Below are positions 1-64,000 of a stretch of DNA of 64,000 nucleotides, piece by piece. Each line of letters begins with the position of its first letter. Position 1 is the stretch's first letter. The notes under the pieces are model-generated. The model worked only from the letters and a program-made list of their open reading frames with translations. It had not been told where the DNA came from and made no database searches. Origin of the DNA: Streptomyces ipomoeae 91-03 (lineage in GTDB: Bacteria > Actinomycetota > Actinomycetes > Streptomycetales > Streptomycetaceae); contig NZ_AEJC01000173.1 of the NCBI RefSeq assembly GCF_000317595.1, positions 1 to 64,000 of the forward strand, given 5' to 3'. The position numbers and the translations under genes are program-made.

Positions 1-1
1 G

Positions 2-2323
<2,322 letters not shown>

Positions 2324-2504
2324 CATGCCACCCGGGTCACGTGCTCGACCGCGGCCCGGGTCGGCGCCCGGACGAAGGGGTGCGGGCGGCGGTACGCGAT
2401 GTGACGGGGTGTCAGTGTCACTCTTTCGTGGCTCGTCGCACCGTCGTGCGCCGGGTAGCTGTCCTGCCGGAGGCGCACCGTATGCCTCCTGCCGGAGGCG
2501 AACC

Positions 2505-3206
2505 ATGGAACCGACCGCACAGACCGGGCCGACCGCACAGACCGGGCCGACCGCACAGGCCGGACCGACCGCACCGACCGCACCGACCCCGCAGAAACCC
2601 GAGCCCATGCCGGGCCGGGAGCCCGAGGGACGCCGTGCGTCCGCCCCCGCCCGGCGCCCGCACGCCGCACCGCGCCGGGCCCGGCAGCGGCTGACCACCC
2701 TGCTGTTCGCTCTGCTCGGCTGCGTGATCCTGCTCCTGTCGGGGATCGGGCTCGGCACGATGGGCGCCACGGTGATCGGCCTGAGCAGACTCGCGGAGCT
2801 GCGCGAGGGCTCGCCGCCGCCCGGAGCCTCCCCTCGGCCGGGCGGCGGCGGCCAGGCGCAGGCCGGCCCGTCCACGCCCGTCACCGAGTCGGCTGCCGGT
2901 GACGGGAGCCCGGTGCCGTCGGCCGGTGGTGACGCCGTACGCCCCGCCCTCGGCATCGAGGTCGTCGACGCCTCCGGAGTCAGAGGCGCGCGGGTCGTCG
3001 GCGTCCACGTCCCCGGCCCCGGCCATACGGCGGGTCTGGTCCGTGGTGATGTCGTGACCGCGTTCGCCGGAATCCGGGTCCGATCGGCGACCGACCTCGC
3101 GCGGGCGATCGCCACGGCACGCCCCGGGGTGGCGGTGGAACTCGTCGTGCGGCACGCGGACGGCGGCCGTCAGGAGTTGGCGGCGGTCCCCGGAGTGGTC
3201 ACCTGA
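2505..3206 (+). CDS. PDZ-domain membrane protein with repetitive N-terminus
   Basis: 233 aa from the ATG preceded by GGAGG, 5 nt spacing. Layout: N-terminal low-complexity Pro/Thr/Ala tail built of TAQTGP repeats (residues about 3-30), a basic stretch, one hydrophobic helix (about 63-95, LLFALLGCVILLLSGIGLG), a Pro/Gly/Ser-rich linker, and a C-terminal PDZ domain (about 145-230, with GIEVVDASGVRGARVVGVHVPGP split over the carboxylate-binding region and a typical HTAGLVRGDVVTAFAG segment). It resembles the C-terminal half of HtrA/DegP proteins but has no trypsin-like protease domain, so it is a PDZ-only membrane adaptor, function unknown. Topology is probably N-in, PDZ outside. Confidence 0.8.
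   Translation: MEPTAQTGPTAQTGPTAQAGPTAPTAPTPQKPEPMPGREPEGRRASAPARRPHAAPRRARQRLTTLLFALLGCVILLLSGIGLGTMGATVIGLSRLAELREGSPPPGASPRPGGGGQAQAGPSTPVTESAAGDGSPVPSAGGDAVRPALGIEVVDASGVRGARVVGVHVPGPGHTAGLVRGDVVTAFAGIRVRSATDLARAIATARPGVAVELVVRHADGGRQELAAVPGVVT
2511..2590 (+). repeat. 18-bp coding minisatellite (TAQTGP repeats)
   Basis: The unit gaccgcacagaccgggcc is repeated in tandem about twice exactly and then two or more times with substitutions, encoding TAQTGP-TAQTGP-TAQAGP-TAPTAP at the start of the PDZ protein. Seen directly. Confidence 0.8.
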
Positions 3207-3294
3207 GGAGCCCGCGCAGGAGTGTGTGGAGGCCGCCCGTCGAGGCAGCCGGCGGCCGGTGACCGGCAGGTCGTGCGCCGACCCCTGCCACGGC

Positions 3295-4050
3295 CTACGC
3301 CGCCACCCTGAAGTGGCTGGTCAAGCGCCCCTCGTCGTCCAGCACATGGAACGCCAGCCCGGGCGGCGCCTCGCGGTCGGCGACCTGCTCGCCCTCCCAG
3401 GGAAGCCGCAGCGTCCAGGTCACCCCCGGCCCCACGACGAGCGGCCGTCCCGCGAAGACGGTCGCGGCGGGTGTGTGGGCGTGCCCGGTGATGAGCCCCG
3501 CGATCTCCGGTCGGCGCCGCATCAGCCGGGCCAACGCGGCGGGCCGTCCCAGCCGGTACTCGTCCGGCAGCGGGTGGTGCAGCGCGACCGGCGGATGGTG
3601 GAAGGCGAGCAGTGCCGGTTGGTCGCCGTCGAGGCTGTCGAGCGTCTCCTCGATCCAGGCGTACGTCTGCGCGTCCAGCTCGCCCTCGTCCCGCCCGGGA
3701 ATGCTGGAGTCGCACATCAGTACGGCAGCGTCCGCGAAGACGTGCACGCTGTTGACCGGCCCCTCGGCGGCGGGCTCCCCGAGCAGCGCCTTGCGGTAGG
3801 CGGCCCGGCTGTCGTGGTTGCCCGGACAGGTGAGCACCGGGAAGGGGGCGCCGCCCTCGCGCAGACCGAGGATGCGCGCCGCCTCCTCGTACTCGTCCTC
3901 CGCGCCGTGGTCCGCGATGTCCCCGGTCACCAGCAACGCGTCCACTCGTCCCGGCAGCTCCCACAGCAGATCCCGTACGCGCTCGGCACGCCTGGTCGCC
4001 CTTTCGGTTCCGTCCAGATGCAGATCACTGATGTGCGCGAGTACGAGCAT
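3295..4050 (-). CDS. Calcineurin-like metallophosphoesterase (Icc/CpdA type)
   Basis: 251 aa. All binuclear-metal motifs are present in order: HISDLHLDG (D9, H11), VTGDIADHG, CPGNHDSR, and GHAHTPA near residue 180. These define the class III phosphodiesterase/Icc family, whose members hydrolyse cyclic nucleotides or other phosphodiesters; the actual substrate cannot be read from sequence. No signal peptide, so cytosolic. Transcribed divergently from the M24 peptidase gene across a 200-bp gap that carries a cluster of CATTAG-type inverted repeats. Confidence 0.9.
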   Translation of the reverse strand: MLVLAHISDLHLDGTERATRRAERVRDLLWELPGRVDALLVTGDIADHGAEDEYEEAARILGLREGGAPFPVLTCPGNHDSRAAYRKALLGEPAAEGPVNSVHVFADAAVLMCDSSIPGRDEGELDAQTYAWIEETLDSLDGDQPALLAFHHPPVALHHPLPDEYRLGRPAALARLMRRRPEIAGLITGHAHTPAATVFAGRPLVVGPGVTWTLRLPWEGEQVADREAPPGLAFHVLDDEGRLTSHFRVAA

Positions 4051-4084
4051 CGTCGTACGCCTCCCCTTGGCCCGCTAACCATGC

Positions 4085-4146
4085 CCTAATGGAACGCATG
4101 AATCTAAGCATTAGCTCTAATGGGTGTGCAATCCTCAACCATTAGG
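4085..4146. promoter_or_regulatory. Cluster of CCTAATGG/CATTAG inverted repeats (candidate operator)
   Basis: In an AT-richer stretch between divergent genes: CCTAATGG (4085-4092), CATTAG-ct-CTAATG (4109-4122, a perfect 6-2-6 palindrome) and CCATTAGG (4139-4146, the exact reverse complement of the first element). Four TAATG/CATTA half-sites in 62 bp imply a regulator binding site controlling one or both flanking genes. No regulator gene of this type lies next to it. Function is inferred. Confidence 0.5.
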
Positions 4147-4252
4147 TTTCCATGGCGGTTGACGCCATACCGCAATCGGCTCGCGTGCGCTGCGGCGGAG
4201 GGGCAGGATGCTCCCCGTAGCCCCAGGGAGCTCCGAGCACAGGGAGGCATGG

Positions 4253-5386
4253 ATGACCGGTCCCGCCGGCGGAGGGCCCGCGCCCTTCACCACCGACGAC
4301 TACCGGGCCCGGATGCGGCGGGCGGCGCGGGCCGCCGCGGACGCCGGGCTCGACGGGCTGCTGGTCGCGCCCGGCCCGGATCTGGTGTGGTTGACGGGGT
4401 ACCGGCCACCGGAGACCGAGCGGCTCACCCTGCTCGTACTGCGGGACGGCTCGGACCCGGTGCTGGTCGTGCCCGCGCTGGAGGCCCCGGACGCCGAGGA
4501 GGCACCCGGCGGACCCGCGCTCACCCTGCGGGACTGGGCCGACGGCAAGGACCCGTACGAGGCCGCCGTCTCCGTCCTCGGCCCGCGTGGCCGGTTCGGC
4601 GTCAGCGACAACGCCTGGGCGCTGCATCTGCTGGGCCTGCAGCGACGGCTGCCGGACACGGCGTACGTCGGGATCGGCGAGAGCCTGCCGATGCTGCGGG
4701 CCGTCAAGGACGCGGCCGAGCTGGAGCGGATGGCGGCCGCCGGCGCCGCCGCCGACGCGGCGTACGAGGAGATCCGGAAGGTTCGCTTCGCCGGTCGGCG
4801 GGAGAACGAGATCGCCGCCGATCTCGCCGAGCTGCTGCGCGGCTTCGGGCACTCCCAGGTCGACTTCACCATCGTCGCCTCCGGCCCGAACGGCGCCAAC
4901 CCGCACCACGAGGCCGGCGACCGGGTCGTCCGGCGCGGCGACATGGTCGTCCTCGACTTCGGCGGCCTCAAGGACGGCTACGGCTCCGACACCTCCCGCA
5001 CCGTCCACGTCGGCGAACCGGACCCCGAGGAGCGCGAGGTGCACGACATCGTGCGGGCCGCCCAGGAGGCGGGCTGCCGCGCGGTACGGCCGGGCGCAGC
5101 CTGCCAGGACGTGGACCGTGCCGCCCGCGCGGTCATCACCGAGGCCGGGTACGGCGACCGGTTCATCCACCGCACCGGGCACGGCATCGGCGTCACCACG
5201 CACGAACCGCCGTACATGGTCGAGGGCGAGGAACGCCCCCTCGTACCCGGCATGTGCTTCTCGGTCGAACCCGGCGTCTATCTGCCGGGCCGCTTCGGGG
5301 TGCGGATCGAGGACATCGTGACGGTCACGGAGGACGGCGGCCGACGCCTCAACAACACCCCGCGCGAAATGGCGATAGTGGACTGA
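4253..5386 (+). CDS. M24 family Xaa-Pro aminopeptidase
   Basis: 377 aa from the ATG that follows AGGGAGG by 5 nt; an upstream in-frame ATG at 4208 has no such site. Predicted to release N-terminal residues from Xaa-Pro peptides in the cytosol. Creatinase-like N-terminal domain (about 1-150) followed by the pita-bread catalytic domain. The five metal ligands are visible: Asp in VVLDFGG, Asp in GSDTSRT, His in RTGHGIG, Glu in SVEPGVY and Glu in RIEDIVTV. The next gene starts 47 nt downstream and may be cotranscribed. Confidence 0.92.
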   Translation: MTGPAGGGPAPFTTDDYRARMRRAARAAADAGLDGLLVAPGPDLVWLTGYRPPETERLTLLVLRDGSDPVLVVPALEAPDAEEAPGGPALTLRDWADGKDPYEAAVSVLGPRGRFGVSDNAWALHLLGLQRRLPDTAYVGIGESLPMLRAVKDAAELERMAAAGAAADAAYEEIRKVRFAGRRENEIAADLAELLRGFGHSQVDFTIVASGPNGANPHHEAGDRVVRRGDMVVLDFGGLKDGYGSDTSRTVHVGEPDPEEREVHDIVRAAQEAGCRAVRPGAACQDVDRAARAVITEAGYGDRFIHRTGHGIGVTTHEPPYMVEGEERPLVPGMCFSVEPGVYLPGRFGVRIEDIVTVTEDGGRRLNNTPREMAIVD

Positions 5387-5433
5387 GGAGCCCCCGAACC
5401 CCGAACGACCCTCCGGACGACAACGGCGCGACC

Positions 5434-6357
5434 ATGACCCAGGCACCGACACCCACCGCGGACACCGTCCGCCGACTCGTGCGCTCCCTGCTGAAGAGCG
5501 GGGGTGGGGGCGGTGAGGAACCGGATGTGCGGCCCCTCACCGAGGCGGGCGGGTCGCGCACCTGGTGGGTCGGCAGCCGCCATGTGCTGCGGCTCGCCCC
5601 CGACCGGCACGCCGTCGTACGCCAGCGGCGGGAACTGCGGCTACGGGACCTGGTCCGGCCGCACGTCGGGGTCGCCGTCCCGGTGAGCGTCGCGCACGGC
5701 GAGTGGTCCGGTGGGCTCACCTGCACGCTCGACACCAGGATCCCGGGGACGACCGCGCACGTGCACGACGTGTCGGCCGTGGGCGAGGCCGATCTGGCGG
5801 GGCTCCTCACGGGGCTGCGCGAGGTGCCGCTGAGGCAGGTGGAGGCGCTCGGGATGCCGCGGCTGGCGCCGCGCTCGCTGGAGGCCCTGCGCACGGCCGC
5901 CGTGCGCGCGGCGCGGGACCTCGCGGAGGCCGACGAGTTCAACGCCGCCCGGCTCGGGCAGCTCACCCCCGCGAACGCCGCGCAACTGACCGCGTCCGGC
6001 GCCGTTCTCGTCCACCACGGCCTTCGGGGCGAGCACCTTGTGGTCAGCGCCGATGGTCGGGTGCGCGGGGTTCTGGGCTGGGCCGACGCGGTCCTCGGCG
6101 ACCCCGCGGAGGACATCGCCGCCCTTGCCACGGCCGTCGGTTCCCCCGCCGCCGTACGCGCCGCCACCCTCGCGGGATACGGCGCCCGCCCCTGCCTGCG
6201 GGGGCTGTGGCTGGCCCGCTGCGACACGGTCATCGCTCTCGCGGGAGCCGTCCGGGGCGGCGCCGCCGCCCCGCCACCGGCCCTGCGGGATCGCCTGCGG
6301 CGCGCGTGGGAGGCGATCCTGCTGGAGAGGGTGACGGATCTGAGCGGCGAGGACTGA
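5434..6357 (+). CDS. APH-fold phosphotransferase family protein, probable pseudokinase
   Basis: 307 aa with the layout of aminoglycoside/choline kinase-like (APH) proteins: N-terminal lobe with a GGSRTWWVGSRHVLRLAP strand region, C-terminal lobe with the expected order of motifs. However the catalytic loop, normally HGDxxxxN, reads VHHGLRGEHLVV (about residue 193), so the catalytic Asp and the metal-binding Asn are absent, and the Asp of the D[FW]G-like motif is replaced (VLGWADAVLGDP, about residue 213). Only the trailing GDPAEDIA is kept. It is therefore probably not an active kinase; a binding or regulatory role is inference. It follows the M24 peptidase closely and converges on treZ. Confidence 0.72.
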   Translation: MTQAPTPTADTVRRLVRSLLKSGGGGGEEPDVRPLTEAGGSRTWWVGSRHVLRLAPDRHAVVRQRRELRLRDLVRPHVGVAVPVSVAHGEWSGGLTCTLDTRIPGTTAHVHDVSAVGEADLAGLLTGLREVPLRQVEALGMPRLAPRSLEALRTAAVRAARDLAEADEFNAARLGQLTPANAAQLTASGAVLVHHGLRGEHLVVSADGRVRGVLGWADAVLGDPAEDIAALATAVGSPAAVRAATLAGYGARPCLRGLWLARCDTVIALAGAVRGGAAAPPPALRDRLRRAWEAILLERVTDLSGED

Positions 6358-6379
6358 ACCTGTTCGCGGCTGCCACCGC

Positions 6380-8125
6380 TCACGGCACCGTCAGCACCAC
6401 GCACGACTCCCCGCCCAAGGTCAGCACCCCGTCCGCCGCCGGCCCCTCCAGCGGCTCCCAGGCCGCCAGCACCCTCGCACGGGGCACCCCCAACGGAATC
6501 GCGGCCGGCGCCTCGCCGAGGTTCACGGCGACCCGTACATCCCCCCGCCGGAAACCGAACCACCGGGCCTCCTCGTCGTACGTGACCTTGACGTCGGCGA
6601 GGTCGGGGTCGGAGAGGTCGGGATGGGCGTGCCGGAGGGCGATGAGTTCGCGGTACCAGGCGAGGACACGGGCATGGGGCTCGCGCGAGGGCTCGGACCA
6701 GTCGAGGCAGGAGCGGTCACGGGTCGCCGGGTCCTGCGGATCCGGCACATCCTCCTCGGCCCACCCGTGCGCCGCGAACTCCCGCCGCCGCCCCCGCCGT
6801 ACCGCCTCCGCCAGCTCCGGATCGGTGTGGTCGGTGAAGAACTGCCAGGGCGTACCGGCGGCCCACTCCTCGCCCATGAAGAGCATCGGCGTGAAGGGCC
6901 CGGTGAGCACCAGCGTCGCCGCGCAGGCCAGCATCCCGGGGGAGAGGGACGCGGAGAGGCGGTCGCCCTGGGCGCGGTTGCCGACCTGGTCGTGGGTCTG
7001 GGCATAGCCGAGCAGCCGGTGCGCGGAGACCCGCGTACGGTCCAGGGAGCGGCCATGGCGGCGGCCTCGGAAGGACGAGTACGTGCCGTCGTGGAAGAAA
7101 CCGCCGGTCACCGTCTTCGCCAGCCCGGCCAGCCCGGCCCGCGCGAAATCCTCGTAGTAGCCCTGCGACTCACCCGTCAGGGTGGTGTGCAGCGTGTGGT
7201 GGAAGTCGTCGTTCCACTGCGCGTGCAGCCCGAGGCCGCCCTGCGCGCGCGAGGTGACGAGCCGGGGGTCGTTGAGGTCGGACTCGGCGATCAGGAACAA
7301 CGGCCGCCCCACCTCGGCGGCGAGTACGTCCACCGCCGTCGACAGCTCCTCCAGGAAGTGGTACGCGCGGGTGTCCCGCAGCGCGTGCACCGCGTCCAGG
7401 CGCAGCCCGTCGAGCCGGTAGTCCCGCAGCCACGCGAGCGCGCTGCCGACGAAGTACGCCCGCACCTCGTCCGAGCCGGGCGCGTCCAGGTTGACGGCCG
7501 CGCCCCAGGGCGTGTGGTGCCGCTCGGTGAAGTACGGGCCGAACACCGGCAGGTAGTTGCCGGAAGGACCCAGGTGGTTGTGGACCACGTCGAGCACGAC
7601 CCCGAGGCCCAGCTCGTGCGCCGCGTCCACGAACCGCTTCAGGGCCTCCGGGCCGCCGTACGGCTCGTGCACGGCCCAGAGGGACACGCCCTCGTAGCCC
7701 CAGCCATGGGTCCCGGGGAAAGGGCACAGCGGCATCAACTGCACATGGGTGACGCCGAGTTCGGACAGGTGCCCGAGTCGCCCGGCCGCCGCGTCCAGGG
7801 TGCCCTCGGGCGTGTACGTGCCCACGTGCAGCTCGTACAGCACCGCGCCCGGCAGCCCGCGCCCCGCCCATGGCGCCCGCCACGTGTACCGGCCGTGGTC
7901 GACGACCGCGCTCAGCCCGTCCGGGCCGTCCGGCTGGCGGCGCGAGCGCGGATCGGGGCGCACCGGGCCGTCGTCGACGGCGAACCCGTAGCGCGTCCCG
8001 TCCGTCGCCTCCGCCTCGGCGATCCACCAGCCCGCGCGCTCCGGATCGCGCTCCATCGCATGCACGGCGCCCGCGCGGTGGAGCGTCATACGGTCGGCCT
8101 GCGGTGCCCACACCTCGAACTGCAC
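6380..8125 (-). CDS. treZ: Malto-oligosyltrehalose trehalohydrolase
   Basis: GH13 enzyme that releases trehalose from maltooligosyl trehalose made by TreY; cytosolic. 581 aa: N-terminal CBM48-like beta domain (FEVWAPQADRMTLH at the start), TIM barrel with VVLDVVHNHLG, the nucleophile segment DGLRLDAVHA, and the acid/base region LIAESDLNDPR, then GYAQTHDQVGNRAQGDR containing the conserved HD. Length and the ESDLNDPR motif are diagnostic for TreZ. GTG start with GGGAGAA upstream. It is separated from treY/treX by the M14/FHA genes but on the same strand. Confidence 0.95.
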   Translation of the reverse strand: MQFEVWAPQADRMTLHRAGAVHAMERDPERAGWWIAEAEATDGTRYGFAVDDGPVRPDPRSRRQPDGPDGLSAVVDHGRYTWRAPWAGRGLPGAVLYELHVGTYTPEGTLDAAAGRLGHLSELGVTHVQLMPLCPFPGTHGWGYEGVSLWAVHEPYGGPEALKRFVDAAHELGLGVVLDVVHNHLGPSGNYLPVFGPYFTERHHTPWGAAVNLDAPGSDEVRAYFVGSALAWLRDYRLDGLRLDAVHALRDTRAYHFLEELSTAVDVLAAEVGRPLFLIAESDLNDPRLVTSRAQGGLGLHAQWNDDFHHTLHTTLTGESQGYYEDFARAGLAGLAKTVTGGFFHDGTYSSFRGRRHGRSLDRTRVSAHRLLGYAQTHDQVGNRAQGDRLSASLSPGMLACAATLVLTGPFTPMLFMGEEWAAGTPWQFFTDHTDPELAEAVRRGRRREFAAHGWAEEDVPDPQDPATRDRSCLDWSEPSREPHARVLAWYRELIALRHAHPDLSDPDLADVKVTYDEEARWFGFRRGDVRVAVNLGEAPAAIPLGVPRARVLAAWEPLEGPAADGVLTLGGESCVVLTVP

Positions 8126-8318
8126 GGAACGGTTCTCCCTCGGCTGCCGGTCGTGATGGTCGGGTGGTCAGGAGGTAGCCCGTCCATCGTGCGGCAAACG
8201 GGATCAATTCTCCTTCGGAACGGTGAGTTTGCCGCTCATGTCCACCGGAGTGTCCGCAGATGGTCACCGTTTACGCGTCTTCTGGACACCCCGGCCCCAC
8301 TGACCGACAATCACCTGC

Positions 8319-8870
8319 GTGACGTCGTCTTTCGAGTTCCACACGTACCCCGCGCGGCTGTCGGACGCGGAGCGCGACCGCGCGCTGAGGGTGCTCCGTG
8401 ACGGCGTCGCCCTGGGCCGGCTGTCCCACGACACGTTCATCCGCCGCATGGAGCTGGCGCTCATCGCCCGCCGCTCCGACGAACTCGCCGCGCTCACCGC
8501 CGATCTGCCCGTCGAGAACCGCTGGTCCCGGCTGGTCCTCGGCACCGTCGGCGCCATCTCCGGCTTCGGGGTGAAACTGCGCCGCGCCTGGCAGGCCGAG
8601 CGGCTCCCCAAGCTCCAACTGCCGCACCCGGCGAGCGGCCACGCCCTGCGCATAGGCCGCGACCCGGCGAACGGGCTCCGGCTCAGCCACGAGACGGTCT
8701 CCCGCGTCCACGCCGAGCTGACCCGGCAGGGCGGCATGTGGATCCTGCGCGACCTCGGCTCCACCAACGGCACCACCGTCAACGGACGACGGGTCATCGG
8801 CGCGGCCGTCGTCCGCGACGGCGACCAGGTGAGTTTCGGCCGCATGGCGTTCCGCCTCTCCTCCGACTGA
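8319..8870 (+). CDS. DUF1707 and FHA domain protein
   Basis: 183 aa. The N-terminus (about 10-64: ARLSDAERDRALRVLRDG, then LSHDTFIRRMELALIARRSDEL) is the DUF1707/SHOCT-like actinobacterial domain. The C-terminus (about 105-180) is an FHA phosphothreonine-binding domain with IGRDPANG, SHETVSRVHAEL and DLGSTNGTTVNGR, so all recognition-loop residues (Gly-Arg, Ser-Arg-x-His, Asn-Gly) are kept. It should dock on Thr-phosphorylated partners of Ser/Thr kinases; no kinase gene is nearby. GTG start with no clear ribosome site, possibly leaderless. Divergent from treZ. Confidence 0.88.
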   Translation: MTSSFEFHTYPARLSDAERDRALRVLRDGVALGRLSHDTFIRRMELALIARRSDELAALTADLPVENRWSRLVLGTVGAISGFGVKLRRAWQAERLPKLQLPHPASGHALRIGRDPANGLRLSHETVSRVHAELTRQGGMWILRDLGSTNGTTVNGRRVIGAAVVRDGDQVSFGRMAFRLSSD

Positions 8871-9021
8871 CCCGCCCATCCGACCCACCACAAAGCTCTG
8901 GCCTGGGATTTACCCAGCGAGTTTCTCAACTCTCCTTCCCATCCAAGGTGTTGACGTACGTTCTCGGCCATGACTGACTGTGCGTACACCATGTACATGA
9001 GGTGAACCGACGGCATCACCC

Positions 9022-10416
9022 ATGGGGAGGTGTGCCCTGCCGCCACTTCTCCGCTACCCGACCGTGGACGAACTGTCCGCCCGCGCCGCGACACTCGTCG
9101 CCCGACATCCGCACCGCGCCCGACTGCGCCGCGTGGGCACCTCACGGGCGCGCACACCGATGTGGCTGCTGTCCGTCGGCCACGGCAGCCGCCACGCCCT
9201 GATCGTCGCGGGCCCGCACGCCAACGAACCCGTGGGCGGCGCCACCGTCCTCCGCCTCGCCGAACGGGCCCTGGCCGACCGCCGGTTCACCGAGGACGCC
9301 GACACCACCTGGAACCTGCTGCTCTGCCTCGACCCCGACGGCTCCCACCGCAACGAGGGCTGGCTGTCCGGCCCGTACACCCTCGGCCACTACTTCCGTA
9401 ACTTCTTCCGCCCCGGCTTCCTCGAACAGCCCGAGTGGCTGCCCGACGGCGCCGCCGGGGCCGTCCTGCCGGAGACCCGCGTCCTGCTCGACCTCCAGGA
9501 CGAGCTGCGCCCCTTCTTCCAGTGCTCGCTGCACGGCGTCGACGTCGGCGGCGGCTTCGTCGAGCTGACCCGCGAACTGCCCGGCCTCGCCGAGCGCGTC
9601 GCCCACACCGCCGCCCACCTCGGCATCCCGCGCGAGCTCGGCCCGTACGACACCCTGTACTGGCCGCGCCTCGGCCCCGCCGTCTACCGCATCCCGCCCC
9701 CGCGCCGCGGTGACCTGGCCGCCGCCATCACCGAGGCCGCTGTCGAGTCCACCTGGTACCACCCGCACCGCTACGGCACGGTCACCGCCGTCGTCGAGGC
9801 CCCCATGTGGGGCGTGACCGCGGTGGAGGACGGCTCCCCGAGCCCCGACCCCGACGCCGTCCTGCGCACCGTCAGCCGGACGCTCCGCCACGACACCCGG
9901 CTCCTCGAGGACATCCTCGCCCGCATACGCCCCTCGGTGAGCGCCGGCCCGGACGCCGCCCGCCTCCTCGCCCCGGTCGACGACTATTTACTGGTCGGCC
10001 CCGGCCTCGCCGACTCCTGGGACCCCGACGTCCCCGACGGCACCGCCCGACCACTGCCCCCGCTCGACACCGCCCGCCTCACCACCCTCGGCATCTCCGG
10101 CCGCCGCGTCGCCCTGCGCACCGCCGGCCTGCTGCACCAGCTGGTCACCCGCGCCGGACGCGACCCCGCCGGCGTACTGCCCGAGCTGGACCGGCTCATC
10201 GACGACTGGTGCGCCGACTACCGCGACGGCTACGGGGCCCGCTGGATCCCGGTCACCCGCCAGGCCCAGTACCAGACCCACGTGGTCCTCGCCGCGTTCG
10301 AACTGGCGGCGGAGCGCGAACGAGAAGAGACCACCGTGGTGGATTCCCCTGTGGGCTCCCGTTCGGGTGAGCCGGACTGGAGTTCCGAGCCCGCCGTGCC
10401 GATGCACCGGGAATGA
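9022..10416 (+). CDS. M14 family zinc carboxypeptidase-like protein (copy 1)
   Basis: 464 aa, predicted cytosolic (no signal peptide). Zinc ligands are visible as HANE (GPHANEPVGG, about residue 70) and a downstream His in CSLHGVDVGGGF (about 175); TAVVEAPMWG (about 255) supplies the expected catalytic Glu. The C-terminal third after about residue 290 is a helical extension shared with the second copy at 10948-12216. The start is uncertain: the GGGGAGG motif lies inside the first codons of the ATG at 9022, so a slightly downstream non-ATG start is possible. Its last bases overlap the next start codon (ATGA), so the SSI-type inhibitor is translationally coupled to it. Confidence 0.85.
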   Translation: MGRCALPPLLRYPTVDELSARAATLVARHPHRARLRRVGTSRARTPMWLLSVGHGSRHALIVAGPHANEPVGGATVLRLAERALADRRFTEDADTTWNLLLCLDPDGSHRNEGWLSGPYTLGHYFRNFFRPGFLEQPEWLPDGAAGAVLPETRVLLDLQDELRPFFQCSLHGVDVGGGFVELTRELPGLAERVAHTAAHLGIPRELGPYDTLYWPRLGPAVYRIPPPRRGDLAAAITEAAVESTWYHPHRYGTVTAVVEAPMWGVTAVEDGSPSPDPDAVLRTVSRTLRHDTRLLEDILARIRPSVSAGPDAARLLAPVDDYLLVGPGLADSWDPDVPDGTARPLPPLDTARLTTLGISGRRVALRTAGLLHQLVTRAGRDPAGVLPELDRLIDDWCADYRDGYGARWIPVTRQAQYQTHVVLAAFELAAEREREETTVVDSPVGSRSGEPDWSSEPAVPMHRE

Positions 10417-10841
10417 CACACACCACCCACGCCGTACGCCACGCCGTCCTCGCGACCCTCGCACTCCTCACGGTCGGTGCCTCGGCCCCGGCCGACACCG
10501 AGTCCACCTTCCCGGGCAACTGGCTCTACGTCTCCCTCACCCGCGACGGCGCCCAGGCCGGCGCCATCCGAAGCGCGCTCCTCCTCTGCGACCCACCCCA
10601 GGGCCACACCCGGGCCGCCCAGGCCTGCGCGGAACTCCGCGACGCCGACGGGGACATCAACCGCATCCCCCACAAGAACTCCATCTGCACCCAGATCTAC
10701 GCCCCGATCCGCGCGACGGCCCGCGGCGAGTGGAACGGCAGACAGGTGACGTACGAGCAGACGTTCGCGAACGGGTGCGTACTGACGGCGAGAACGGGGG
10801 CGGTGTTCGCCCTGTCGGATGAGAGTCCTGCGGCGCCCTGA
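10413..10841 (+). CDS. Streptomyces subtilisin inhibitor (SSI) family protease inhibitor
   Basis: 142 aa: secretion signal (about 1-26, ending in VGASA) then an SSI domain of about 110 residues. Four cysteines in the family spacing (LLLC, QAC, SIC, NGC) should give the two conserved disulfides, and the family tail TYEQTFANGCVLTARTGAVFAL is intact. Family members bind subtilisin-like serine proteases as dimers outside the cell. The reactive-site segment, C-P-M-V-Y in SSI, reads C-T-Q-I-Y here, giving Gln at P1, an uncommon residue. Coupled by an ATGA overlap to a cytosolic M14-like metallopeptidase, an odd partnership. Confidence 0.9.
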   Translation: MTHTTHAVRHAVLATLALLTVGASAPADTESTFPGNWLYVSLTRDGAQAGAIRSALLLCDPPQGHTRAAQACAELRDADGDINRIPHKNSICTQIYAPIRATARGEWNGRQVTYEQTFANGCVLTARTGAVFALSDESPAAP

Positions 10842-10842
10842 A

Positions 10843-10853
10843 AGGGGCGCGGG
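10843..10853 (+). repeat. Partial copy of the AGGGGCGCGGGG intergenic element
   Basis: An 11-nt piece (AGGGGCGCGGG) of the longer element found complete at 14818-14845 and inverted at 19532-19559; here directly after the SSI stop codon in the 106-bp convergent gap. Short enough that chance is possible. Confidence 0.35.
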
Positions 10854-10947
10854 CTGTATCGATGTGCCGGTCCGCCGAGGGGGCGCGCCCAGCCACGACG
10901 CCGCCGCACCCGCCCGGAGCGACCCATCGCGGCACCCCAGTGGGCGA

Positions 10948-12216
10948 TCAAGCCACCATGTCACCCCGCGCATGAAGCGCCGCTGCCAACACCGTTCGAG
11001 CCTGGAGCTCGACCTGGTCCCGCAACGGCACCCACCGGGCCCGGAAGCGGTCGGCAAAAGAGTCACACCACTCTGCGACGAGTTCTTCGAGCAGGGGCGC
11101 CCCGGGGTCGTCGGCCTCTCTCAGCACGCGCAGCGACATCGCGGCGGCCCGCAGCGACAGCCGGCGCCCGAAGGCGTCGACGCTGCCCACGTACGCCATG
11201 GAGACGTCCTGCGGCGGCCCGTCGATCCAGTCGCGGGCCAGCCCGGGCACCAGGGCCAGCGCCCACCGGGCGGCCCGCAGCAACGGCCCCTCCGGACCCG
11301 GCAGCCGGGGCAGCGCCTCGGCCAGAACCCGCTCCACCTCGCCCGCCTCGGCCAGCAGCCGCCGGGCCAGATGCCGGAGCGCCGCCGCCGGGGCGGGGTG
11401 CGGGGCGGTGTCGTCCACCTGGTCGCTCGCCCACATCGGTACCTCCACGACCGCGGTGAGACCGCCGTACCGGTGGGCGTGGTACCAGGTGCTGTGCCGG
11501 GCGTCGTCCGGCACGCCGGCGTGGGCCGCGTAGGCGCCGGGGCGCGGCATGACGAACACACCGGGACCGGAGACGGGCCAGCCGGCGGCGTCGGAGGCGC
11601 CCATCTCGACCGGTATGCCCAGCTCGGCCGCCGACTTGGCGAACGGCTCGGCCAGCCCCGGCACATCCTTCGTCAACTGCACCCAGCTGCCGCCGAGATC
11701 GGTGCCGTGCAGGGTCACCTGGAGGTACGGCCGCAGCTCGTCCATGACCTTCAGCAGGGCACGCGTCTCGGGCGGCAGCCGGTCCGGCGGCAGCACCGAC
11801 GGCGACCACTCCGGCTGCTCGGGACCGGCCGGCCGGAAGAAGCCCAGGTGGTAGTCGAGGAGGGTGCGCGGCGCCGGAGTCGTGTGCAGGCTCGCCCCGT
11901 CCGGGTCCGCGCACAGCACGAAGTGCCAGGAGACTCCGGTCCGTAACTCCCGTTGACGTACTACCCGTTCGGCCAGTTCGAGCACGGTGGAGCCGCCGGT
12001 CGGCTCGTTCGCGTGAGCACCCGCGACGACCAGGACGGCACGCCTCGCGCGTCCCACGGACAGCAGCCGCAGCGGCCGGCCCGCGCGCGAGACACCGATC
12101 CGCCTCAGCGCGCACAGACTGGGCCGACGCGCAGTCAAGGCCCGCGCCGACGACTCCAGTTCCACCACTGTGGGATAACCGAGCTCCGACAGGAGACCCA
12201 CCCCCGTTCCGTCCAC
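10948..12216 (-). CDS. M14 family zinc carboxypeptidase-like protein (copy 2)
   Basis: 422 aa from a GTG; the frame is open to an ATG at 12378, but the extra residues have no family look, and alignment with copy 1 begins at GYPTVVEL against RYPTVDEL. Motifs: GAHANEPTGG (zinc His/Glu), TLHGTDLGGSW (third zinc ligand), TAVVEVPMWA (catalytic Glu). Same helical C-terminal region as copy 1. The two paralogues face each other and enclose the SSI gene, looking like an old inverted duplication. Another GTG at 12201 is an equally credible start. Lies downstream of treY on the same strand. Confidence 0.83.
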   Translation of the reverse strand: MDGTGVGLLSELGYPTVVELESSARALTARRPSLCALRRIGVSRAGRPLRLLSVGRARRAVLVVAGAHANEPTGGSTVLELAERVVRQRELRTGVSWHFVLCADPDGASLHTTPAPRTLLDYHLGFFRPAGPEQPEWSPSVLPPDRLPPETRALLKVMDELRPYLQVTLHGTDLGGSWVQLTKDVPGLAEPFAKSAAELGIPVEMGASDAAGWPVSGPGVFVMPRPGAYAAHAGVPDDARHSTWYHAHRYGGLTAVVEVPMWASDQVDDTAPHPAPAAALRHLARRLLAEAGEVERVLAEALPRLPGPEGPLLRAARWALALVPGLARDWIDGPPQDVSMAYVGSVDAFGRRLSLRAAAMSLRVLREADDPGAPLLEELVAEWCDSFADRFRARWVPLRDQVELQARTVLAAALHARGDMVA

Positions 12217-12396
12217 CTGACATGGCGGTCCCACGAACCCGACCGGGTCGAGCGCGGGGACTGAACGCAGTGTCCGCCCGTGGAAGGGGCGGCTCCAAGG
12301 GGCGCCCAGTGGCATTGACCACCACACGGCGCGGGAGTCACCACCACCCTGCGCGGAGGTCACGGGACTACCCGCCACCCGGCATGGAAGTGACGA

Positions 12397-14730
12397 CTAC
12401 CCGGCGTCGACCCGCTCCAACAGCGCCACCGGCAGCACCTCGAACAGCTCCGCCACCCGCACCCGCCCCGCGAACTCCCGCTCCCCGCCGAGCACGTCGA
12501 CCCACCGCCCCGCAGGCAGCGCCAGCTCGGTGTCCGCCCAGCCCCCCGCCTCCGCCAGCCGCAGCGACAGCCGCGTGACCGCCGAGAGCACCGCACCCGA
12601 CCGCACGAAGGCCACACAGTGGGCCGCCCTCGCCCCCTCGGCCGTCAGCGGAGCGTACGTCGCCGTGTCCCCGAAGAGCTCGGGGCGCCGCCGACGCAAC
12701 CGCAGCGCGGCCACCGTGAGCCGGAACTTCTCCGAGCTGTCCTCCTGAGGCGCGAAGGGCCGCCGGTTGTCCGGGTCCACCAGCGCCCGGTACTCGCCCT
12801 CCGTGCCCTGGTAGACGTCCGGCACCCCCGGCATGGTCAGCTGAACCAGGGCCGCGCCCAGCGCGTTCGCCCGCGCATGGGGCTCCAGCGCGGCCCGCAG
12901 CCCCTCCCTCACCCGGGTGTCCACCGCCGGCCCCCGGGCCACGAAGTCGGCCACCGCCTGCTCGTACGCCGGGTTCTGCTCGGTCCAGGAGGTGTGCAGT
13001 CCCGCCTCCCGCACATGCTTCAACAGGGCGCCCTGAAGACGTTCCTCGTCCGCGGGACCGAGCCCGAACGCCGTCTGCCAGGCCGCCCACGCCAGCTGCG
13101 GATCCGGTACACCCGCGCCGTCCCGCGTCACCTCCGCCAACGCGTCGGCCCACCGCTCGGGACACTCGCCGAGCACCGCGATGGCCGCCCGCACATCCGC
13201 GCTGCGCTTGGTGTCGTGCGTCGACAGCACCGTCCCCGTGGCCGGCCAGTCCCGCTGTGCACGCGCGCAGTACGCGTGGAAGTCCGCCGGGGCCACGGCC
13301 GGACTCCCGGGATTCCCGCCCACCTCATTCGCGGACAGCAGCGGCACATACCGGTAGAACGCCGTGTCCTCCACGGACTTGGCCCGCAACGCCGACGACG
13401 TCTGAGCGAACCGCGTCCGGAACTCCACCTGCTCCGGCCCGTCCCCGTACCGCCCCAGCACCAGATCCCGTACGACATCCACCGACCGCGCCTCCTCGGG
13501 CACCGTGAACGCCGTACGCGCATCGGCGGCGGCCTCCTCGGTGACGACGAGGGAGGCGTCCTGGGAGGAGTACGGCCGATACACCTCCATCCGTACGAGC
13601 AGCTCGCACAGCGCGGTGCGCAGCGCCCACGGCGCGTGGTCGCGCAGGGTGAGCTCTGGGGAGCGCTCGCACAACCGGTGCGCCACCCGGGTGAGCCGCT
13701 CCACCTCCGTGGCCAGCTCGTGCGAGAGCACCCGATGGGCGGCCCGCCGCACCGTCGACTCCCAGTGCCCACCCCGATCGCCCTGCGCGGCGACGAACCG
13801 ACGGTACTGCCCCAACAGCTCCCCGGCCCCGGCCGGATCCACGAACAACCCGTCGACATGCCGCAGGGCGTCGTAACCGGTGGTCCCCGCGACCGGCCAC
13901 CCCGCCGGCAGCGACTCACCCTCGGCCAGGATCTTCTCGACGACGGTCCACCGCCCCCCACTCGCCTCGTGCAACCGCCGCAGATACGCGTCCGGATCGG
14001 CGAGCCCATCGGGGTGATCGACCCGCAGCCCGTCGATCACACCCTCGTCCAGCAGCCGCAGAACCTTCGCATGCGTCGCGTCGAACACCTCCGGCTCCTC
14101 CACCCGCACCCCGATCAACTCCGAGATGCTGAAGAACCGCCGGTAGTTCAACTCCGTACGCGCCAGCCGCCACCACACGGGCCGATACCACTGCGCGTCC
14201 AGCAGTTGCGGCAACGGCAGCTTCTCGGTGCCCTCCCGCAACGGAAAAACATGCTCGTAGTACCGCAACTCCCGCCCGTCGACCACGAACTGGTCGACCT
14301 CCTCACCCAACGGCCCCCCGAGCACCGGCAACAGCACCCGCCCGCCCTGAGCCTCCCAGTCGATGTCGAACCACCGTGCGTACGCCGACCCCGGCCCCTC
14401 CCGCAACACCTCCCACAGCGCCCGGTTGTACCGGGGCACCATGGCCATGTGATTGGGCACGATGTCGACGACGAGCCCGAGACCGTGGTCCCGTGCGGTA
14501 CGGCTCAACGCCCGCAGCCCTTCCTCACCCCCGAGTTCCCCCCGCACCCGCCCGTGATCGACGACGTCATAGCCATGCCCCGACCCCGGCACGGCCTCGA
14601 GCACAGGAGAGAGGTGAAGGTGCGAGACCCCGAGACCGGCGATGTACGGCACGGCGGCCGAGGCGGCGGCGAAGGGAAAGGAGGGCTGCAGCTGAAGCCG
14701 ATAGGTGGCGGCAGGCACGACAGGCGTCAT
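12397..14730 (-). CDS. treY: Maltooligosyl trehalose synthase
   Basis: GH13 intramolecular transglucosylase that turns the reducing-end alpha-1,4 bond of maltodextrins into alpha,alpha-1,1, the step before TreZ. 777 aa, the family size. Seen: N-terminal PAATYRLQLQPSFPF, barrel strand VVDIVPNHMA, DGLRVDHPDGLADP (nucleophile Asp region), VVEKIL (acid/base Glu), and late VLSTHDTKRSADVRAAI and PGVPDVYQGTE, which are TreY hallmarks. Cytosolic. About 170 nt separates it from the upstream treX/glgX stop; that gap carries a repeat element with a hairpin, so cotranscription may be partial. Confidence 0.96.
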   Translation of the reverse strand: MTPVVPAATYRLQLQPSFPFAAASAAVPYIAGLGVSHLHLSPVLEAVPGSGHGYDVVDHGRVRGELGGEEGLRALSRTARDHGLGLVVDIVPNHMAMVPRYNRALWEVLREGPGSAYARWFDIDWEAQGGRVLLPVLGGPLGEEVDQFVVDGRELRYYEHVFPLREGTEKLPLPQLLDAQWYRPVWWRLARTELNYRRFFSISELIGVRVEEPEVFDATHAKVLRLLDEGVIDGLRVDHPDGLADPDAYLRRLHEASGGRWTVVEKILAEGESLPAGWPVAGTTGYDALRHVDGLFVDPAGAGELLGQYRRFVAAQGDRGGHWESTVRRAAHRVLSHELATEVERLTRVAHRLCERSPELTLRDHAPWALRTALCELLVRMEVYRPYSSQDASLVVTEEAAADARTAFTVPEEARSVDVVRDLVLGRYGDGPEQVEFRTRFAQTSSALRAKSVEDTAFYRYVPLLSANEVGGNPGSPAVAPADFHAYCARAQRDWPATGTVLSTHDTKRSADVRAAIAVLGECPERWADALAEVTRDGAGVPDPQLAWAAWQTAFGLGPADEERLQGALLKHVREAGLHTSWTEQNPAYEQAVADFVARGPAVDTRVREGLRAALEPHARANALGAALVQLTMPGVPDVYQGTEGEYRALVDPDNRRPFAPQEDSSEKFRLTVAALRLRRRRPELFGDTATYAPLTAEGARAAHCVAFVRSGAVLSAVTRLSLRLAEAGGWADTELALPAGRWVDVLGGEREFAGRVRVAELFEVLPVALLERVDAG

Positions 14731-14809
14731 GCAGACCTACGTACCCGTAGAACCATGTTTCGTGCGCTGTGACACGCAAGGGCAACCGCGGCTTTCAAGG
14801 GGGAGCGAA

Positions 14810-14823
14810 GCCCCCGAAGGGGC
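14810..14823. terminator. Short GC hairpin between treX and treY
   Basis: GCCCC-cgaa-GGGGC, a 5-bp stem with a tetraloop, overlapping the repeat element at 14818-14845. Possible weak terminator or mRNA-stabilising stem; no T-run, as usual in Streptomyces. Confidence 0.35.
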
Positions 14824-14845
14824 GCGGGGAACTGCGTGACCAGCC
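14818..14845 (+). repeat. 28-bp intergenic element AGGGGCGCGGGGAACTGCG...
   Basis: The 28-nt string begins AGGGGCGCGGGGAACTGCG and ends GACCAGCC. It reappears in reverse orientation at 19532-19559 with one mismatch. I recognise this string as a frequent intergenic repeat of Streptomyces genomes, usually next to gene ends; its role is not established. Confidence 0.7.
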
Positions 14846-14899
14846 ACGAACAACCCGCACCCGGCAAACACAGAAGCCCCCACGGCGATCAGCCCACGC

Positions 14900-17032
14900 T
14901 CACGTGGGCCGCTGAAGCACGACAAGACTCCGGTCCACCAGAGCCACCCGCTCACCGGCCTGCACCTTCGCCCCGTCCTCAGGCACCGCATCCGCGGCCC
15001 CCGTGTCCACCACCACCTGCCACTGCCGCCCATGGTTCACAGGGACCACGAACTCGAGCGGCGCCGCCGACGCGTTCACCATCAACAGAAACGAGTCATC
15101 GGTGATCCGCTCGCCGCGCGAACCCGGCTCGGAGATCGCGTTCCCGTTGAGAAACACACTCAACGCCCCGGCCTGCGTGGAATCCCAGTCCCGCTGAGTC
15201 ATCTCCCGCCCCTCGGGCGTGAACCAGGCGATGTCGGACAGCTCGTCATGAGTCCCCTCGACGGGCCGCCCATGAAAGAACCGCCTCCGCCGAAACACCG
15301 GGTGATCCTTCCGCAGCCACACCATCGCGCGCGTGAAGTCCAACAGATCCCCGAACACCTCGCCGTCGCCGTCACTGTCGCCGCCGGCGGGCCACGGCAC
15401 CCAGGACAACTCGTTGTCCTGGCAGTACGCGTTGTTGTTGCCGTGCTGAGTGCGCGCGAACTCGTCCCCATGGCTGAGCATCGGCACCCCCTGCGACAGC
15501 ATCAGCGTGGCGACGAAGTTCCGCATCTGCCGGACCCGCAGCTCCATGACCCCGGGGTCGTCGGTCTCGCCCTCGACGCCGCAGTTCCAGGACCGGTTGT
15601 GACTCTCCCCGTCCCGGTTGTCCTCCCCGTTCGCATCGTTGTGCTTGCCGTTGTAGGAGACGAGGTCCCGCAGGGTGAAGCCGTCGTGGCAGGTCACGAA
15701 GTTGATGGAGGCGAGCGGGCGGCGGCCGTCGTCCTGGTAGAGGTCGGAGGAGCCGGTGAGCCGTGACGCGAACTCCGCCAGCGTGCGCGGCTCGCCGCGC
15801 CACAGGTCCCGTACGGTGTCCCGGTACTTACCGTTCCACTCGGTCCACAGCGGCGGGAAGTTGCCCACCTGGTAGCCGCCCTCGCCGACGTCCCAGGGCT
15901 CGGCGATCAGTTTCACCTGGGAGACGACCGGGTCCTGCTGGACGAGGTCGAAGAACGACGACAGCCGGTCGACCTCGTGGAACTGCCGGGCGAGCGTGGC
16001 CGCGAGGTCGAAGCGGAACCCGTCGACGTGCATCTCGGTGACCCAGTACCGCAGCGAGTCCATGATCAGCTGGAGGACGTGCGGGGACCGCATGAGCAGC
16101 GAGTTCCCCGTGCCCGTGGTGTCCATGTAGTAACGCGGGTCGTTCGTGAGCCGGTAGTACGACGGATTGTCGAGGCCCTTGAACGACAGCGTCGGCCCCA
16201 GATGGTTGCCCTCGGCCGTGTGGTTGTAGACCACGTCGAGGATGACCTCGATCCCGGCCTCGTGCAGCGCCCGTACCGCCGACTTGAACTCCAGGACCTG
16301 CTGCCCGCGGTCGCCCCAGGAGGCGTACGCGTTGTGCGGGGCGAAGAAGCCGATCGTGTTGTAGCCCCAGTAGTTGCTGAGGCCCATGTCGACCAGACGA
16401 TGGTCGTTCACGAACTGGTGTACGGGCATCAGTTCCAGCGCGGTGACACCCAGCTCGGTGAGGTGTTCGATGATCGCCGGGTGGGCGAGCGCCGCGTAGG
16501 TGCCGCGCAGCTCCTCGGGGAGGCCGGGGTGCCGCATGGTGAGGCCCTTGACGTGGGCCTCGTAGATCACCGTGTGGTGGTACTCGGTGCGGGGCCGCCG
16601 GTCGTCGCCCCAGTCGAAGTAGGGGTTCACCACGACCGAGGTCATCATGTGGGGCGCCGAGTCCAGGTCGTTGCGCTTGTCGGGCGCCCCGAAGTGATAG
16701 CCGTACACCTCCTCGCCCCACCTCACGGAGCCACTGATGGCACGCGCGTACGGGTCGAGGAGCAGCTTCGCGGAGTTGCAGCGCAGCCCGCGCTCCGGCG
16801 CGTACGGGCCGTGCACCCGGAAGCCGTACCGCTGCCCGGGCATCACCCCGGGCAGATACGCGTGCCGTACGAACGCGTCCGTCTCGCGCAGTTCCACCGC
16901 CGTCTCGGAGCCGTCGTCGTCCAGCAGACACAGCTCGACTCGGTCGGCGGCCTCCGAGAAGACCGCGAAGTTGGTACCGGCGCCGTCGTACGTCGCGCCG
17001 AGCGGATACGCCTGTCCAGGCCAGACCTGCAT
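14900..17032 (-). CDS. glgX: Glycogen debranching enzyme (isoamylase type, TreX/GlgX)
   Basis: 710 aa from the ATG at 17032 (MQVWPGQAYPLGATYDGAGTNF split at the CBM48 domain). Hydrolyses alpha-1,6 branches of glycogen or limit dextrins, feeding linear chains to TreY/TreZ. N-terminal CBM48 (about 8-110), then GH13_11 barrel: VILDVVYNHTAEG, VDGFRFDLAATL (nucleophile Asp), LIAEPWDVGEGGYQVGNFPP (acid/base Glu; shown to 20 residues), and NFVTCHDGFTL. First gene of the leftward treX-treY set and divergent from the SAV2148-type gene across about 340 bp. Upstream site is only GAGAG, so it may be weakly translated. Confidence 0.94.
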   Translation of the reverse strand: MQVWPGQAYPLGATYDGAGTNFAVFSEAADRVELCLLDDDGSETAVELRETDAFVRHAYLPGVMPGQRYGFRVHGPYAPERGLRCNSAKLLLDPYARAISGSVRWGEEVYGYHFGAPDKRNDLDSAPHMMTSVVVNPYFDWGDDRRPRTEYHHTVIYEAHVKGLTMRHPGLPEELRGTYAALAHPAIIEHLTELGVTALELMPVHQFVNDHRLVDMGLSNYWGYNTIGFFAPHNAYASWGDRGQQVLEFKSAVRALHEAGIEVILDVVYNHTAEGNHLGPTLSFKGLDNPSYYRLTNDPRYYMDTTGTGNSLLMRSPHVLQLIMDSLRYWVTEMHVDGFRFDLAATLARQFHEVDRLSSFFDLVQQDPVVSQVKLIAEPWDVGEGGYQVGNFPPLWTEWNGKYRDTVRDLWRGEPRTLAEFASRLTGSSDLYQDDGRRPLASINFVTCHDGFTLRDLVSYNGKHNDANGEDNRDGESHNRSWNCGVEGETDDPGVMELRVRQMRNFVATLMLSQGVPMLSHGDEFARTQHGNNNAYCQDNELSWVPWPAGGDSDGDGEVFGDLLDFTRAMVWLRKDHPVFRRRRFFHGRPVEGTHDELSDIAWFTPEGREMTQRDWDSTQAGALSVFLNGNAISEPGSRGERITDDSFLLMVNASAAPLEFVVPVNHGRQWQVVVDTGAADAVPEDGAKVQAGERVALVDRSLVVLQRPT

Positions 17033-17374
17033 GGATACGACTCTCTCAGTTGTCGCGCGCCACCGGGGACGACTCCGAGGGGAGTCTCCCCCAAAGTGAT
17101 GGAACCACCCATGGCAGGACCCCGGGCCGCATCCCGCCGCACCCATCCGCGCGCCGTCTGCGCCACCGCCATGACCTGCGCCCATGGACCGGCACTGTCG
17201 ACCGGCCCCATGAATCGGCTCACTCCCCACGCGACAGCACAGCGGAACAGCCGAGTCACATGCGGTGCTTGAGAAACGACCTGTCCATCCGGCTGCACCG
17301 CAACCCGCTCCCGGAGTACCCTTCCTTGATCGTTGCGTAGGGGTGAGCTCGGGGGAGCGGAAGGCGGTGCGTGG
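17033..17374. other. Divergent intergenic region, 342 bp
   Basis: Lies between the glgX start and the SAV2148-type gene and must hold both promoters. I see no RNA gene, no clear operator and no convincing small ORF. Confidence 0.5.
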
Positions 17375-18622
17375 GTGGGCTCGGGAGGGCTGGAGTTGCC
17401 TCCTGGTGACGCGGGTGACGCGGGTCACGAGGAGAACTCCACAGATGTCCCACCCGGCGCGGTGTCCCTGGCACGGCCGATGGAAAGGGGATCCATCGGT
17501 CCGGAACTGGACTGGAACGCCGACGCCTGGCTCGAAGTGCGTACGCGCGCCCAGCGGGCCGGCCGCGCCTACATCTGGCTGAACCTGGTCGAGCAGCGGC
17601 TGCGCGCGGTGGTCGCCGCCGTACTGCGGCCCATCTACGAGCCCGTCCACGGCGACGACTGGGTGGTCGCCGCGGCCGGCCCCGCCGGACAGGAGTGGGT
17701 GCAGCGCGCGGTCGCGGTACGCGAGGTCAGCCGCCGCAAGGGCTATCTCCTCGACCCCGCCGACGACAACGTCCTCAGCTTCCTCACCCTGCCCCAGCTG
17801 CGCGAGCTGATGGTGCAGCACTGGCCCTGCTTCGAGCCGTACGTCGACGAACGGCGGGACGTGGAGCTGGCGCTGGACGAGCTGGAGGTCACCCGGAACG
17901 TGGTCTCCCGCAACCGCGCCCTCTCCGAGGCCGTCCTCGCCCAGGCCGAGCGCGCCTCGGCCCGGCTGCTGGAGATACTCGGCGCGGGCAGCGACATCCC
18001 CTCCGCGCGCCGGCTGCCCGTCGACGCCGTCGAGGACATGGTGGGGGACCGGTACGCGGACGTCGTCGCCGTCCACCCCGACCGGGTACGGCTGCTGCGG
18101 CAGTTCCCCGCCGAGGACCTCTTCGGCGGCGCCCGCCGCCTCGACGCCATCGGCATAGGGCTGAACCTGCTCGTGCAGAACTTCTCCGGGCGGCGGCTCG
18201 TGCGACTCGCCGAGGCCGGCTGCCGGGTGCGGCTGCTCTTCCTCAATCCCGCGTCCAGCGCGGTGAAACGACGCGAGCGCGAACTCGGCATAAAGCGCGG
18301 CGAGCTGAGCCGTGCGGTCGAGATGAACATCCTGCACATGCGCCGCGTCCGCTCCCGGCTGCGCGACCCGGGCGCCTTCGAGATCCAGGTCTTCGACGAA
18401 ACCCCCCGCTTCACCGCCTACCTCGTGAACGGCGACGGCTCCGACGGCATCGCCGTCGTCCAGACCTATCTGCGGCGGACCCGGGGCATGGAGGCGCCGG
18501 TCCTGGTGCTGCGCGGCGGCAACCGGGTCCTCAAGGCGGACGAGAACGGCGAATTCGGGCTCTTCGATACATACCGCGAGGAGTTCGAAGTGGCCTGGGC
18601 GGACTCACGGCCGGTGTCGTGA
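17375..18622 (+). CDS. SAV2148 family HEPN domain-containing protein
   Basis: 415 aa from GTG with GGAAGG upstream; the N-terminus (about 1-40) is Gly/Asp-rich and variable, with a short GDAGDAG repeat. The body matches the conserved actinobacterial SAV2148 family: an alpha-helical HEPN-like region (about 45-230, including RAYIWLNLVEQRLRAVVAAV) and a C-terminal mixed alpha/beta region (about 255-400, with GCRVRLLFLNPASSAVKRRE) similar to DUF5919-type domains. HEPN folds often act as RNases or in nucleotide-stress systems; I cannot point to a definite R-x4-6-H active site, so activity is open. Its next neighbour is an exonuclease gene, 103 nt downstream. Confidence 0.82.
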   Translation: MGSGGLELPPGDAGDAGHEENSTDVPPGAVSLARPMERGSIGPELDWNADAWLEVRTRAQRAGRAYIWLNLVEQRLRAVVAAVLRPIYEPVHGDDWVVAAAGPAGQEWVQRAVAVREVSRRKGYLLDPADDNVLSFLTLPQLRELMVQHWPCFEPYVDERRDVELALDELEVTRNVVSRNRALSEAVLAQAERASARLLEILGAGSDIPSARRLPVDAVEDMVGDRYADVVAVHPDRVRLLRQFPAEDLFGGARRLDAIGIGLNLLVQNFSGRRLVRLAEAGCRVRLLFLNPASSAVKRRERELGIKRGELSRAVEMNILHMRRVRSRLRDPGAFEIQVFDETPRFTAYLVNGDGSDGIAVVQTYLRRTRGMEAPVLVLRGGNRVLKADENGEFGLFDTYREEFEVAWADSRPVS

Positions 18623-18725
18623 CCAGCCGAAGTACGGCTGAGCGGAATGCGGTCCTCGGATTGTCAGTGGGGCATGGGAGGGTGGAGGCCACTGGGGGAA
18701 AGCACCACCAAGAAGGGGGGCCACC

Positions 18726-19451
18726 ATGGGTTGGCACCGGCAGCTGCTGATCGGCTTCGACCTGGAGACGACCGGGACGGACCCGCGCGAGGCGCGCATC
18801 GTCACCGGCGCGGTGATAGAGGTCAGGGACGGGGAGCCGGTCGGGCACCGGGAGTGGCTGGCCGATCCGGGCGTGGAGATCCCGGCCGACGCGGTCGCCG
18901 TGCACGGCATCACCAACGCCCGTGCGGCGGCCGAGGGCGGACCGGCCGACCAGGTCGCCGACGCGATCGCCGACGTCCTCGTCTCCTACTGGAAGACGGG
19001 CGTGCCGGTGGTGGCGTACAACGCGGCCTTCGACCTCACACTGCTCTCCGCGGAGCTGCGCCGCCATGGTCTGCCGTCTCTCCGTGACCGCCTCGGCGGC
19101 ATGGACCCGGCGCCGGTCATCGACCCGTACACGATCGACCGCTCCATCGACCGCTACCGCCGCGGCAAACGCAACCTCGAAGCGGTGTGCGCCGAGTACG
19201 GCGTTGTTCTGTCCGCCGCCCACAACGCCTCGGCTGACGCCCTCGCCGCGGCGCGCCTCGCTCGCGCGATAGCCGAACGCCACGCCAAGGTCGCCGCCCT
19301 CGGCCCGGCGGAGCTGCACCGCCGCCAGGTCGACTGGTACGCCGAGTGGGCAGCCGACTTCCAGGCGTTCCTGCGCCGCAAGGGCAATCCGGAAGCGGTG
19401 GTGGACGCGATATGGCCACTGCGGGAGTTGGCAGCCGAGGGAGCTCCGTAG
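18726..19451 (+). CDS. DnaQ-like 3'-5' exonuclease (DEDDh)
   Basis: 241 aa. Exonuclease motifs in order: FDLETTGTDP (Asp-x-Glu), VHGITNARA, YNAAFDLTLL (Asp), and HNASADALAA (His plus Asp) around residue 160. This is the DEDDh class of DNA polymerase III epsilon-type nucleases. It is a stand-alone protein without a polymerase or UvrC domain, so probably a repair or RNA-turnover exonuclease rather than the replicative proofreader. Strong AAGAAGGGGGG site before the ATG. A C-terminal helical tail (about 190-241) is extra to the domain. Confidence 0.93.
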   Translation: MGWHRQLLIGFDLETTGTDPREARIVTGAVIEVRDGEPVGHREWLADPGVEIPADAVAVHGITNARAAAEGGPADQVADAIADVLVSYWKTGVPVVAYNAAFDLTLLSAELRRHGLPSLRDRLGGMDPAPVIDPYTIDRSIDRYRRGKRNLEAVCAEYGVVLSAAHNASADALAAARLARAIAERHAKVAALGPAELHRRQVDWYAEWAADFQAFLRRKGNPEAVVDAIWPLRELAAEGAP

Positions 19452-19531
19452 GGCCGACGGCGCGTCGTCGGCTGAGGGCGCGGGTGAGCGCCGTAGGCCC
19501 GAGGGCGCGTCGTCGGCTGCGGGCAGGTGGG

Positions 19532-19559
19532 GGCTGGTCGCGCAGTTCCCCGCGCCCCT
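19532..19559 (-). repeat. Inverted copy of the 28-bp intergenic element
   Basis: Reverse complement of the 14818-14845 element, 27 of 28 positions equal. It sits in the convergent gap after the exonuclease gene and overlaps the terminator stem. Confidence 0.7.
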
Positions 19560-19570
19560 TACGGGGCGCG
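19551..19570. terminator. Bidirectional hairpin between convergent genes
   Basis: Perfect 8-bp stem CGCGCCCC-ttac-GGGGCGCG between the exonuclease (+) and APH kinase (-) stop codons. Position and symmetry fit a two-way terminator. Confidence 0.65.
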
Positions 19571-19584
19571 TTGTGGCTGCCGGG

Positions 19585-20448
19585 CTAGAACGGATACCAC
19601 CGCACCGTCTCGTCGCCCTCCCGCAGCGAAGCCACCCTTCTCTCGAACTCCGCCAACGCCTTCGGATTGCTCGGGGCGTGCTGGGCCACCCACGCACAGC
19701 TCGCCGTCTCCCGGGCGCCGCGCAGCACAGCGCACCCTTCCCACTCGCGCACATCAAACCCGTACGCATCCACGAACGCGTCGTACTCCTCGTCCGGCAG
19801 CCCATACCGGTCGTGGGACAGCGCCATCACCACCAGGTCGTGCTCACGCAGATCGCTGGAGAAGGTCTCCAGGTCGACCAACACCGGGCCGCCCGACCCC
19901 ACGTGCACGTTGCGCGGCAGCGCGTCCCCGTGGATCGGCCCGGAGGGCAACCGCGGCACGAGCGCGGCGGCGGCCGACGCGAACCCGTCGCGGCGCTCCC
20001 GCAGATACGCCGCGTCGGCCGGATCGATCGCGTCCCCGGCCAGCCGCAGCCACCGCTCGACACCGCCCAGCAGTTCACGGCGAGGCAGTTCGAAGGAGGG
20101 AGAGGGCAGCGCATGAACCAGCCGCAGCAGTTCGGCCAAATCCCGGGCCCCGGCGGGGCGTACGGGATCGCCCAGCCGGTGCCACACCGTCACCGGGTGC
20201 CCCTCCACGAGCAGTGCCTCGGACTCGGCGGCCCGCACCGCCGGCACCCCGGCCTCCGCGAGCCAGACCGCGATCCGCAGTTCACGGCGGGCCCGGTCGA
20301 GGAGTTCGGCGTCGCGGCCCACCTTGACCACCAGGTCACCGACGGCGAACACCGCGTTCTCGCCGAGCGCGAGCAGCCGCGCGTCCCCGGCCGCCCCGGG
20401 CAGCACACCCGCCGCGCCCAGTACGTCCCGCGCCCGTGCCTCGTCCAT
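19585..20448 (-). CDS. Aminoglycoside phosphotransferase-family kinase
   Basis: 287 aa from the ATG with GGAGG at 7 nt. APH fold with all catalytic parts: IHGDALPRNVHV (catalytic Asp and metal Asn, about residue 180) and VLVDLETFSSDLREHDLV (second metal Asp). Phosphorylates an unknown small molecule: antibiotic, choline-like or amino-sugar. No resistance gene set is adjacent. It contrasts with the degenerate APH relative at 5434-6357. Divergent from the sugar ABC operon. Confidence 0.88.
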   Translation of the reverse strand: MDEARARDVLGAAGVLPGAAGDARLLALGENAVFAVGDLVVKVGRDAELLDRARRELRIAVWLAEAGVPAVRAAESEALLVEGHPVTVWHRLGDPVRPAGARDLAELLRLVHALPSPSFELPRRELLGGVERWLRLAGDAIDPADAAYLRERRDGFASAAAALVPRLPSGPIHGDALPRNVHVGSGGPVLVDLETFSSDLREHDLVVMALSHDRYGLPDEEYDAFVDAYGFDVREWEGCAVLRGARETASCAWVAQHAPSNPKALAEFERRVASLREGDETVRWYPF

Positions 20449-20650
20449 CCTTCGCCTCCGTGTCCATACCACTGGCCCGCCCCAGCAGGGCGTCAGGTTC
20501 ACGCCATACGGCGGCCAGTCTCGCATTCGCACAGGTCGGACGATGTGCGCGGTGCCTTGACGACCCCTCATGCCCTCAGCACCATGACGGAGGCCCCGTG
20601 GGCGACCACACCGCCACAAGTCACGCAATATTCCCGAAGGAGTCGATTGC

Positions 20651-21601
20651 ATGACCCTGGCGACCGCGACGCCGAAGCGACCGCGACCGGCGAGGCGGCG
20701 CGCGCCGGAAGCGGCCCGGGAGGGGCGTCTCGTCGATCACGGCGCATGGTTCCTGGTGCTGCCGGCGCTGATCCCGATCCTGGTGCTGAGCGTCGGACCG
20801 CTGCTGTACGGGATCGCGCTGGCGTTCACCGACGCCCAGTCGGGCCGGACGGAACCCACCCAGTGGATCGGCGCCCTCAACTTCCGGGACCTGCTGCACG
20901 ACACGCTGTTCTGGGACTCGTTCCGGATCGGCCTGCTGTGGGCGGTCGGCGTGACCGTGCCGCAGTTCCTGCTCGCGCTCGGCCTCGCCCTGCTGCTCAA
21001 CCAGCGGCTGCGGCTGCGCTGGCTGGCCAGGTCCCTCGCCATCATCCCGTGGGCCATGCCCGAGGTGGTCGTCGGCATCATGTGGCGGCTGGTCTACAAC
21101 CCGGACGCGGGCATCCTCAACGAGACCATCCGCGACCTGGGGCTGGGCGACGGCCGCGACTGGCTGAGCGGCCTGGCCACCGCCCTGCCCGCCGTCATGG
21201 TGGTCGGCGTCTGGGCGGGCATGCCCCAGACCACGGTCGCCCTGCTCGCCGGTCTGCAGAACACCCCGCGCGAACTCCACGAGGCCGCCGCGATGGACGG
21301 CGCGGGCGCCTGGCGCCGCTTCCGTACCGTCACCTGGCCCGCCCTCAGACCCGTCGCCCTCGCCATCACCGCCCTCAACCTGATCTGGAACTTCAATTCC
21401 TTCGCCCTGGTGTACGTCCTGACCAGCGGCGGCCCCGGCGGCCGTACCCGGCTGCCGATGCTCTTCGCGTACGAGGAGGCCTTCCGCTACGGGCAGTTCG
21501 GGTACGCGGCGGCGATGGGATGTGTGATGGTCGCGGTGATCTCGATCATCCTCGCGGTCCATCTCGTCGGCCGACTGAGCCGAGGCGGTGACGAGGCATG
21601 A
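20651..21601 (+). CDS. Sugar ABC transporter permease, MalF type
   Basis: 316 aa with six predicted membrane helices starting about residue 35; the cytoplasmic EAA loop reads LHEAAAMDGAGAWRRFRTVTWP (given in two parts: LHEAAAMDGAGAWRR and FRTVTWP). AAGGAG lies 8 nt before the ATG. First gene of a three-gene carbohydrate importer; its stop overlaps the next start (ATGA). No ATPase gene follows. In Streptomyces the shared ATPase MsiK serves such importers, which fits. Substrate unknown. Confidence 0.93.
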   Translation: MTLATATPKRPRPARRRAPEAAREGRLVDHGAWFLVLPALIPILVLSVGPLLYGIALAFTDAQSGRTEPTQWIGALNFRDLLHDTLFWDSFRIGLLWAVGVTVPQFLLALGLALLLNQRLRLRWLARSLAIIPWAMPEVVVGIMWRLVYNPDAGILNETIRDLGLGDGRDWLSGLATALPAVMVVGVWAGMPQTTVALLAGLQNTPRELHEAAAMDGAGAWRRFRTVTWPALRPVALAITALNLIWNFNSFALVYVLTSGGPGGRTRLPMLFAYEEAFRYGQFGYAAAMGCVMVAVISIILAVHLVGRLSRGGDEA

Positions 21602-22431
21602 GGACCAGCAGGACCGCCCGCGCCGGCCAGTACATCGCCCTTCTCGCCTATCTCGTCTTCCTGGCGTTCCCCTTTCTCTGGCTGCTCTCCACCGCCTTCA
21701 AACCGGCCCGCGAACTGGGCAGCCTCCACCCCACCTGGATCCCGGAGGACCCCACCCTCGCCAACTTCCGGCAGGCCTTCGACGAGCAGCCTCTGCTGCA
21801 TGCCGCGCTGAACTCCCTGCTCGCGGCGGTCGGCGCGGCCGTCGTCGCCGTACTGATCGCGACCCCGATGGCGTACGTCATGGCCCGCCATCGCACGACG
21901 CTCTCGCGGCTGGCGACCGGCTGGGTGGTGGTGAGCCAGGCCTTTCCGTTCGTGCTGGTGATCATCCCGCTGTTCCTGGTGCTGAAGAACCTCCGGCTGA
22001 TCAACTCCGTACCGGGGCTCGTCATGGTGTACGTCGTGTGGGCGCTGCCGTTCGCGCTGTGGATGCTCGTCGGGTACGTACGGGCCGTGCCGGCCGAACT
22101 GGAGGAGGCGGCGGCGGTCGACGGCGCCGGGAGGATACGGACACTGGTGTCGGTGACCGCGCCGCTGCTGGCGCCGGGCATCGTGGCGACGGCACTGTTC
22201 GCGTTCATCACCGCGTGGAACGAGTTCTTCTTCGCGCTGGTGCTGCTCAAGACCCCGGAGAAACAGACCCTGCCGGTCGTCCTCACCCACTTCATCGGCG
22301 CGGAGGGCGTCGCCGACCTCGGCCCGCTGGCCGCCGCCGCGTTCCTCGCGACGCTGCCCTCGCTGGTCGTCTTCGCGATCATCCAGAAACGGATCACGGG
22401 CGGCATGCTCGCCGGGGCGGTGAAGAGCTGA
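21598..22431 (+). CDS. Sugar ABC transporter permease, MalG type
   Basis: 277 aa, six membrane helices, EAA loop LEEAAAVDGAGRIRTLVSVT near residue 175, where it should contact the ATPase. Partner of the preceding MalF-type permease. The stop codon shares bases with the first possible start of the binding protein (TGATG), so the three genes form one translationally linked unit. Confidence 0.94.
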   Translation: MRTSRTARAGQYIALLAYLVFLAFPFLWLLSTAFKPARELGSLHPTWIPEDPTLANFRQAFDEQPLLHAALNSLLAAVGAAVVAVLIATPMAYVMARHRTTLSRLATGWVVVSQAFPFVLVIIPLFLVLKNLRLINSVPGLVMVYVVWALPFALWMLVGYVRAVPAELEEAAAVDGAGRIRTLVSVTAPLLAPGIVATALFAFITAWNEFFFALVLLKTPEKQTLPVVLTHFIGAEGVADLGPLAAAAFLATLPSLVVFAIIQKRITGGMLAGAVKS

Positions 22432-22479
22432 TGCGGACCGATGAAGAGCCGATGCGGATCGACGGAGAGCCGATGCGCA
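22431..22479 (+). repeat. 21-nt imperfect tandem repeat making three in-frame start codons
   Basis: Two adjoining near-copies (gatgcggaccgatgaagagcc type) followed by a partial third give in-frame ATGs at 22431, 22452 and 22473. Encoded text is MRTDEEP-MRIDGEP-MRTRLLV. Confidence 0.7.
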
Positions 22480-23756
22480 CGAGACTGCTGGTGGCCCTGG
22501 TGTTCATCGGCCTCCTGCTCACCGGCTGCACCGGCGACAGCGACGGCTCCGCCGACGGCCGCGTCACCCTCCGCTTCCAGTCCCTTGCCTGGCAGGAGGA
22601 GTCCGTCGCGGCCAACAAGGAGCTGGTGGAGGAGTGGAACGCCACGCACCCGGGCGTCAGGGTCGAGTATGTGCAGGGGAGTTGGGAGAGCGTCCACGAC
22701 CAGCTGCTCACCTCCTTCGAGGGCGGTGAGGCACCGGACATCATCCACGACGCCTCGGACGACCTCGCCGACTTCGCGTACGGCGGCCATCTGGCCGAGC
22801 TGAGCGAGCTGCTGCCCGAGCGGCTCAAGGCCGACATACCGCAGCACAGCTGGGAGACGACGACCTTCGGGGACGGGATCTACGGGGTGCCGTTCCTGCA
22901 GGAGCCGAGGGTGCTCATCGCCAACGCCACGTGGCTGCGCGAGTCCGGCGTGCGCATCCCGACCCCGGAGAACCCGTGGACGTGGGAGGAGTTCCGGACG
23001 GTCGCACGGGAGCTGAGCGGCGATGGCAGATACGGCGTCGCCTGGCCGCTGAAGGAACCGGTGTCGGCCACGCTCAATCTGTCGCTGTCGGCGGGCGGAC
23101 AACTGTTCCACCGAGGCGAGGACGGCAAGGTCGAGGTCCGCGTCGAGGCCGCCGACACGGTCGTACCGAAGACCGTGCACGACGAGGTGAACACCGACGA
23201 GAGCGCGTCGAGCAGCACGCTCGGCATGGGCGGTTCCGACACACTGCCCGGCTTCTTCGGCGGCAAGTACGCGATGGTCCCGCTCGGCTTCTCGTACCGC
23301 CAGCAGATCGTCCAGCAGGCACCCGAGGGCTTCGACTGGCAGGTACTGCCCGCCCCGGCCGGCGCCGACGGCCTCACCCAGGGCGTCAGCCCGCAGACCC
23401 TCTCCATCGCCGAGGACAGCCCGCACAAGAAGGAGGCCGCCGAGTTCATCGACTTCCTGCTGCGCCCCGAGAACATGGTCCGCCTCGCCCTCGGCGACTG
23501 GATGCTCCCGACCGGCACCGAGGCCCTGAAGGACCCCGCCCTGCACACGACGAAGCACGACTGGGCCACCGGCACGGCCCTCGCCGAACACCTCCGCTCC
23601 GCCCCCGCCCAGTCCGTACGCGGCTACCCGGAGTGGAAGGACAAGGTCGCCACCCCCGCGTTCCAGGAGTACTACAGCGGCGCGATCGACCTCGACGAAC
23701 TCCGCGAACGGCTGGAGGAGGACGGAAACCTGGTGCTGGCGCGCTATCAGAGATGA
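22473..23756 (+). CDS. Sugar ABC transporter substrate-binding lipoprotein
   Basis: 427 aa if started at 22473, which gives a normal lipoprotein signal (MRTRLLVALVFIGLLLTGC, Cys19) and has GGAG 5 nt upstream; starting at 22431 would add 14 charged residues before the signal. Mature protein is a family 1 extracellular solute-binding protein (VTLRFQSLAWQEESVAANKE, then the APDIIHDAS segment). Anchored outside the membrane, it delivers an oligo- or monosaccharide to the two upstream permeases. Substrate unknown; no glycosidase or regulator accompanies the operon. Confidence 0.92.
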   Translation: MRTRLLVALVFIGLLLTGCTGDSDGSADGRVTLRFQSLAWQEESVAANKELVEEWNATHPGVRVEYVQGSWESVHDQLLTSFEGGEAPDIIHDASDDLADFAYGGHLAELSELLPERLKADIPQHSWETTTFGDGIYGVPFLQEPRVLIANATWLRESGVRIPTPENPWTWEEFRTVARELSGDGRYGVAWPLKEPVSATLNLSLSAGGQLFHRGEDGKVEVRVEAADTVVPKTVHDEVNTDESASSSTLGMGGSDTLPGFFGGKYAMVPLGFSYRQQIVQQAPEGFDWQVLPAPAGADGLTQGVSPQTLSIAEDSPHKKEAAEFIDFLLRPENMVRLALGDWMLPTGTEALKDPALHTTKHDWATGTALAEHLRSAPAQSVRGYPEWKDKVATPAFQEYYSGAIDLDELRERLEEDGNLVLARYQR

Positions 23757-23910
23757 GGGCCCGCCGTCAGCGGCGTGGAAACGCCATTGACCTTGGTGAC
23801 CGGTTCGACCGTTACCTGCCCCCAAAGGTTGCGCTCGCCACTTCTTGTACGTCAGATGAACGGCTCCCAATCTGGTTCTGAACGCACATCGAACGCCAGG
23901 AAGTTGACCC

Positions 23911-24909
23911 ATGCGCCGAGACATACCCGACCTCGCAGAGGTGCGCCGCGTCACGCAGAAGAAGCGTGACGCCTGGTGGACCGTGCTGCTCGTCGATCCG
24001 GTCGCCACCCCCCTGGTGCGGCTGACCGCGAAGTACACGAGGATCACGCCCAACCAGCTGACGTGGGGCGCCTTCCTGCTGGGCCTCGTCTCGGCCGCCT
24101 TCTTCGCCCTCGGCGACTGGCGCTGGCTGATCGCCGGCGCCGTCGTCTACCACCTGAGCTTCATCCTCGACTGCATGGACGGCAAGGTCGCCCGGCTCAC
24201 CGGCCAGGGCTCGGTGTTCGGCGCCTGGCTCGACTTCGTCTTCGACCGCGTCCGGGTGGCGGCGTGCGCGGTGGCCCTGATGGCCGGGCAGTACCACCGC
24301 ACGGGTGACACCCTCTACATCTGGCTCGCCGCCGCCGTCATCGGCTTCGACGCGCTCCGCTACATCAACTCCCTGGAGACCTTCAAGGTCCGCCACACCA
24401 TGCGCAAGCAGATCAAGGCCCGGCTACGGGCGGCCCGCCGCGCCGAGAACGAGCGCGAACTCGCCTTCATGGAGGATCTGCTGCGCGAGAACCCCGAGGC
24501 CGACATCGAGCAGGACCTGGAACGGGCGGCCGCCGCAGCCGTACCGCCGGCAGCCGCCGAGGCTGCCCAGTCGCCGGTCGAGACGGCGCCGTCGGCTCCG
24601 CAGGCCCAGGTCGTCGATCTGCACCAGGAGTTCCGCCGCCGCTTCCCCGCCTATCTGCGCGTCCGTTCCTTCCTGCTGCGCCACCGCATCCGCCCCCACC
24701 TGATCAGCGGCATCGAGTTCCAGATGGGCGTCTTCATGATCGGCCCGTTCCTCGACTCGGTGCTGGCGGCCACCATCGTCTCCGGCGCCCTGCTGCTCGT
24801 CTTCGAGCTGGCCATCATCTACAAACTGCTGCTGTCGACACGCGACTTCACCCGCACCATCGACTCCTTCGACCGGGAGGAGGCCGCCAAGGTCGCCAAA
24901 GCCGCCTGA
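23911..24909 (+). CDS. CDP-alcohol phosphatidyltransferase family membrane enzyme
   Basis: 332 aa. The CDP-alcohol signature is complete: DCMDGKVAR then GAWLDFVFD (pattern DxxDGxxAR...GxxxDxxxD), about residues 89-115, so it should transfer a phosphoalcohol from CDP-linked donor to a hydroxyl acceptor. Membrane helices before and after the motif, but a hydrophilic insert of about 110 residues (about 155-265, charged helix then Ala/Pro linker) splits it from two C-terminal helices (about 270-315). That insert is unusual beside ordinary phosphatidylglycerol or phosphatidylinositol phosphate synthases. Lipid product cannot be named. AGGAAG site before ATG. Confidence 0.88.
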   Translation: MRRDIPDLAEVRRVTQKKRDAWWTVLLVDPVATPLVRLTAKYTRITPNQLTWGAFLLGLVSAAFFALGDWRWLIAGAVVYHLSFILDCMDGKVARLTGQGSVFGAWLDFVFDRVRVAACAVALMAGQYHRTGDTLYIWLAAAVIGFDALRYINSLETFKVRHTMRKQIKARLRAARRAENERELAFMEDLLRENPEADIEQDLERAAAAAVPPAAAEAAQSPVETAPSAPQAQVVDLHQEFRRRFPAYLRVRSFLLRHRIRPHLISGIEFQMGVFMIGPFLDSVLAATIVSGALLLVFELAIIYKLLLSTRDFTRTIDSFDREEAAKVAKAA

Positions 24910-25272
24910 GCCGAGGGCGCACGGATGTGGCGTACGGCTGTCACACCTGTACCGTCTCGTCGTACGCCCCTCCCGTCCCGTACGCCCCTCCCGTCCCGTA
25001 CGCCGTACCGGAACCGGCTCCGGTGACTCGTCGTGGGTGAGGTCGGGCAGGCGGTGCAGCCACTTCGGCAGGCACCAGTCGCGCTCGCCGAGCAGGGCCA
25101 TCGCCGCCGCGAGGCCCCCACCTTGCTGCCCGGTGAACCCCGCCCTGCGAGAGTCCTCCGCTCGGACCCCGCCCTCTCACCGTCCGGGAGTACAGCGGCC
25201 CCCTACACCTGTCCCGACTTCTCGGGGCTCCGCCCCAGGGGCGCCGACCTATGGTGTCCCTATGGTGTCCCT
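24910..25272. other. Intergenic region, 363 bp, with short tandem repeats
   Basis: Contains an 18-bp tandem repeat (cgtacgcccctcccgtcc, two full copies at 24961-24996 plus part of a third), a possible transporter-gene remnant on the minus strand (25027-25101), and a 12-bp tandem repeat (ctatggtgtccc type, about 25251-25274) ending at the next start codon. Confidence 0.6.
25027..25101 (-). pseudogene. Possible C-terminal remnant of an MMPL/RND-type transporter
   Basis: The minus strand reads MALLGERDWCLPKWLHRLPD and then LTHDE. This closely resembles the conserved end of Streptomyces MMPL exporters (LLGxxxWWLPxWLxRxLP). Nothing transporter-like precedes it in any frame, so it appears to be a decayed leftover. 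Short match; moderate doubt. Confidence 0.42.
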
Positions 25273-25821
25273 ATGACGACGTACGCGGCGCTCCTGCGCG
25301 GGATCAACGTGGGCGGCAGCAAGAAGGTTCCGATGGCCGACCTCCGCGCCCTGCTGAAGGGCCTCGGTCACGAGGCGGTGGCCACCTATCTCCAGAGCGG
25401 CAACGCGGTCTTCGCCACCGACACCGGCGACGAGGACTCCCTGGCGGCGGAGATCACGGCGGCCATCGAGAAGCACTTCGGCTTCACCGTCGACGTCCTG
25501 GTACGTGATCACGCCTACCTGGAGGCCGTACGCGAGGCCTGCCCGTTCCCGGCGGCGGAGCTGGAGGGCAGGCAACTGCACGTCACCTACTTCTCGGAGC
25601 CCGTGGACGCGGCCCGCTTCGCCGCCCTGGACCAACAGGCCTTCCTCCCCGAGGAGTTCAGCCTCGGCGACCGGGCGCTGTACCTCTACGCCCCCGACGG
25701 ACTGGGCCGCTCCAAGCTGGCGGAGGCCCTGTCGAAGCCCCGTCTCCTGAAGGGCCTGATCGCCACGACCCGCAACTGGAACACGGTGGTGAAGCTGGCG
25801 GAGCTGACGAGAGCCGGCTGA
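25273..25821 (+). CDS. DUF1697 domain-containing protein
   Basis: 182 aa. Opens with TYAALLRGINVGGSKKVPMA and carries VATYLQSGNAVF, which define DUF1697, a small cytosolic family of unknown function. Length is typical. The start codon follows a tandem tatggtgtcccta repeat, with no Shine-Dalgarno sequence, so expression may be leaderless or weak. Converges with the FAD oxidoreductase across a strong terminator. Confidence 0.9.
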   Translation: MTTYAALLRGINVGGSKKVPMADLRALLKGLGHEAVATYLQSGNAVFATDTGDEDSLAAEITAAIEKHFGFTVDVLVRDHAYLEAVREACPFPAAELEGRQLHVTYFSEPVDAARFAALDQQAFLPEEFSLGDRALYLYAPDGLGRSKLAEALSKPRLLKGLIATTRNWNTVVKLAELTRAG

Positions 25822-25862
25822 CAGCCACTGGTAACTCGCGAAACTACGGGACCCGGAGTACG

Positions 25863-25890
25863 CAGCGCCGCCCGGCAAGGGGCGGCGCTG
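25863..25890. terminator. Strong bidirectional hairpin
   Basis: Perfect 11-bp stem CAGCGCCGCCC-ggcaag-GGGCGGCGCTG in the 112-bp gap between two convergent genes. It is followed by two direct copies of ccgaggacacccc. Confidence 0.75.
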
Positions 25891-25933
25891 CCCCGAGGAC
25901 ACCCCGATCTGCTCCGAGGACACCCCTTGAGGG

Positions 25934-27442
25934 TCAGAAGATGCCCGGGCCGGGGGTCAGGATGCCGTTCGGGTCGTAGCGGTTCTTCCAGGTGACGAAC
26001 TGCGTCCACAGCGAGCCGTAGTGCGCTTGCCAGTCGGCCTGTGTGAACGGCGTCGCGCCGTGCGGGTAGCGCACCCCGCCGACGGCTGCCGCCTGCTGGT
26101 AGAGGCTGTAGTTGCGGTCCATCATCCGCGACGCGAAATCGGGATCGGGGCCGGACTCCACCGAGTCGGTCAGCACGCTGACCAGCCAGACCCAGGGGCC
26201 GCTCGCCCCGCTCGGGAGCCGCAGCAGCGGTCGGCCGTAGCTCGAACGCAGCATCGGGAAGATCAGTCCGAAACCGGTCGGGCCCAGGTCCTCCGGGGTC
26301 AACGAGGGAAACACCGACTCCACGAAATCCTCGACGGCGCCGTCCGGCAGGAACAGGTCCGACCACGGCTTGACCTTCGCGTCCCAGTCCAGGTTCGCGG
26401 CGAAGGAGTCGTACAGGTTGGTGACCAGGGAGATGTAGTCCAGATAGCCGTAATCCTCGAAGGGCGCCGCGCCCGCGGCGGGGCTGAGCCCGCGGAGCAG
26501 GTGGGACCTGTCGGGCACGTCGCCCGGGTCGTAGAAGACGGTGGCCCACAGGACCAGGGGCTGTGCCGTGCCCGGCTGGGGAATGCTGCCGAGCGAGTCG
26601 AACTCGCCCCGGTTCGCCAGGATGCGGATGTCCTGGAAGAAGGTCGGGATGTCCGCGTACCCGATCCGGTACGTCCGGGCCCGCTGCTTGGCCGGCACCA
26701 GGTCTATCGTCGCTCGCGTGATCACGCCGCACTGGCCGAGCCCGGCGAGCGTCGCCTCGAACAGCTCACTGTTCTGTGTGGCGGAGCACCACTTCAGCTG
26801 GCCCGTGCCCGTGACCACCTGGAGCAGCCGGGCGTGATCGACCTGCGCGCCGACGCGATAGGCCGACATCATCCCGATGCCGCCCATGGACAGGGTCCCG
26901 CCGACCGTCGTCCTGATGTAGCTGGTGATCGACACGGGTGTGAGTCCCTGCGCGTACGCGGCCTCGATCACGTCCTGCCACAGCACGCCGGTATCGACGT
27001 CGGCGCCATCCGTGCCGATCGAGTGGATCGTGTTCAGCGACTGCATCTCGATGATCAGGCCACCGCTCACGAGCGGCTGACCGAACATCGCGTGGTGCGC
27101 GCCGACCGGTGCGACCTTGATGTTGTGACTGGCGCAGAAAGCGACCATCTTGCGGATGTCCTGGACCGAACCCGGGCGGAGCACCGCGCACGGTGTCCTG
27201 AACACGATGTTGCCCTGGTCGTGCGAGTTCGCCGCGATGGCCTCCGGGTCGAACGTGAGGGTGCCGTCAAGAGACGGCGCCGCGGCGAACGACGTACTGT
27301 CCGCGGTGTCCGCGGCCACGGCCTCGGTCACCCATTGCCGGGCGACCAGGTCGAAGCCCGCCACGAGCGCCACGGTCCCGGCCCCGAACCGGGCCAGGAA
27401 CCGGCGTCTGCTGACAGGACCGTGTTGTTCCTTGCATGACAT
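25934..27442 (-). CDS. Tat-exported FAD-linked oxidoreductase (cytokinin dehydrogenase-like)
   Basis: 502 aa from an ATG with GGAGG at 5 nt. A twin-arginine signal (SRRRFLARFGAGTVALVAG, about residues 10-28) predicts export in folded form. Next comes a PCMH/FAD_binding_4 domain (about 65-245) with VGAHHAMFGQP, where the second His matches the residue that carries covalent FAD in cytokinin oxidases, and GGTLSMGGIG. The C-terminal half ends in KNRYDPNGILTPGPGIF, like cytokinin dehydrogenases. Likely oxidises an extracellular amine or alcohol. The substrate, cytokinin or other, is not shown by sequence. Stands alone, with 570 bp of non-coding DNA upstream. Confidence 0.83.
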   Translation of the reverse strand: MSCKEQHGPVSRRRFLARFGAGTVALVAGFDLVARQWVTEAVAADTADSTSFAAAPSLDGTLTFDPEAIAANSHDQGNIVFRTPCAVLRPGSVQDIRKMVAFCASHNIKVAPVGAHHAMFGQPLVSGGLIIEMQSLNTIHSIGTDGADVDTGVLWQDVIEAAYAQGLTPVSITSYIRTTVGGTLSMGGIGMMSAYRVGAQVDHARLLQVVTGTGQLKWCSATQNSELFEATLAGLGQCGVITRATIDLVPAKQRARTYRIGYADIPTFFQDIRILANRGEFDSLGSIPQPGTAQPLVLWATVFYDPGDVPDRSHLLRGLSPAAGAAPFEDYGYLDYISLVTNLYDSFAANLDWDAKVKPWSDLFLPDGAVEDFVESVFPSLTPEDLGPTGFGLIFPMLRSSYGRPLLRLPSGASGPWVWLVSVLTDSVESGPDPDFASRMMDRNYSLYQQAAAVGGVRYPHGATPFTQADWQAHYGSLWTQFVTWKNRYDPNGILTPGPGIF

Positions 27443-28014
27443 AGCAGCCTCCGGGCTGTAGACGCGGCGAACCGTCGACACACCGCGTGGGGTTTGTCGT
27501 CCCGCCTTCGCGGCGAGACCAGCCGAGCGAGTTGTGCGGGGCTGACGGCCGTGCTCCGGTGCACGGCCCGGCGCCCAACTTGCGAACGGTGGTGCCAGAA
27601 CTTGACCGAACTGCCTTGATGACCTGCTCGTCCCGGTGCTCGGCGTCCGGTGACCGCCGGCGCCGGGAGCGTCAGGGGGTCCGTCGCCGCCGATGTGGCG
27701 GCATGCCTGCCGCCCATGGGAAGCAGGCAGTGGCGCCTGCCACGGGACGGCCCGGCCGCCGGCATGGCGAAGCTAACGAGTGCCCTGACCCGGGCCCGGG
27801 TGCGGGACTCTGGATCTCCCCCATGGCGAACTCCCCCTGAAATTCCGCTCAGGGCCCATCATGGCGCCCGAGAGGTCCGCCGTGCGAGAGTCCGCATCAC
27901 CAACGGCGGCCGGATCCGGGTTCAGTGGGCATGGGGCGGGGCGGTCCGACGCAGGCCGTCCCATCCGACGCGTCCCGTCCGAGGGGTCGTTCACCCACAT
28001 CGTTTAATGACCCC
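27443..28014. other. Long divergent intergenic region, 572 bp
   Basis: Between the oxidoreductase and ketopantoate reductase-like genes. Both strands give only frames with poor codon pattern. I looked for riboswitch cores and found none I trust; GC-rich short hairpins occur but nothing distinctive. Confidence 0.5.
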
Positions 28015-29028
28015 ATGCGATACATCGTCATCGGCGCAGGCGCGGTAGGCGGAGCCATCGGCGGCAGGCTGGCCGAATCGGGTCACCAGGTCGTGCTGGT
28101 CGCACGCGGCGCGCAGTACACGGCCCTCCGCGACCACGGCCTGCGCCTCAGAACCCCGGACGGCGACCACACCCACCACCTCCCCACGGTCGACGGCCCC
28201 GCCGCACTCGGCGAACTCCGCCCCGACGACGTCCTCCTCCTCACCGTGAAAACCCAGGACACCGAAGCCGCGCTCGCGACCTGGGGCCCGGCCCCGGTGA
28301 CCGGGGGCGGCACGGCGGCGGAACGCCTCCCGCTGGTGTGCGCCCAGAACGGCGTGGAGAGCCAACGCCTCGCACTGCGCCGCTTCCGCCATGTGTACGG
28401 CGTCTGTGTCTGGCTGCCCTCCACCTTCGTGGAGCCGGGCGTGGTGTCGGCGGCAGGCACCCCGCTCACCGGCATGCTCCACCTCGGCCGCTACCCCCAC
28501 GGCACCGACGACACCGCCCGGCGCATCGCCGCCGACCTCGCGAAGTCCCACTTCGAGGCCCCGGTGGTACCGGACGTACAGCGCTGGCAGTACGCCAAAC
28601 TGCTGGGCAACCTGGCCAACGCCCTCGAAGCCGTCAGCGGCCCGATCGACAGCGAAGCGGCACGGGCGCTGTACGCCAGGGTCCGGGCGGAGGGCGAACG
28701 CGTGCTCGATGCCGCCGGGATCGCGTACGTGAGCGCCGAGGAACAGAAGGAGATCCGCGGCGACAAGATCACCCTGGTCCCGCTGGACGACGCTCCGCGC
28801 GGCGGCGGCTCCTCCTGGCAGTCCCTCACCCGGGGCACCGGCACCATCGAGGCCGACCACCTCAACGGCGAGATCGCCCTCCTCGGCCGCCTCCACGGCG
28901 TACCGACCCCGCTCAACGACCTCCTGCAACGGCTCGCGAACACCTTCGCCCGCGAGCGCAGGGAGGCCGGTTCGCTACCGGTGACGGAGCTGACGCGGCT
29001 GGCGGACGAGGCGGAGGGAACCGTATAG
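28015..29028 (+). CDS. Ketopantoate reductase family protein (PanE/ApbA)
   Basis: 337 aa. N-terminal Rossmann domain with MRYIVIGAGAVGGAIGGRL (GxGxxG, NADPH binding), then VLLLTVKTQDTE and CAQNGVES (family NG motif), and a C-terminal helical domain with WQYAKLLGNLANALEA, where the catalytic Lys is expected, and SSWQSLTRGTGTIEADHLNG. Family members reduce 2-oxoacids such as ketopantoate in CoA synthesis; with no pantothenate genes nearby the substrate is uncertain. No Shine-Dalgarno before the ATG. Confidence 0.87.
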   Translation: MRYIVIGAGAVGGAIGGRLAESGHQVVLVARGAQYTALRDHGLRLRTPDGDHTHHLPTVDGPAALGELRPDDVLLLTVKTQDTEAALATWGPAPVTGGGTAAERLPLVCAQNGVESQRLALRRFRHVYGVCVWLPSTFVEPGVVSAAGTPLTGMLHLGRYPHGTDDTARRIAADLAKSHFEAPVVPDVQRWQYAKLLGNLANALEAVSGPIDSEAARALYARVRAEGERVLDAAGIAYVSAEEQKEIRGDKITLVPLDDAPRGGGSSWQSLTRGTGTIEADHLNGEIALLGRLHGVPTPLNDLLQRLANTFARERREAGSLPVTELTRLADEAEGTV

Positions 29029-29107
29029 GGCCGGCGGGACCGGCGGGGCCGCCCGGCTGTCGCGTTTGTTCAAGAGACGTGACCGTGCCGTCCCTAGCGT
29101 GAGGTGC

Positions 29108-29722
29108 ATGAAGAAGGACGACATCCACCCGTACATGATCGAATGCGCCGCCGAGGCGGCCCGTGTCGCCCGGGGCGTCACGGCCGCCCACCTCCCCCTC
29201 CCCACCCACTGCCCCGACTGGGACGTCCGCGCCCTGGTCAACCACTGGGTCCTCTACACCTCACACGGCCTCGAACACCGCGCCCTGCGCAAGCCCCTCC
29301 CCGAGGAGCTGACGAAGCGGGACTTCACCGCCGACCCGGACTGGGCCGAGGCGTACGCCGCCCAACTGGACCGCGCGGTCGCCGCCTGGGCCGACCCGGT
29401 GATCTGGGAGGGCGATGTCGACCTCGGCATGGGCGTGCTGCCGGCCATCGACCTGGCCGGGATGATCGTCAAGGAGACGGCAGTCCACGGCTGGGACGTC
29501 GCCGTCGCCACCGGCCAGGAATTCCACCTCTCCGAGGGCGCCGCCCGCCTCATTCTCGAGGTGGTCGAGACCCACGCCGACCTCTACCGCCAGTACGACG
29601 GCTTCGCGGACCCGGTACCGGTGCCGGCCGACGCACCTGTGTTCGACCGAGCATTGGCGGCGAGCGGCCGGGACCCACGACAAGGCGCGACGGGGAACGC
29701 GGCGCCGTCGCTCACGCGCTGA
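29108..29722 (+). CDS. TIGR03086-type protein, mycothiol-dependent maleylpyruvate isomerase-like
   Basis: 204 aa DinB/MDMPI-fold protein. Family marks: THCPDWDVRALVNHWVLYTS near residue 37 and KETAVHGWDVAVATGQ near 128, with His residues placed as metal ligands. Related enzymes use mycothiol as cofactor, the actinobacterial low-molecular-weight thiol, but most paralogues have unknown substrates. The 3' end overlaps the convergent chelatase gene by 11 nt. Confidence 0.82.
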   Translation: MKKDDIHPYMIECAAEAARVARGVTAAHLPLPTHCPDWDVRALVNHWVLYTSHGLEHRALRKPLPEELTKRDFTADPDWAEAYAAQLDRAVAAWADPVIWEGDVDLGMGVLPAIDLAGMIVKETAVHGWDVAVATGQEFHLSEGAARLILEVVETHADLYRQYDGFADPVPVPADAPVFDRALAASGRDPRQGATGNAAPSLTR

Positions 29723-30458
29723 CGCCCGCCGGCAGCAGCACCTTCCGTGACGCCTCGTCGTACCGGTACAGGAGCAGTCGGGCCACTTCCGGTGCCGGGC
29801 CCAGGACGTCGGCGAGGACGTCCGCCTCCGCCGCGCCCCGGGCGATGCGGTCCGGGAGGAAGCCGGGGGCGAGGACGTACGGGGCCACGGCCACGCGTTC
29901 GCAGCCGAGGGCGCGGAGTTCGTCGACCGCGTCCTCGGTGCGGGGCAGGGATGCGGAGGCGAACGCAGGTCGCACGGCGCACCAACCGGTGTGCCACCAC
30001 TCCCGCGCGATGTCGGCGATCACTGCGATCGCCTCCGGGTCGGTGGACCCCGCCGAGGCCAGGACGACCCCGGTCGAGGACTTGTCGGCGGGGCTCAGCC
30101 CCGCCTCGTGGAGACGGCGTTCGAGGGCGGCGAGCAGCAGCGGGGAGGGGCCGAGGACCTCCGTCTGCCGGATCCTGAGCCGGGGCGGGGCCTCCCGCAG
30201 GACCGCCGGGATGTCCGCCTTGGCGTGGAACGCCCGGGTCAGGAGCAGCGGCAGGGCCACGACATCGCGTACGCCCTCCGCCGCCAGGCGCTCCAGTACC
30301 GCCTGCACGGAGGGGATGTTGAAGTCCAGGAAGCCGGTCTCCACGCGCAGCCCCGGACGCGTCGCCCGCACCCGCCGCACCAGGGCGTGCACGGTGGCGG
30401 CGTGCCGTGGATCGCGGCTGCCGTGGGCGATGACGAGGAGGACGGGGCTGCGGCTCAT
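29712..30458 (-). CDS. Sirohydrochlorin chelatase (CbiX/SirB type)
   Basis: 248 aa with two tandem CbiX-like halves: LLVIAHGSRDPRHAATVHAL (catalytic His, residue about 11) and VVLASAGSTDPEAIAV. Inserts Fe(II) into sirohydrochlorin to finish siroheme, the cofactor of the sulfite reductase encoded at the start of this operon. Last gene of the sulfur operon, 47 nt after the ABC permease, which strongly supports a siroheme rather than cobalamin role. Confidence 0.92.
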   Translation of the reverse strand: MSRSPVLLVIAHGSRDPRHAATVHALVRRVRATRPGLRVETGFLDFNIPSVQAVLERLAAEGVRDVVALPLLLTRAFHAKADIPAVLREAPPRLRIRQTEVLGPSPLLLAALERRLHEAGLSPADKSSTGVVLASAGSTDPEAIAVIADIAREWWHTGWCAVRPAFASASLPRTEDAVDELRALGCERVAVAPYVLAPGFLPDRIARGAAEADVLADVLGPAPEVARLLLYRYDEASRKVLLPAGVSA

Positions 30459-30505
30459 GGAGGTTCGGCTCTTTCGGCTCTCTTTCAGCGGCTCATGGGT
30501 CGGTG

Positions 30506-31423
30506 TCAGCGGCTCACGAGCAGACCGCGGCTGCGCAGCACCCACCGCTCCAGCGGACTGAAGATCAGCAGGTCGATGGCGATACCGACGATCAGGATGA
30601 GGAAGATGGCCAGGAAGACCTGCGACATGCTGCTGTTGGTGCGGCCCGCCTCCAGCAACTGGCCGAGGCCCGTGCCGATGTCCGGTGCCTTGGCGATGAT
30701 CTCGGCGGCCATCAGGGAGCGCCACGAGAACGCCCAGCCCTGCTTCAGGCCGGCCACATAGCCGGGGAGCGCGGCCGGCATCACGATGTGCCAGGTGCCC
30801 TTCAGCCCGGTCGCGCCGAGCGTGCGGCCGGCCCGCAGGAACAGCGGCGGGACCTGGTCGATGCCGGACACCAGACCGTTGGCGATCGACGGGACCGCGC
30901 CGAGCAGGATCACCGTGTACATCACGGAGGGCTCCAGGCCCAGCCAGACCACCGCGGGCGGCACCCAGGCCACCGACGGCAGCGACTGCAGACCGGAGAG
31001 GATGGGGCCGATCGCCGCGCGGACGATCCGGACGCGGGCCACCAGCAGACCCAGCGGGGTACCGATCGCCAGCGCCGCCAGGAAGCCGAGCAGACCGCGC
31101 GAGACGCTGGTCCAGATGTAGTCGAGGAGCGTGCCCTGCAGCCAGGCGTTCTCCACCTCGTCCCACACCGCGGACGGCGACGGCAGCTTGTAGGACGGGG
31201 CGACCTCCGCCCACACGAGGAGCTGCCACACCGCGAGCGTCAGGGCGACCGCGGTGACCGGCGGCAGCACCTTCTGGACGAGGACCTGACGCAGCGGCGG
31301 ACGCCCGGTCTGTACGGAGTCCAGCGCGTCGAGGCCCGCCTCGAGACCGGCGAGATCGTCGGCGTCCTTGACGTCTTCGACGTCCTTGAGTGGCCCTTCG
31401 GCCCTGGTCTCAGTGCTGGCCAT
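30506..31423 (-). CDS. Sulfonate/sulfate-ester type ABC transporter permease (SsuC-like)
   Basis: 305 aa: an acidic cytosolic N-tail (about 1-45), six membrane helices, and the EAA-like loop GATGLKGTWHIVMPAALPGY near residue 215. Belongs to the TauC/SsuC/NrtB permease family. Gene start overlaps the ATPase stop by 14 nt. In this operon it should import an organic sulfur source, or sulfate. Confidence 0.93.
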   Translation of the reverse strand: MASTETRAEGPLKDVEDVKDADDLAGLEAGLDALDSVQTGRPPLRQVLVQKVLPPVTAVALTLAVWQLLVWAEVAPSYKLPSPSAVWDEVENAWLQGTLLDYIWTSVSRGLLGFLAALAIGTPLGLLVARVRIVRAAIGPILSGLQSLPSVAWVPPAVVWLGLEPSVMYTVILLGAVPSIANGLVSGIDQVPPLFLRAGRTLGATGLKGTWHIVMPAALPGYVAGLKQGWAFSWRSLMAAEIIAKAPDIGTGLGQLLEAGRTNSSMSQVFLAIFLILIVGIAIDLLIFSPLERWVLRSRGLLVSR

Positions 31424-32198
31424 GGCGGCGGATCTCCCTACGCAGTTCTTCGGTGATCTCGACGGAGAGCTCCGCCACGGCGGTGTCCTCGATACGGCGC
31501 GGCTGCGGAATGCCCACCGTCCACTCCCGGGCCACCCGGCCGGGGCGCGAGGACAGCAGCACGACGCGCTCGGCGAGCCGTACCGCCTCCCGCACGTTGT
31601 GCGTGACGAACAGCACCGACAGCTGGGTCTCGCTCCAGATGCGGGTCAGCTCGCCGTGCAGGACGTCCCGGGTGATGGCGTCGAGCGCGGCGAACGGCTC
31701 GTCCATCAGCAGCAGCTTGCTCTCCTGGGCCAGCGCGCGGGCCAGGGCGACCCGCTGGCGCATACCGCCGGACAGCTCGTGGACGCGCTTGCCGTACGCG
31801 CCCTTGAGACGGACCAGTTCGAGCAGCTCCTCGGTCCGCTCGCGCCGTTCGTTCTTCGGAACGCCCCTGAGTTTCAGGGCGAGTTCGATGTTCTTGCCCG
31901 CGGTCAGCCACGGGAACAGGGCGTGCTCCTGGAACATCAGGGCCGGGCGCCCGTCGGTCGTGATGCTGCCCGCGCTCGGCTTGTCCAGCCCCGCGACCAG
32001 GTTGAGCAGCGTGGACTTGCCGCAGCCCGAGGCCCCCAGGAGCGTGACGAACTCGCCCGGGGCGACATCGAGGGTGATGTCGTCGAGGACGAGCTGCTGC
32101 CCGGCGGGTCCGGCGAAAGACTTCGACACGTGCTCGATACGGGCGGCGTGCGTGACCGCCTCGGTGCCGTCGGCGGCCTTGGCGAGTGTGGTGGCCAT
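31410..32198 (-). CDS. Sulfonate-type ABC transporter ATPase (SsuB-like)
   Basis: 262 aa from the ATG that follows a perfect AGGAGGTGA site; an ATG 24 nt upstream (32222) is less likely. Walker A GASGCGKST, Q-loop FQEHALFPW, signature LSGGMRQRVALARAL, Walker B LLLMDEPFAALD and switch FVTHNVREA are all intact. The LFPW text after the Q-loop is typical of the nitrate/sulfonate/taurine ATPase family. Drives the SsuC-like permease. Confidence 0.95.
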   Translation of the reverse strand: MATTLAKAADGTEAVTHAARIEHVSKSFAGPAGQQLVLDDITLDVAPGEFVTLLGASGCGKSTLLNLVAGLDKPSAGSITTDGRPALMFQEHALFPWLTAGKNIELALKLRGVPKNERRERTEELLELVRLKGAYGKRVHELSGGMRQRVALARALAQESKLLLMDEPFAALDAITRDVLHGELTRIWSETQLSVLFVTHNVREAVRLAERVVLLSSRPGRVAREWTVGIPQPRRIEDTAVAELSVEITEELRREIRRHGQH

Positions 32199-32234
32199 GG
32201 TCGTCACCTCCTGGGAACTCATCGGACTGTGCGA

Positions 32235-33347
32235 TTACTTGACGCCGAGACCGGCGTCGTCGACCGCGGGCTCACCCTCGGCCTTGAGGACCTTGTTCAG
32301 CGGCGTCAGGTCGTAGATGCCGTCCAGCTTCGGCTTCTCCAGCAGGCCGGCCTTGACCGCGTGGTCCGCCTCGGTCTGCAGGGTGGACGCCAGCGGGTCG
32401 TCGGTGAACTGGATGGACTTCCACGCCGGGTCGAGCACGTTCGCCGGGAGTTCCTTACCGGAGTCCGCCTTGAGCTGGGCGTTCGCCGCGGCCTTGGCCT
32501 CGTCCGGGTGGGACCCGATGTACGCGTTGGTCTTCACCGAGGCGCGCAGTACGGCCTCGACGACGTCCGGGTGCTCCTTCAGGAACTCCTGGCGCACGAT
32601 GATGTTCGTGATGACGAACTTCTTGTCGGGCCACAGGTCGGCCTCGTCGAGCAGCACCTTCGCGCCCTCGGCGACCAGCTTGGACGCGGTCGGCTCCGGG
32701 ACCCAGGCGCCGTCGATGGCACCGGACTTGTAGGCGTCCGGGGCGACCGAGTTGTCCGTGCGGATCACGGAGACGTCGCCCTTGCCGCTCTGCGCGTCGA
32801 CCTTCCAGCCCTGGTCCGCGATCCAGTTGAGGAACGCCACGTCCTGGGTGTTGCCGAGCTGTGGGGTGGCGATCTTCTTGCCCTTGACGTCCTTGACGGA
32901 CTTGATCTTGTCCGGGTTGACGACGAGCTTCACACCGCCGGACGCCGAACCGCCGATGATGCGCAGATTGCCGCCGTTCGACTTGGTGTAGCCGTTGATG
33001 GCGGGGGAGGGGCCGATCCAGCCGATGTCGATGGAGCCGCCGTTGAGGGCCTCGATCTCGGAGGGGCCGGCGTTGAAGGTCGTGTACTTCGCCTCCGTAC
33101 CGCCGAGCTCCTTCTGGAAGAAGCCTTTCCGGATGCCGACCAGGGCGGTGCCGTGGGTCAGGTTGCCGAAGTAGCCGATGTCGACGGAGTCGAGCCCGTC
33201 GATCTTCTCGGCCCCGGCGGCGACCTGGGAGGCGTCGTCCTTGGGAGCCTCGGAGCCGTAACCGCAGGCGGCCAGGGTGAGGAGGGGGAGCGTTGCGATG
33301 GCCGCGAGGGTGCGCCGGAATGCGGCGGAGCGGGAGGAGGCAGGCAC
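32235..33347 (-). CDS. Sulfonate-type ABC transporter substrate-binding lipoprotein (SsuA-like)
   Basis: 370 aa from a GTG with GAGAGG at 8 nt (an in-frame ATG at 33380 would add 11 residues). Lipoprotein signal ends LPLLTLAAC (Cys about 27). Mature part is an NMT1/SsuA-type periplasmic-binding fold: VDIGYFGNLTHGTALVGIRK, LNGGSIDIGWIGPSPAINGY and GVKLVVNPD. Substrate is probably an alkanesulfonate or sulfate ester, inferred from family and operon. Confidence 0.92.
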   Translation of the reverse strand: MPASSRSAAFRRTLAAIATLPLLTLAACGYGSEAPKDDASQVAAGAEKIDGLDSVDIGYFGNLTHGTALVGIRKGFFQKELGGTEAKYTTFNAGPSEIEALNGGSIDIGWIGPSPAINGYTKSNGGNLRIIGGSASGGVKLVVNPDKIKSVKDVKGKKIATPQLGNTQDVAFLNWIADQGWKVDAQSGKGDVSVIRTDNSVAPDAYKSGAIDGAWVPEPTASKLVAEGAKVLLDEADLWPDKKFVITNIIVRQEFLKEHPDVVEAVLRASVKTNAYIGSHPDEAKAAANAQLKADSGKELPANVLDPAWKSIQFTDDPLASTLQTEADHAVKAGLLEKPKLDGIYDLTPLNKVLKAEGEPAVDDAGLGVK

Positions 33348-33599
33348 GGGAGGGGTTCCTCTCGTTGGCCCGGCGGTCACGGCCTGTCGGGGCGTGGCCG
33401 GGGGTCAGTAATACGGTCTTCGTCGCAACCGGGACGTCGGGTGGGGGGACGGGGCGCGCATGCGGTGCGCGTGCTTCTTCCCCGCCGAAGGCGTCACGCC
33501 GCACATCGCGCGACTCCGCCCTGTCCGCTGCCGAGGGCACCGCTGCCGACCCGGCCGCCCTCCTTCGCGAACGTCGCGTAGAAATCCAAGAGGCTCATG
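33348..33599. other. Gap inside the sulfur operon, 252 bp
   Basis: The only sizeable gap in the operon. It holds a possible 34-codon ORF (33494-33598, minus strand) and otherwise nothing I can name. A secondary promoter for the transporter genes could lie here. Confidence 0.5.
33494..33598 (-). CDS. Possible small ORF, 34 codons
   Basis: Begins 1 nt after the cysN stop and encodes MSLLDFYATFAKEGGRVGSG followed by ALGSGQGGVARCAA. The first two-thirds has normal GC-rich third positions, but there is no good ribosome site of its own and I do not know a family. Could be translated by reinitiation after cysN. Confidence 0.25.
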   Translation of the reverse strand: MSLLDFYATFAKEGGRVGSGALGSGQGGVARCAA

Positions 33600-34934
33600 T
33601 CAGAAGTCCCACCCGTCGTCCTCGGCCTCGTCCTTGACGGGCTCCGGAGAGGCGAACGACTCACCGACCATGCCGGCGGTCAGCGTCGTACCGTCCGCCG
33701 GGTCGATCAGGATGAACGAGCCGGTGCGGCGGGAGTCGGCGTACGAGTCGACCGGCAGCGCCTCGGCGGTGCGGATCTTCACTCGGCCGATGTCGTTGGC
33801 GACGAGCCGTCCCGGGTGCGGGTGCAGGGACAGGTCGTCGAGCGTGAGCCGGGACGGGATGTCCTTGACGATCGCCTTGACCGTGCGCGTGCCGTGCTTG
33901 AGCAGGACCCGGTGGCCCACGGTGAGCGGCTGGTCGGCGACGTGGCAGACGGTCGCCTCGATGTCCTGCGTGGTCGGGGGCGCGTCCTTGCTGGGCACGA
34001 TCAGGTCGCCGCGCGAGATGTCGATGTCGTCCTCCAACAGGAGGGTCACCGACTGCGGGGTGTAGGCCACGTCGACCGGCTTGCCGAGCAGATCGATGCC
34101 GGCGACCTTCGTCGCACGACCGGAGGGGAGCACCGTCACCGGGTCGCCGACCCGGAACGTACCGGCCGCGATCTGGCCCGCGTACCCCCGGTAGTCCGGG
34201 TGCTCGGCGGTCTGCGGACGGATCACGTACTGCACGGGGAGACGGGCGTGGCAGTGCGCCAGGTCGTGGCTGACCGGGACCGACTCCAGGTGCTCCAGGA
34301 ACGTCGGGCCGCCGTACCAGTCCATGTTGGCGGACGGCTCCACCACGTTGTCACCGGCCAGCGCCGAGATCGGGATCGCGGTGATCTCGGGGACGCCCAG
34401 CTCGGTGGCGTACGCCGTGAACTCCTCGGCGATCCGCGCGAAGACCTGCTCCTCGTACCCGACGAGGTCCATCTTGTTGACGGCCAGCACCACGTGCGGG
34501 ACGCGCAGCAGCGCGGCGATCGCGGCGTGGCGGCGGGTCTGCTCGACGACCCCGTTGCGCGCGTCGACGAGGATCACCGTCAGCTCGGCGGTGGAGGCGC
34601 CCGTCACCATGTTGCGGGTGTACTGCACATGCCCGGGGGTGTCCGCGAGGATGAACCGGCGCTTGGCCGTGGCGAAGTAGCGGTACGCCACGTCGATGGT
34701 GATGCCCTGCTCCCGCTCGGCCCGCAGCCCGTCGGTGAGCAGCGCGAGGTCCGGGCCCTCCTGGCCACGGCCGACCGAGGCACGCTCGACGGCCTCCAGC
34801 TGGTCGGTGAGGACCGACTTGGAGTCGTGCAGCAGCCGGCCGACGAGCGTGGACTTGCCGTCGTCGACGGAACCGGCGGTGGCGAACCGCAGCAGGGTCG
34901 TGGCCGAGAGCTGCTCGGCGGTGATCGTGCTCAT
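33600..34934 (-). CDS. cysN: Sulfate adenylyltransferase subunit 1 (GTPase)
   Basis: 444 aa GTPase subunit of ATP sulfurylase; GTP hydrolysis drives formation of APS with CysD. G-motifs: GSVDDGKST (P-loop), DTPGHVQY (G3), NKMDLVG (G4), followed by EF-Tu-like beta-barrel domains. CysC is not fused to it (some bacteria have a CysNC fusion); instead cysC is a separate gene here. Two nt after cysD. Confidence 0.97.
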   Translation of the reverse strand: MSTITAEQLSATTLLRFATAGSVDDGKSTLVGRLLHDSKSVLTDQLEAVERASVGRGQEGPDLALLTDGLRAEREQGITIDVAYRYFATAKRRFILADTPGHVQYTRNMVTGASTAELTVILVDARNGVVEQTRRHAAIAALLRVPHVVLAVNKMDLVGYEEQVFARIAEEFTAYATELGVPEITAIPISALAGDNVVEPSANMDWYGGPTFLEHLESVPVSHDLAHCHARLPVQYVIRPQTAEHPDYRGYAGQIAAGTFRVGDPVTVLPSGRATKVAGIDLLGKPVDVAYTPQSVTLLLEDDIDISRGDLIVPSKDAPPTTQDIEATVCHVADQPLTVGHRVLLKHGTRTVKAIVKDIPSRLTLDDLSLHPHPGRLVANDIGRVKIRTAEALPVDSYADSRRTGSFILIDPADGTTLTAGMVGESFASPEPVKDEAEDDGWDF

Positions 34935-34936
34935 GC

Positions 34937-35875
34937 TTAGAAGTACCCCTCGCGCTTACGGTCTTCCATCGCGGCCTCGGACAGCTTGTCGTCGGCGCGG
35001 GTCGCGCCCCGCTCGGTCAGCCGGGAGGCGGCGATCTCGGCGATGACCTGGTCCAACGTCACGGCGTCGGAGTCGACGGCACCGGTGCAGGACATGTCAC
35101 CCACGGTCCGGTAGCGGATGAGGCGCTTCTCGACGGTCTCGCCGTCCTTCGGCCCGCCCCACTCACCGGCGGTCAGCCACATGCCACCCCGCTGGAACAC
35201 CTCACGCTCGTGGGCGAAGTAGATCTCCGGCAGCTCGATGCCCTCCCGGGCGATGTACTGCCACACGTCCAGCTCGGTCCAGTTGGACAGCGGGAACACA
35301 CGGACGTGCTCCCCGGGCGCGTGCCGGCCGTTGTAGAGCTGCCACAGCTCGGGGCGCTGGCGGCGCGGGTCCCACTGCGAGAACTCGTCACGCAGCGAGA
35401 ACACGCGTTCCTTGGCCCGGGCCTTCTCCTCGTCCCGGCGCCCGCCGCCGAAGACGGCGTCGAACTTCTCCGCCTGGATCTTCTCGGTCAGCGGCACGGT
35501 CTGCAGCGGGTTGCGGGTGCCGTCCGGGCGCTCCCGCAGCACACCCCGGTCGATGTAGTCCTGCACGGAGGCGACATGCAGCCGCAGGTTGTGCTTGGCC
35601 ACCGTACGGTCCCGGTACTCCAGCACCTCGGGGAAGTTGTGCCCGGTGTCGACGTGCAGCAGGGAGAAGGGGATCGCCGCCGGGGCGAAGGCCTTCAGCG
35701 CCAGGTGCAGCATGACGATGGAGTCCTTGCCGCCGGAGAAGAGGATCACCGGCCGTTCGAACTCGCCCGCCACCTCACGGAAGATATGGACCGCCTCGGA
35801 CTCCAGGGCGTCCAGGTGGGAGAGGGCGTACGGGGTGCCGGTCGTCTCGGACACGGCCGCGACGGTCGTCGTCAT
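34937..35875 (-). CDS. cysD: Sulfate adenylyltransferase subunit 2
   Basis: 312 aa catalytic subunit of ATP sulfurylase, making APS from sulfate and ATP. PP-loop VILFSGGKDSIVMLHLAL near residue 43, then LHVDTGHNFPEVLEYRD and the C-terminal VGDMSCTGAVDSDA and RKREGYF, all family marks. Start overlaps the cysC stop (ATGA). Confidence 0.98.
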   Translation of the reverse strand: MTTTVAAVSETTGTPYALSHLDALESEAVHIFREVAGEFERPVILFSGGKDSIVMLHLALKAFAPAAIPFSLLHVDTGHNFPEVLEYRDRTVAKHNLRLHVASVQDYIDRGVLRERPDGTRNPLQTVPLTEKIQAEKFDAVFGGGRRDEEKARAKERVFSLRDEFSQWDPRRQRPELWQLYNGRHAPGEHVRVFPLSNWTELDVWQYIAREGIELPEIYFAHEREVFQRGGMWLTAGEWGGPKDGETVEKRLIRYRTVGDMSCTGAVDSDAVTLDQVIAEIAASRLTERGATRADDKLSEAAMEDRKREGYF

Positions 35876-36408
35876 GCCAGACCCCTCTCCACGAGCAGCT
35901 TGTGGACCAGCGCCGCGGACTCCCGCACCGTCTGGTCCTGCGACTCGATCCGCAGATCGGGGTTCACGGGAGCCTCGTACGGGTCGTCCACACCGGTCAG
36001 CCCCGAGATCTCACCGGCGGCCTGCTTGGCGTACAGCCCCTTCACATCGCGTACGGAGCACACCTCGACCGGCGTGGCCACATGGACCTCCAGGTACGCG
36101 GCGCCGCTCGCGTCGTGCCGCTTGCGCACGGCCTCGCGGCTGTCGGCGTACGGCGCGATGACCGGCACCAGCGCCTTGACGCCGTTACGGGCGAGCATGT
36201 CGGCGAGGAAGCCGATGCGCTGCACATTGGTGTTCCGGTCGGCGCGGCTGAAGCCGAGGTCGGCGGTGAGGAACTCACGGATCTCGTCGCCGTCGAGCAC
36301 CTCGACGAGGTGGCCCTCCTCGCGCAGTCGGCCCGCGAGCTCGTACGCGATGGTGGTCTTGCCGGCGCTCGGCAGACCCGTGAGCCAGACGGTGGCTCCG
36401 GTCGTCAC
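35872..36408 (-). CDS. cysC: Adenylyl-sulfate kinase
   Basis: 178 aa from GTG with AGGAGAA at 5 nt. Phosphorylates APS to PAPS. P-loop WLTGLPSAGKTTIAYEL, then DGDEIREFL, GFSRADRNTN and GLYAKQAAGEI. Because the next upstream gene is an APS reductase, PAPS made here is probably for sulfation or other use rather than required for assimilation; inference. Confidence 0.97.
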   Translation of the reverse strand: MTTGATVWLTGLPSAGKTTIAYELAGRLREEGHLVEVLDGDEIREFLTADLGFSRADRNTNVQRIGFLADMLARNGVKALVPVIAPYADSREAVRKRHDASGAAYLEVHVATPVEVCSVRDVKGLYAKQAAGEISGLTGVDDPYEAPVNPDLRIESQDQTVRESAALVHKLLVERGLA

Positions 36409-36443
36409 TTGGTTCTCCTGGTTCGTCACAGGCACGGTCGTGG

Positions 36444-37205
36444 TCACAGGTGCAGCCCGCACTCGGTCTTGGCGGTACCGGCCCAGCGGCCGGCGCGCGC
36501 GTCCTCGCCCGGGGCGACGCGGCGGGTGCAGGGGGCGCAGCCCACGGACGTGTAGCCGTCCATGAGCAGGGGGTTGGTGAGCACTCCGTGCTCGGCGACG
36601 TAGGCGTCCACGTCGTCCTGCGTCCAACGCGCTATCGGGGAGATCTTGACCTTGCAGCGCTTCTCGTCCCAGCCGACCACCGGTGTGCCCGCCCGGCTCT
36701 CGGACTCGTCGCGGCGCAGGCCGGTCGCCCACGCGTCGAACCGGGTCAGGCCCTGTTCGAGCGGCTTGACCTTGCGCAGGAAGCAGCACAGGTCCGGGTC
36801 ACGGTCGTGCAGCTTGGGACCGTACTCGGCATCCTGCTCGGCGACCGTCTGACGCGGGGTGAGTGTGATGACGTTCACATCCATCACGGCCTCGACCGCG
36901 TCCCGGGTGCCGATCGTCTCGGGGAAGTGGTAGCCGGTGTCGAGGAACACCACGTCCACGCCGGGCATGACCCGGGAGGCGAGGTGCGCGACCACGGCGT
37001 CCTCCATCGAGGAGGTCACACAGAAACGCTTGCCGAAGGTGTCCACGGCCCACTGGATGATCTCCAGCGCCGAGGCGTCCTCCAGATCACGTCCGGCCTG
37101 CTCGGCGAGCGCCTTGAGCTCGGCGCGCTCGGCGGCCTGCGGGTCGTCGGTGTTGTCGTCGGTCAGCGGTGCAGATGTATCGCCATCTGCCTGAACGGTC
37201 GTCAT
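36444..37205 (-). CDS. cysH: Adenylyl-sulfate (APS) reductase, [4Fe-4S] type
   Basis: 253 aa. Reduces APS to sulfite with thioredoxin electrons. The cluster-binding Cys pairs DLCCFLRK and SVGCAPCTRR identify the APS-using class; the C-terminal KTECGLHL provides the catalytic Cys. GGAGGGG site before the ATG. ATG overlaps the stop of the 59-aa gene upstream (ATGA). Confidence 0.96.
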   Translation of the reverse strand: MTTVQADGDTSAPLTDDNTDDPQAAERAELKALAEQAGRDLEDASALEIIQWAVDTFGKRFCVTSSMEDAVVAHLASRVMPGVDVVFLDTGYHFPETIGTRDAVEAVMDVNVITLTPRQTVAEQDAEYGPKLHDRDPDLCCFLRKVKPLEQGLTRFDAWATGLRRDESESRAGTPVVGWDEKRCKVKISPIARWTQDDVDAYVAEHGVLTNPLLMDGYTSVGCAPCTRRVAPGEDARAGRWAGTAKTECGLHL

Positions 37206-37381
37206 ATGTGATCCCCTCCGCTGTCGGCTCGTCGCAGCCCCCGGGCCAGCAGCCCGAGGAACTTCAACTGGAAGGCTCGATTGCAGGCTCCGCATTCCCA
37301 CGCGCCATGTCCCTGGTCATTCGGGCGCAGGTCCTCGTCACCGCAGTAGGGGCAGTAGAAAGGCGCTGCTCGCTCGCTCAT
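37202..37381 (-). CDS. 59-aa double-CxxC (zinc-ribbon-like) protein of the sulfur operon
   Basis: A small gene joined on both sides by ATGA overlaps: its ATG overlaps the sulfite reductase stop, and its TGA overlaps the cysH ATG. Residues 7-14 read PFYCPYCG and 28-33 WECGACN, giving two CxxC pairs, followed by FQLKFLGLLARGLRR and a short tail. Could bind zinc or an Fe-S cluster and act as an electron carrier or chaperone for the sulfite/APS reductases; that is inference from the tight coupling. Similar small proteins occur at this place in other Streptomyces, as far as I recall. Confidence 0.85.
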   Translation of the reverse strand: MSERAAPFYCPYCGDEDLRPNDQGHGAWECGACNRAFQLKFLGLLARGLRRADSGGDHI

Positions 37382-39069
37382 GACAGGGCCTCCTCACTGG
37401 CCCGGGCGACCCAGGTGGCGAACCGCTCGCCGTCCTCGCGCTCCTCCTGGAACCGCTTGAGGACGCGCTCGACGTAGTCGGGCAGTTCCTCGGAAGTGAC
37501 CTTCAGGCCACGCACCTTGCGGCCGAACCCGGCCTCCAGGCCGAGCGCGCCGCCCAGGTGCACCTGGAAGCCCTCGACCTGCTCGCCCTTGTCGTTGAGG
37601 ACCAACTGGCCCTTGAGACCGATGTCCGCCACCTGGATACGAGCACAGGCGTTCGGGCAGCCATTGATGTTGATGGTGATCGGCTCGTCGAAGTCCGGGA
37701 TACGGCGCTCCAGTTCGTCGATCAGCGAGGCGCCGCGGGCCTTGGTCTCGACGATGGCGAGCTTGCAGTACTCGATGCCGGTGCAGGCCATCGTGCCGCG
37801 CCGGAACGGGGACGGGTTCACCGTGAGGTCCAGCGCCTCCAGGCCCGCGACGAGCGAGTCGACCTGGTCCTCGGTGACGTCGAGCACGATCATCTTCTGC
37901 TCGACGGTGGTACGGACCCGGCCCGAGCCGTGCGCCTCGGCGAGCTCGGCGATCTTGGTGAGTGTGGTGCCGTCGACCCGGCCCACGCGGGGGGCGAAGC
38001 CGACGTAGTACCGGCCGTCGTTCTGCCGGTGCACACCCACGTGGTCGCGCCAACGCTCCACCGGCTGGTCCGGGGCGGGGCCGTCGATCAGCTTCCGCTT
38101 GAGGTACTCGTCCTCCAGCACCTGACGGAACTTCTCGACACCCCAGTCGGCGAGCAGGAACTTCAGGCGGGCTCGGGTGCGCAGGCGGCGGTAGCCGTAG
38201 TCACGGAAGATCGAGATGACGCCCTCGTAGACGTCCGGGACCTCGTCCAGCGGCACCCAGGCGCCCAGCCGCTGCCCGATCTTGGGGTTGGTCGACAGCC
38301 CGCCGCCGACCCAGACGTCGAAGCCGGGCCCGTGCTCGGGGTGACGGACACCGACGAAGGCGATGTCGTTGATCTCGTGCGCCACGTCCAGCAGCGGGGA
38401 GCCGGAGATCGCGGACTTGAACTTGCGGGGCAGGTTGGAGAAGGCCTTGTTGCCGATGATCCGCCGGTGGATCTCGTCCATCGCGGGCGTGCCGTCGATG
38501 ATCTCGTCCGCGGCGATACCGGCGACGGGTGAGCCGATGATCACACGGGGGGTGTCACCGCAGGCCTCCGTCGTGGACAGCCCCACGGCCTCCAGCCGCT
38601 CCCAGATCTCGGGCACGTCCTCGACCCGGATCCAGTGGTACTGGACGTTCTGCCGGTCGGTGATGTCGGCCGTGCCCCGGGCGAACTCCTGCGAGATCTC
38701 GCCGATCACCCGCAGCTGCTGGGTGGTGAGCCGACCGCCGTCGATGCGCACCCGCAGCATGAAGTACTCGTCGTCCAGCTCCTCCGGCTCCAGGATCGCG
38801 GTCTTGCCGCCGTCGATCCCGGGCTTGCGCTGGGTGTACAGCCCCCACCAGCGCATCCGGCCACGCAGGTCGTTGGGGTCGATCGAGTCGAAGCCGCGCT
38901 TCGAGTAGATCGTCTCAATGCGTGTCCGCACATTGAGACCGTCATCGTCCTTCTTGAACTGCTCGTTGCCGTTCAGCGGGGTGAAGTGTCCCGCGGCCCA
39001 CTGTCCTTCGCCACGGTGACGGCTCACCTTGCGGCGGGGCGTGGCGGAGTTCTGCGGGGTGGCGGCCAT
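37378..39069 (-). CDS. sirA: Ferredoxin-dependent assimilatory sulfite reductase
   Basis: 563 aa from the ATG with GAAGGA 8 nt upstream. Reduces sulfite to sulfide with six electrons. Two ferredoxin-like plus two siroheme/4Fe-4S repeats: DRQNVQYHWIRVEDVPEIW, the cluster ligands ACTGIEYCKLA (about residue 426) and NGCPNACAR (about 470). Single siroheme protein of the NirA/SirA type; neighbouring APS reductase and chelatase genes make sulfite, not nitrite, the substrate. First structural gene of the operon. Confidence 0.95.
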   Translation of the reverse strand: MAATPQNSATPRRKVSRHRGEGQWAAGHFTPLNGNEQFKKDDDGLNVRTRIETIYSKRGFDSIDPNDLRGRMRWWGLYTQRKPGIDGGKTAILEPEELDDEYFMLRVRIDGGRLTTQQLRVIGEISQEFARGTADITDRQNVQYHWIRVEDVPEIWERLEAVGLSTTEACGDTPRVIIGSPVAGIAADEIIDGTPAMDEIHRRIIGNKAFSNLPRKFKSAISGSPLLDVAHEINDIAFVGVRHPEHGPGFDVWVGGGLSTNPKIGQRLGAWVPLDEVPDVYEGVISIFRDYGYRRLRTRARLKFLLADWGVEKFRQVLEDEYLKRKLIDGPAPDQPVERWRDHVGVHRQNDGRYYVGFAPRVGRVDGTTLTKIAELAEAHGSGRVRTTVEQKMIVLDVTEDQVDSLVAGLEALDLTVNPSPFRRGTMACTGIEYCKLAIVETKARGASLIDELERRIPDFDEPITININGCPNACARIQVADIGLKGQLVLNDKGEQVEGFQVHLGGALGLEAGFGRKVRGLKVTSEELPDYVERVLKRFQEEREDGERFATWVARASEEALS

Positions 39070-39217
39070 GGTTTGTACGTCCTTCGGGACAGGCGTGGAA
39101 GGGGCTCTGACCTGTGCATACGGGCGCGCGCATGCGAGCATGCGTGCAGTGCTTGCGAGGTGCGCGCGTCGTTGCGCTGGCTGAAACAGAGGGGGAATGT
39201 GTGCGGCGCTGCTGCCC

Positions 39218-39233
39218 GGGGTCGTCGGACCCC
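39218..39233. promoter_or_regulatory. Hairpin downstream of the Cys leader ORF (candidate attenuator)
   Basis: On the minus strand GGGGTC-cgac-GACCCC, a perfect 6-bp stem, starting 15 nt after the leader stop codon and about 150 nt before sirA. Position fits an attenuation element responding to ribosome stalling in the leader; an alternative antiterminator pairing was not worked out. Confidence 0.4.
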
Positions 39234-39247
39234 TCGCGGCTGGGGCG

Positions 39248-39331
39248 TCAGCTGACCGGACAGATGGCGCTGGACATGCGGCCGAGGTCGACGTGCCGCC
39301 GACTCACCAAGGCAATTCCAGTTCCAGACAT
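39248..39331 (-). CDS. Leader peptide upstream of the sulfur operon (27 codons)
   Basis: ATG to TGA on the operon strand, ending 178 nt before sirA. The peptide runs MSGTGIALVSRR then HVDLGRMSSAICPVS. The HVDLxRxSSAxC pattern is one I recognise from the 'putative leader peptide' family found before sulfur and cysteine genes in Streptomyces. A single Cys codon (TGT, the rare Cys codon in such DNA) lies four codons from the stop. Likely senses cysteine-tRNA charging by ribosome stalling. A Shine-Dalgarno is weak (AAAGAGG, 14 nt away). Confidence 0.78.
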   Translation of the reverse strand: MSGTGIALVSRRHVDLGRMSSAICPVS

Positions 39332-39391
39332 GACGGAAGCGTGGCACGCCTCTTTAGACTCAGTCCACCATCATCCATATTCTGGACAAGG

Positions 39392-39412
39392 TTGTCTCGT
39401 ATCACGAGACAA
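39392..39412. promoter_or_regulatory. Perfect 9-3-9 palindrome upstream of the sulfur operon (candidate operator)
   Basis: TTGTCTCGT-atc-ACGAGACAA, in an AT-rich patch 60 nt upstream of the leader start and 60 nt past the acetyltransferase stop. A dimeric repressor or activator site for the sulfur operon is the simplest reading; it could also act as a terminator for the preceding gene, but it lacks the GC-rich stem usual here. The cognate regulator is unknown to me. Confidence 0.6.
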
Positions 39413-39471
39413 TGTGATGTGGGTCATGGTGGCTGCGGGAATGAGCCCCGAGGGCCCGTCGACGGGAACTG

Positions 39472-40056
39472 TCAGACAGGCCCTGGACCCTGGGCTCCGG
39501 GCCAGGGCCCCGGCGCGGCCACCTCCGCCTCCTCGGTCACCTTCGTGTCGAACAGCTTGAACCCCCGCCGCAGATAGTTGCCCATGGCGTGCTCCCCGTC
39601 CCGGCTGCAGGTGTGGAGCCAGACCCGCTTGGTGGGCGGCAGTTCGGGCCACCGCTCGGCGAGGTCCCAGGCACGGGCCGTCCCGTACGACAGCAGATGC
39701 CCGCCGATGCGCCGCCCACGGAACGCCGGGATCAGCCCGAAGTACCCGATCTCCACGACCCCGTCGTCCTGCGCCTCGAACTCGACGTACCCCGCCGGCG
39801 TGCCCCGGTCGTACGCGACCCACGTCTCCACACCCGGCCGGTTCAAGTACTCCTCCCAGCGGGCGTACGACCACGCCAGCCGGTCGACCCAGCGGATGTC
39901 CCCGCCGACGGACGCGTAAAGGAAGCGGCTGAACTCCGGGGACGGCACCTCGGAACGGACGACACGGACGTCGTCGCCCTCCGAGGCGGCGGCGGGGAGG
40001 AGGTCACTCGGGGACGTCTGCTCCAGGGACCATGTGGTGACGGTGCTGCTGCTCAT
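39472..40056 (-). CDS. GNAT family N-acetyltransferase
   Basis: 194 aa. Acetyl-CoA site GLIPAFRGRRIGGHLL (R/QxxGxG/A, about residue 108-123) preceded by the beta-strand AGYVEFEAQDDGVVEIGYFG and followed by HAMGNYLRRGFKLFDT near the C-terminus. Acceptor unknown. A run of Pro/Gly/Ala ends the protein (PGPWPGAQGPGP). Same strand as the sulfur operon but ends 140 nt before its leader. Confidence 0.9.
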   Translation of the reverse strand: MSSSTVTTWSLEQTSPSDLLPAAASEGDDVRVVRSEVPSPEFSRFLYASVGGDIRWVDRLAWSYARWEEYLNRPGVETWVAYDRGTPAGYVEFEAQDDGVVEIGYFGLIPAFRGRRIGGHLLSYGTARAWDLAERWPELPPTKRVWLHTCSRDGEHAMGNYLRRGFKLFDTKVTEEAEVAAPGPWPGAQGPGPV

Positions 40057-40138
40057 GGGGTCAGGGAATCACGGGGTGCGCTCGGGTTCCAAGGCCGGGC
40101 GGGGTGGTTGGGGCGGGCGGAGCCCGAGGGACGCGCCG

Positions 40139-41557
40139 TCAGCTCAGCGCGCTCTCGACGTCCGACAGCTTCACCGCGTACAGCACGCGCTCCGGGATCG
40201 GGTCGGTGAGCGTCCAGACCTCGTCGGTCTCCGGTGAGTAGGAGAGGGAGACGGAGTGCCGCCCCCAGCAGGCGTACGACTTGAGGTCCGACTTGATGCC
40301 CGGTTTGTCTGCCGCGCACTGGGGGGCCTTCGCCCCGTCCTCGTCCTGCCGCCACAGGGTGCCCGGCTTGTCGAGGTCCTCGGAGGCCTGCCCGATGTAC
40401 CAGTGCCCCTTGTGGGAGAGGACACCCCGGACACCGGCGGCCTCGGTCTCGTACGCCTCGGTGGCGACGACGTCGCTCATGCGCCCGGTGGCGGTGAGCA
40501 GGCCCGTGCGGTCGCCGGTGGTGTCGATGCCGTAGCGCCAGACCCGGGCGGGCTTCTCACGGCTCGGCGCGAACCACTCGGTCGCGACGATGCTGGGCGT
40601 CGCCGACGTCCGGTCGAGGGAGAGCGAACCGAAGCAGGGCACGCCGTCGTTGTCGCGTGCGTCACAGGTGCCGCCCGTGGCCGGGCTGTAGGAGGCGACC
40701 GCCGGCAGTGCGTACCGGTAGTGATGTGCCGACCAGCCGTCGCCGACCTTCCCGATCGCGTCGCTGTCGGTGACGTCGGCGCGGAGGAAGCGGGCCAGAT
40801 CGAAGACGTAGAGGGAGTCGTCCTGCTGGCCCCTGCTCTTCGGTCCCCGCGCGGTGACGATCAGCTTGTCCTCGTACCAGGCCATGCCGCCGAGCCGGGA
40901 GCGCAGGGCGGTGAAGCCGTTGCCGTCGGCCCGCGGGACGACCAGCAGGACCCATCGGTAAGTGAGGCTGCCGGGGTCACCGGCGTCGACGAAGGCGACC
41001 CGGGCGAGGCCCTGGTCGTCGGTGCCGCGGCTGTTCGTACCGTCGCTGTCGGTACCGTCGGCGCCCGCATCGCCGCCGACCACGTCGCTCTCGACGCCGC
41101 TGTGGGTCCAGCCGGACACGATGACCTGGTTGTTCCGGGACGTGGCGACCGACCGGGGGACCCATGTCTCGTTGACGGCGTCGCCCGCCTCCCAGCAGTA
41201 CGCTCGCGAGGCCGCAGGCTGGACGGGCAGACTGCCCTTCTCGGTGACGAAACAGTCACCCTCGTTCCGCATCACATGGTTCGCGCTCTGAAGCACCTCG
41301 TCGACACCGACTCCACCGCCCATCTCGTTGGTGAGGGTGTGCAGGGCGGTCGGGTCGGTCAGGGTCTCCCGCAGCTGAAGCGAGCGCAGTTCACGGGCCG
41401 AGGTGATCGAGGACAGTGCCCCCGGCGTCTCCCCACCCGCCGCCTGCGACGTACTGATCAGTGTGGCCGCGGCCGTGAGCGCCAGCGCGGTCCCCGCCAG
41501 GGAAGCGCGCAGCGCACGCCCTCTCCTGCGTCGACGGTGCCTACCGCGGTGCTTCAT
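40139..41557 (-). CDS. Secreted protein of unknown function
   Basis: 472 aa from ATG with GGGAGG about 10 nt upstream. The N-terminus has an Arg-rich start (KHRGRHRRRRRGRALRASL) and a hydrophobic segment ending STSQAAG, so it is exported by Sec or perhaps Tat. The mature part reads like a beta-propeller or beta-rich fold (repeated W/Y-containing strands: YRWVLLVVPRADG, GMAWYEDKLIVTARG, GVLSHKGHWYIGQ, HSVSLSYSPETDEVWTLTD). A GAD/DG/TN-rich loop (about 165-185) may bind Ca. Six Cys could form disulfides. Conserved-type Streptomyces secreted protein; function unknown. Confidence 0.7.
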   Translation of the reverse strand: MKHRGRHRRRRRGRALRASLAGTALALTAAATLISTSQAAGGETPGALSSITSARELRSLQLRETLTDPTALHTLTNEMGGGVGVDEVLQSANHVMRNEGDCFVTEKGSLPVQPAASRAYCWEAGDAVNETWVPRSVATSRNNQVIVSGWTHSGVESDVVGGDAGADGTDSDGTNSRGTDDQGLARVAFVDAGDPGSLTYRWVLLVVPRADGNGFTALRSRLGGMAWYEDKLIVTARGPKSRGQQDDSLYVFDLARFLRADVTDSDAIGKVGDGWSAHHYRYALPAVASYSPATGGTCDARDNDGVPCFGSLSLDRTSATPSIVATEWFAPSREKPARVWRYGIDTTGDRTGLLTATGRMSDVVATEAYETEAAGVRGVLSHKGHWYIGQASEDLDKPGTLWRQDEDGAKAPQCAADKPGIKSDLKSYACWGRHSVSLSYSPETDEVWTLTDPIPERVLYAVKLSDVESALS

Positions 41558-41742
41558 ACAACCAACCTCCCGGGATGGCGCGGGCCAACTGCCGACCGGT
41601 TTCACGACCTTGACGGAGAGGCAGGTGGGGTGGCCTGGCAGCGATGCTACGTCAGTGAGCCACGTGTCATCCCGATGACTCGTGAATTACAGGGAGATCC
41701 CTCACTCTCCGGCCATGATCCGTTCACGTCCGTGATTCCCGT

Positions 41743-43077
41743 CTATGAACGCTCCTCGTGCCCCGACGCCCGCTCCTCCCAGGGCCGGCCGCCCGGCGAG
41801 GCCGCTCTCGCTCGTACCACCCCCGGCGCCACCGAGTGCGGGAGCAGGTCCAGCGGGCTTTCCGGGAGGAGGACTTCGACGTCGGCCCGTTCCGTGAAGC
41901 GATACGGGCGGTGGTCCAGGAAGGCGCCCAGGTAGCGGCGTACGCGGGACATCTCGGCGCGGATGGTGACCGTGCGGGCGGGGTCGCCGAACATGTCGTC
42001 GGCGAGGGCGGAGGCGCTGCGGCCGGAGCGGTGGAGGGCGAGGAGGTAGAGGAGTTCGGCGTGGCGGGGAGTGAGGTCATGGGTCCAGGAGCCGGCGTTG
42101 CCGGAGACGGTGACCGTCCAGCGGCGTGGGTGGGAGACGTCGAGCCTGATGTGGGTGGCGGTGGGCGTGGGTGCCGGGTCCGCGGCGGGGCGTATCAGCC
42201 AGCCGCCGGAGAGGGGGTCGACGCTGCACAGGCCCAGCGTGGGGAGCCAGCAGCGGCCGGGGGCGAGGGACTTGGGGAGGGCCAGACGGTTGGTGTACGG
42301 CATGCCGGTCACCGCTGCCGTCCAGCCGTCCTTGTCCACGGCGAGCGCGCGTCCGCCGAGGCGGGCCAGGACCGGGGCCGCCACCGCGCGCAGCTGTTCG
42401 AGCGAGGTGAGGTGGAGGTCGCGCAGATGGGCCTGGGCGAGTTTGGCGACCGAGTCGACCAGCGCCAGGGTGGAGGGGTGCAGCGTCTCCAGGGGGCCGC
42501 TGATGTCGATCGCGCCGAGGAGGCTGCCGTCCCGCGGGTCCGTGACGGGGGCGCCGGTGCAGGTCCAGGAGTGCAGGACGCGTACGAAGTGCTCGGCGGA
42601 GAAGACCTGTACGGGGCGGCGGGAGACGAGAGGTGTGCCGACGCCGTTGGTGCCGACCGTCTCCTCGCGCCAGTCCGCGCCGATGCCCAGGCCCTGGCCG
42701 TCGGCCTTGCGGAGCACGCCCGTACTGCCCTCCCGCCACAACACCCGGGCGTCGGCGTCCGCGACCATCATGATGTGCTGCGTGGTGTCCGCGAGGGAGA
42801 GCAGTCCTTCGCGCAGGACGGGAAGTACGTGGCGCAGTCGTGAGGTCTGGCGGCGGCGCTCCACCTCGTCCCGGCTGAGCAGGTCGGAACGGAAGTCGTG
42901 GTCGGGGTCGATGCCGCTGTGCAGCATGCGTTCCCAGGACTCCCGGATCGCCGGGCGCGGGGCGGATCTCGGACGCCGGTCGGCGAGGGCGGAGGCACGG
43001 ACCTCGCCGAGCACCCGTGCCGCCCGGGCGGCGTCCGTGGCGGTGAGCCGCGTGACTTCCATCGGCGAGTGCGGCAC
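41743..43077 (-). CDS. GAF-domain transcriptional regulator lacking the AAA+ domain
   Basis: 444 aa from GTG with GGGGAGG at 5 nt. The N-terminus (about 30-310) is the AcoR-type sensor: RPAIRESWERMLHSGIDPDH then a GAF domain with LGIGADWREETVGTNGVGTPL. The C-terminus (about 350-430: DLTPRHAELLYLLALHRSG then DPARTVTIRAEMSRVRRYLG) resembles a winged-helix DNA-binding domain. The sigma54-activating AAA+ module is absent, as usual for actinobacterial members, which work with sigma70-type promoters. May regulate the upstream AidB-like gene or a distant target. Confidence 0.82.
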   Translation of the reverse strand: MPHSPMEVTRLTATDAARAARVLGEVRASALADRRPRSAPRPAIRESWERMLHSGIDPDHDFRSDLLSRDEVERRRQTSRLRHVLPVLREGLLSLADTTQHIMMVADADARVLWREGSTGVLRKADGQGLGIGADWREETVGTNGVGTPLVSRRPVQVFSAEHFVRVLHSWTCTGAPVTDPRDGSLLGAIDISGPLETLHPSTLALVDSVAKLAQAHLRDLHLTSLEQLRAVAAPVLARLGGRALAVDKDGWTAAVTGMPYTNRLALPKSLAPGRCWLPTLGLCSVDPLSGGWLIRPAADPAPTPTATHIRLDVSHPRRWTVTVSGNAGSWTHDLTPRHAELLYLLALHRSGRSASALADDMFGDPARTVTIRAEMSRVRRYLGAFLDHRPYRFTERADVEVLLPESPLDLLPHSVAPGVVRARAASPGGRPWEERASGHEERS

Positions 43078-43393
43078 TCGTTCCTCCCCGGCAGAACCGT
43101 CCCTTCCGGGCCCTCGACGGCCGTGGAAAGTCCGGATCCGCGTGACCGGCGTTGACTGCGGGTTTCCTAGTCTGCCGCTCTTCGGCCACGGAGGGACGCT
43201 CTTCGGCCACGGAGCGCAGACGAGTTGCAACCCCCTGCAACCCTGGCCAACTGCCCAGGGCTCCTTGAAACTTGTTCAACGCCGCTCAGCGCGGCGCATG
43301 CGCTCCGTACGCAGGGGCCAGGGCACGGGGGTGGTGCCGAGTCGGCGCAGCACCACTCCCGCGCCGCACCCACGCCCCCGCGCCGCGCCACCT
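43078..43393. other. Intergenic region, 316 bp, with direct and inverted repeats
   Basis: Holds a 17-bp direct repeat (cgctcttcggccacgga at 43176-43192 and 43197-43213) and an adjoining TTGCA-accccc-TGCAA inverted repeat (43225-43240) upstream of the GAF regulator. These may be its own operator. No gene. Confidence 0.5.
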
Positions 43394-45061
43394 TCAGTTC
43401 ACCGGTCGTGCCCGCTCCACCACCGCCGCCAGGTCCAGACTGTGCGGCAGCGTGCCGAAGGTCGTGCCCCAGTCGCCGCCCAGGCGGGACGCGCAGAACG
43501 CGTCGGCCACCGCCGGGGGCGCGTACTGGACGACGAGGGCGCCCTGGAGGACGAGGGCGAGGCGTTCCACCAGACGACGGGCGTGGGCCTCGATGCCGTC
43601 CAGGTCCGCGAGGTCGGTCAGCAGGTTCTTGATCGCGCCGTCGAGGCGGTGGTCGGCGCCGCGGGCCTTGCCGACCTCCCGCAAGTACGCGTCGAACGCC
43701 TGGGGTTCACGCCGGAGGGCGCGCAGTACGTCGAGGGCCTGGACGTTTCCGGCACCCTCCCAGATCGAGTTGAGCGGCGACTCGCGCAGCAGCCGGGGCA
43801 TGCCGGACTCCTCGACATAGCCGTTGCCGCCCAGGCACTCGGAGGCCTCGACCACCGTGGGTGTGCAGCGCTTGGTCACCCAGTACTTCGCGATCGGCAC
43901 CGCCAGCCGCAAGAACGAGCGTTCGCTCTCCGCGTCCTCTCCCGCCGCCCCCACGCTGTCGTACGCCGCCGCCACCCGCATCGCCAGCGTCGTCGCCGCC
44001 TCCGACTCCACCGCGAGGTCGGCGAGAACGTTGCGCATCAGCGGCTTGTCGATCAGCTTCCCGCCGAACGCCTCGCGGTACGCGCAGTGATGCGTCGCCT
44101 GGGCCACCGCCTGCCGCATCAGACCGGCCGCGCCCAGCGCGCAGTCCACCCGGGTGGCGGCCACCATCTCGATGATCGTGCGCACCCCCCGGCCCTCGTC
44201 CCCGACCCGCCGCGCCCATGTCCCGTCGAACTCGACCTCGGCGGACGCGTTCGACCGGTTGCCCAGCTTGTCCTTGAGCCGCTGGATCCGGAACACGTTC
44301 CGGGTCCCGTCCGCCAGTACGCGCGGCACCAGGAAACACGTCAGGCTGTCTTCTCCCTCGGCAGGGGACGCCTGCGCCAGCACCAGAAACCCGTCCGACA
44401 TCGGCGCCGAGCAGAACCACTTGTGCCCCGTCAGCGCATACGTGCCGTCCTCGGCGAGCGGCTGTGCCCGAGTCGTGTTGGCTCGTACGTCGCTGCCGCC
44501 CTGCTTCTCGGTCATGCCCATTCCGAAGAGCACCCCGGCCTTGCGGTCGGCGGGCCGCAGGTCCTGGTCGTACACGGTGGACGTCAGCCGCGGCTCCCAC
44601 TCGGCGGCGAGCGCCGGGTCCGTGCGCAGGGCGGGTACGGCCGCGTGGGTCATCGACAGCGGGCAGCCGTTGCCTGCGTCGGTCTGGGTCCAGACGACGA
44701 AACCGGCCGCGCGCCGCACATGGCCGCCGGGCCGTGTCCAGGCCGCCGTCAGCCCGGCCGAGACACCCTTGCCGAGCAGCCGGTGCCAGGACGGATGGAA
44801 CTCGACCTCGTCGATCCGGTTGCCGTGACGGTCGTGGGTGCGCAGCTTCGGAGGGTTCTCATCGGCCAGCCGGGCCCACTCCTGCACCTGCGCGGAGCCC
44901 GCCGAGCGGCCCAGCCCCGACAACTCCTCGCGCGCCTCGTCCCGCAGCTCCGGGTCCAGATGCCGGTCCAGGGCCTCGGCCAGCACCCGATCGGTACTGA
45001 AGACGTCGTAGCCCACCAGAGGCGGAACCTGATTGGTCACTTCGTGGGTGCTGCCTGCCAT
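43394..45061 (-). CDS. AidB-like acyl-CoA dehydrogenase family protein
   Basis: 555 aa FAD enzyme of the AidB branch, longer than standard acyl-CoA dehydrogenases. Signature text MGMTEKQGGSDVRANTTRA, ALTGHKWFCSAPMSDGFLVL and LGGNGYVEESGMPRLLRE is specific for AidB/isovaleryl-type members. E. coli AidB is induced by alkylation and binds DNA; related proteins may oxidise unknown acyl-CoAs. No alkylation-response genes are adjacent. It follows the Dap operon by 144 nt on the same strand, but a repeat array lies between, so a shared role is unproven. Confidence 0.88.
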   Translation of the reverse strand: MAGSTHEVTNQVPPLVGYDVFSTDRVLAEALDRHLDPELRDEAREELSGLGRSAGSAQVQEWARLADENPPKLRTHDRHGNRIDEVEFHPSWHRLLGKGVSAGLTAAWTRPGGHVRRAAGFVVWTQTDAGNGCPLSMTHAAVPALRTDPALAAEWEPRLTSTVYDQDLRPADRKAGVLFGMGMTEKQGGSDVRANTTRAQPLAEDGTYALTGHKWFCSAPMSDGFLVLAQASPAEGEDSLTCFLVPRVLADGTRNVFRIQRLKDKLGNRSNASAEVEFDGTWARRVGDEGRGVRTIIEMVAATRVDCALGAAGLMRQAVAQATHHCAYREAFGGKLIDKPLMRNVLADLAVESEAATTLAMRVAAAYDSVGAAGEDAESERSFLRLAVPIAKYWVTKRCTPTVVEASECLGGNGYVEESGMPRLLRESPLNSIWEGAGNVQALDVLRALRREPQAFDAYLREVGKARGADHRLDGAIKNLLTDLADLDGIEAHARRLVERLALVLQGALVVQYAPPAVADAFCASRLGGDWGTTFGTLPHSLDLAAVVERARPVN

Positions 45062-45110
45062 ACGTGGAATCTAACTCCCGGCATCGCACGGGGCACCCGT
45101 ATCGGGCAGG

Positions 45111-45196
45111 GCGGACGCCCGGCGCCGGACCGCACCCGGAAGGGATCGGCCCGGCGCCGGACCGCATCCAGAAGGCATCGGCCCAGGCGCCGGATC
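45111..45196 (+). repeat. 32-bp tandem repeat between sbnA-like and aidB-like genes
   Basis: Two full copies of a 32-nt unit (cggcgccggaccgcacccgg... and cggcgccggaccgcatccag..., differing at four positions) and a third partial copy. Lies in the 144-bp gap; would form GC-rich structure in mRNA. Confidence 0.65.
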
Positions 45197-45205
45197 GCCC
45201 CCGAC

Positions 45206-46213
45206 TCAGACCGGCGCCGCCAGCTCCCCCGTTCCCAGCTCGCCGGTGCCCAGCTCGCCCGCGCCCAGGAGCGCCTCCCCGTACTGCTCCGACGCCCACC
45301 CCGGCCGGTAGACGGTGTCGAGGTAACGCTCGCCGAGGTCGGGGGCCACGGCGACCGCCATGACATCGGGGGTGCCGTTGCGGTTCAGCCAGTCGACGGC
45401 GCCGCTGACGACCGTGCCGGTGGAGCCGCCGAACAGGAAGCCGCGCCGGGCCATGAGATGGCAGGCCCGTACGGTGTCGGCCTCCTCCACGCGTACGACG
45501 TCGTCCACGTACGACGGGTCGAGCAGCGGGGGTGTCACGCTGGTGCCGAGGCCCGGGATCATCCGGCGGCCCGGAACCCCGCCGAAGGCCACCGAGCCCG
45601 CGCTGTCCACCGCCACGATCAGCACCCGGCGCCGCCGTTCCCAGAACCACTGGGCGCAGCCCATCAGCGTCCCCGAGGTGCCGACCCCCACGAACAGCAC
45701 GTCGAGACGCGGGAACTGCCGGGCGATGGCGGGCGCGGTGGTGCGGTAGTGCGCCCGCCAGTTGGCCTGGTTGGTGTACTGGTCCAGCCACACATACCGC
45801 TCGTCGGCGGCGCACAGCGCGCGGACGTACGCGATCCGGGCGCCCAGGAAGCCGCCGATCGGGTCCGGCTCGGTGATGACGTGCACCCGGCTGTCCAGCG
45901 CCTCCATCAGCCGCTTGGTCGCCGGATTGCAGCGGGCGTCGGTCACGCACAGAAACCGGTAGCCCCGGCTCGCCGCGATCATGCTCAGCGCGACGCCCAG
46001 GTTCCCGGACGAGGACTCGACAAGGGTCGAGCCCGGCCTGAGCCGCCCGTCCCGTTCGGCGGCCCGCACCATCTCGGTCGCGGCCTTGAGCTTGATCGAG
46101 CCGGCGAAGTTGAAGCCCTCGCACTTCAGGAAGAGCTTGTGGCCGACGACCTGGCGCAGATCGACGTACAGCTCCTCCTCGTTGAAGTCCGTGGGAACGG
46201 ATATGACTGGCAC
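45206..46213 (-). CDS. sbnA: SbnA-like PLP enzyme for 2,3-diaminopropionate synthesis
   Basis: 335 aa from GTG with AGGGGGG at 6 nt. Cysteine-synthase fold; K41 in NFAGSIKLKAA is the PLP Lys, and ESSSGNLGVALS is the phosphate/substrate loop. SbnA joins O-phospho-L-serine and L-glutamate to give N-(1-amino-1-carboxyl-2-ethyl)-glutamate (ACEGA), which SbnB cleaves to L-Dap. The pairing with the adjacent sbnB-type gene is the main evidence against an ordinary cysteine synthase. The C-terminus has a GTGEL triple repeat (ALLGAGELGTGELGTGEL). Confidence 0.88.
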   Translation of the reverse strand: MPVISVPTDFNEEELYVDLRQVVGHKLFLKCEGFNFAGSIKLKAATEMVRAAERDGRLRPGSTLVESSSGNLGVALSMIAASRGYRFLCVTDARCNPATKRLMEALDSRVHVITEPDPIGGFLGARIAYVRALCAADERYVWLDQYTNQANWRAHYRTTAPAIARQFPRLDVLFVGVGTSGTLMGCAQWFWERRRRVLIVAVDSAGSVAFGGVPGRRMIPGLGTSVTPPLLDPSYVDDVVRVEEADTVRACHLMARRGFLFGGSTGTVVSGAVDWLNRNGTPDVMAVAVAPDLGERYLDTVYRPGWASEQYGEALLGAGELGTGELGTGELAAPV

Positions 46214-46259
46214 TGCGGCCCCCCTGGTTGTGCAATGTCGTGCGGCTGCGTCCGGCCGG

Positions 46260-47306
46260 TCAGCCGTACCGGCGCAGCTCGTGGAAGAAGTCGTCCACGA
46301 TCCGCAGCCCGCCCCCGCGGGCCACCTCGTCGTGGACATAACCGCCGACCGCGAGGTCGAGGACCCCGAGGCCGAAGGGCGAGAAGACCACCGGACGGTC
46401 CGCCGGCACGGTCGCCCGGCCGATGAGCACGTCGTGGAGCGTTCCGTCGAGGAAGTCCCGTCCGCCGGTGAGCTGTTCGGCCAGATGCGGCGACGTCGCG
46501 GCCTTCAGACAGTGCTCGACGTCGTCGACGAAGTTCGCCGACGCCAGCAGCACCTCGGGCGCGAGATCGCGCAGCGACACATGCAGCACCAGCGGGTTGT
46601 GCGCGAACCACTTCGGCTCGTGGACATGCGGCTCCGCCGCGATCGTCGCGAAGACCAGCAGGTCGCTCGCCCGGATCACGTCCTCGGCGGTGTCGTACAC
46701 CGTCACCCGCCCGCTCGCCTCGGACCGCTCCAGGTACCCCCGGAACCCGGCCGCGCTGTCGGCGGACAGGTCGTGCAGCCCGATCTCCTCGAACGACCAG
46801 CCGGTCGCGGCGAGGAAGGTGTGGATGTAGCGGGCGATCAGGCCCGTGCCGAGGAAGCCGACGCGGGTCGGGCGGGCACAGGACGGCGAACGGCCCGCGC
46901 TCAGCCGGTCCGCCGCCAGCGCCGCAGACGCCGCCGTCCGTGTCGCGCTGATGACCGAGGCCTCCAGGCACGCGAACGGATAGCCGGTGGTGTGGTCGTT
47001 GAGGATCAGCACGGCGGAGGCGCGGGGGAGCCCGCTCGCCGTGTTCTCCGGGAAGCTGGAGATCCACTTCAGGCCGTCCACCTGGAACTTCCCGCCCAGC
47101 GAGGCGGGCAGCGCGATGATCCGCGACGACGGACGGTCCGGGAAGCGGAGGAAGTACGACGGCGGGTTGACGGTGTCGCCCGTGTCACCGGCGCCGTGCA
47201 ACAGATAGGCGGACTCGACCAGTTCGACGATCTCCCGTTCCCGGCCCCTGAGGGCCTGCCGCACCTGGGCGCCGGAGATCACGGCGAAACCCGGAACCTC
47301 GGTCAT
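46260..47306 (-). CDS. sbnB: SbnB-like NAD-dependent ACEGA dehydrogenase (Dap-forming)
   Basis: 348 aa, ornithine cyclodeaminase/mu-crystallin family: YFLRFPDRPSSRIIALPASL, GLKWISSFPENTASGLPRAS and the NAD Rossmann motif VGFLGTGLIARYIH near residue 148. The SbnB branch oxidatively splits ACEGA into L-2,3-diaminopropionate and 2-oxoglutarate. Interestingly, the 2-oxoglutarate produced is cosubstrate of the neighbouring dioxygenase. ATG overlaps the dioxygenase stop (ATGA). Confidence 0.9.
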   Translation of the reverse strand: MTEVPGFAVISGAQVRQALRGREREIVELVESAYLLHGAGDTGDTVNPPSYFLRFPDRPSSRIIALPASLGGKFQVDGLKWISSFPENTASGLPRASAVLILNDHTTGYPFACLEASVISATRTAASAALAADRLSAGRSPSCARPTRVGFLGTGLIARYIHTFLAATGWSFEEIGLHDLSADSAAGFRGYLERSEASGRVTVYDTAEDVIRASDLLVFATIAAEPHVHEPKWFAHNPLVLHVSLRDLAPEVLLASANFVDDVEHCLKAATSPHLAEQLTGGRDFLDGTLHDVLIGRATVPADRPVVFSPFGLGVLDLAVGGYVHDEVARGGGLRIVDDFFHELRRYG

Positions 47307-48430
47307 ACGAAGCTCACCTCGTCCTTCGTGTCGGAGTCCTTGCCGTCGGAGTTCTTCACACCGGAGTTCCTCGCGCCGGAGCTCTTCGTGTCCGAGCTCT
47401 TCGCGCCGCTGCTCAGCCGGACCGGATCGGCCAGGCCCACCAGCACCTCGCGCGCCCCCTCGAAGGGCTCACGGCTGTGCGCGCAGCGGATGTTGTCGAC
47501 GAGCATCAGGTCACCGGGCCGCCACGGCTCGCGGACCGTGTGGGCCTCGTAGACCTCGTTGAGCGCCTGGACGACGTCCTCGCCGATGGGGTCGCCGTCG
47601 CCGTAACGGGTGTTGAAGGGCAGCCCGTCGGGGCCGTACAGGTCCACCAGGTACTCGCGCACCTCGGGGTCCATGGTCCACTCGCTCAGGAACGCGATCT
47701 GGTTGAACCAGCAGCGGCGGCCGGTCACCGGATGGCGCAGTACGGCGGAGCGCCGCTGCCGGGTGCGCAGGGAGCCGTCCGGCTGCCACGCGAAGTCGAC
47801 GGCGTGCGCCCGGCAGTACGCCTCGACGACGGTCCGGTCGTCGGTGCCGAAGGCCTCGGCGACCGACGCGCCGATCTCCTCGTTGTACGAGCGGGTCAGC
47901 AGCCAGCCGTCCCGCTCGAACCGCTTGGTCAACGCGGGCGGCAGCGCGGCGAGTACGGCCTCGGCGTCGGCGACCCCCGTCGCCCCGCCCTCCTCGGCGG
48001 CCCGCAGACAGGCGAAGAGCATCAGGCCGGGGAACTCCACCGCGTAGCTCAGTTCGTGATGTGTGCACATCGGTTGGCTCGACGGCCACGCCGTCGAGGA
48101 GTACACGCCGTCCGCGTATGTCCGCCGGGGTGCGAAGGCTTCCCTCTCGCTCATCAGCTTGTCGGTCAACTGCCGGAAGACCGCGCCGACTTGGTTCGCG
48201 TCACGCAGACCGAGCCCCCGTACGAGGACCGCGCCGTGCTCGGCGACGACCAGCCGCAGGGTGTCCCGGTGTTCCGCCGCCCAGTGGACCGGATCGGTGC
48301 CGGGGGAGACGGGCAGCAGCGCGGGCCTGGCGGGGGAGAGGTCCAGGTCCGGCAGCGGCAGAGGAGCCGGGGAGGCCTCCGGGGCCTTGCGGCGGCGGTT
48401 CGCGAAGCCGCGGCGGCTGAGGAAGCTCAT
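47303..48430 (-). CDS. Fe(II)/2-oxoglutarate-dependent dioxygenase (TauD/SyrP-like)
   Basis: 375 aa. Facial-triad ligands H124-x-E126 (MCTHHELSY) and H318 (DNIRCAHSREPFEGARE), with Arg327 set to bind 2-oxoglutarate. HxE instead of HxD is seen in SyrP-type hydroxylases that act on amino acids, often while bound to an NRPS carrier. Predicted to hydroxylate Dap, free or on the A-T protein encoded next door; not proven. An N-terminal 40-residue Arg/Pro tail and a C-terminal Ser/Lys/Asp repeat tail (about 340-375, SSGAKSSDTKSSGARNSGVK) flank the enzyme core. Start overlaps the NRPS stop (ATGA). Confidence 0.86.
   Translation of the reverse strand: MSFLSRRGFANRRRKAPEASPAPLPLPDLDLSPARPALLPVSPGTDPVHWAAEHRDTLRLVVAEHGAVLVRGLGLRDANQVGAVFRQLTDKLMSEREAFAPRRTYADGVYSSTAWPSSQPMCTHHELSYAVEFPGLMLFACLRAAEEGGATGVADAEAVLAALPPALTKRFERDGWLLTRSYNEEIGASVAEAFGTDDRTVVEAYCRAHAVDFAWQPDGSLRTRQRRSAVLRHPVTGRRCWFNQIAFLSEWTMDPEVREYLVDLYGPDGLPFNTRYGDGDPIGEDVVQALNEVYEAHTVREPWRPGDLMLVDNIRCAHSREPFEGAREVLVGLADPVRLSSGAKSSDTKSSGARNSGVKNSDGKDSDTKDEVSFV
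47320..47410 (-). repeat. 15-bp degenerate coding repeat at the dioxygenase C-terminus
   Basis: Repeated gag(t/c)tc-tt-c... units on the plus strand (seen as ggagttcttcacacc, ggagttcctcgcgcc, ggagctcttcgtgtc) encode the SS/NS-G/D-x-K/R tail. Downstream gene ends in this operon are also repetitive. Confidence 0.6.
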
Positions 48431-50871
48431 GACGACGTCCTCCGTTCGTCGATCAGCCCCGCCAGATCGGAGAGCACCGGATGCCGGGCCACGTCCTTGA
48501 GGGACACCGCCCGGTCCAGGGCGACGGCGAGCTTCACCGCCGACAGCGAGGTGCCGCCCCGGTCGAAGAAGTGGTCGTGGCGGCCGATCCGCTCCCGTGA
48601 CACCCCGAGGACGGCGGCCCACGCCACGGCCAGCCGCTCCTCGGTCGGTGTGACCGGCGATGCCCCCGACTCCCCGTCCACGGCGTCGAGCCGCTCGGCC
48701 AGCGCGGTGAGCGCCCGCCGGTCGGTCTTGCCGTTGGCGGTCAGCGGCAGGCTCTCGCGCCAGTGGAACACCGACGGCACCATGTACGCCGGCAGCGAGG
48801 CGGCCAGCCGGTCCCGCAGCACGTCACCGGAGAGCGGCCGACCGGAGTGGAAGGCCACCAGATGGGTGCCCTCGGCGACCACGACCGCGGCGTCGCGTAC
48901 GCCCTCCACCCGCAGCAGCGCGTTCTCCACCTCGCCGATCTCGATCCGGAAGCCCCGCACCTTGACCTGGGTGTCCCGGCGGCCCAGGAACTCCAGCTTG
49001 CCGTCGGGCCGCCAGCGCCCCCGGTCACCGCTGCGGTAGAGCCGTTCGCCGGGCCGGTACGGGTCGGTGGTGAACGCCTGCCGGGTGCGCTCGGGATCGT
49101 TGACGTACCCCCGGCCGACGCACACCCCGGAGAAGACGATCTCCCCCGGGGCGCCGAGCGGCACGAGGGAGAGGTGTTCGTCGACGACGTACACGCGGAC
49201 GTTGCCGACCGGCCGGCCGAGCGGTACCCGGTCCCCCTCCGGAGCCCGGTGCATCACCTCGTGGTTGGTGTCGTCCGAGGTCTCCGTCAGCCCGTAGGCG
49301 TTGACCAGCGGAATCGCCGGCTCGATGGCGAACCAGCGCTCGACCGGCTCCCGCTTCAGCGCCTCCCCGGTGACGGACACCCGGCGCAGATCGGGCAGTG
49401 CGCGCGGGCGCTGTTCGAGGTGGGCGAGGACCGCTTCGAGATACGACGGCACCACCTGGAGGACGTTCACCCGGCCGTCCGCGATCCGGTCGACGAACCG
49501 CTCGACGTCCAGGATCACCTCCTGCTCCACAAGGAGGGTCCGGCCGCCGGCGAGGGGTCCGGCCAGCAGCTGCCACAGGGAGATGTCGAAGCACTGCGGC
49601 GCGGTCTGCGCGACCACGTCCCCCTCGCCGATGCCGAGGTCGTCGAGCTTGGCGTGGATGTGGTTGACCATCCCGGCGTGCTCGCACATCGCGCCCTTGG
49701 GCTCGCCCGTCGAACCGGAGGTGAAGTAGATGTACGCGAGCCGGTCCGGCCCGATCTCCATGCCGAGGTCGGAGTCGGGGTGCGCCTCGTCGTACGCGGC
49801 CCGGACGAGCAGCCGCTGTACGCCGCTCAGCCCGGACAGGGCCTCGTCGAGCGTGGCGGTGCTGCCCTCCTCGGTGAGCACCAGCTCGCATCCGGCGCGG
49901 CTGAGGGTGCGGGCGATGCGCTCGGCCGGGAAGTGCGGCTCGATGGGCAGATACACCCCGCCGGCCTTGAACACCGCGAGGACGGCTGCCATCCAGTCCA
50001 GGTTCCGCTCGGTCACGACCGCTACGACGCCCTCGCGGCCGAGGCCCCGCACCAGCAGGGCCCGGCTGAGCTGGTTGGCGCGGGAGTTGAGTTCGCGGTA
50101 CGTCCACCGCCGGTCCCCGTGCACGGCCGCGACCGCGTCCGGATGGGCCACGACCCGCTGCTCGAACAGCTCATGCACGCGACGGTCGGGCAGTTCGCGG
50201 TACGGCCCCGCCAACCCGTCGAGCTGGAACCGGAGTTCGTCGTCGGACAACAGGCTCTGCCGCCCGTACTCGGCGTCCGGGTCGACGGCGAGCGCGGTGA
50301 GCGCGGTGACGTGGTACCCGGCGACGCGGGCGGCGCCGCTCTTGTCCAACACGTCGGTGCGGTACCGCAGCCGCAGCGCGGGCCCGTCGTCGCGGTACAC
50401 CAGCCCGACCCGCAGGACCACGTCCTCGTCGAGGTCGCCGTCCGCCCCGGTCGTGTCGAGCACGGTCTCGAACGGCGGCTCGTCCAGGCCGAGTTCGCGC
50501 CGCAGGGCGTCGACCGGGAAGTCGGCGTACGCCAGCGCGTCCGAGGTGACGCGCTGCGCCCGCGCCAGCAGGTCCCGCCAGGTGTCGCCGGGCGCGGTCG
50601 TGATCCGGCACGGCAGCAGCCGTCCGTCCTCCGACCAGCCGGTGGTGACCTCGCGCTCACCCGACAGCGCGGCGAGCACCTTCGCATGCGCCGCGAGCAG
50701 CACCCGCGCACCGTCAGGGGCCGTCGACAGCCCGCCCGGCAGCGCCACTTCGTAGGCGGCGACCCCCTTCACCGGATCGGCGCTCCACCGGGGTATCCCG
50801 GTCCGCCCCCCGGCGGTCAGCACCCCGTGCCAGAACGTGCGGGCAGCGGTGCCCGTCTCCCACTGATCCAT
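48427..50871 (-). CDS. NRPS module: partial condensation domain, adenylation, thiolation
   Basis: 814 aa from ATG after GGGGGGAG. Residues 1-200 match only the C-terminal half of a condensation domain (YADFPVDALRRELGL ... LRLRYRTDVLDKSGAARVAGYH) and lack HHxxxDG, so it cannot form bonds in the usual way. Adenylation domain about 235-720: A3 YFTSGSTGEPKG (383-393), A5 NAYGLTE, A7 YRSGDRGRW, A8 GRRDTQVKVRGFRIEIGEVE, A10 Lys715. Thiolation domain 740-814 with FFDRGGTSL, pantetheine Ser775. By alignment with GrsA I read pocket residues D-I-W-Q-S-T-A-D-D-K; the two Asp near the end suit a basic side chain such as Dap. No thioesterase. Overlaps the dioxygenase (ATGA). Confidence 0.93.
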   Translation of the reverse strand: MDQWETGTAARTFWHGVLTAGGRTGIPRWSADPVKGVAAYEVALPGGLSTAPDGARVLLAAHAKVLAALSGEREVTTGWSEDGRLLPCRITTAPGDTWRDLLARAQRVTSDALAYADFPVDALRRELGLDEPPFETVLDTTGADGDLDEDVVLRVGLVYRDDGPALRLRYRTDVLDKSGAARVAGYHVTALTALAVDPDAEYGRQSLLSDDELRFQLDGLAGPYRELPDRRVHELFEQRVVAHPDAVAAVHGDRRWTYRELNSRANQLSRALLVRGLGREGVVAVVTERNLDWMAAVLAVFKAGGVYLPIEPHFPAERIARTLSRAGCELVLTEEGSTATLDEALSGLSGVQRLLVRAAYDEAHPDSDLGMEIGPDRLAYIYFTSGSTGEPKGAMCEHAGMVNHIHAKLDDLGIGEGDVVAQTAPQCFDISLWQLLAGPLAGGRTLLVEQEVILDVERFVDRIADGRVNVLQVVPSYLEAVLAHLEQRPRALPDLRRVSVTGEALKREPVERWFAIEPAIPLVNAYGLTETSDDTNHEVMHRAPEGDRVPLGRPVGNVRVYVVDEHLSLVPLGAPGEIVFSGVCVGRGYVNDPERTRQAFTTDPYRPGERLYRSGDRGRWRPDGKLEFLGRRDTQVKVRGFRIEIGEVENALLRVEGVRDAAVVVAEGTHLVAFHSGRPLSGDVLRDRLAASLPAYMVPSVFHWRESLPLTANGKTDRRALTALAERLDAVDGESGASPVTPTEERLAVAWAAVLGVSRERIGRHDHFFDRGGTSLSAVKLAVALDRAVSLKDVARHPVLSDLAGLIDERRTSS

Positions 50872-50885
50872 CGTCTCCCCCCGAT

Positions 50886-53393
50886 TCACCGTTCTCCGGT
50901 GGTCTCCGTCGCCGGGTTCCCGCCCCACCGCGCGTGCGGCGGCATCTCCTCGCCCTTCATCAGGAAGGAGTCGGGAGCCAGCTCGGCGCCGTCACCCATG
51001 GCCACGCCGTAGTGGACGAGCGCCCCGACGCCGAGCGTGCAGCCCGCGCCGATCGTGATGTGGTCGGACTTGAAGGTGCCGTCCTCCTGCGAATGGGCCT
51101 GGATCTTGCTGCCCGCGCCCAGCGTGCAGTCGTCCCCGATCGCCGTCAGCGTCCGCTCGGTGATGTACACCCCGTCGTCGAGGACCCGCCGGCCGATCCG
51201 CACCCCCATCAGCCGCCAGACGACGTTCTTGTACGGGGTGCCGTTCAGGATGTTCAGGTATGTGTCCGAGAGCTTCCACAGCCGTTCCTGCCGCCAGAAG
51301 ACCGGGTCGTAGATGGAGCACAGCTGCGGCTGAAGCGGCCGGAACCGGGTCAGGCACCGCTCCACCAGCACGAAGTACGCCACCGAGAACACCAGCGAGG
51401 CCGGCGGAACCGCGGCGAGCGCGAGCAGTCCGACGCCGTCGTGGTGGCCGTACAGGTCATAGGCCGCGAAGCCGAGCACGGTGAGCCCGAAGGTGTGCAG
51501 CCAGCGCAGGAACAGGAACAGCCCCATCGACCGCAGGTTGTAACGGTTCTTCGCGGACAGTCGCCGGCGCAGCTCCTCACCCTCGCGCAGATGGTCGAAG
51601 CGGGTGTCACGCTCCACCGAGCGGGGGATCTCGAACGGCGGCGAGCCGAGCAGCCCGACCCCTTCACGGATCTCCCCGTCCAGTGGGACCAGCACCTTCG
51701 TCGCCAGCAGACAGTTCTCGCCGGTCCGGCCGCCGACCGGGTAGGCGATGAAGTTGCCGAGGAAGTTGCGCCCGCCGATCGCCGTCCGGGACACCCGGAA
51801 CGACGTACCGGAGTACTCGGCGTTCATGATCGACAGCCCGTCCGCGACCATCGTGCCGCTGCCGACCCGGGCCAGGAACGGCGTCTCGTGCCGCACACTC
51901 GTACCGAAGTTGGACCCGGTCTGCTCGACGCGGCCGAGGTCGTACCCGAGGGGCCTGAGGTACGGGACGATGTACGAGCTGTCGCCGCACAGCCACGTGA
52001 AGAACTTGATGTTGGTCAGCCGGGCGATCGCGCGGTGCACCGAGTAGTGGAAGCCGTACAGCGGATACGTCCGGTCCGGCCGGACCAGCGGACGCAGCAG
52101 CCGGGGCACGCCCAGCACGGCGACGGCGCCGACGACGATCGTGCCGAGGAACAGGGCCAGCGACAGCACCAGCGCCTCGACGTAGAAGCGCGCCGAGGTG
52201 ATGTGCCGCGACGCGGGGTCGAGCAGCACCTCCAGCTCCGGCGCGGCGGTGAGCAGCAGATACGCGCCGCCGATGGACAGCGGCACGTACAGCAGGAACG
52301 CCTGGACCAGGGTGGCGAGCCCGTACCCCGCCCGCCGGAGCCCGCCGCACCGGGCGGGGCCGACGCGTACATGGTCGACGTCCGTGCGCCGGGCCGGGGA
52401 GCCGTGCCAGCTCTGCGCCGACGGGACCGTGTCGCCGGTGCGCAGAGCGGAGGCGTGGCCGAGCTGGGAGCCGTCGCCCATGGCGGTGCCGATGTCGAGC
52501 ACGGTGTGCTCACCGACGAACACCTCCCGGCCGAGGGTGACGGGACCGGTCCGAATCCGCCCGGCGCGCGCCCGGTAGCACAGGAAGTAGGAGTCCTTGC
52601 GGATCACCGTGCCCGCGCCGATCGTCAGCAGATCGGTGCAGACCGGCACATGACGGCTCAGGATCGTCACACCCGGGCCGATCCGGGCGCCCAGTGCCCG
52701 CAGGTACAGCACGTACAGCGGGTTGCCGACGAACAGGACCATCGGGCTGGTGCGCAGCAGCGCCTTGACGGCCCAGAACCGCAGATACGCCGGGCCCCAC
52801 ACCGGGAAGTCCACGGGCTTCCACCGCCCGACCAGCAGCCACTTGGCGACCACCGGCAGCGCGCACAGCGCGACCAGGCCGAGCCCGCCGAAGACCACCG
52901 ACCGCAGATAGACCTCGACGACGCCGGAGCCGTCCGCGATCCACTCGTACCCCCGTGCGGAGACGGACGCGACCAGCAGGCAGTACCCGGCGAAGAGGAG
53001 CAGCTGCAGCGCCCCGCACAGCATGTACCGGGGTGTGCTGCCCGGTGCCGGCGGCTCGGCGGGCACCGGTGGGGCGGCCGGCGGCGCGGGTGCCTCGGCC
53101 AGCGCGGCGGCGAGACCGCGGAGCGTGGGGTGGCCGTAGACGTCCCGTATCGACACCGAGGGCAGATCGGGGTGCTTCCTGACCCGGGCGCAGAAATGGG
53201 CCATCGTCAGGGAGTTCGCGCCCAGATCGTCGAAGAAGTGACTGTCGACGGGCACATGTTCGATATGCGCGACGTCGCCCAGAACTTCGGCGAGCAGTCG
53301 CTCGGTGGCGGTGTACGATTCCGCCGCGTCCGGCTCGGCCCCCTGGACCTCACCTGGTTTTTCCGCCATGTGTCGTGGCGCTGGCAATGTCAT
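50886..53393 (-). CDS. Carrier domain fused to NRPS terminal membrane/hexapeptide domain (Pls C-terminus-like)
   Basis: 835 aa from ATG with GGAGA at 7 nt. Residues 25-100: peptidyl-carrier domain, HFFDDLGANSL, Ser61 for pantetheine. Residues 103-120: Pro/Ala linker. Then six predicted membrane helices (about 123-144, 161-188, 356-382, 406-428, 623-646, 653-677) alternating with three soluble left-handed-beta-helix (hexapeptide) segments (about 235-330, 500-590, 735-830). This is the architecture of the C-terminal half of epsilon-poly-L-lysine synthetase, where the soluble parts form the peptide bonds. Here the A domain is on another protein, a split version. Stop overlaps the NRPS Shine-Dalgarno region. 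First gene of the operon. Confidence 0.9.
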   Translation of the reverse strand: MTLPAPRHMAEKPGEVQGAEPDAAESYTATERLLAEVLGDVAHIEHVPVDSHFFDDLGANSLTMAHFCARVRKHPDLPSVSIRDVYGHPTLRGLAAALAEAPAPPAAPPVPAEPPAPGSTPRYMLCGALQLLLFAGYCLLVASVSARGYEWIADGSGVVEVYLRSVVFGGLGLVALCALPVVAKWLLVGRWKPVDFPVWGPAYLRFWAVKALLRTSPMVLFVGNPLYVLYLRALGARIGPGVTILSRHVPVCTDLLTIGAGTVIRKDSYFLCYRARAGRIRTGPVTLGREVFVGEHTVLDIGTAMGDGSQLGHASALRTGDTVPSAQSWHGSPARRTDVDHVRVGPARCGGLRRAGYGLATLVQAFLLYVPLSIGGAYLLLTAAPELEVLLDPASRHITSARFYVEALVLSLALFLGTIVVGAVAVLGVPRLLRPLVRPDRTYPLYGFHYSVHRAIARLTNIKFFTWLCGDSSYIVPYLRPLGYDLGRVEQTGSNFGTSVRHETPFLARVGSGTMVADGLSIMNAEYSGTSFRVSRTAIGGRNFLGNFIAYPVGGRTGENCLLATKVLVPLDGEIREGVGLLGSPPFEIPRSVERDTRFDHLREGEELRRRLSAKNRYNLRSMGLFLFLRWLHTFGLTVLGFAAYDLYGHHDGVGLLALAAVPPASLVFSVAYFVLVERCLTRFRPLQPQLCSIYDPVFWRQERLWKLSDTYLNILNGTPYKNVVWRLMGVRIGRRVLDDGVYITERTLTAIGDDCTLGAGSKIQAHSQEDGTFKSDHITIGAGCTLGVGALVHYGVAMGDGAELAPDSFLMKGEEMPPHARWGGNPATETTGER

Positions 53394-53949
53394 TTGATTT
53401 CTCCGCGACGGTATTGCGATGGAGGGCGCCCGGGGGTGAACGGGACGGCGCGCGGAATGACGGAAGGAGAGAGGGGATGGAGAGCGGTGACGGGTGTGGC
53501 GGAATTGGTCATGCCTGGTCGGAGCCTGGCGAATCCCCCGATGGACGCTGTGCCCGAGCCTGGTCCAGGTGGGTGCAGCGGAATGCAATCCGGATTCTTT
53601 CGGTACATTCACGACCAGGTCAAGTGAGGTCGGGTAATTGACGCTTTCCCATCTCTTTTCGGATCTCTTCCGACCTATCGGACCTCGTCCGCCGCCCGGC
53701 TTCAACGGGGAACTTTCCAAAGGGTGGGTGCAAACGCGATCGGACGTTCCGCTTTCGGTCGTCGAATGATTCGGCCAGCACGTCCATGACAGAAAAGGCG
53801 ATTCGGAATCACCTTTGATTTCTGCTGGGTTTCCCTTTGTTTTCTGTCCCGTGGCGCGACCGGAGGGAGGTGTGCGCACACGCGGCCCCTGCCGGGGTGA
53901 GCGGCACCGGGAGGTGAGGAGGTCGCGCGCAGACGGATACCTTTAGGGC
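53394..53949. promoter_or_regulatory. Promoter region of the Dap operon, 556 bp, AT-richer
   Basis: Divergent region clearly lower in GC than the neighbouring genes. Contains a perfect 10-bp palindrome AATCCGGATT (53587-53596) and a widely spaced inverted repeat GACAGAAAA (53788-53796) / TTTTCTGTC (53840-53848). I looked for an iron box (TTAGGTTAGGCTAACCTAA type) and a Zur box and see neither. No gene with good codon pattern on either strand. Confidence 0.55.
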
Positions 53950-55074
53950 GTGCAGCCAGCAAGTCAGTCACCCCGACAACCCGAGAGCCCCCAGGGGCGC
54001 CTCCACCGCGCGCGTGCCCTCTACCGGAACGTCTCCAAGCGCAGGACCGCCTGGCTGCTTCTGAAGGACACCGTCAACTCCTGCATCGAGTACCGCATCC
54101 TGGGCCTGGCCGCCGAGGCGGCGTTCTTCACCCTGCTCTCCGTGCCCCCGCTGCTGCTCAGCCTCATCGGCCTGCTCGGCTACGTCGACGACTGGACCGG
54201 CGCCGACACCATCGCCAGCCTGGAGACCAACCTCCTGGAGGCCTCCCGCACCGTCCTGTCCGACAAGGGCGTCGAGGAGATCGCGCAGCCCATCCTGGAC
54301 GACGTCATGAAGGGCGGCCGGCCCGACGTCATCTCGATAGGCTTCCTGTTCGCCCTCTGGTCCGGCTCCCGCGCGGTGAACGTCTTCATCGACACCATCA
54401 CCGTCATGTACGGCCTTGATGGCGTCCGCGGCATCGTCAAGACCCGGCTGATGGCCTTCCTGCTCTTCATCGTGGCCCTGCTCATCGGCTCGGTGGCCCT
54501 GCCGCTGATGGTCGCGGGCCCCGACGCGGTCGTCCGGATCGTCCCCTGGTCGGCGACCGTCGTCCAGGTCCTGTACTGGCCGGTCGTGATCGTTCTGTCG
54601 ATCGTCTTCCTGACGACGCTGTACCACGTGTCAGTGCCGGTCCGCTCACCGTGGGTGGAGGACGTACCGGGTGCTCTCGTCGCCCTGGGCATGTGGGTGC
54701 TGGGCAGCTTCCTGCTGCGCATCTACCTCACCAGCACGGTCGAGGGAGCGACGATCTACGGCTCCCTGGCGGCAGCCGTGGCCGTCCTGCTGTGGATCGG
54801 TGTCTCCGCCTTCGCGGTGCTGGTCGGCGCCGCCGTCAACGCCGCCATCGACCGTGTCTGGCCGGCCGCCGCCACCGCCGCCGCCCGCGCCGCCAACGAA
54901 CGCCTCCGCGAGGAACAGGCCGCCGAGTACGTGGCCCGAGCAGCCGCCGCCCGCTCCCACGACCCGGAAGACCCGGACATGCCCTCCGAGTTCCCGGAGA
55001 GATGGTCCCGCTTCCTGCCGCCGGAGGATGTGACGTCGAGGCTGCGGCCACCGGTGAAGAAGGGGGACGAGTAG
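53950..55074 (+). CDS. YihY/BrkB family integral membrane protein
   Basis: 374 aa, GTG start. Hydrophobic core of about six helices between residues 50 and 300, including AFFTLLSVPPLLLSLIGLLGY, GFLFALWSGSRAVNVFIDTI, and LWIGVSAFAVLVGAAVNAAID, family marks. Ends with a hydrophilic Ala/Glu-rich tail. Function of the family is unsettled (earlier and wrongly called RNase BN). The sequence ATACCTTTAGGGC lies immediately before the start codon without a ribosome site, so leaderless initiation is likely. Confidence 0.93.
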   Translation: MQPASQSPRQPESPQGRLHRARALYRNVSKRRTAWLLLKDTVNSCIEYRILGLAAEAAFFTLLSVPPLLLSLIGLLGYVDDWTGADTIASLETNLLEASRTVLSDKGVEEIAQPILDDVMKGGRPDVISIGFLFALWSGSRAVNVFIDTITVMYGLDGVRGIVKTRLMAFLLFIVALLIGSVALPLMVAGPDAVVRIVPWSATVVQVLYWPVVIVLSIVFLTTLYHVSVPVRSPWVEDVPGALVALGMWVLGSFLLRIYLTSTVEGATIYGSLAAAVAVLLWIGVSAFAVLVGAAVNAAIDRVWPAAATAAARAANERLREEQAAEYVARAAAARSHDPEDPDMPSEFPERWSRFLPPEDVTSRLRPPVKKGDE

Positions 55075-55125
55075 CGCGCCCGAAAGGAGTCGGTGCCCGG
55101 CGGCCATGGGCGTAGCCTCGTCGAT

Positions 55126-55815
55126 GTGTACGTCGAAAGGGCTTCGCGGCTGGCCGGCGCGGTGGTGTGGACCAATGCGCCGGCCGGGGCCGGTACGGGG
55201 CTGGTGTTGCCCGACGGGTGCATGGACCTGCTCTGGAACGACGGGCGGTTGCTGGTAGCCGGGCCCGATACCCAGGCGTACGTCACCGGAGGCGCCCCCA
55301 CCCGCTGGGCCGGTGTTCGGTTCTTCCCCGGTACCGCGCCCGCCTTCCTGGGCGTCCCCGCGCACGAGCTGCGTGACCGGCGGGTCGAGCTGGCCGACCT
55401 GTGGCCCGCGGCGGAAGTGCGGCGACTCACCGCCCGGGTGAACGCGGCCGTCGACCCGGCGAGCGGCCTCGAAGAAGTGGCCCTGGAACGGGCCGCCGCG
55501 GCCGACGGCCCCGACCCGCTGCTACGACGGATCGTCGCCGCGCTCGGCGCGGGGCGGCCGGTGGCGGCGACCGCCGATGCACTCGGGCTCGGCGCCCGGC
55601 AGCTGCACCGCAGGTCGCTCGTCGCGTTCGGGTACGGGCCCAAGACGCTCGCCCGGGTACTGCGGCTGCAGCGGGCGCTCGCCCTGGCCCGGGACGGCGT
55701 GCCGTACGCCGAGACCGCCGCCCGGGCCGGGTACGCCGACCAGGCCCATCTGGCGCGTGACGTACGGGAGTTGGCGGGACTGCCGCTCGGGAAGCTACTC
55801 GACGGCGGACGGTAG
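55126..55815 (+). CDS. AraC family transcriptional regulator
   Basis: 229 aa from a GTG that follows a TAGCCT-like -10 by a few bases (leaderless); a longer GTG start at 55093 is possible. N-terminal ligand-type domain (DUF6597-like: [30 protein letters not shown]) and C-terminal AraC DNA-binding domain (about 135-225: [50 protein letters not shown]). The 3' end overlaps the convergent VOC gene by 21 nt. Target unknown. Confidence 0.88.
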
Positions 55816-56196
55816 CGGGGCGAAGAGGTCCACCCCGTTGCCGTCGGGGTCGAGGACGACGGCGTACCGCTGCCCCCACACCGCGTCCCACGGCTTCAGC
55901 TCGCCCTGGTACCCGGCGGCGACCAACTCCTCGTACACCGCGTCGACTTCGGCGGGGCCGTCGCACAGCAGCGCCAGCCCGGCGCCGCCGCCCTTCCCCC
56001 GCACGTACTGGGGGTGGAAGGAACGCACGGTCTCCTCGGTGTCGAGCAGCAGCCGCAGCCCGCCCGGCAGCTCGGCCTCGGCGTGCGGCAGGTTCTCGGC
56101 GCCCTCGGGGAAGGCGAAGCCGAGGCGACGGTAGAAGGTGACAGAGGCGGCCATGTCCGAGGCCACCAGGCCGATCGCATCGAGTCGTGGAGTCAT
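55795..56196 (-). CDS. VOC superfamily (glyoxalase/bleomycin resistance-like) protein
   Basis: 133 aa. Two beta-alpha-beta-beta-beta repeats: [20 protein letters not shown] with LGFAFPEG, and [20 protein letters not shown] near the end. Glu and His ligand positions are not all kept (the first repeat has Leu/Gly rather than His), so metal binding is uncertain. Substrate unknown. Often next to AraC regulators, as here. Confidence 0.85.
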
Positions 56197-56387
56197 ACGG
56201 CCACCGTAGGCGGGCAGGGGAGGACCGGTCTTGAAGGAATCGGACACGGCCGCGTCAGCCGTACCACCGAGCCCGCCGTATTGCCGAGACCGCCGTGAGC
56301 AGGGGTTCCGCACGGGCCCCTCGGGGCCTCCCACGAAAGGGACCCTTTGCCTCACCTGTGGAACATCTGTGCGGCAGGATGTAAGGC

Positions 56388-57080
56388 ATGCTCCGTACCG
56401 CACGCGTTCTGCTTCCTCTGGTTCCTCTGGCGTTGCTGCCGTTGCTGCTCACGGCCTGCGGGACCGAGAAGGTCGTGGTCGCGGGGCGTGAAGACCTGGG
56501 AGCCGCCCCCGACCGGGCCGAACTCCACGCCCAGGCGAAGGAGTTGGGCTTCGCGCCCGGGCTGGTCTACGTCACCGAGGCCCCCGGTTTCACGCTCGCC
56601 CGGCAGTCGGTCGGCGTCTACGGCGACGACGGCTTCTCCGCCGCCTACTGGTCCCGGAAGAACAGCGCCCAGCTGCTGCTCCTCGTCGACCGGGGCACGA
56701 TGACCGCCGAGAGCTGCCCCGAGCAGCCGCTCGGACAGGGCACGGGCGAACCGGTCACCTGTGAGCGCGACGGGGACGCCTGGTACCGCACGTCGGCGGG
56801 GCAGCACGAGTACGCCGTGCCGGAGAAGGGCCATGTCGTCCGGGTCAGCGCCGTCACCACGATGGTCGACCGCGCCGCCCTGCGCGCCGCCGCCCTGGCC
56901 GCCCACCGCCCGACGGACGCCGAACTGGCCTACCTCCTCCCACCCCGGCACCACGACAAGTTCCCGCCTCCCCACGACGGCAAGGTCCCGCCCCCGCGCG
57001 ACGGAATGCCGATCGAACGCGGCGACCTGCCACCGGTCGGCGACGGGGCCCCGAACAATGAGGTGGGCGCGTCGGGCTGA
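56388..57080 (+). CDS. Membrane lipoprotein of unknown function
   Basis: 230 aa. Signal with lipobox LLLTACGTE (Cys24), then a small soluble domain containing two further Cys (ESCPEQP and VTCERDG) likely forming a disulfide, and a Pro/His/Asp-rich tail (about 182-230, PPRHHDKFPPPHDGKVPPPR). No known domain recognised. Anchored on the outside face of the membrane. Confidence 0.75.
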   Translation: MLRTARVLLPLVPLALLPLLLTACGTEKVVVAGREDLGAAPDRAELHAQAKELGFAPGLVYVTEAPGFTLARQSVGVYGDDGFSAAYWSRKNSAQLLLLVDRGTMTAESCPEQPLGQGTGEPVTCERDGDAWYRTSAGQHEYAVPEKGHVVRVSAVTTMVDRAALRAAALAAHRPTDAELAYLLPPRHHDKFPPPHDGKVPPPRDGMPIERGDLPPVGDGAPNNEVGASG

Positions 57081-57152
57081 GCAGGGGTTTCACATCCGCT
57101 CCGAAATTTTCGGTCCTTGGGATCGGGCAGGCTCCGCAAATAGGCTCGGATC

Positions 57153-57797
57153 ATGCCATCGCACCGCATCCTCGTGTACTCCCGCACGACCGCCTACCGC
57201 CACGACTCCATCCCGGCCGCCGTCGCCGCCGTACGCACCCTCGGCTTCGACGTCGACGCCACCGAGGACCCGGCGGCCTTCGAGTCCCCCCTCGACCCGT
57301 ACGCGGCGGTCGTCTTCCTCTCCACCAGCGGCGAGGTGCTCACCGACGCCGGGCGCGCCCGGCTGCGGGCGTACGTGGAGGAGGGCGGCGGTTTCGCCGG
57401 AGTGCACGCGGCGGCCTGCACCGAGTACGAGTGGCCGTACTACGGCGAACTGCTGGGCGCCCGTTTCGCCCGTCACCCCGAGTACCAGCCGGGCAAGGCG
57501 GTCGTCGAGGACCGGGACCATCCGGCGATGCGGCATCTGCCGCCCGTCTGGGAGTTCGCGGACGAGTGGTACGACTTCCGCGCCAACCCCCGTGGCGCGG
57601 TACGCGTGCTCGCCTGCGCCGACGAATCCTCGTACGAGGGCGGCGGGATGGGCGCCGACCACCCCCTGGTGTGGTGCAAGGAGCAGGGTGCGGGCCGGGT
57701 CTTCTACACCGCCCTCGGGCACGCGGCCGAGGCGTACGAGGACCCGGACTTCCTGGCGCACCTGCGCGGAGGCATCACCTGGACGACCGGGTCCTAG
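57153..57797 (+). CDS. ThuA domain-containing protein
   Basis: 214 aa, class I glutamine amidotransferase-like fold of the ThuA (trehalose utilisation) family: ILVYSRTTAYRHDSIPAAVA, VVFLSTSGEVL, GGGFAGVHAAACTEYEWPYY, and DHPLVWCKEQGAGRVFYTALGH. ThuA has been linked to sugar uptake and use in rhizobia; here no transporter is adjacent. Cytosolic by sequence. Ends 22 nt from the convergent sulfatase gene. Confidence 0.9.
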   Translation: MPSHRILVYSRTTAYRHDSIPAAVAAVRTLGFDVDATEDPAAFESPLDPYAAVVFLSTSGEVLTDAGRARLRAYVEEGGGFAGVHAAACTEYEWPYYGELLGARFARHPEYQPGKAVVEDRDHPAMRHLPPVWEFADEWYDFRANPRGAVRVLACADESSYEGGGMGADHPLVWCKEQGAGRVFYTALGHAAEAYEDPDFLAHLRGGITWTTGS

Positions 57798-57818
57798 TAC
57801 GGCGCTCGCCGTGTACCG

Positions 57819-60143
57819 CTAGGAGGCGCCGCCCGGCTGCTGTGGGCCGAACGCCGTCATGAAGCGGTCGCGGAACTTGTCCATCCGCCAGACCGGGGTG
57901 TCGTCGGCGGGCTTGAGGCCGTCCGCCCAGCCCCAGTCGGAGATCCTGTCCAGGACCTCGGGGTCCTGGGCGACGATCGAGACCGGCACATCGTGGACGG
58001 GGTTGTCGCCGGTGACCGTCTTGTTGGGCTGGTGGTCGCCGAGGAAGATCAGGACGGTGTCCTTCGAACCGTACTTCGCGACGAAGTCGACCAGGCTGGT
58101 CACCGAGTACTGGATGGACTTGCGGTACTCGTCACGGACGTCCAGGGGGTCCTTCCAGACCTCCTTGGGGTCCTTGCCCTCCGCCTTCTGGAGGGAGTGG
58201 TAGACCGAACCGTCGCCGATCCGGTCCTCGGGGATCGTGCTCGGGATGGGCGCCCACGGGTTGTGGCTGGAGGTCAGGATGATCTCCGCCATCATCGGCC
58301 CCCGGTCCTTCTTGCCGTGCTCCAGCTCCTCGAAGGCCTTCAGGGTGTACTGGTCGGGCATGGTCGACCAGCTGAACTTCGGGCCCTGGTAGCCGAGTTG
58401 ATCGGAATCGTAGATGTGGTCCAGGCCGAAGAACCTGCCCTCCGGCCAGGCCTTCTGGGTGCCCGGCACGATCCCGACCGTGCGCCATGCCCCGGTACGG
58501 CGGAACGCCTCGGTGAGGGTGAGACGGTCGCTCGCGACGAGGTTGGCGTACCGCGACTGGTTCTTGATCCACAGGCCGGACAGGAACGTGGAGTGACCGA
58601 GCCAGCTGCCGGCGCCCGTGATGGGGGAGCGCAGCCAACCGCTCTGCGCCGCGTACCCGGCCTTCTTCAGCTCTTCCGTCTTCTGCGCGAGGGTCTCGCC
58701 CAGCGGCTCACCCATCCGCGGGTCGTCGATCGCGGAACGGCCGTAGCTCTCGATGAACGTGATCAGTACGTCCTTGCCGCGCAGCCCCGTCAGCAGCTGG
58801 TCGGGCGGTACGTCGGCGAACGCGTCGACCGCCGCCTGCTTCTCGAAGGCCTCCCCGTCCTTCAGCCCGTCGTTCACCGCCTCGATCCGGTTCTCCACGA
58901 GGGTCGCCGCGCTGTGCGAGGCGAGCGGTACGCCGGCGATCTCCAGGGTCAGGGTCGAGCAGGTTATCCACGCGGTGCCGAGGACGAGGAGGGTACGGCT
59001 CGCCGTGTGCCGGTTGCGCACCATCAGCCGGGTGATCCGTACGACCGCCCATGTCATGAGCACCGGCAACGCCAGCACCAGCGCGACGACCCCGACCGTC
59101 GCGGCCTGCGCGACCGCACCGCCGAGCGAGTTCTTCATGAACGACTGCGCGTCGTCCAGCAGAATCCAGTCCAGCACCAGGTCGAACGGCCGGTCCAGGG
59201 TCCAGTACGACCCCATGTCCAGCACTTTGACGATCATCAGCAGCCCGAGCACCACGCCCACGACCCCCGCCGCCACCCGCCGCGCCCGCACCGGCAATGC
59301 CAGCAACAGGGCCGCGACGAGGATCCCTTCCGCCGGGATCCGCAGAAACCGGCCGAACTCGAAGTTCGTGATGTCATTCGGCGCGAGCAACGCGAACACG
59401 ACGAGCACGACGGCGAGCCCGCTGACACTCCGGGCGACCACCCGCGCGGCTCTGGGGTGCTTGGCGCGCCAGCCGGAGGGGGTGGCCGGGGATCGCTCGG
59501 GTTCGGCTTCGGGGCCGGACTCCGCCCCGGCCCTGGACCCGGCTTCGTGCTTGCCCTCGGGTTCGGGTTCGGGTCCGTTCCCGGCCTCGGCCTCGGCCTC
59601 GGCTTCGAGCCCGGGGCGGGATTCCACCTCGTTCCCGCCTCCGGGGGCGGGAACCGGCTCGGATCCCGCCCCGGTCGCGCGCTCGCCCCCGCGCCCGCCG
59701 CCCCCGCGCCGCTCAGGCTCCGTTTCCGACTTGGCCTCGGCCTCCGGCTGGGTGGTTCCCTTCGGTTCGGTCTTTGGCTTGGCGGTCTGCTTGGTCTCGG
59801 TCTCCGGCTCGGTGGTCCGCTTCGGCTTGATCTTTGGCTTGGCGGTCTGCTTGGTCTCGGCCTCCGGCTTGGCGGTTCCCTCCGGCTCGGCGGTCCGCTT
59901 GGACTCCTGTCCCGGCTCCGGTTCTCGCTCCGGCCCCTCGCCCTCCGCCTTCTCGGCAGCCGGGGCCCTGCTCGCGCCCCCGGCCTTCCCGGCCGTCTCC
60001 TCCTGCGAGGCCGCACCGGGCTCGGTCTCTTCCGGGGGCTCCTCTTCGCGTGTCGGCTCCGGAGGGGCGGCGTCCTCGGGGGCGGTGTCGTCATCCGGTG
60101 CCTTGGCCGGTCCCGGAAGCTGCGGAGAGCGTGTGTGCGACAA
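57819..60143 (-). CDS. LTA synthase/sulfatase-like membrane protein with long repetitive N-tail
   Basis: 774 aa. N-terminal 225 residues are cytosolic, low-complexity, rich in Glu/Pro/Lys/Thr, with near repeats such as ETKQTAKPKIKPKRTTEPE. Five membrane helices follow (about 232-395). Then an extracellular alkaline-phosphatase-fold domain (about 470-760): ITFIESYGRSAIDD (metal Glu), GSWLGHSTFLSG (nucleophile Thr/Ser), SSHNPWAP and LIFLGDHQPNKT (metal Asp/His). Resembles LtaS-type glycerol phosphate polymer transferases or phosphoethanolamine transferases; the substrate in this organism is unknown. The long tail is unusual for the family. Confidence 0.88.
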   Translation of the reverse strand: MSHTRSPQLPGPAKAPDDDTAPEDAAPPEPTREEEPPEETEPGAASQEETAGKAGGASRAPAAEKAEGEGPEREPEPGQESKRTAEPEGTAKPEAETKQTAKPKIKPKRTTEPETETKQTAKPKTEPKGTTQPEAEAKSETEPERRGGGGRGGERATGAGSEPVPAPGGGNEVESRPGLEAEAEAEAGNGPEPEPEGKHEAGSRAGAESGPEAEPERSPATPSGWRAKHPRAARVVARSVSGLAVVLVVFALLAPNDITNFEFGRFLRIPAEGILVAALLLALPVRARRVAAGVVGVVLGLLMIVKVLDMGSYWTLDRPFDLVLDWILLDDAQSFMKNSLGGAVAQAATVGVVALVLALPVLMTWAVVRITRLMVRNRHTASRTLLVLGTAWITCSTLTLEIAGVPLASHSAATLVENRIEAVNDGLKDGEAFEKQAAVDAFADVPPDQLLTGLRGKDVLITFIESYGRSAIDDPRMGEPLGETLAQKTEELKKAGYAAQSGWLRSPITGAGSWLGHSTFLSGLWIKNQSRYANLVASDRLTLTEAFRRTGAWRTVGIVPGTQKAWPEGRFFGLDHIYDSDQLGYQGPKFSWSTMPDQYTLKAFEELEHGKKDRGPMMAEIILTSSHNPWAPIPSTIPEDRIGDGSVYHSLQKAEGKDPKEVWKDPLDVRDEYRKSIQYSVTSLVDFVAKYGSKDTVLIFLGDHQPNKTVTGDNPVHDVPVSIVAQDPEVLDRISDWGWADGLKPADDTPVWRMDKFRDRFMTAFGPQQPGGAS

Positions 60144-60508
60144 CCCGAAGGTCCTTCCCTGTGGAGCATGTGGAGCTCGGTGCTACTGGTGGCGCGGCAG
60201 ACAGGCACCGGGACGGCAGGACCACCGCCCCAGCCGTACGGCCATCACTACGCGTACGGTCCCACGACGCCCACCGTTCACCCGAACCCGGGTCCCTCGC
60301 AACCACGTGACCGAACCGCAACACCCCAGGTGCCCCACCGCTTCGACCCGAGCACAACTCCCCGGCGCCAAGCGACAGAAGCCCGGCCCGGCGCCCGGCA
60401 ACCCACCCGCTCAAGCCGAGCCCAGCGCCCAACGACCCACCCGCTCAAGCCGAACCCGGGCCCGCAACCCACCCGCTCAAGCCGAACCCGGGCCCGCAAC
60501 CCACCCGC
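60144..60508. other. Intergenic region, 365 bp, with 32-bp tandem repeats
   Basis: Upstream of the sulfatase gene and downstream of lacI, mostly GC-rich sequence that ends in a tandem array (60401-60530). No gene seen. Confidence 0.6.
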
Positions 60509-60530
60509 TCAAGCCGAGCGCAGCGCCCCC
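60401..60530 (+). repeat. 32-34 bp tandem repeat, four copies, reaching into the lacI stop
   Basis: Copies of acccacccgctcaagccg begin at 60401, 60435, 60467 and 60499 (spacing 34, 32, 32), with the copies from 60435 and 60467 nearly identical. The last copy contains the stop codon of the LacI gene, so the array looks like duplication of the gene's own 3' end. Confidence 0.8.
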
Positions 60531-61549
60531 GTGCTGCCGCGTTCCACCAGCCGCGTCGACAACTCCGTGCGGGTGCCCTCCGGTTGGTCGCCGTCCATCA
60601 TGCGTACGAGCAGACGCAGCGCGGTGGAGGCCATCTCGGAGAGCGGCTGGCGGACGGTGGTGAGGCCCGGTGTCGCCCAACGGGCCTCCGGGAGGTCGTC
60701 GAAACCGACGACGCTGACGTCGCCCGGAACCCTGAGCCCCCGCGCGGCCAGCGCCTCGTACACACCGAGCGCCATCTTGTCCGAGCAGACGAAGACGGCG
60801 GTGGGCGGCTCGGGCAGATCGAGGAGTTGGAGCATACGGCGGTGCGCCGTGGTCTCCATGAAGTTGCCGTAGCGGACGTACTCCGGCCGGTACGGGATGC
60901 CCGCGGCCGTGAGCGCCGAGCGGTAACCCGCGACCCGGGCGCTGCTGCACATCTTGCGCCGGTACCCGGCGATCACCGCGATCCGCTCGTGTCCGAGCCC
61001 CAGCAGATGCTCGGTGGCGGTCAGCCCGCCCTGCCAGTTGGCGGCGCCCACCGAAACCACGCCCGGCGGCGGTTCGAGCACCGGGTCGATCAGTACGAAC
61101 GGGATACGGTGCTGGGCGAGCCAGGAGTACTGGGCGGGGGACAGTTCGGCCAGGTTGAACAGCACACCCGCCGAGCCACGGGTGGTGAGCTTGTCGAACC
61201 AGCCGCGCTCGGGCCGGGCACCCCGCGTCCGGGTGAGCCCGGCCGAGACGACGACCTCCAGACCGGCGTCGTGCGCGGCCTGCTCGACGCCGTGCAGGAC
61301 CGCGCCGGACCAGGAACTCTCCAGCGAGTGCACCACCAGGTCCACCATGCGCGGTGGCTTCGACGCCTCGAACCTCGGTCTGCGGACATAGCCGAGCCGG
61401 TCCAGGGCCTCGGTGACCCGGCGTCTGGTCTCGGGGGCCACGTCCTCCCGGCCGTTGACCACCTTCGAGGCCGTGGGCACGGACACCCCGGCCTCGCGCG
61501 CCACCACCGCCAGCGTCGGCCCGGCCGTCGCGCTCCCGCCACGCACCAT
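60509..61549 (-). CDS. LacI family transcriptional repressor
   Basis: 346 aa from ATG with GGTGGAG upstream. HTH and hinge: LAVVAREAGVSVPTASKVVN and RRRVTEALDRLGYVRRPR; sugar-binding domain with the usual VGFDDLPEARWATPGLTTVR end. Probably controls the divergent-side GH43/sugar transporter genes and itself through the AGCGCT-centred operator at 61632-61651. Ligand unknown, likely a xylo- or arabino-oligosaccharide by association. Confidence 0.95.
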   Translation of the reverse strand: MVRGGSATAGPTLAVVAREAGVSVPTASKVVNGREDVAPETRRRVTEALDRLGYVRRPRFEASKPPRMVDLVVHSLESSWSGAVLHGVEQAAHDAGLEVVVSAGLTRTRGARPERGWFDKLTTRGSAGVLFNLAELSPAQYSWLAQHRIPFVLIDPVLEPPPGVVSVGAANWQGGLTATEHLLGLGHERIAVIAGYRRKMCSSARVAGYRSALTAAGIPYRPEYVRYGNFMETTAHRRMLQLLDLPEPPTAVFVCSDKMALGVYEALAARGLRVPGDVSVVGFDDLPEARWATPGLTTVRQPLSEMASTALRLLVRMMDGDQPEGTRTELSTRLVERGSTGALRSA

Positions 61550-61631
61550 CGCGACTCCACCTCTCAGGCCCCGTCCCGAGGGCCGGTGAAATTTTCGAAC
61601 AGCGTCGCTTGCCGGGCGGGTACATAAACCC

Positions 61632-61651
61632 CGTAGCAAGCGCTCTCTACG
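61632..61651. promoter_or_regulatory. LacI-type operator, AGCGCT centre
   Basis: CGTAG-ca-AGCGCT-ct-CTACG, 16 of 20 positions symmetric, central CG step as in LacI-family operators. It lies 83 nt upstream of the repressor start and 130 nt after the GH43 stop, so autoregulation is the simplest reading. Confidence 0.65.
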
Positions 61652-61779
61652 TTAAGGCCAACTCCACACGGCGGGAAGAAGCGGGAAATCAAAGGACCGC
61701 TCAAGCCAAAACTTTCGAAACCTCGAACAGCGAAGGCGGGCTCGGTTCGGGGACGGGGGAGTGGGCGGGTGCGGGCCCG

Positions 61780-63390
61780 TCACTTCTCCTCGCACACCAG
61801 CCGGAAGCCCCCGAAGTCCGCGGTAAACGTGGCGTTGACGAGGTCCTGGGCGTGGATACCGGCGAAGGCACCGGTGAAGCGAAGTCTGGTGCCGTAGTCG
61901 TCGGAGAGACGGGTGAAGTCCAGGACCGGTCCAATGGGGGTGCGGTGGCCGTCCCGGAGGTACCAGAACCGCGCGTCGGGGCCGTCGACGGTCGCCCCCA
62001 GGGTGACCGGCTGCCCCGGCTCGACCTCGACCACGGCCACCTGCCGGGCCCCGGCTTCGTCGCTTTCGACCAGGCTGAGTACCGTGCGGCCCTCGCCCCG
62101 CCACTGCTGCCCGCGCTGCGGCTCGCCCTCTGGTTCGGCCCAGGTCAGGTCGAGTGTGAGATAGGACGCGGTGTTGTACCAGAGGACCAGCCCGGCGGCC
62201 TCGCTGAAGGAGCGGGGGCGGGCCTCGACCGTCACCTCCACCTCCGCCCGGTGCTCGGTGAGCCGCTGGGCCAGCAGGCTCTGGTCCCACAGCGACTCGG
62301 GCCCCTGCCGCCCACGCAACCGGATCCAGCCGGGGCGCACGGCGGTGTCGGCCCAGGAGGCGTCCACCTCGGCGCGCAGGCTGCTCCACGGCCAGGACAG
62401 CGCGCCCTCGCTCTCGACAGGCGCCGGCGCCGTGTCCGTGACCGGCGCCGCCCCCGTGACCGTCGGCACCTCCACCTCGACCATCGGATGCCACCCCCCA
62501 TGCCGCAGCCGGGGCCAGCCATCCGCGTCCCAGACGACCGCCTGGACCGCCGTCTCCCGGCCCAGCGGGCACCGCATGCCGTGCTCGGTGTGCAGGGGGC
62601 GGGCGGTGAGATGGCTCAAGTACCAGTCGCCGTCCGGGGTTTGGACCAGTTCGGCGTGGCCGGCCTTCTGCAACGGCACCTTCGGGTCGTCGCGTGTCGT
62701 CAGCAGCGGCAGGTCGTCCAACTCGTACGGGCCGGTGAGGGAGCGGCTGCGCGCCACCCGCACCCCGTGCTCGAAGCCGGTACCGCCCTCGGCCAGCACC
62801 AGGTAGAACCAGCCGTCGCGGACCAGCAGTTTCGGGCCCTCGATCAACCTGTCGTGCTGGAGCAGGAGATGGGTCTCGCCGATCGGGCGCAGGGTGGAAC
62901 GGTCCAACTCGGTCATGACGATGCCGTCGAACCGCTCGCCGCCCGGCCGGTGGTCGCTCTGCATGTTGAGCAGCCAGAGCCGGCCCTCGTGGTGGAAGAG
63001 GGCGGGGTCGAAGCCATGGCTCGCGACCCGGCGAGGAGCGGTCCAGTCGCCGTCCGCCTCGGTGGCCGTCGAGACGTGGACGTCGAGGTCGAAGTGGCGG
63101 GTGCCGACCGACCGTACGATCGCGTAGACCACCCAGAAGCGTTCACCGTCCCAGCTCAGCGACGGGGCCCAGATGCCGGCCGAGTCGGGGACGCCGGCCA
63201 GCGAGTCGCCCGGGACCGCGCCGCGGACATGGCCGGCGTACTCCCAGGTCGCCAGATCCCTGGAACGGTACAAGGGGATCGTCGGGAACCACTCGAACGA
63301 GCTGGTCGCGACGTAGTACCAGTCGCCGACGCGGATCAGCGAGGGGTCCGGGGCGAAGCCCCGGACGACCGGGTTGCGGGCGACGGTCAC
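61780..63390 (-). CDS. GH43 family glycoside hydrolase (beta-xylosidase/arabinosidase-like)
   Basis: 536 aa, no signal peptide, so acts on imported oligosaccharides. Five-bladed propeller with the three catalytic acids visible: NPVVRGFAPDPSLIR (general base Asp, residue 15), HGFDPALFHHEG region (pKa modulator Asp), and RLIEGPKLLVRDG (general acid Glu). A C-terminal beta-sandwich (about 330-536, DUF1349/concanavalin-like) follows, as in GH43_11-type xylosidases. Product likely xylose or arabinose from short oligomers. Lies downstream of the transporter gene at 63482 and upstream of lacI on one strand. Confidence 0.93.
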   Translation of the reverse strand: MTVARNPVVRGFAPDPSLIRVGDWYYVATSSFEWFPTIPLYRSRDLATWEYAGHVRGAVPGDSLAGVPDSAGIWAPSLSWDGERFWVVYAIVRSVGTRHFDLDVHVSTATEADGDWTAPRRVASHGFDPALFHHEGRLWLLNMQSDHRPGGERFDGIVMTELDRSTLRPIGETHLLLQHDRLIEGPKLLVRDGWFYLVLAEGGTGFEHGVRVARSRSLTGPYELDDLPLLTTRDDPKVPLQKAGHAELVQTPDGDWYLSHLTARPLHTEHGMRCPLGRETAVQAVVWDADGWPRLRHGGWHPMVEVEVPTVTGAAPVTDTAPAPVESEGALSWPWSSLRAEVDASWADTAVRPGWIRLRGRQGPESLWDQSLLAQRLTEHRAEVEVTVEARPRSFSEAAGLVLWYNTASYLTLDLTWAEPEGEPQRGQQWRGEGRTVLSLVESDEAGARQVAVVEVEPGQPVTLGATVDGPDARFWYLRDGHRTPIGPVLDFTRLSDDYGTRLRFTGAFAGIHAQDLVNATFTADFGGFRLVCEEK

Positions 63391-63481
63391 GAACGAACTC
63401 CCAGGGTTCCCGGTGCTTCCAGGACGACGGTCACTTCAAGGCATTCCACGGCTGCCACCGCTGGGCACTCCACTTCCGTGG

Positions 63482-64000
63482 TCACTTCAGGGCTCCCAGC
63501 GTGACGCCGGTGCGCCAGTAGCGACGCATGGCGGTCATCATGATCGCCAGGGGGACGATGGAGAGCAGGGCGCCGGTCAGGACGAGACTGGTGACGTCGA
63601 TGCCGGATTCCAGCGTCTTGCCGGTCCAGTTGTACAGGCCGATGTTGAGGGTCCAGTTCTCCTCGCCGCGCAGCACGGTCAGCGGGAGGAAGAAGGCGTT
63701 CCAGGTGTTGACGAAGGCCAGCAGGAACACCGTCGCACCGCCCGTGGTCATCATCCGCAGCACGATGCTGAAGAAGATCCGCAGCTCACCGGCGCCGTCG
63801 ATGCGCGCCGCCTCCAGCAGCTCGAACGGGATCGTCGCCTCGGTGTAGACCTTCGCCAGGTACACGCTGAACGGGTTGATCAGGCAGGGGATCAGCATCG
63901 CCCAGGGGGTGTCGACCAGGCCGATCTCCGAGAACATCAGATACAGCGGCAGGGTGAGCAGGGCGATCGGGATCAGGAAGGAGCCCACCACGGCCGCGAA
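63482..64000 (-). CDS. Sugar ABC transporter permease, MalG type (partial, runs off the end)
   Basis: The C-terminal 170 or so residues of an inner-membrane permease; the frame stays open to the window end, so the 5' part is missing. EAA loop LLEAARIDGAGELRIFFSIV and the terminal MRRYWRTGVTLGALK are typical. With the GH43 and LacI genes it makes a plant-oligosaccharide import and hydrolysis locus. Confidence 0.94.
   Translation of the reverse strand, partial: FAAVVGSFLIPIALLTLPLYLMFSEIGLVDTPWAMLIPCLINPFSVYLAKVYTEATIPFELLEAARIDGAGELRIFFSIVLRMMTTGGATVFLLAFVNTWNAFFLPLTVLRGEENWTLNIGLYNWTGKTLESGIDVTSLVLTGALLSIVPLAIMMTAMRRYWRTGVTLGALK

Follow-up and report, generated by a model that had tools for sequence, protein, structure and literature searches.

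In this study, a block of five genes (8.2 kb) was identified in Streptomyces ipomoeae 91-03 that appears to encode a self-contained, membrane-bound, split relative of Pls, PosA and the poly-2,3-diaminopropionate (poly-Dap) synthetase. The genes are all on the minus strand, within positions 45206-53393 of the window, i.e. the 64,000-nucleotide stretch of contig NZ_AEJC01000173.1 that was analysed (Table 1). They probably specify a two-part poly(diamino acid) synthetase that builds a Dap-based isopeptide, with oxidation by an Fe(II)/2-oxoglutarate (Fe/2OG) enzyme on the carrier or on the chain.

ORF positions and family matches confirmed the arrangement of five genes on one strand described in an earlier note on this DNA. 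The ATGA overlaps reported there among three genes were seen at 48427-48430 (A-T/tauD) and 47303-47306 (tauD/sbnB), 4 bases each, and T-Pls is separated from A-T by 14 bases. The longest ORF of sbnA begins with an ATG at 46339, overlapping sbnB by 80 bases; the GTG given in Table 1 is more likely the start.

Table 1. Genes and domains of the five-gene block (positions in the window)
Feature	Positions	Strand	Evidence
T-Pls, carrier plus Pls/PosA-type membrane terminal domain, 835 aa	50886..53393	-	TIGR02353, PF00550, AlphaFold2, Foldseek
T-Pls carrier (T), residues ~29-99, attachment Ser61	53097..53309	-	PF00550
Pls terminal domain, 3 x (TM pair + left-handed beta-helix)	50910..53021	-	TIGR02353, model, invariant residues
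C*-A-T nonribosomal peptide synthetase (NRPS) module, 814 aa, without thioesterase	48427..50871	-	
C*, putative condensation-domain C-lobe remnant, without N-lobe and HHxxxDG	50206..50871	-	PF00668, structure model
Adenylation (A) domain, 10-residue code DIWQSTADDK	48727..50166	-	PF00501
Carrier of A-T protein, Ser775	48451..48636	-	PF00550
TauD/clavaminate-synthase-like Fe(II)/2-oxoglutarate dioxygenase	47303..48430	-	PF02668
SbnB, 2,3-diaminopropionate biosynthesis	46260..47306	-	TIGR03944
SbnA, 2,3-diaminopropionate biosynthesis	45206..46213	-	TIGR03945; start re-set to GTG 46213

The block was searched for in other genomes, as the earlier note had proposed. Among 293 genomes of the Streptomyces order, 102 had an A-T match at E<=1e-150, a count bounded by this threshold and by the sample, in which the hits were confined to one genus; 115 places were fetched from 101 genomes besides that of the window. 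At 78 of these places, which belong to 75 genomes, all five genes were present, with gene order kept on one strand at 74. The figure of 78 is a lower bound among the 115, because some loci (e.g. L171 and L177) are cut by contig ends; two of the 115 places, L235 and L236, sit at contig ends in the same genome and could be two parts of a single gene. Counting the window's genome, the complete block occurs in 76 of the 293 genomes, about a quarter of the sample, and the view of it as a rare curiosity was rejected. The full set was also found in 54 of 80 named loci, and several of these belong to other actinobacterial genera. One locus, L121, looks broken, with sbnA in two frames, and L137 had no A-T match. 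None of the ORFs flanking the block in the window was matched in more than 5 of the 20 loci compared, so the neighbouring genes were rejected as members. Recurrence of content and order beside such poorly matched flanks indicates that the block is not a chance assembly.

SbnA and SbnB, encoded by adjacent genes, both scored above the cut-offs of their curated equivalog models (TIGR03945, 377.8 bits against 349.95; TIGR03944, 398.8 bits against 326.9), bearing out the proposed SbnA/SbnB route to L-2,3-diaminopropionate.

The A-T protein matched AMP-binding PF00501 (265.3 bits; cut-off 29.9) and carrier PF00550. It had been described as a single A-T module; both domains are indeed present, but PF00668 and the structure model extend the protein to C*-A-T. 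C* comprises approximately the first 220 residues. The condensation profile PF00668 matched 18 of 20 A-T homologues at E<=1 (best 2.3e-9), the window's protein giving E 0.011, below the cut-off; the C* model (pLDDT 82.4) matched C domains with a best E of 1.7e-12 and TMq of 0.72. The HHxxxDG motif was absent from all 95 aligned A-T stretches. As judged from sequence and model, C* is a condensation-domain C-lobe lacking the active site, and not the complete C domain of a canonical NRPS elongation module. The A-domain code, with two aspartates, was DIWQSTADDK in 71 of 95 rows and DIWQSTTDDK in 9, the positions being set by eye from those of GrsA; L070 was dropped for its short stretch, and distant A domains were kept with badly aligned columns. 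A literature search for this code found no paper. At carrier position Ser775, 88 of 95 rows had Ser; of the others, 6 had a gap and 1 had Trp, giving Ser in 88 of the 89 rows with a letter. From its code and its linkage to the Dap genes, C*-A-T is predicted to activate Dap.

Profile search found no thioesterase (TE) in the window's A-T protein, and the module is thus unlike a canonical NRPS termination module. Among the 78 five-gene loci of the order, a TE match was present in 35 and absent in 43. In the A-domain tree (L109 and L121 left out, as their A match starts late), 26 of its 78 rows had the TE match in frame with A-T, and 7 changes of TE label are required. Since both C* and TE vary, absence of C and TE was rejected as defining the system, and the claim that the product is made without condensation or thioesterase domains fails for the family, the window's own protein carrying an apparently dead C-lobe. 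The TE in 35 loci points to a release or editing step that a plain polymerase would not need, which counts against a polymeric product. It would suit a small Dap-derived compound, in which C*-A-T and the dioxygenase give one modified Dap, T-Pls forms one or two amides, and the TE, where present, releases the product, perhaps with cyclisation. Dapdiamide is a precedent for a small Dap product with carrier-tethered oxidation (PMC12451424), and at L058, L208, L210, L214 and L216 A-T, tauD and SbnAB stand without T-Pls beside a larger NRPS gene. We nevertheless consider such a compound unlikely: neither an ATP-grasp ligase nor a further A domain is encoded by the five conserved genes, leaving Dap as the only visible monomer, and the lack of a TE match at 43 loci argues that release is independent of TE. 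At 26 of the 115 places an A-T relative accompanied tauD and/or sbnAB without T-Pls, with A-T identities of 48-61% (one 73%, on a cut contig). The Dap/dioxygenase unit therefore seems to serve other pathways too, and T-Pls need not polymerise.

T-Pls scored 787.3 bits against TIGR02353 (cut-off 423.1), with its own PF00550 carrier (33-98) directly preceding the terminal domain (from 125). Ser61 of the carrier and His767, Ser768 and Glu770 of the terminal domain were invariant in 25 of 25 aligned sequences; by analogy, we take His767 to be the candidate catalytic residue. The AlphaFold2 model (mean pLDDT 79.6) displayed three helix pairs with a strand-rich unit after each, and Foldseek matched the model to hexapeptide acyltransferases. 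The protein thus has the six TM helices in three pairs and the three acyltransferase-like domains of Pls/PosA; only 5 segments passed a simple hydropathy scan. The A domain, which Pls/PosA carry in the same polypeptide, is on a separate protein here, and the split noticed earlier, with a terminal protein having its own carrier, held up in the ORFs and PF00550 matches. PosA's terminal domain has likewise been likened to hexapeptide acyltransferases (PMC10522769).

A match to a "polymer" family is, however, no demonstration of polymerisation. T-Pls might instead be a membrane acyltransferase that moves Dap or oxidised Dap from the carrier onto a cell-surface or lipid acceptor in a Dlt-like manner, so that the envelope would be decorated and no polymer secreted. 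Sugar and amino-acid O/N-acetyltransferases are among the relatives of the terminal-domain model. In addition, T-Pls occurred at L097, L098, L112 and L117 with neither A-T nor tauD matched in the flanks that were fetched (L117 being at a contig end, its upstream side unseen), and in a variant T-Pls and tauD were paired with an acyl-CoA-ligase-like protein and a free carrier; in the one such protein tested (L106), TIGR03098 was above cut-off. Two points make this transfer role quite unlikely: the score of T-Pls exceeds the Pls/PosA equivalog-domain cut-off widely, and fused members of the family polymerise diamino acids (PMC10522769, PMC4668381).

One Thermoleophilia MAG contig (L126) encodes T-Pls-C*-A as a single chain of 1558 aa; sbnB, overlapping it by 4 bases, and sbnA come next, and no tauD match was present in the 22.5-kb locus. 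This natural fusion suggests that the two halves belong together as one machine. Its domain order is permuted relative to Pls, and its single carrier stands before the terminal domain; the carrier at this place can evidently be the sole one, served by C*-A. The fusion therefore allows the T-Pls carrier to be studied separately from that of A-T, and with it the way in which Pls-type enzymes use their carrier. Another locus, L059, had the same A code as the window, and its 19.9 kb gave no match to sbnA, sbnB or tauD.

The dioxygenase matched PF02668 with 153.9 bits (cut-off 27), its nearest solved relatives being 1y0z and 9yut, then clavaminate synthase. After 3 of 80 loci with tauD matches of <=250 residues were dropped, H124, E126 and H318 were found in all 78 aligned rows, among them that of the window, and R327 in 77; by analogy with clavaminate synthase, these are presumably the iron ligands and the 2OG-binding arginine. 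The assignment as an HxE-type Fe/2OG dioxygenase was therefore upheld, and a halogenase was rejected because the carboxylate ligand E126 is kept. Relatives of tauD (E<=1e-60) occurred in 152 of the 293 genomes, exceeding the 102 with an A-T match. A hydroxyl and an amino group on one carbon form a hemiaminal. The free beta-hydroxy-Dap monomer considered earlier would be such an unstable compound; it is chemically doubtful and was set aside. Oxidation after acylation of the beta-amine, or desaturation, is easier to accept. A literature search for hydroxylated Dap found no paper.

A decaying or silent cluster without a product is very improbable. C* is itself apparently a remnant, the A-T match starts after residue 100 in 12 of the 78 five-gene loci, and L121 and L137 may be read as decay; yet the residues checked are intact in the dioxygenase (78/78 for its ligands), the A-T carrier and T-Pls, and the five genes are retained together across the genomes counted above. 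Moreover, a proteomics study of S. scabies mentions a homologue of SbnB whose gene lies close to an sbnA homologue and to an NRPS gene (PMC11479980); this locus may be the same block.

For the split synthetase we infer substrate, step order, chain length, oxidation site and product as follows. SbnA and SbnB would supply Dap, which the A domain of C*-A-T would activate and load onto its own carrier and/or, in trans, that of T-Pls, C* remaining as a structural relic that takes no part in condensation. In T-Pls, the three beta-helix units would join Dap by amide (isopeptide) bonds with the carrier-bound unit as acyl donor, and the dioxygenase would oxidise Dap either as the thioester on a carrier or after its acylation in the chain. 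As hydroxylation of free Dap, alpha or beta, would yield a hemiaminal, this step probably leads to either a dehydro-Dap unit or an N-acyl hemiaminal. The TE of relatives having one may act in editing or release. In line with the earlier note, no described product for the five-gene set was found in the open-licence literature. Tentatively, the products of the block may form an undescribed, widespread class of oxidised Dap polymers or oligomers, linked via the beta-amines and bearing N-acyl hemiaminals or dehydro-Dap. If so, the product would be a chemically reactive cationic polymer, unlike plain poly-Dap, and the Thermoleophilia fusion would be an unoxidised version of the same machine. At the frequency observed, a split version with a tailoring oxidase would be a common NRPS-type locus; its five genes are few enough for transfer into a host.

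Several known systems share parts of this arrangement. Staphyloferrin B has the same two-enzyme Dap route by the curated models, but its siderophore synthetases are absent from the five genes here. The dapdiamide pathway uses amide ligases of the DdaG/DdaF kind, and profile search found no such family among the five proteins; T-Pls, in turn, has no counterpart there. In DdaC/DdaD, as proposed here, an Fe/2OG enzyme acts on a Dap derivative that is tethered to an A-T protein's carrier, although the bound substrate is fumaramoyl-Dap (PMC12451424); this precedent makes Fe/2OG action on carrier-tethered Dap plausible.

The poly(L-diaminopropionic acid) synthetase (PDAPs) of Streptomyces albulus PD-1 is a fused Pls-like enzyme making a Dap homopolymer (PMC4668381). 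Shared with the present block are Dap supply by cysteine synthase and ornithine cyclodeaminase homologues (NjxA/NjxB), A and carrier domains, a TM-flanked tandem C1-C3 terminal domain and the lack of classical C and TE domains; the differences are that PDAPs is one 4338-bp ORF with its Dap genes not close by, and that the portions of the paper used here mention no dioxygenase (PMC4668381). The S. albulus pair was active with Ser and Orn, not with O-phosphoserine and Glu (PMC4668381). NjxB (EXU92121) is two accession numbers from an unassigned NRPS of the strain (EXU92123), so the strain may have a copy of the present block that includes NjxB; an objection is that the number of NjxA (EXU92816) is far off, though the paper calls the genes adjacent (PMC4668381). 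A comb-like Dap polymer with Dap side units is known from epsilon-polylysine-producing Streptomyces (Takehara 2021, cited in PMC10522769), the citing line mentioning no oxidation. Six natural poly(diamino acid)s had been counted before that paper's own (PMC10522769), and the synthetases described in the parts of the two papers used are fused enzymes only (PMC10522769, PMC4668381). Pls and PosA have the same terminal-domain family, preceding carrier and six-helix membrane part under three left-handed beta-helices (PMC10522769). The present block differs from them in its separate A-domain protein with its own carrier and putative C-domain relic, its Dap genes and its added dioxygenase.

The translations of the five ORFs of the block were run against Pfam and NCBIfam, and the functions proposed in an earlier note made from the sequence alone were upheld. 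SbnA, SbnB and the terminal domain of T-Pls (TIGR02353) scored above their cut-offs, and a TauD dioxygenase and an A domain with a carrier were found. The genes are arranged head to tail, and the ATGA overlaps joining three of them, as had been read, lie at A-T/tauD and tauD/sbnB. The start of sbnA appears better placed at GTG 46213; relatives, including L126 from a Thermoleophilia metagenome-assembled genome (MAG), open with a like stretch. Neighbouring genes in the window look by eye like sulfate assimilation genes, with CysN/CysD-like starts.

Features of the block, related loci, and gene sets at the 37 A-T places lacking the full five genes
Feature	Coordinates	Strand	Evidence or count
SbnA		minus	377.8 bits, cut-off 349.95
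SbnB		minus	398.8 bits, cut-off 326.9
TauD dioxygenase		minus	Pfam/NCBIfam comparison
A-T protein		minus	A domain + carrier
T-Pls, 835 aa		minus	carrier + TIGR02353, 787.3 bits, cut-off 423.1
Sulfate assimilation-like neighbours (by eye)	33600-39069	minus	
T-Pls-C*-A fusion	L126:10025-16785		
T-Pls without A-T/tauD match	L097:10016-12640		carrier + Pls terminal domain
T-Pls without A-T/tauD match	L098:10058-12526		carrier + Pls terminal domain
Terminal domain in 1322-aa frame (L009)	G000:C555:13564-15597		AMP-binding match too
A-T, tauD, sbnB, sbnA without T-Pls			12 of 37
A-T, tauD, sbnB, sbnA + TE without T-Pls			3 of 37
A-T+TE			7 of 37
A-T+tauD			5 of 37
A-T+TE+tauD			5 of 37
T-Pls+A-T			2 of 37
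T-Pls+A-T+tauD			1 of 37
A-T+tauD+sbnB			1 of 37
sbnB alone within identity limits (L060)			1 of 37

The block is common. A match to the A-T protein (query P0004) at E ≤ 1e-150 was found in 102 of 293 genomes sampled from the order, all in the genus of the window, and 115 such places were fetched from 101 genomes, the window's own being left out. All five genes were detected by tblastn at 78 places in 75 genomes (76 of the 293 with the window's genome), 74 of them with the order T-Pls, A-T, tauD, sbnB, sbnA on a single strand; at the other 4, sbnA lay across T-Pls on its opposite side, with strands mixed. Some contigs among the remaining 37 places were cut. Scanning 84,980 species genomes for T-Pls (query P0005) confirmed 81 loci, of which 80 were kept, including Streptomyces, Actinacidiphila, Kibdelosporangium, Lentzea, Amycolatopsis, Pseudonocardia, Rhodococcus, Geodermatophilus and the Thermoleophilia MAG. 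All five genes, with A-T above 50% identity, were present in 54 of these; 46 keep the order seen in the window, and sbnA comes first in the other 8. The search in other genomes that had been proposed recovered the block, which is a real, well conserved biosynthetic unit.

As judged from profiles and modelling, residues 1 to ~220 of the A-T protein are a condensation domain C-lobe (C*). Among 20 homologues, 18 had a Pfam match to PF00668 at E ≤ 1, the lowest value being 2.3e-9; the window's protein, at 0.011, missed the cut-off. The C* model (pLDDT 82.4) resembled C domains, with a best E of 1.7e-12 and a TMq of 0.72. The A-T match begins past residue 100 in 12 of the 78 five-gene loci, so a large part of C* can be lost. 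A C-terminal thioesterase (TE) occurs on the A-T proteins of many relatives (PF00975 in L045, the one tested); a TE match lay within 35 of the 78 five-gene loci. The claim that the set works without condensation or thioesterase domains does not fit the family: the window's protein carries the C-lobe and many relatives a TE. HHxxxDG was not detected in any of the 95 aligned A-T stretches. Carrier Ser775 was Ser in 88 of 95 rows, a gap in 6 and Trp in 1.

The A code, at positions set by eye from what we take to be the GrsA positions, was DIWQSTADDK in 71 of 95 rows and DIWQSTTDDK in 9, the window included; the remaining 15 rows were other or distant A domains. In a tree of 78 A domains, rooted at midpoint only, the 74 rows from loci holding T-Pls formed one side of a branch (98/91), and the other side comprised L057/L058 and L059/L061, all without T-Pls. 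A TE in the A-T frame marked 26 of the 78 rows, a label needing 7 changes on the tree.

The AlphaFold2 model of T-Pls (25 sequences; pLDDT 79.6, pTM 0.82) displayed the carrier followed by three helix pairs, with a strand-rich unit after each pair; five of the six helices passed a hydropathy scan. An alignment of 25 terminal domains, among them those of fused relatives, showed Ser61, H767, S768 and E770 to be invariant; H767 is a candidate for the catalytic base, on the model of hexapeptide acyltransferases. The Foldseek hits (best E 7.9e-6) were hexapeptide acetyltransferases, those acting on maltose and serine among them, in agreement with the description of the delta-poly-L-ornithine synthetase PosA in the available text of PMC10522769.

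In L126, T-Pls-C*-A occupies one 1558-aa frame with a single carrier. Next comes sbnB, which overlaps the frame by 4 bases, and then sbnA; the 22.5-kb locus yielded no tauD match. C*-A and T-Pls would thus act as one machine, for which this fusion, on one metagenome contig, is the strongest evidence. Six loci (L103, L104, L106, L113, L120 and L139) kept T-Pls and tauD. In place of C*-A-T they have a free carrier of ~90 aa and a free exosortase-type AMP ligase, which was tested in L106 and scored above the TIGR03098 cut-off there; in L120 a separate piece resembling C* is retained (PF00668, E 1.9e-4). No sbnA/sbnB match was found in five of them. L104 stops at a contig end, apparently 54 residues into an SbnA homologue (76%), so this variant may likewise be tied to 2,3-diaminopropionate (Dap). 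No A-T or tauD match was found in the fetched flanks of the T-Pls loci L097, L098, L112 and L117 (the last at a contig end).

A-T-TE relatives in other loci share the A code of the block (checked in L059 and L061). L061 encodes a PALP that resembles SbnA but scores below cut-off, together with an ATP-grasp, a GHMP kinase and a protein like argininosuccinate lyase. By similarity, with families tested in L061, like sets adjoin A-T-TE relatives in L223-L226, L228, L230, L232 and L234, the kinase missing only from the L228 gene call. Our guess is that this set may be a second Dap route.

The dioxygenases of 77 loci were aligned with that of the window, 3 further loci being excluded for their short matches; H124, E126 and H318 occurred in all 78 rows and R327 in 77. 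TauD relatives (E ≤ 1e-60) occurred in 152 of the 293 genomes, so tauD is also found outside the block. Hydroxylation at either Dap carbon places OH and NH2 on the same carbon, a unit stable only when that nitrogen is acylated. This limits the earlier suggestion of beta-hydroxy-Dap and suggests oxidation on the chain or of an acyl-Dap thioester, or else desaturation. Oxidation of a carrier-bound Dap derivative by an Fe/2OG enzyme has precedent in the available text of PMC12451424. In L057, L206, L207, L210, L211, L217, L221 and L222, SbnAB and an A-T relative without T-Pls adjoin another dioxygenase, similar to GntD/clavaminate synthase/VioC; its family was tested in L057 and assigned by similarity in the other loci.

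No described product for the block was found in the literature searched, which covered few subscription papers, and the block is, as far as could be found, without an assigned product. In the accessible portions of the sources, S. scabies has an SbnB homologue whose gene lies close to an NRPS gene and to a homologue of sbnA (PMC11479980), and an SbnA homologue lies near the rapamycin cluster (PMC12298158). According to the portion of PMC4668381 available, a fused NRPS of the Pls-like kind makes poly-Dap, and NjxA/NjxB, whose genes lie elsewhere, supply the Dap. In S. albulus PD-1, NjxB (EXU92121) and an unassigned NRPS (EXU92123) are two numbers apart, which hints that NjxB is part of another copy of the five-gene block. 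The number of NjxA (EXU92816) does not fit this, although NjxA and NjxB are called adjacent in that paper.

Fused Pls-type enzymes are described in the available text of PMC8117764 and PMC8949500. L009, in the window's own genome, has the usual fused Pls arrangement. The T-Pls-C*-A order of L126 is a permutation of A-T-Pls, and the block is predicted, in function, to be a split, oxidase-equipped variant of poly(diamino acid) synthetases.
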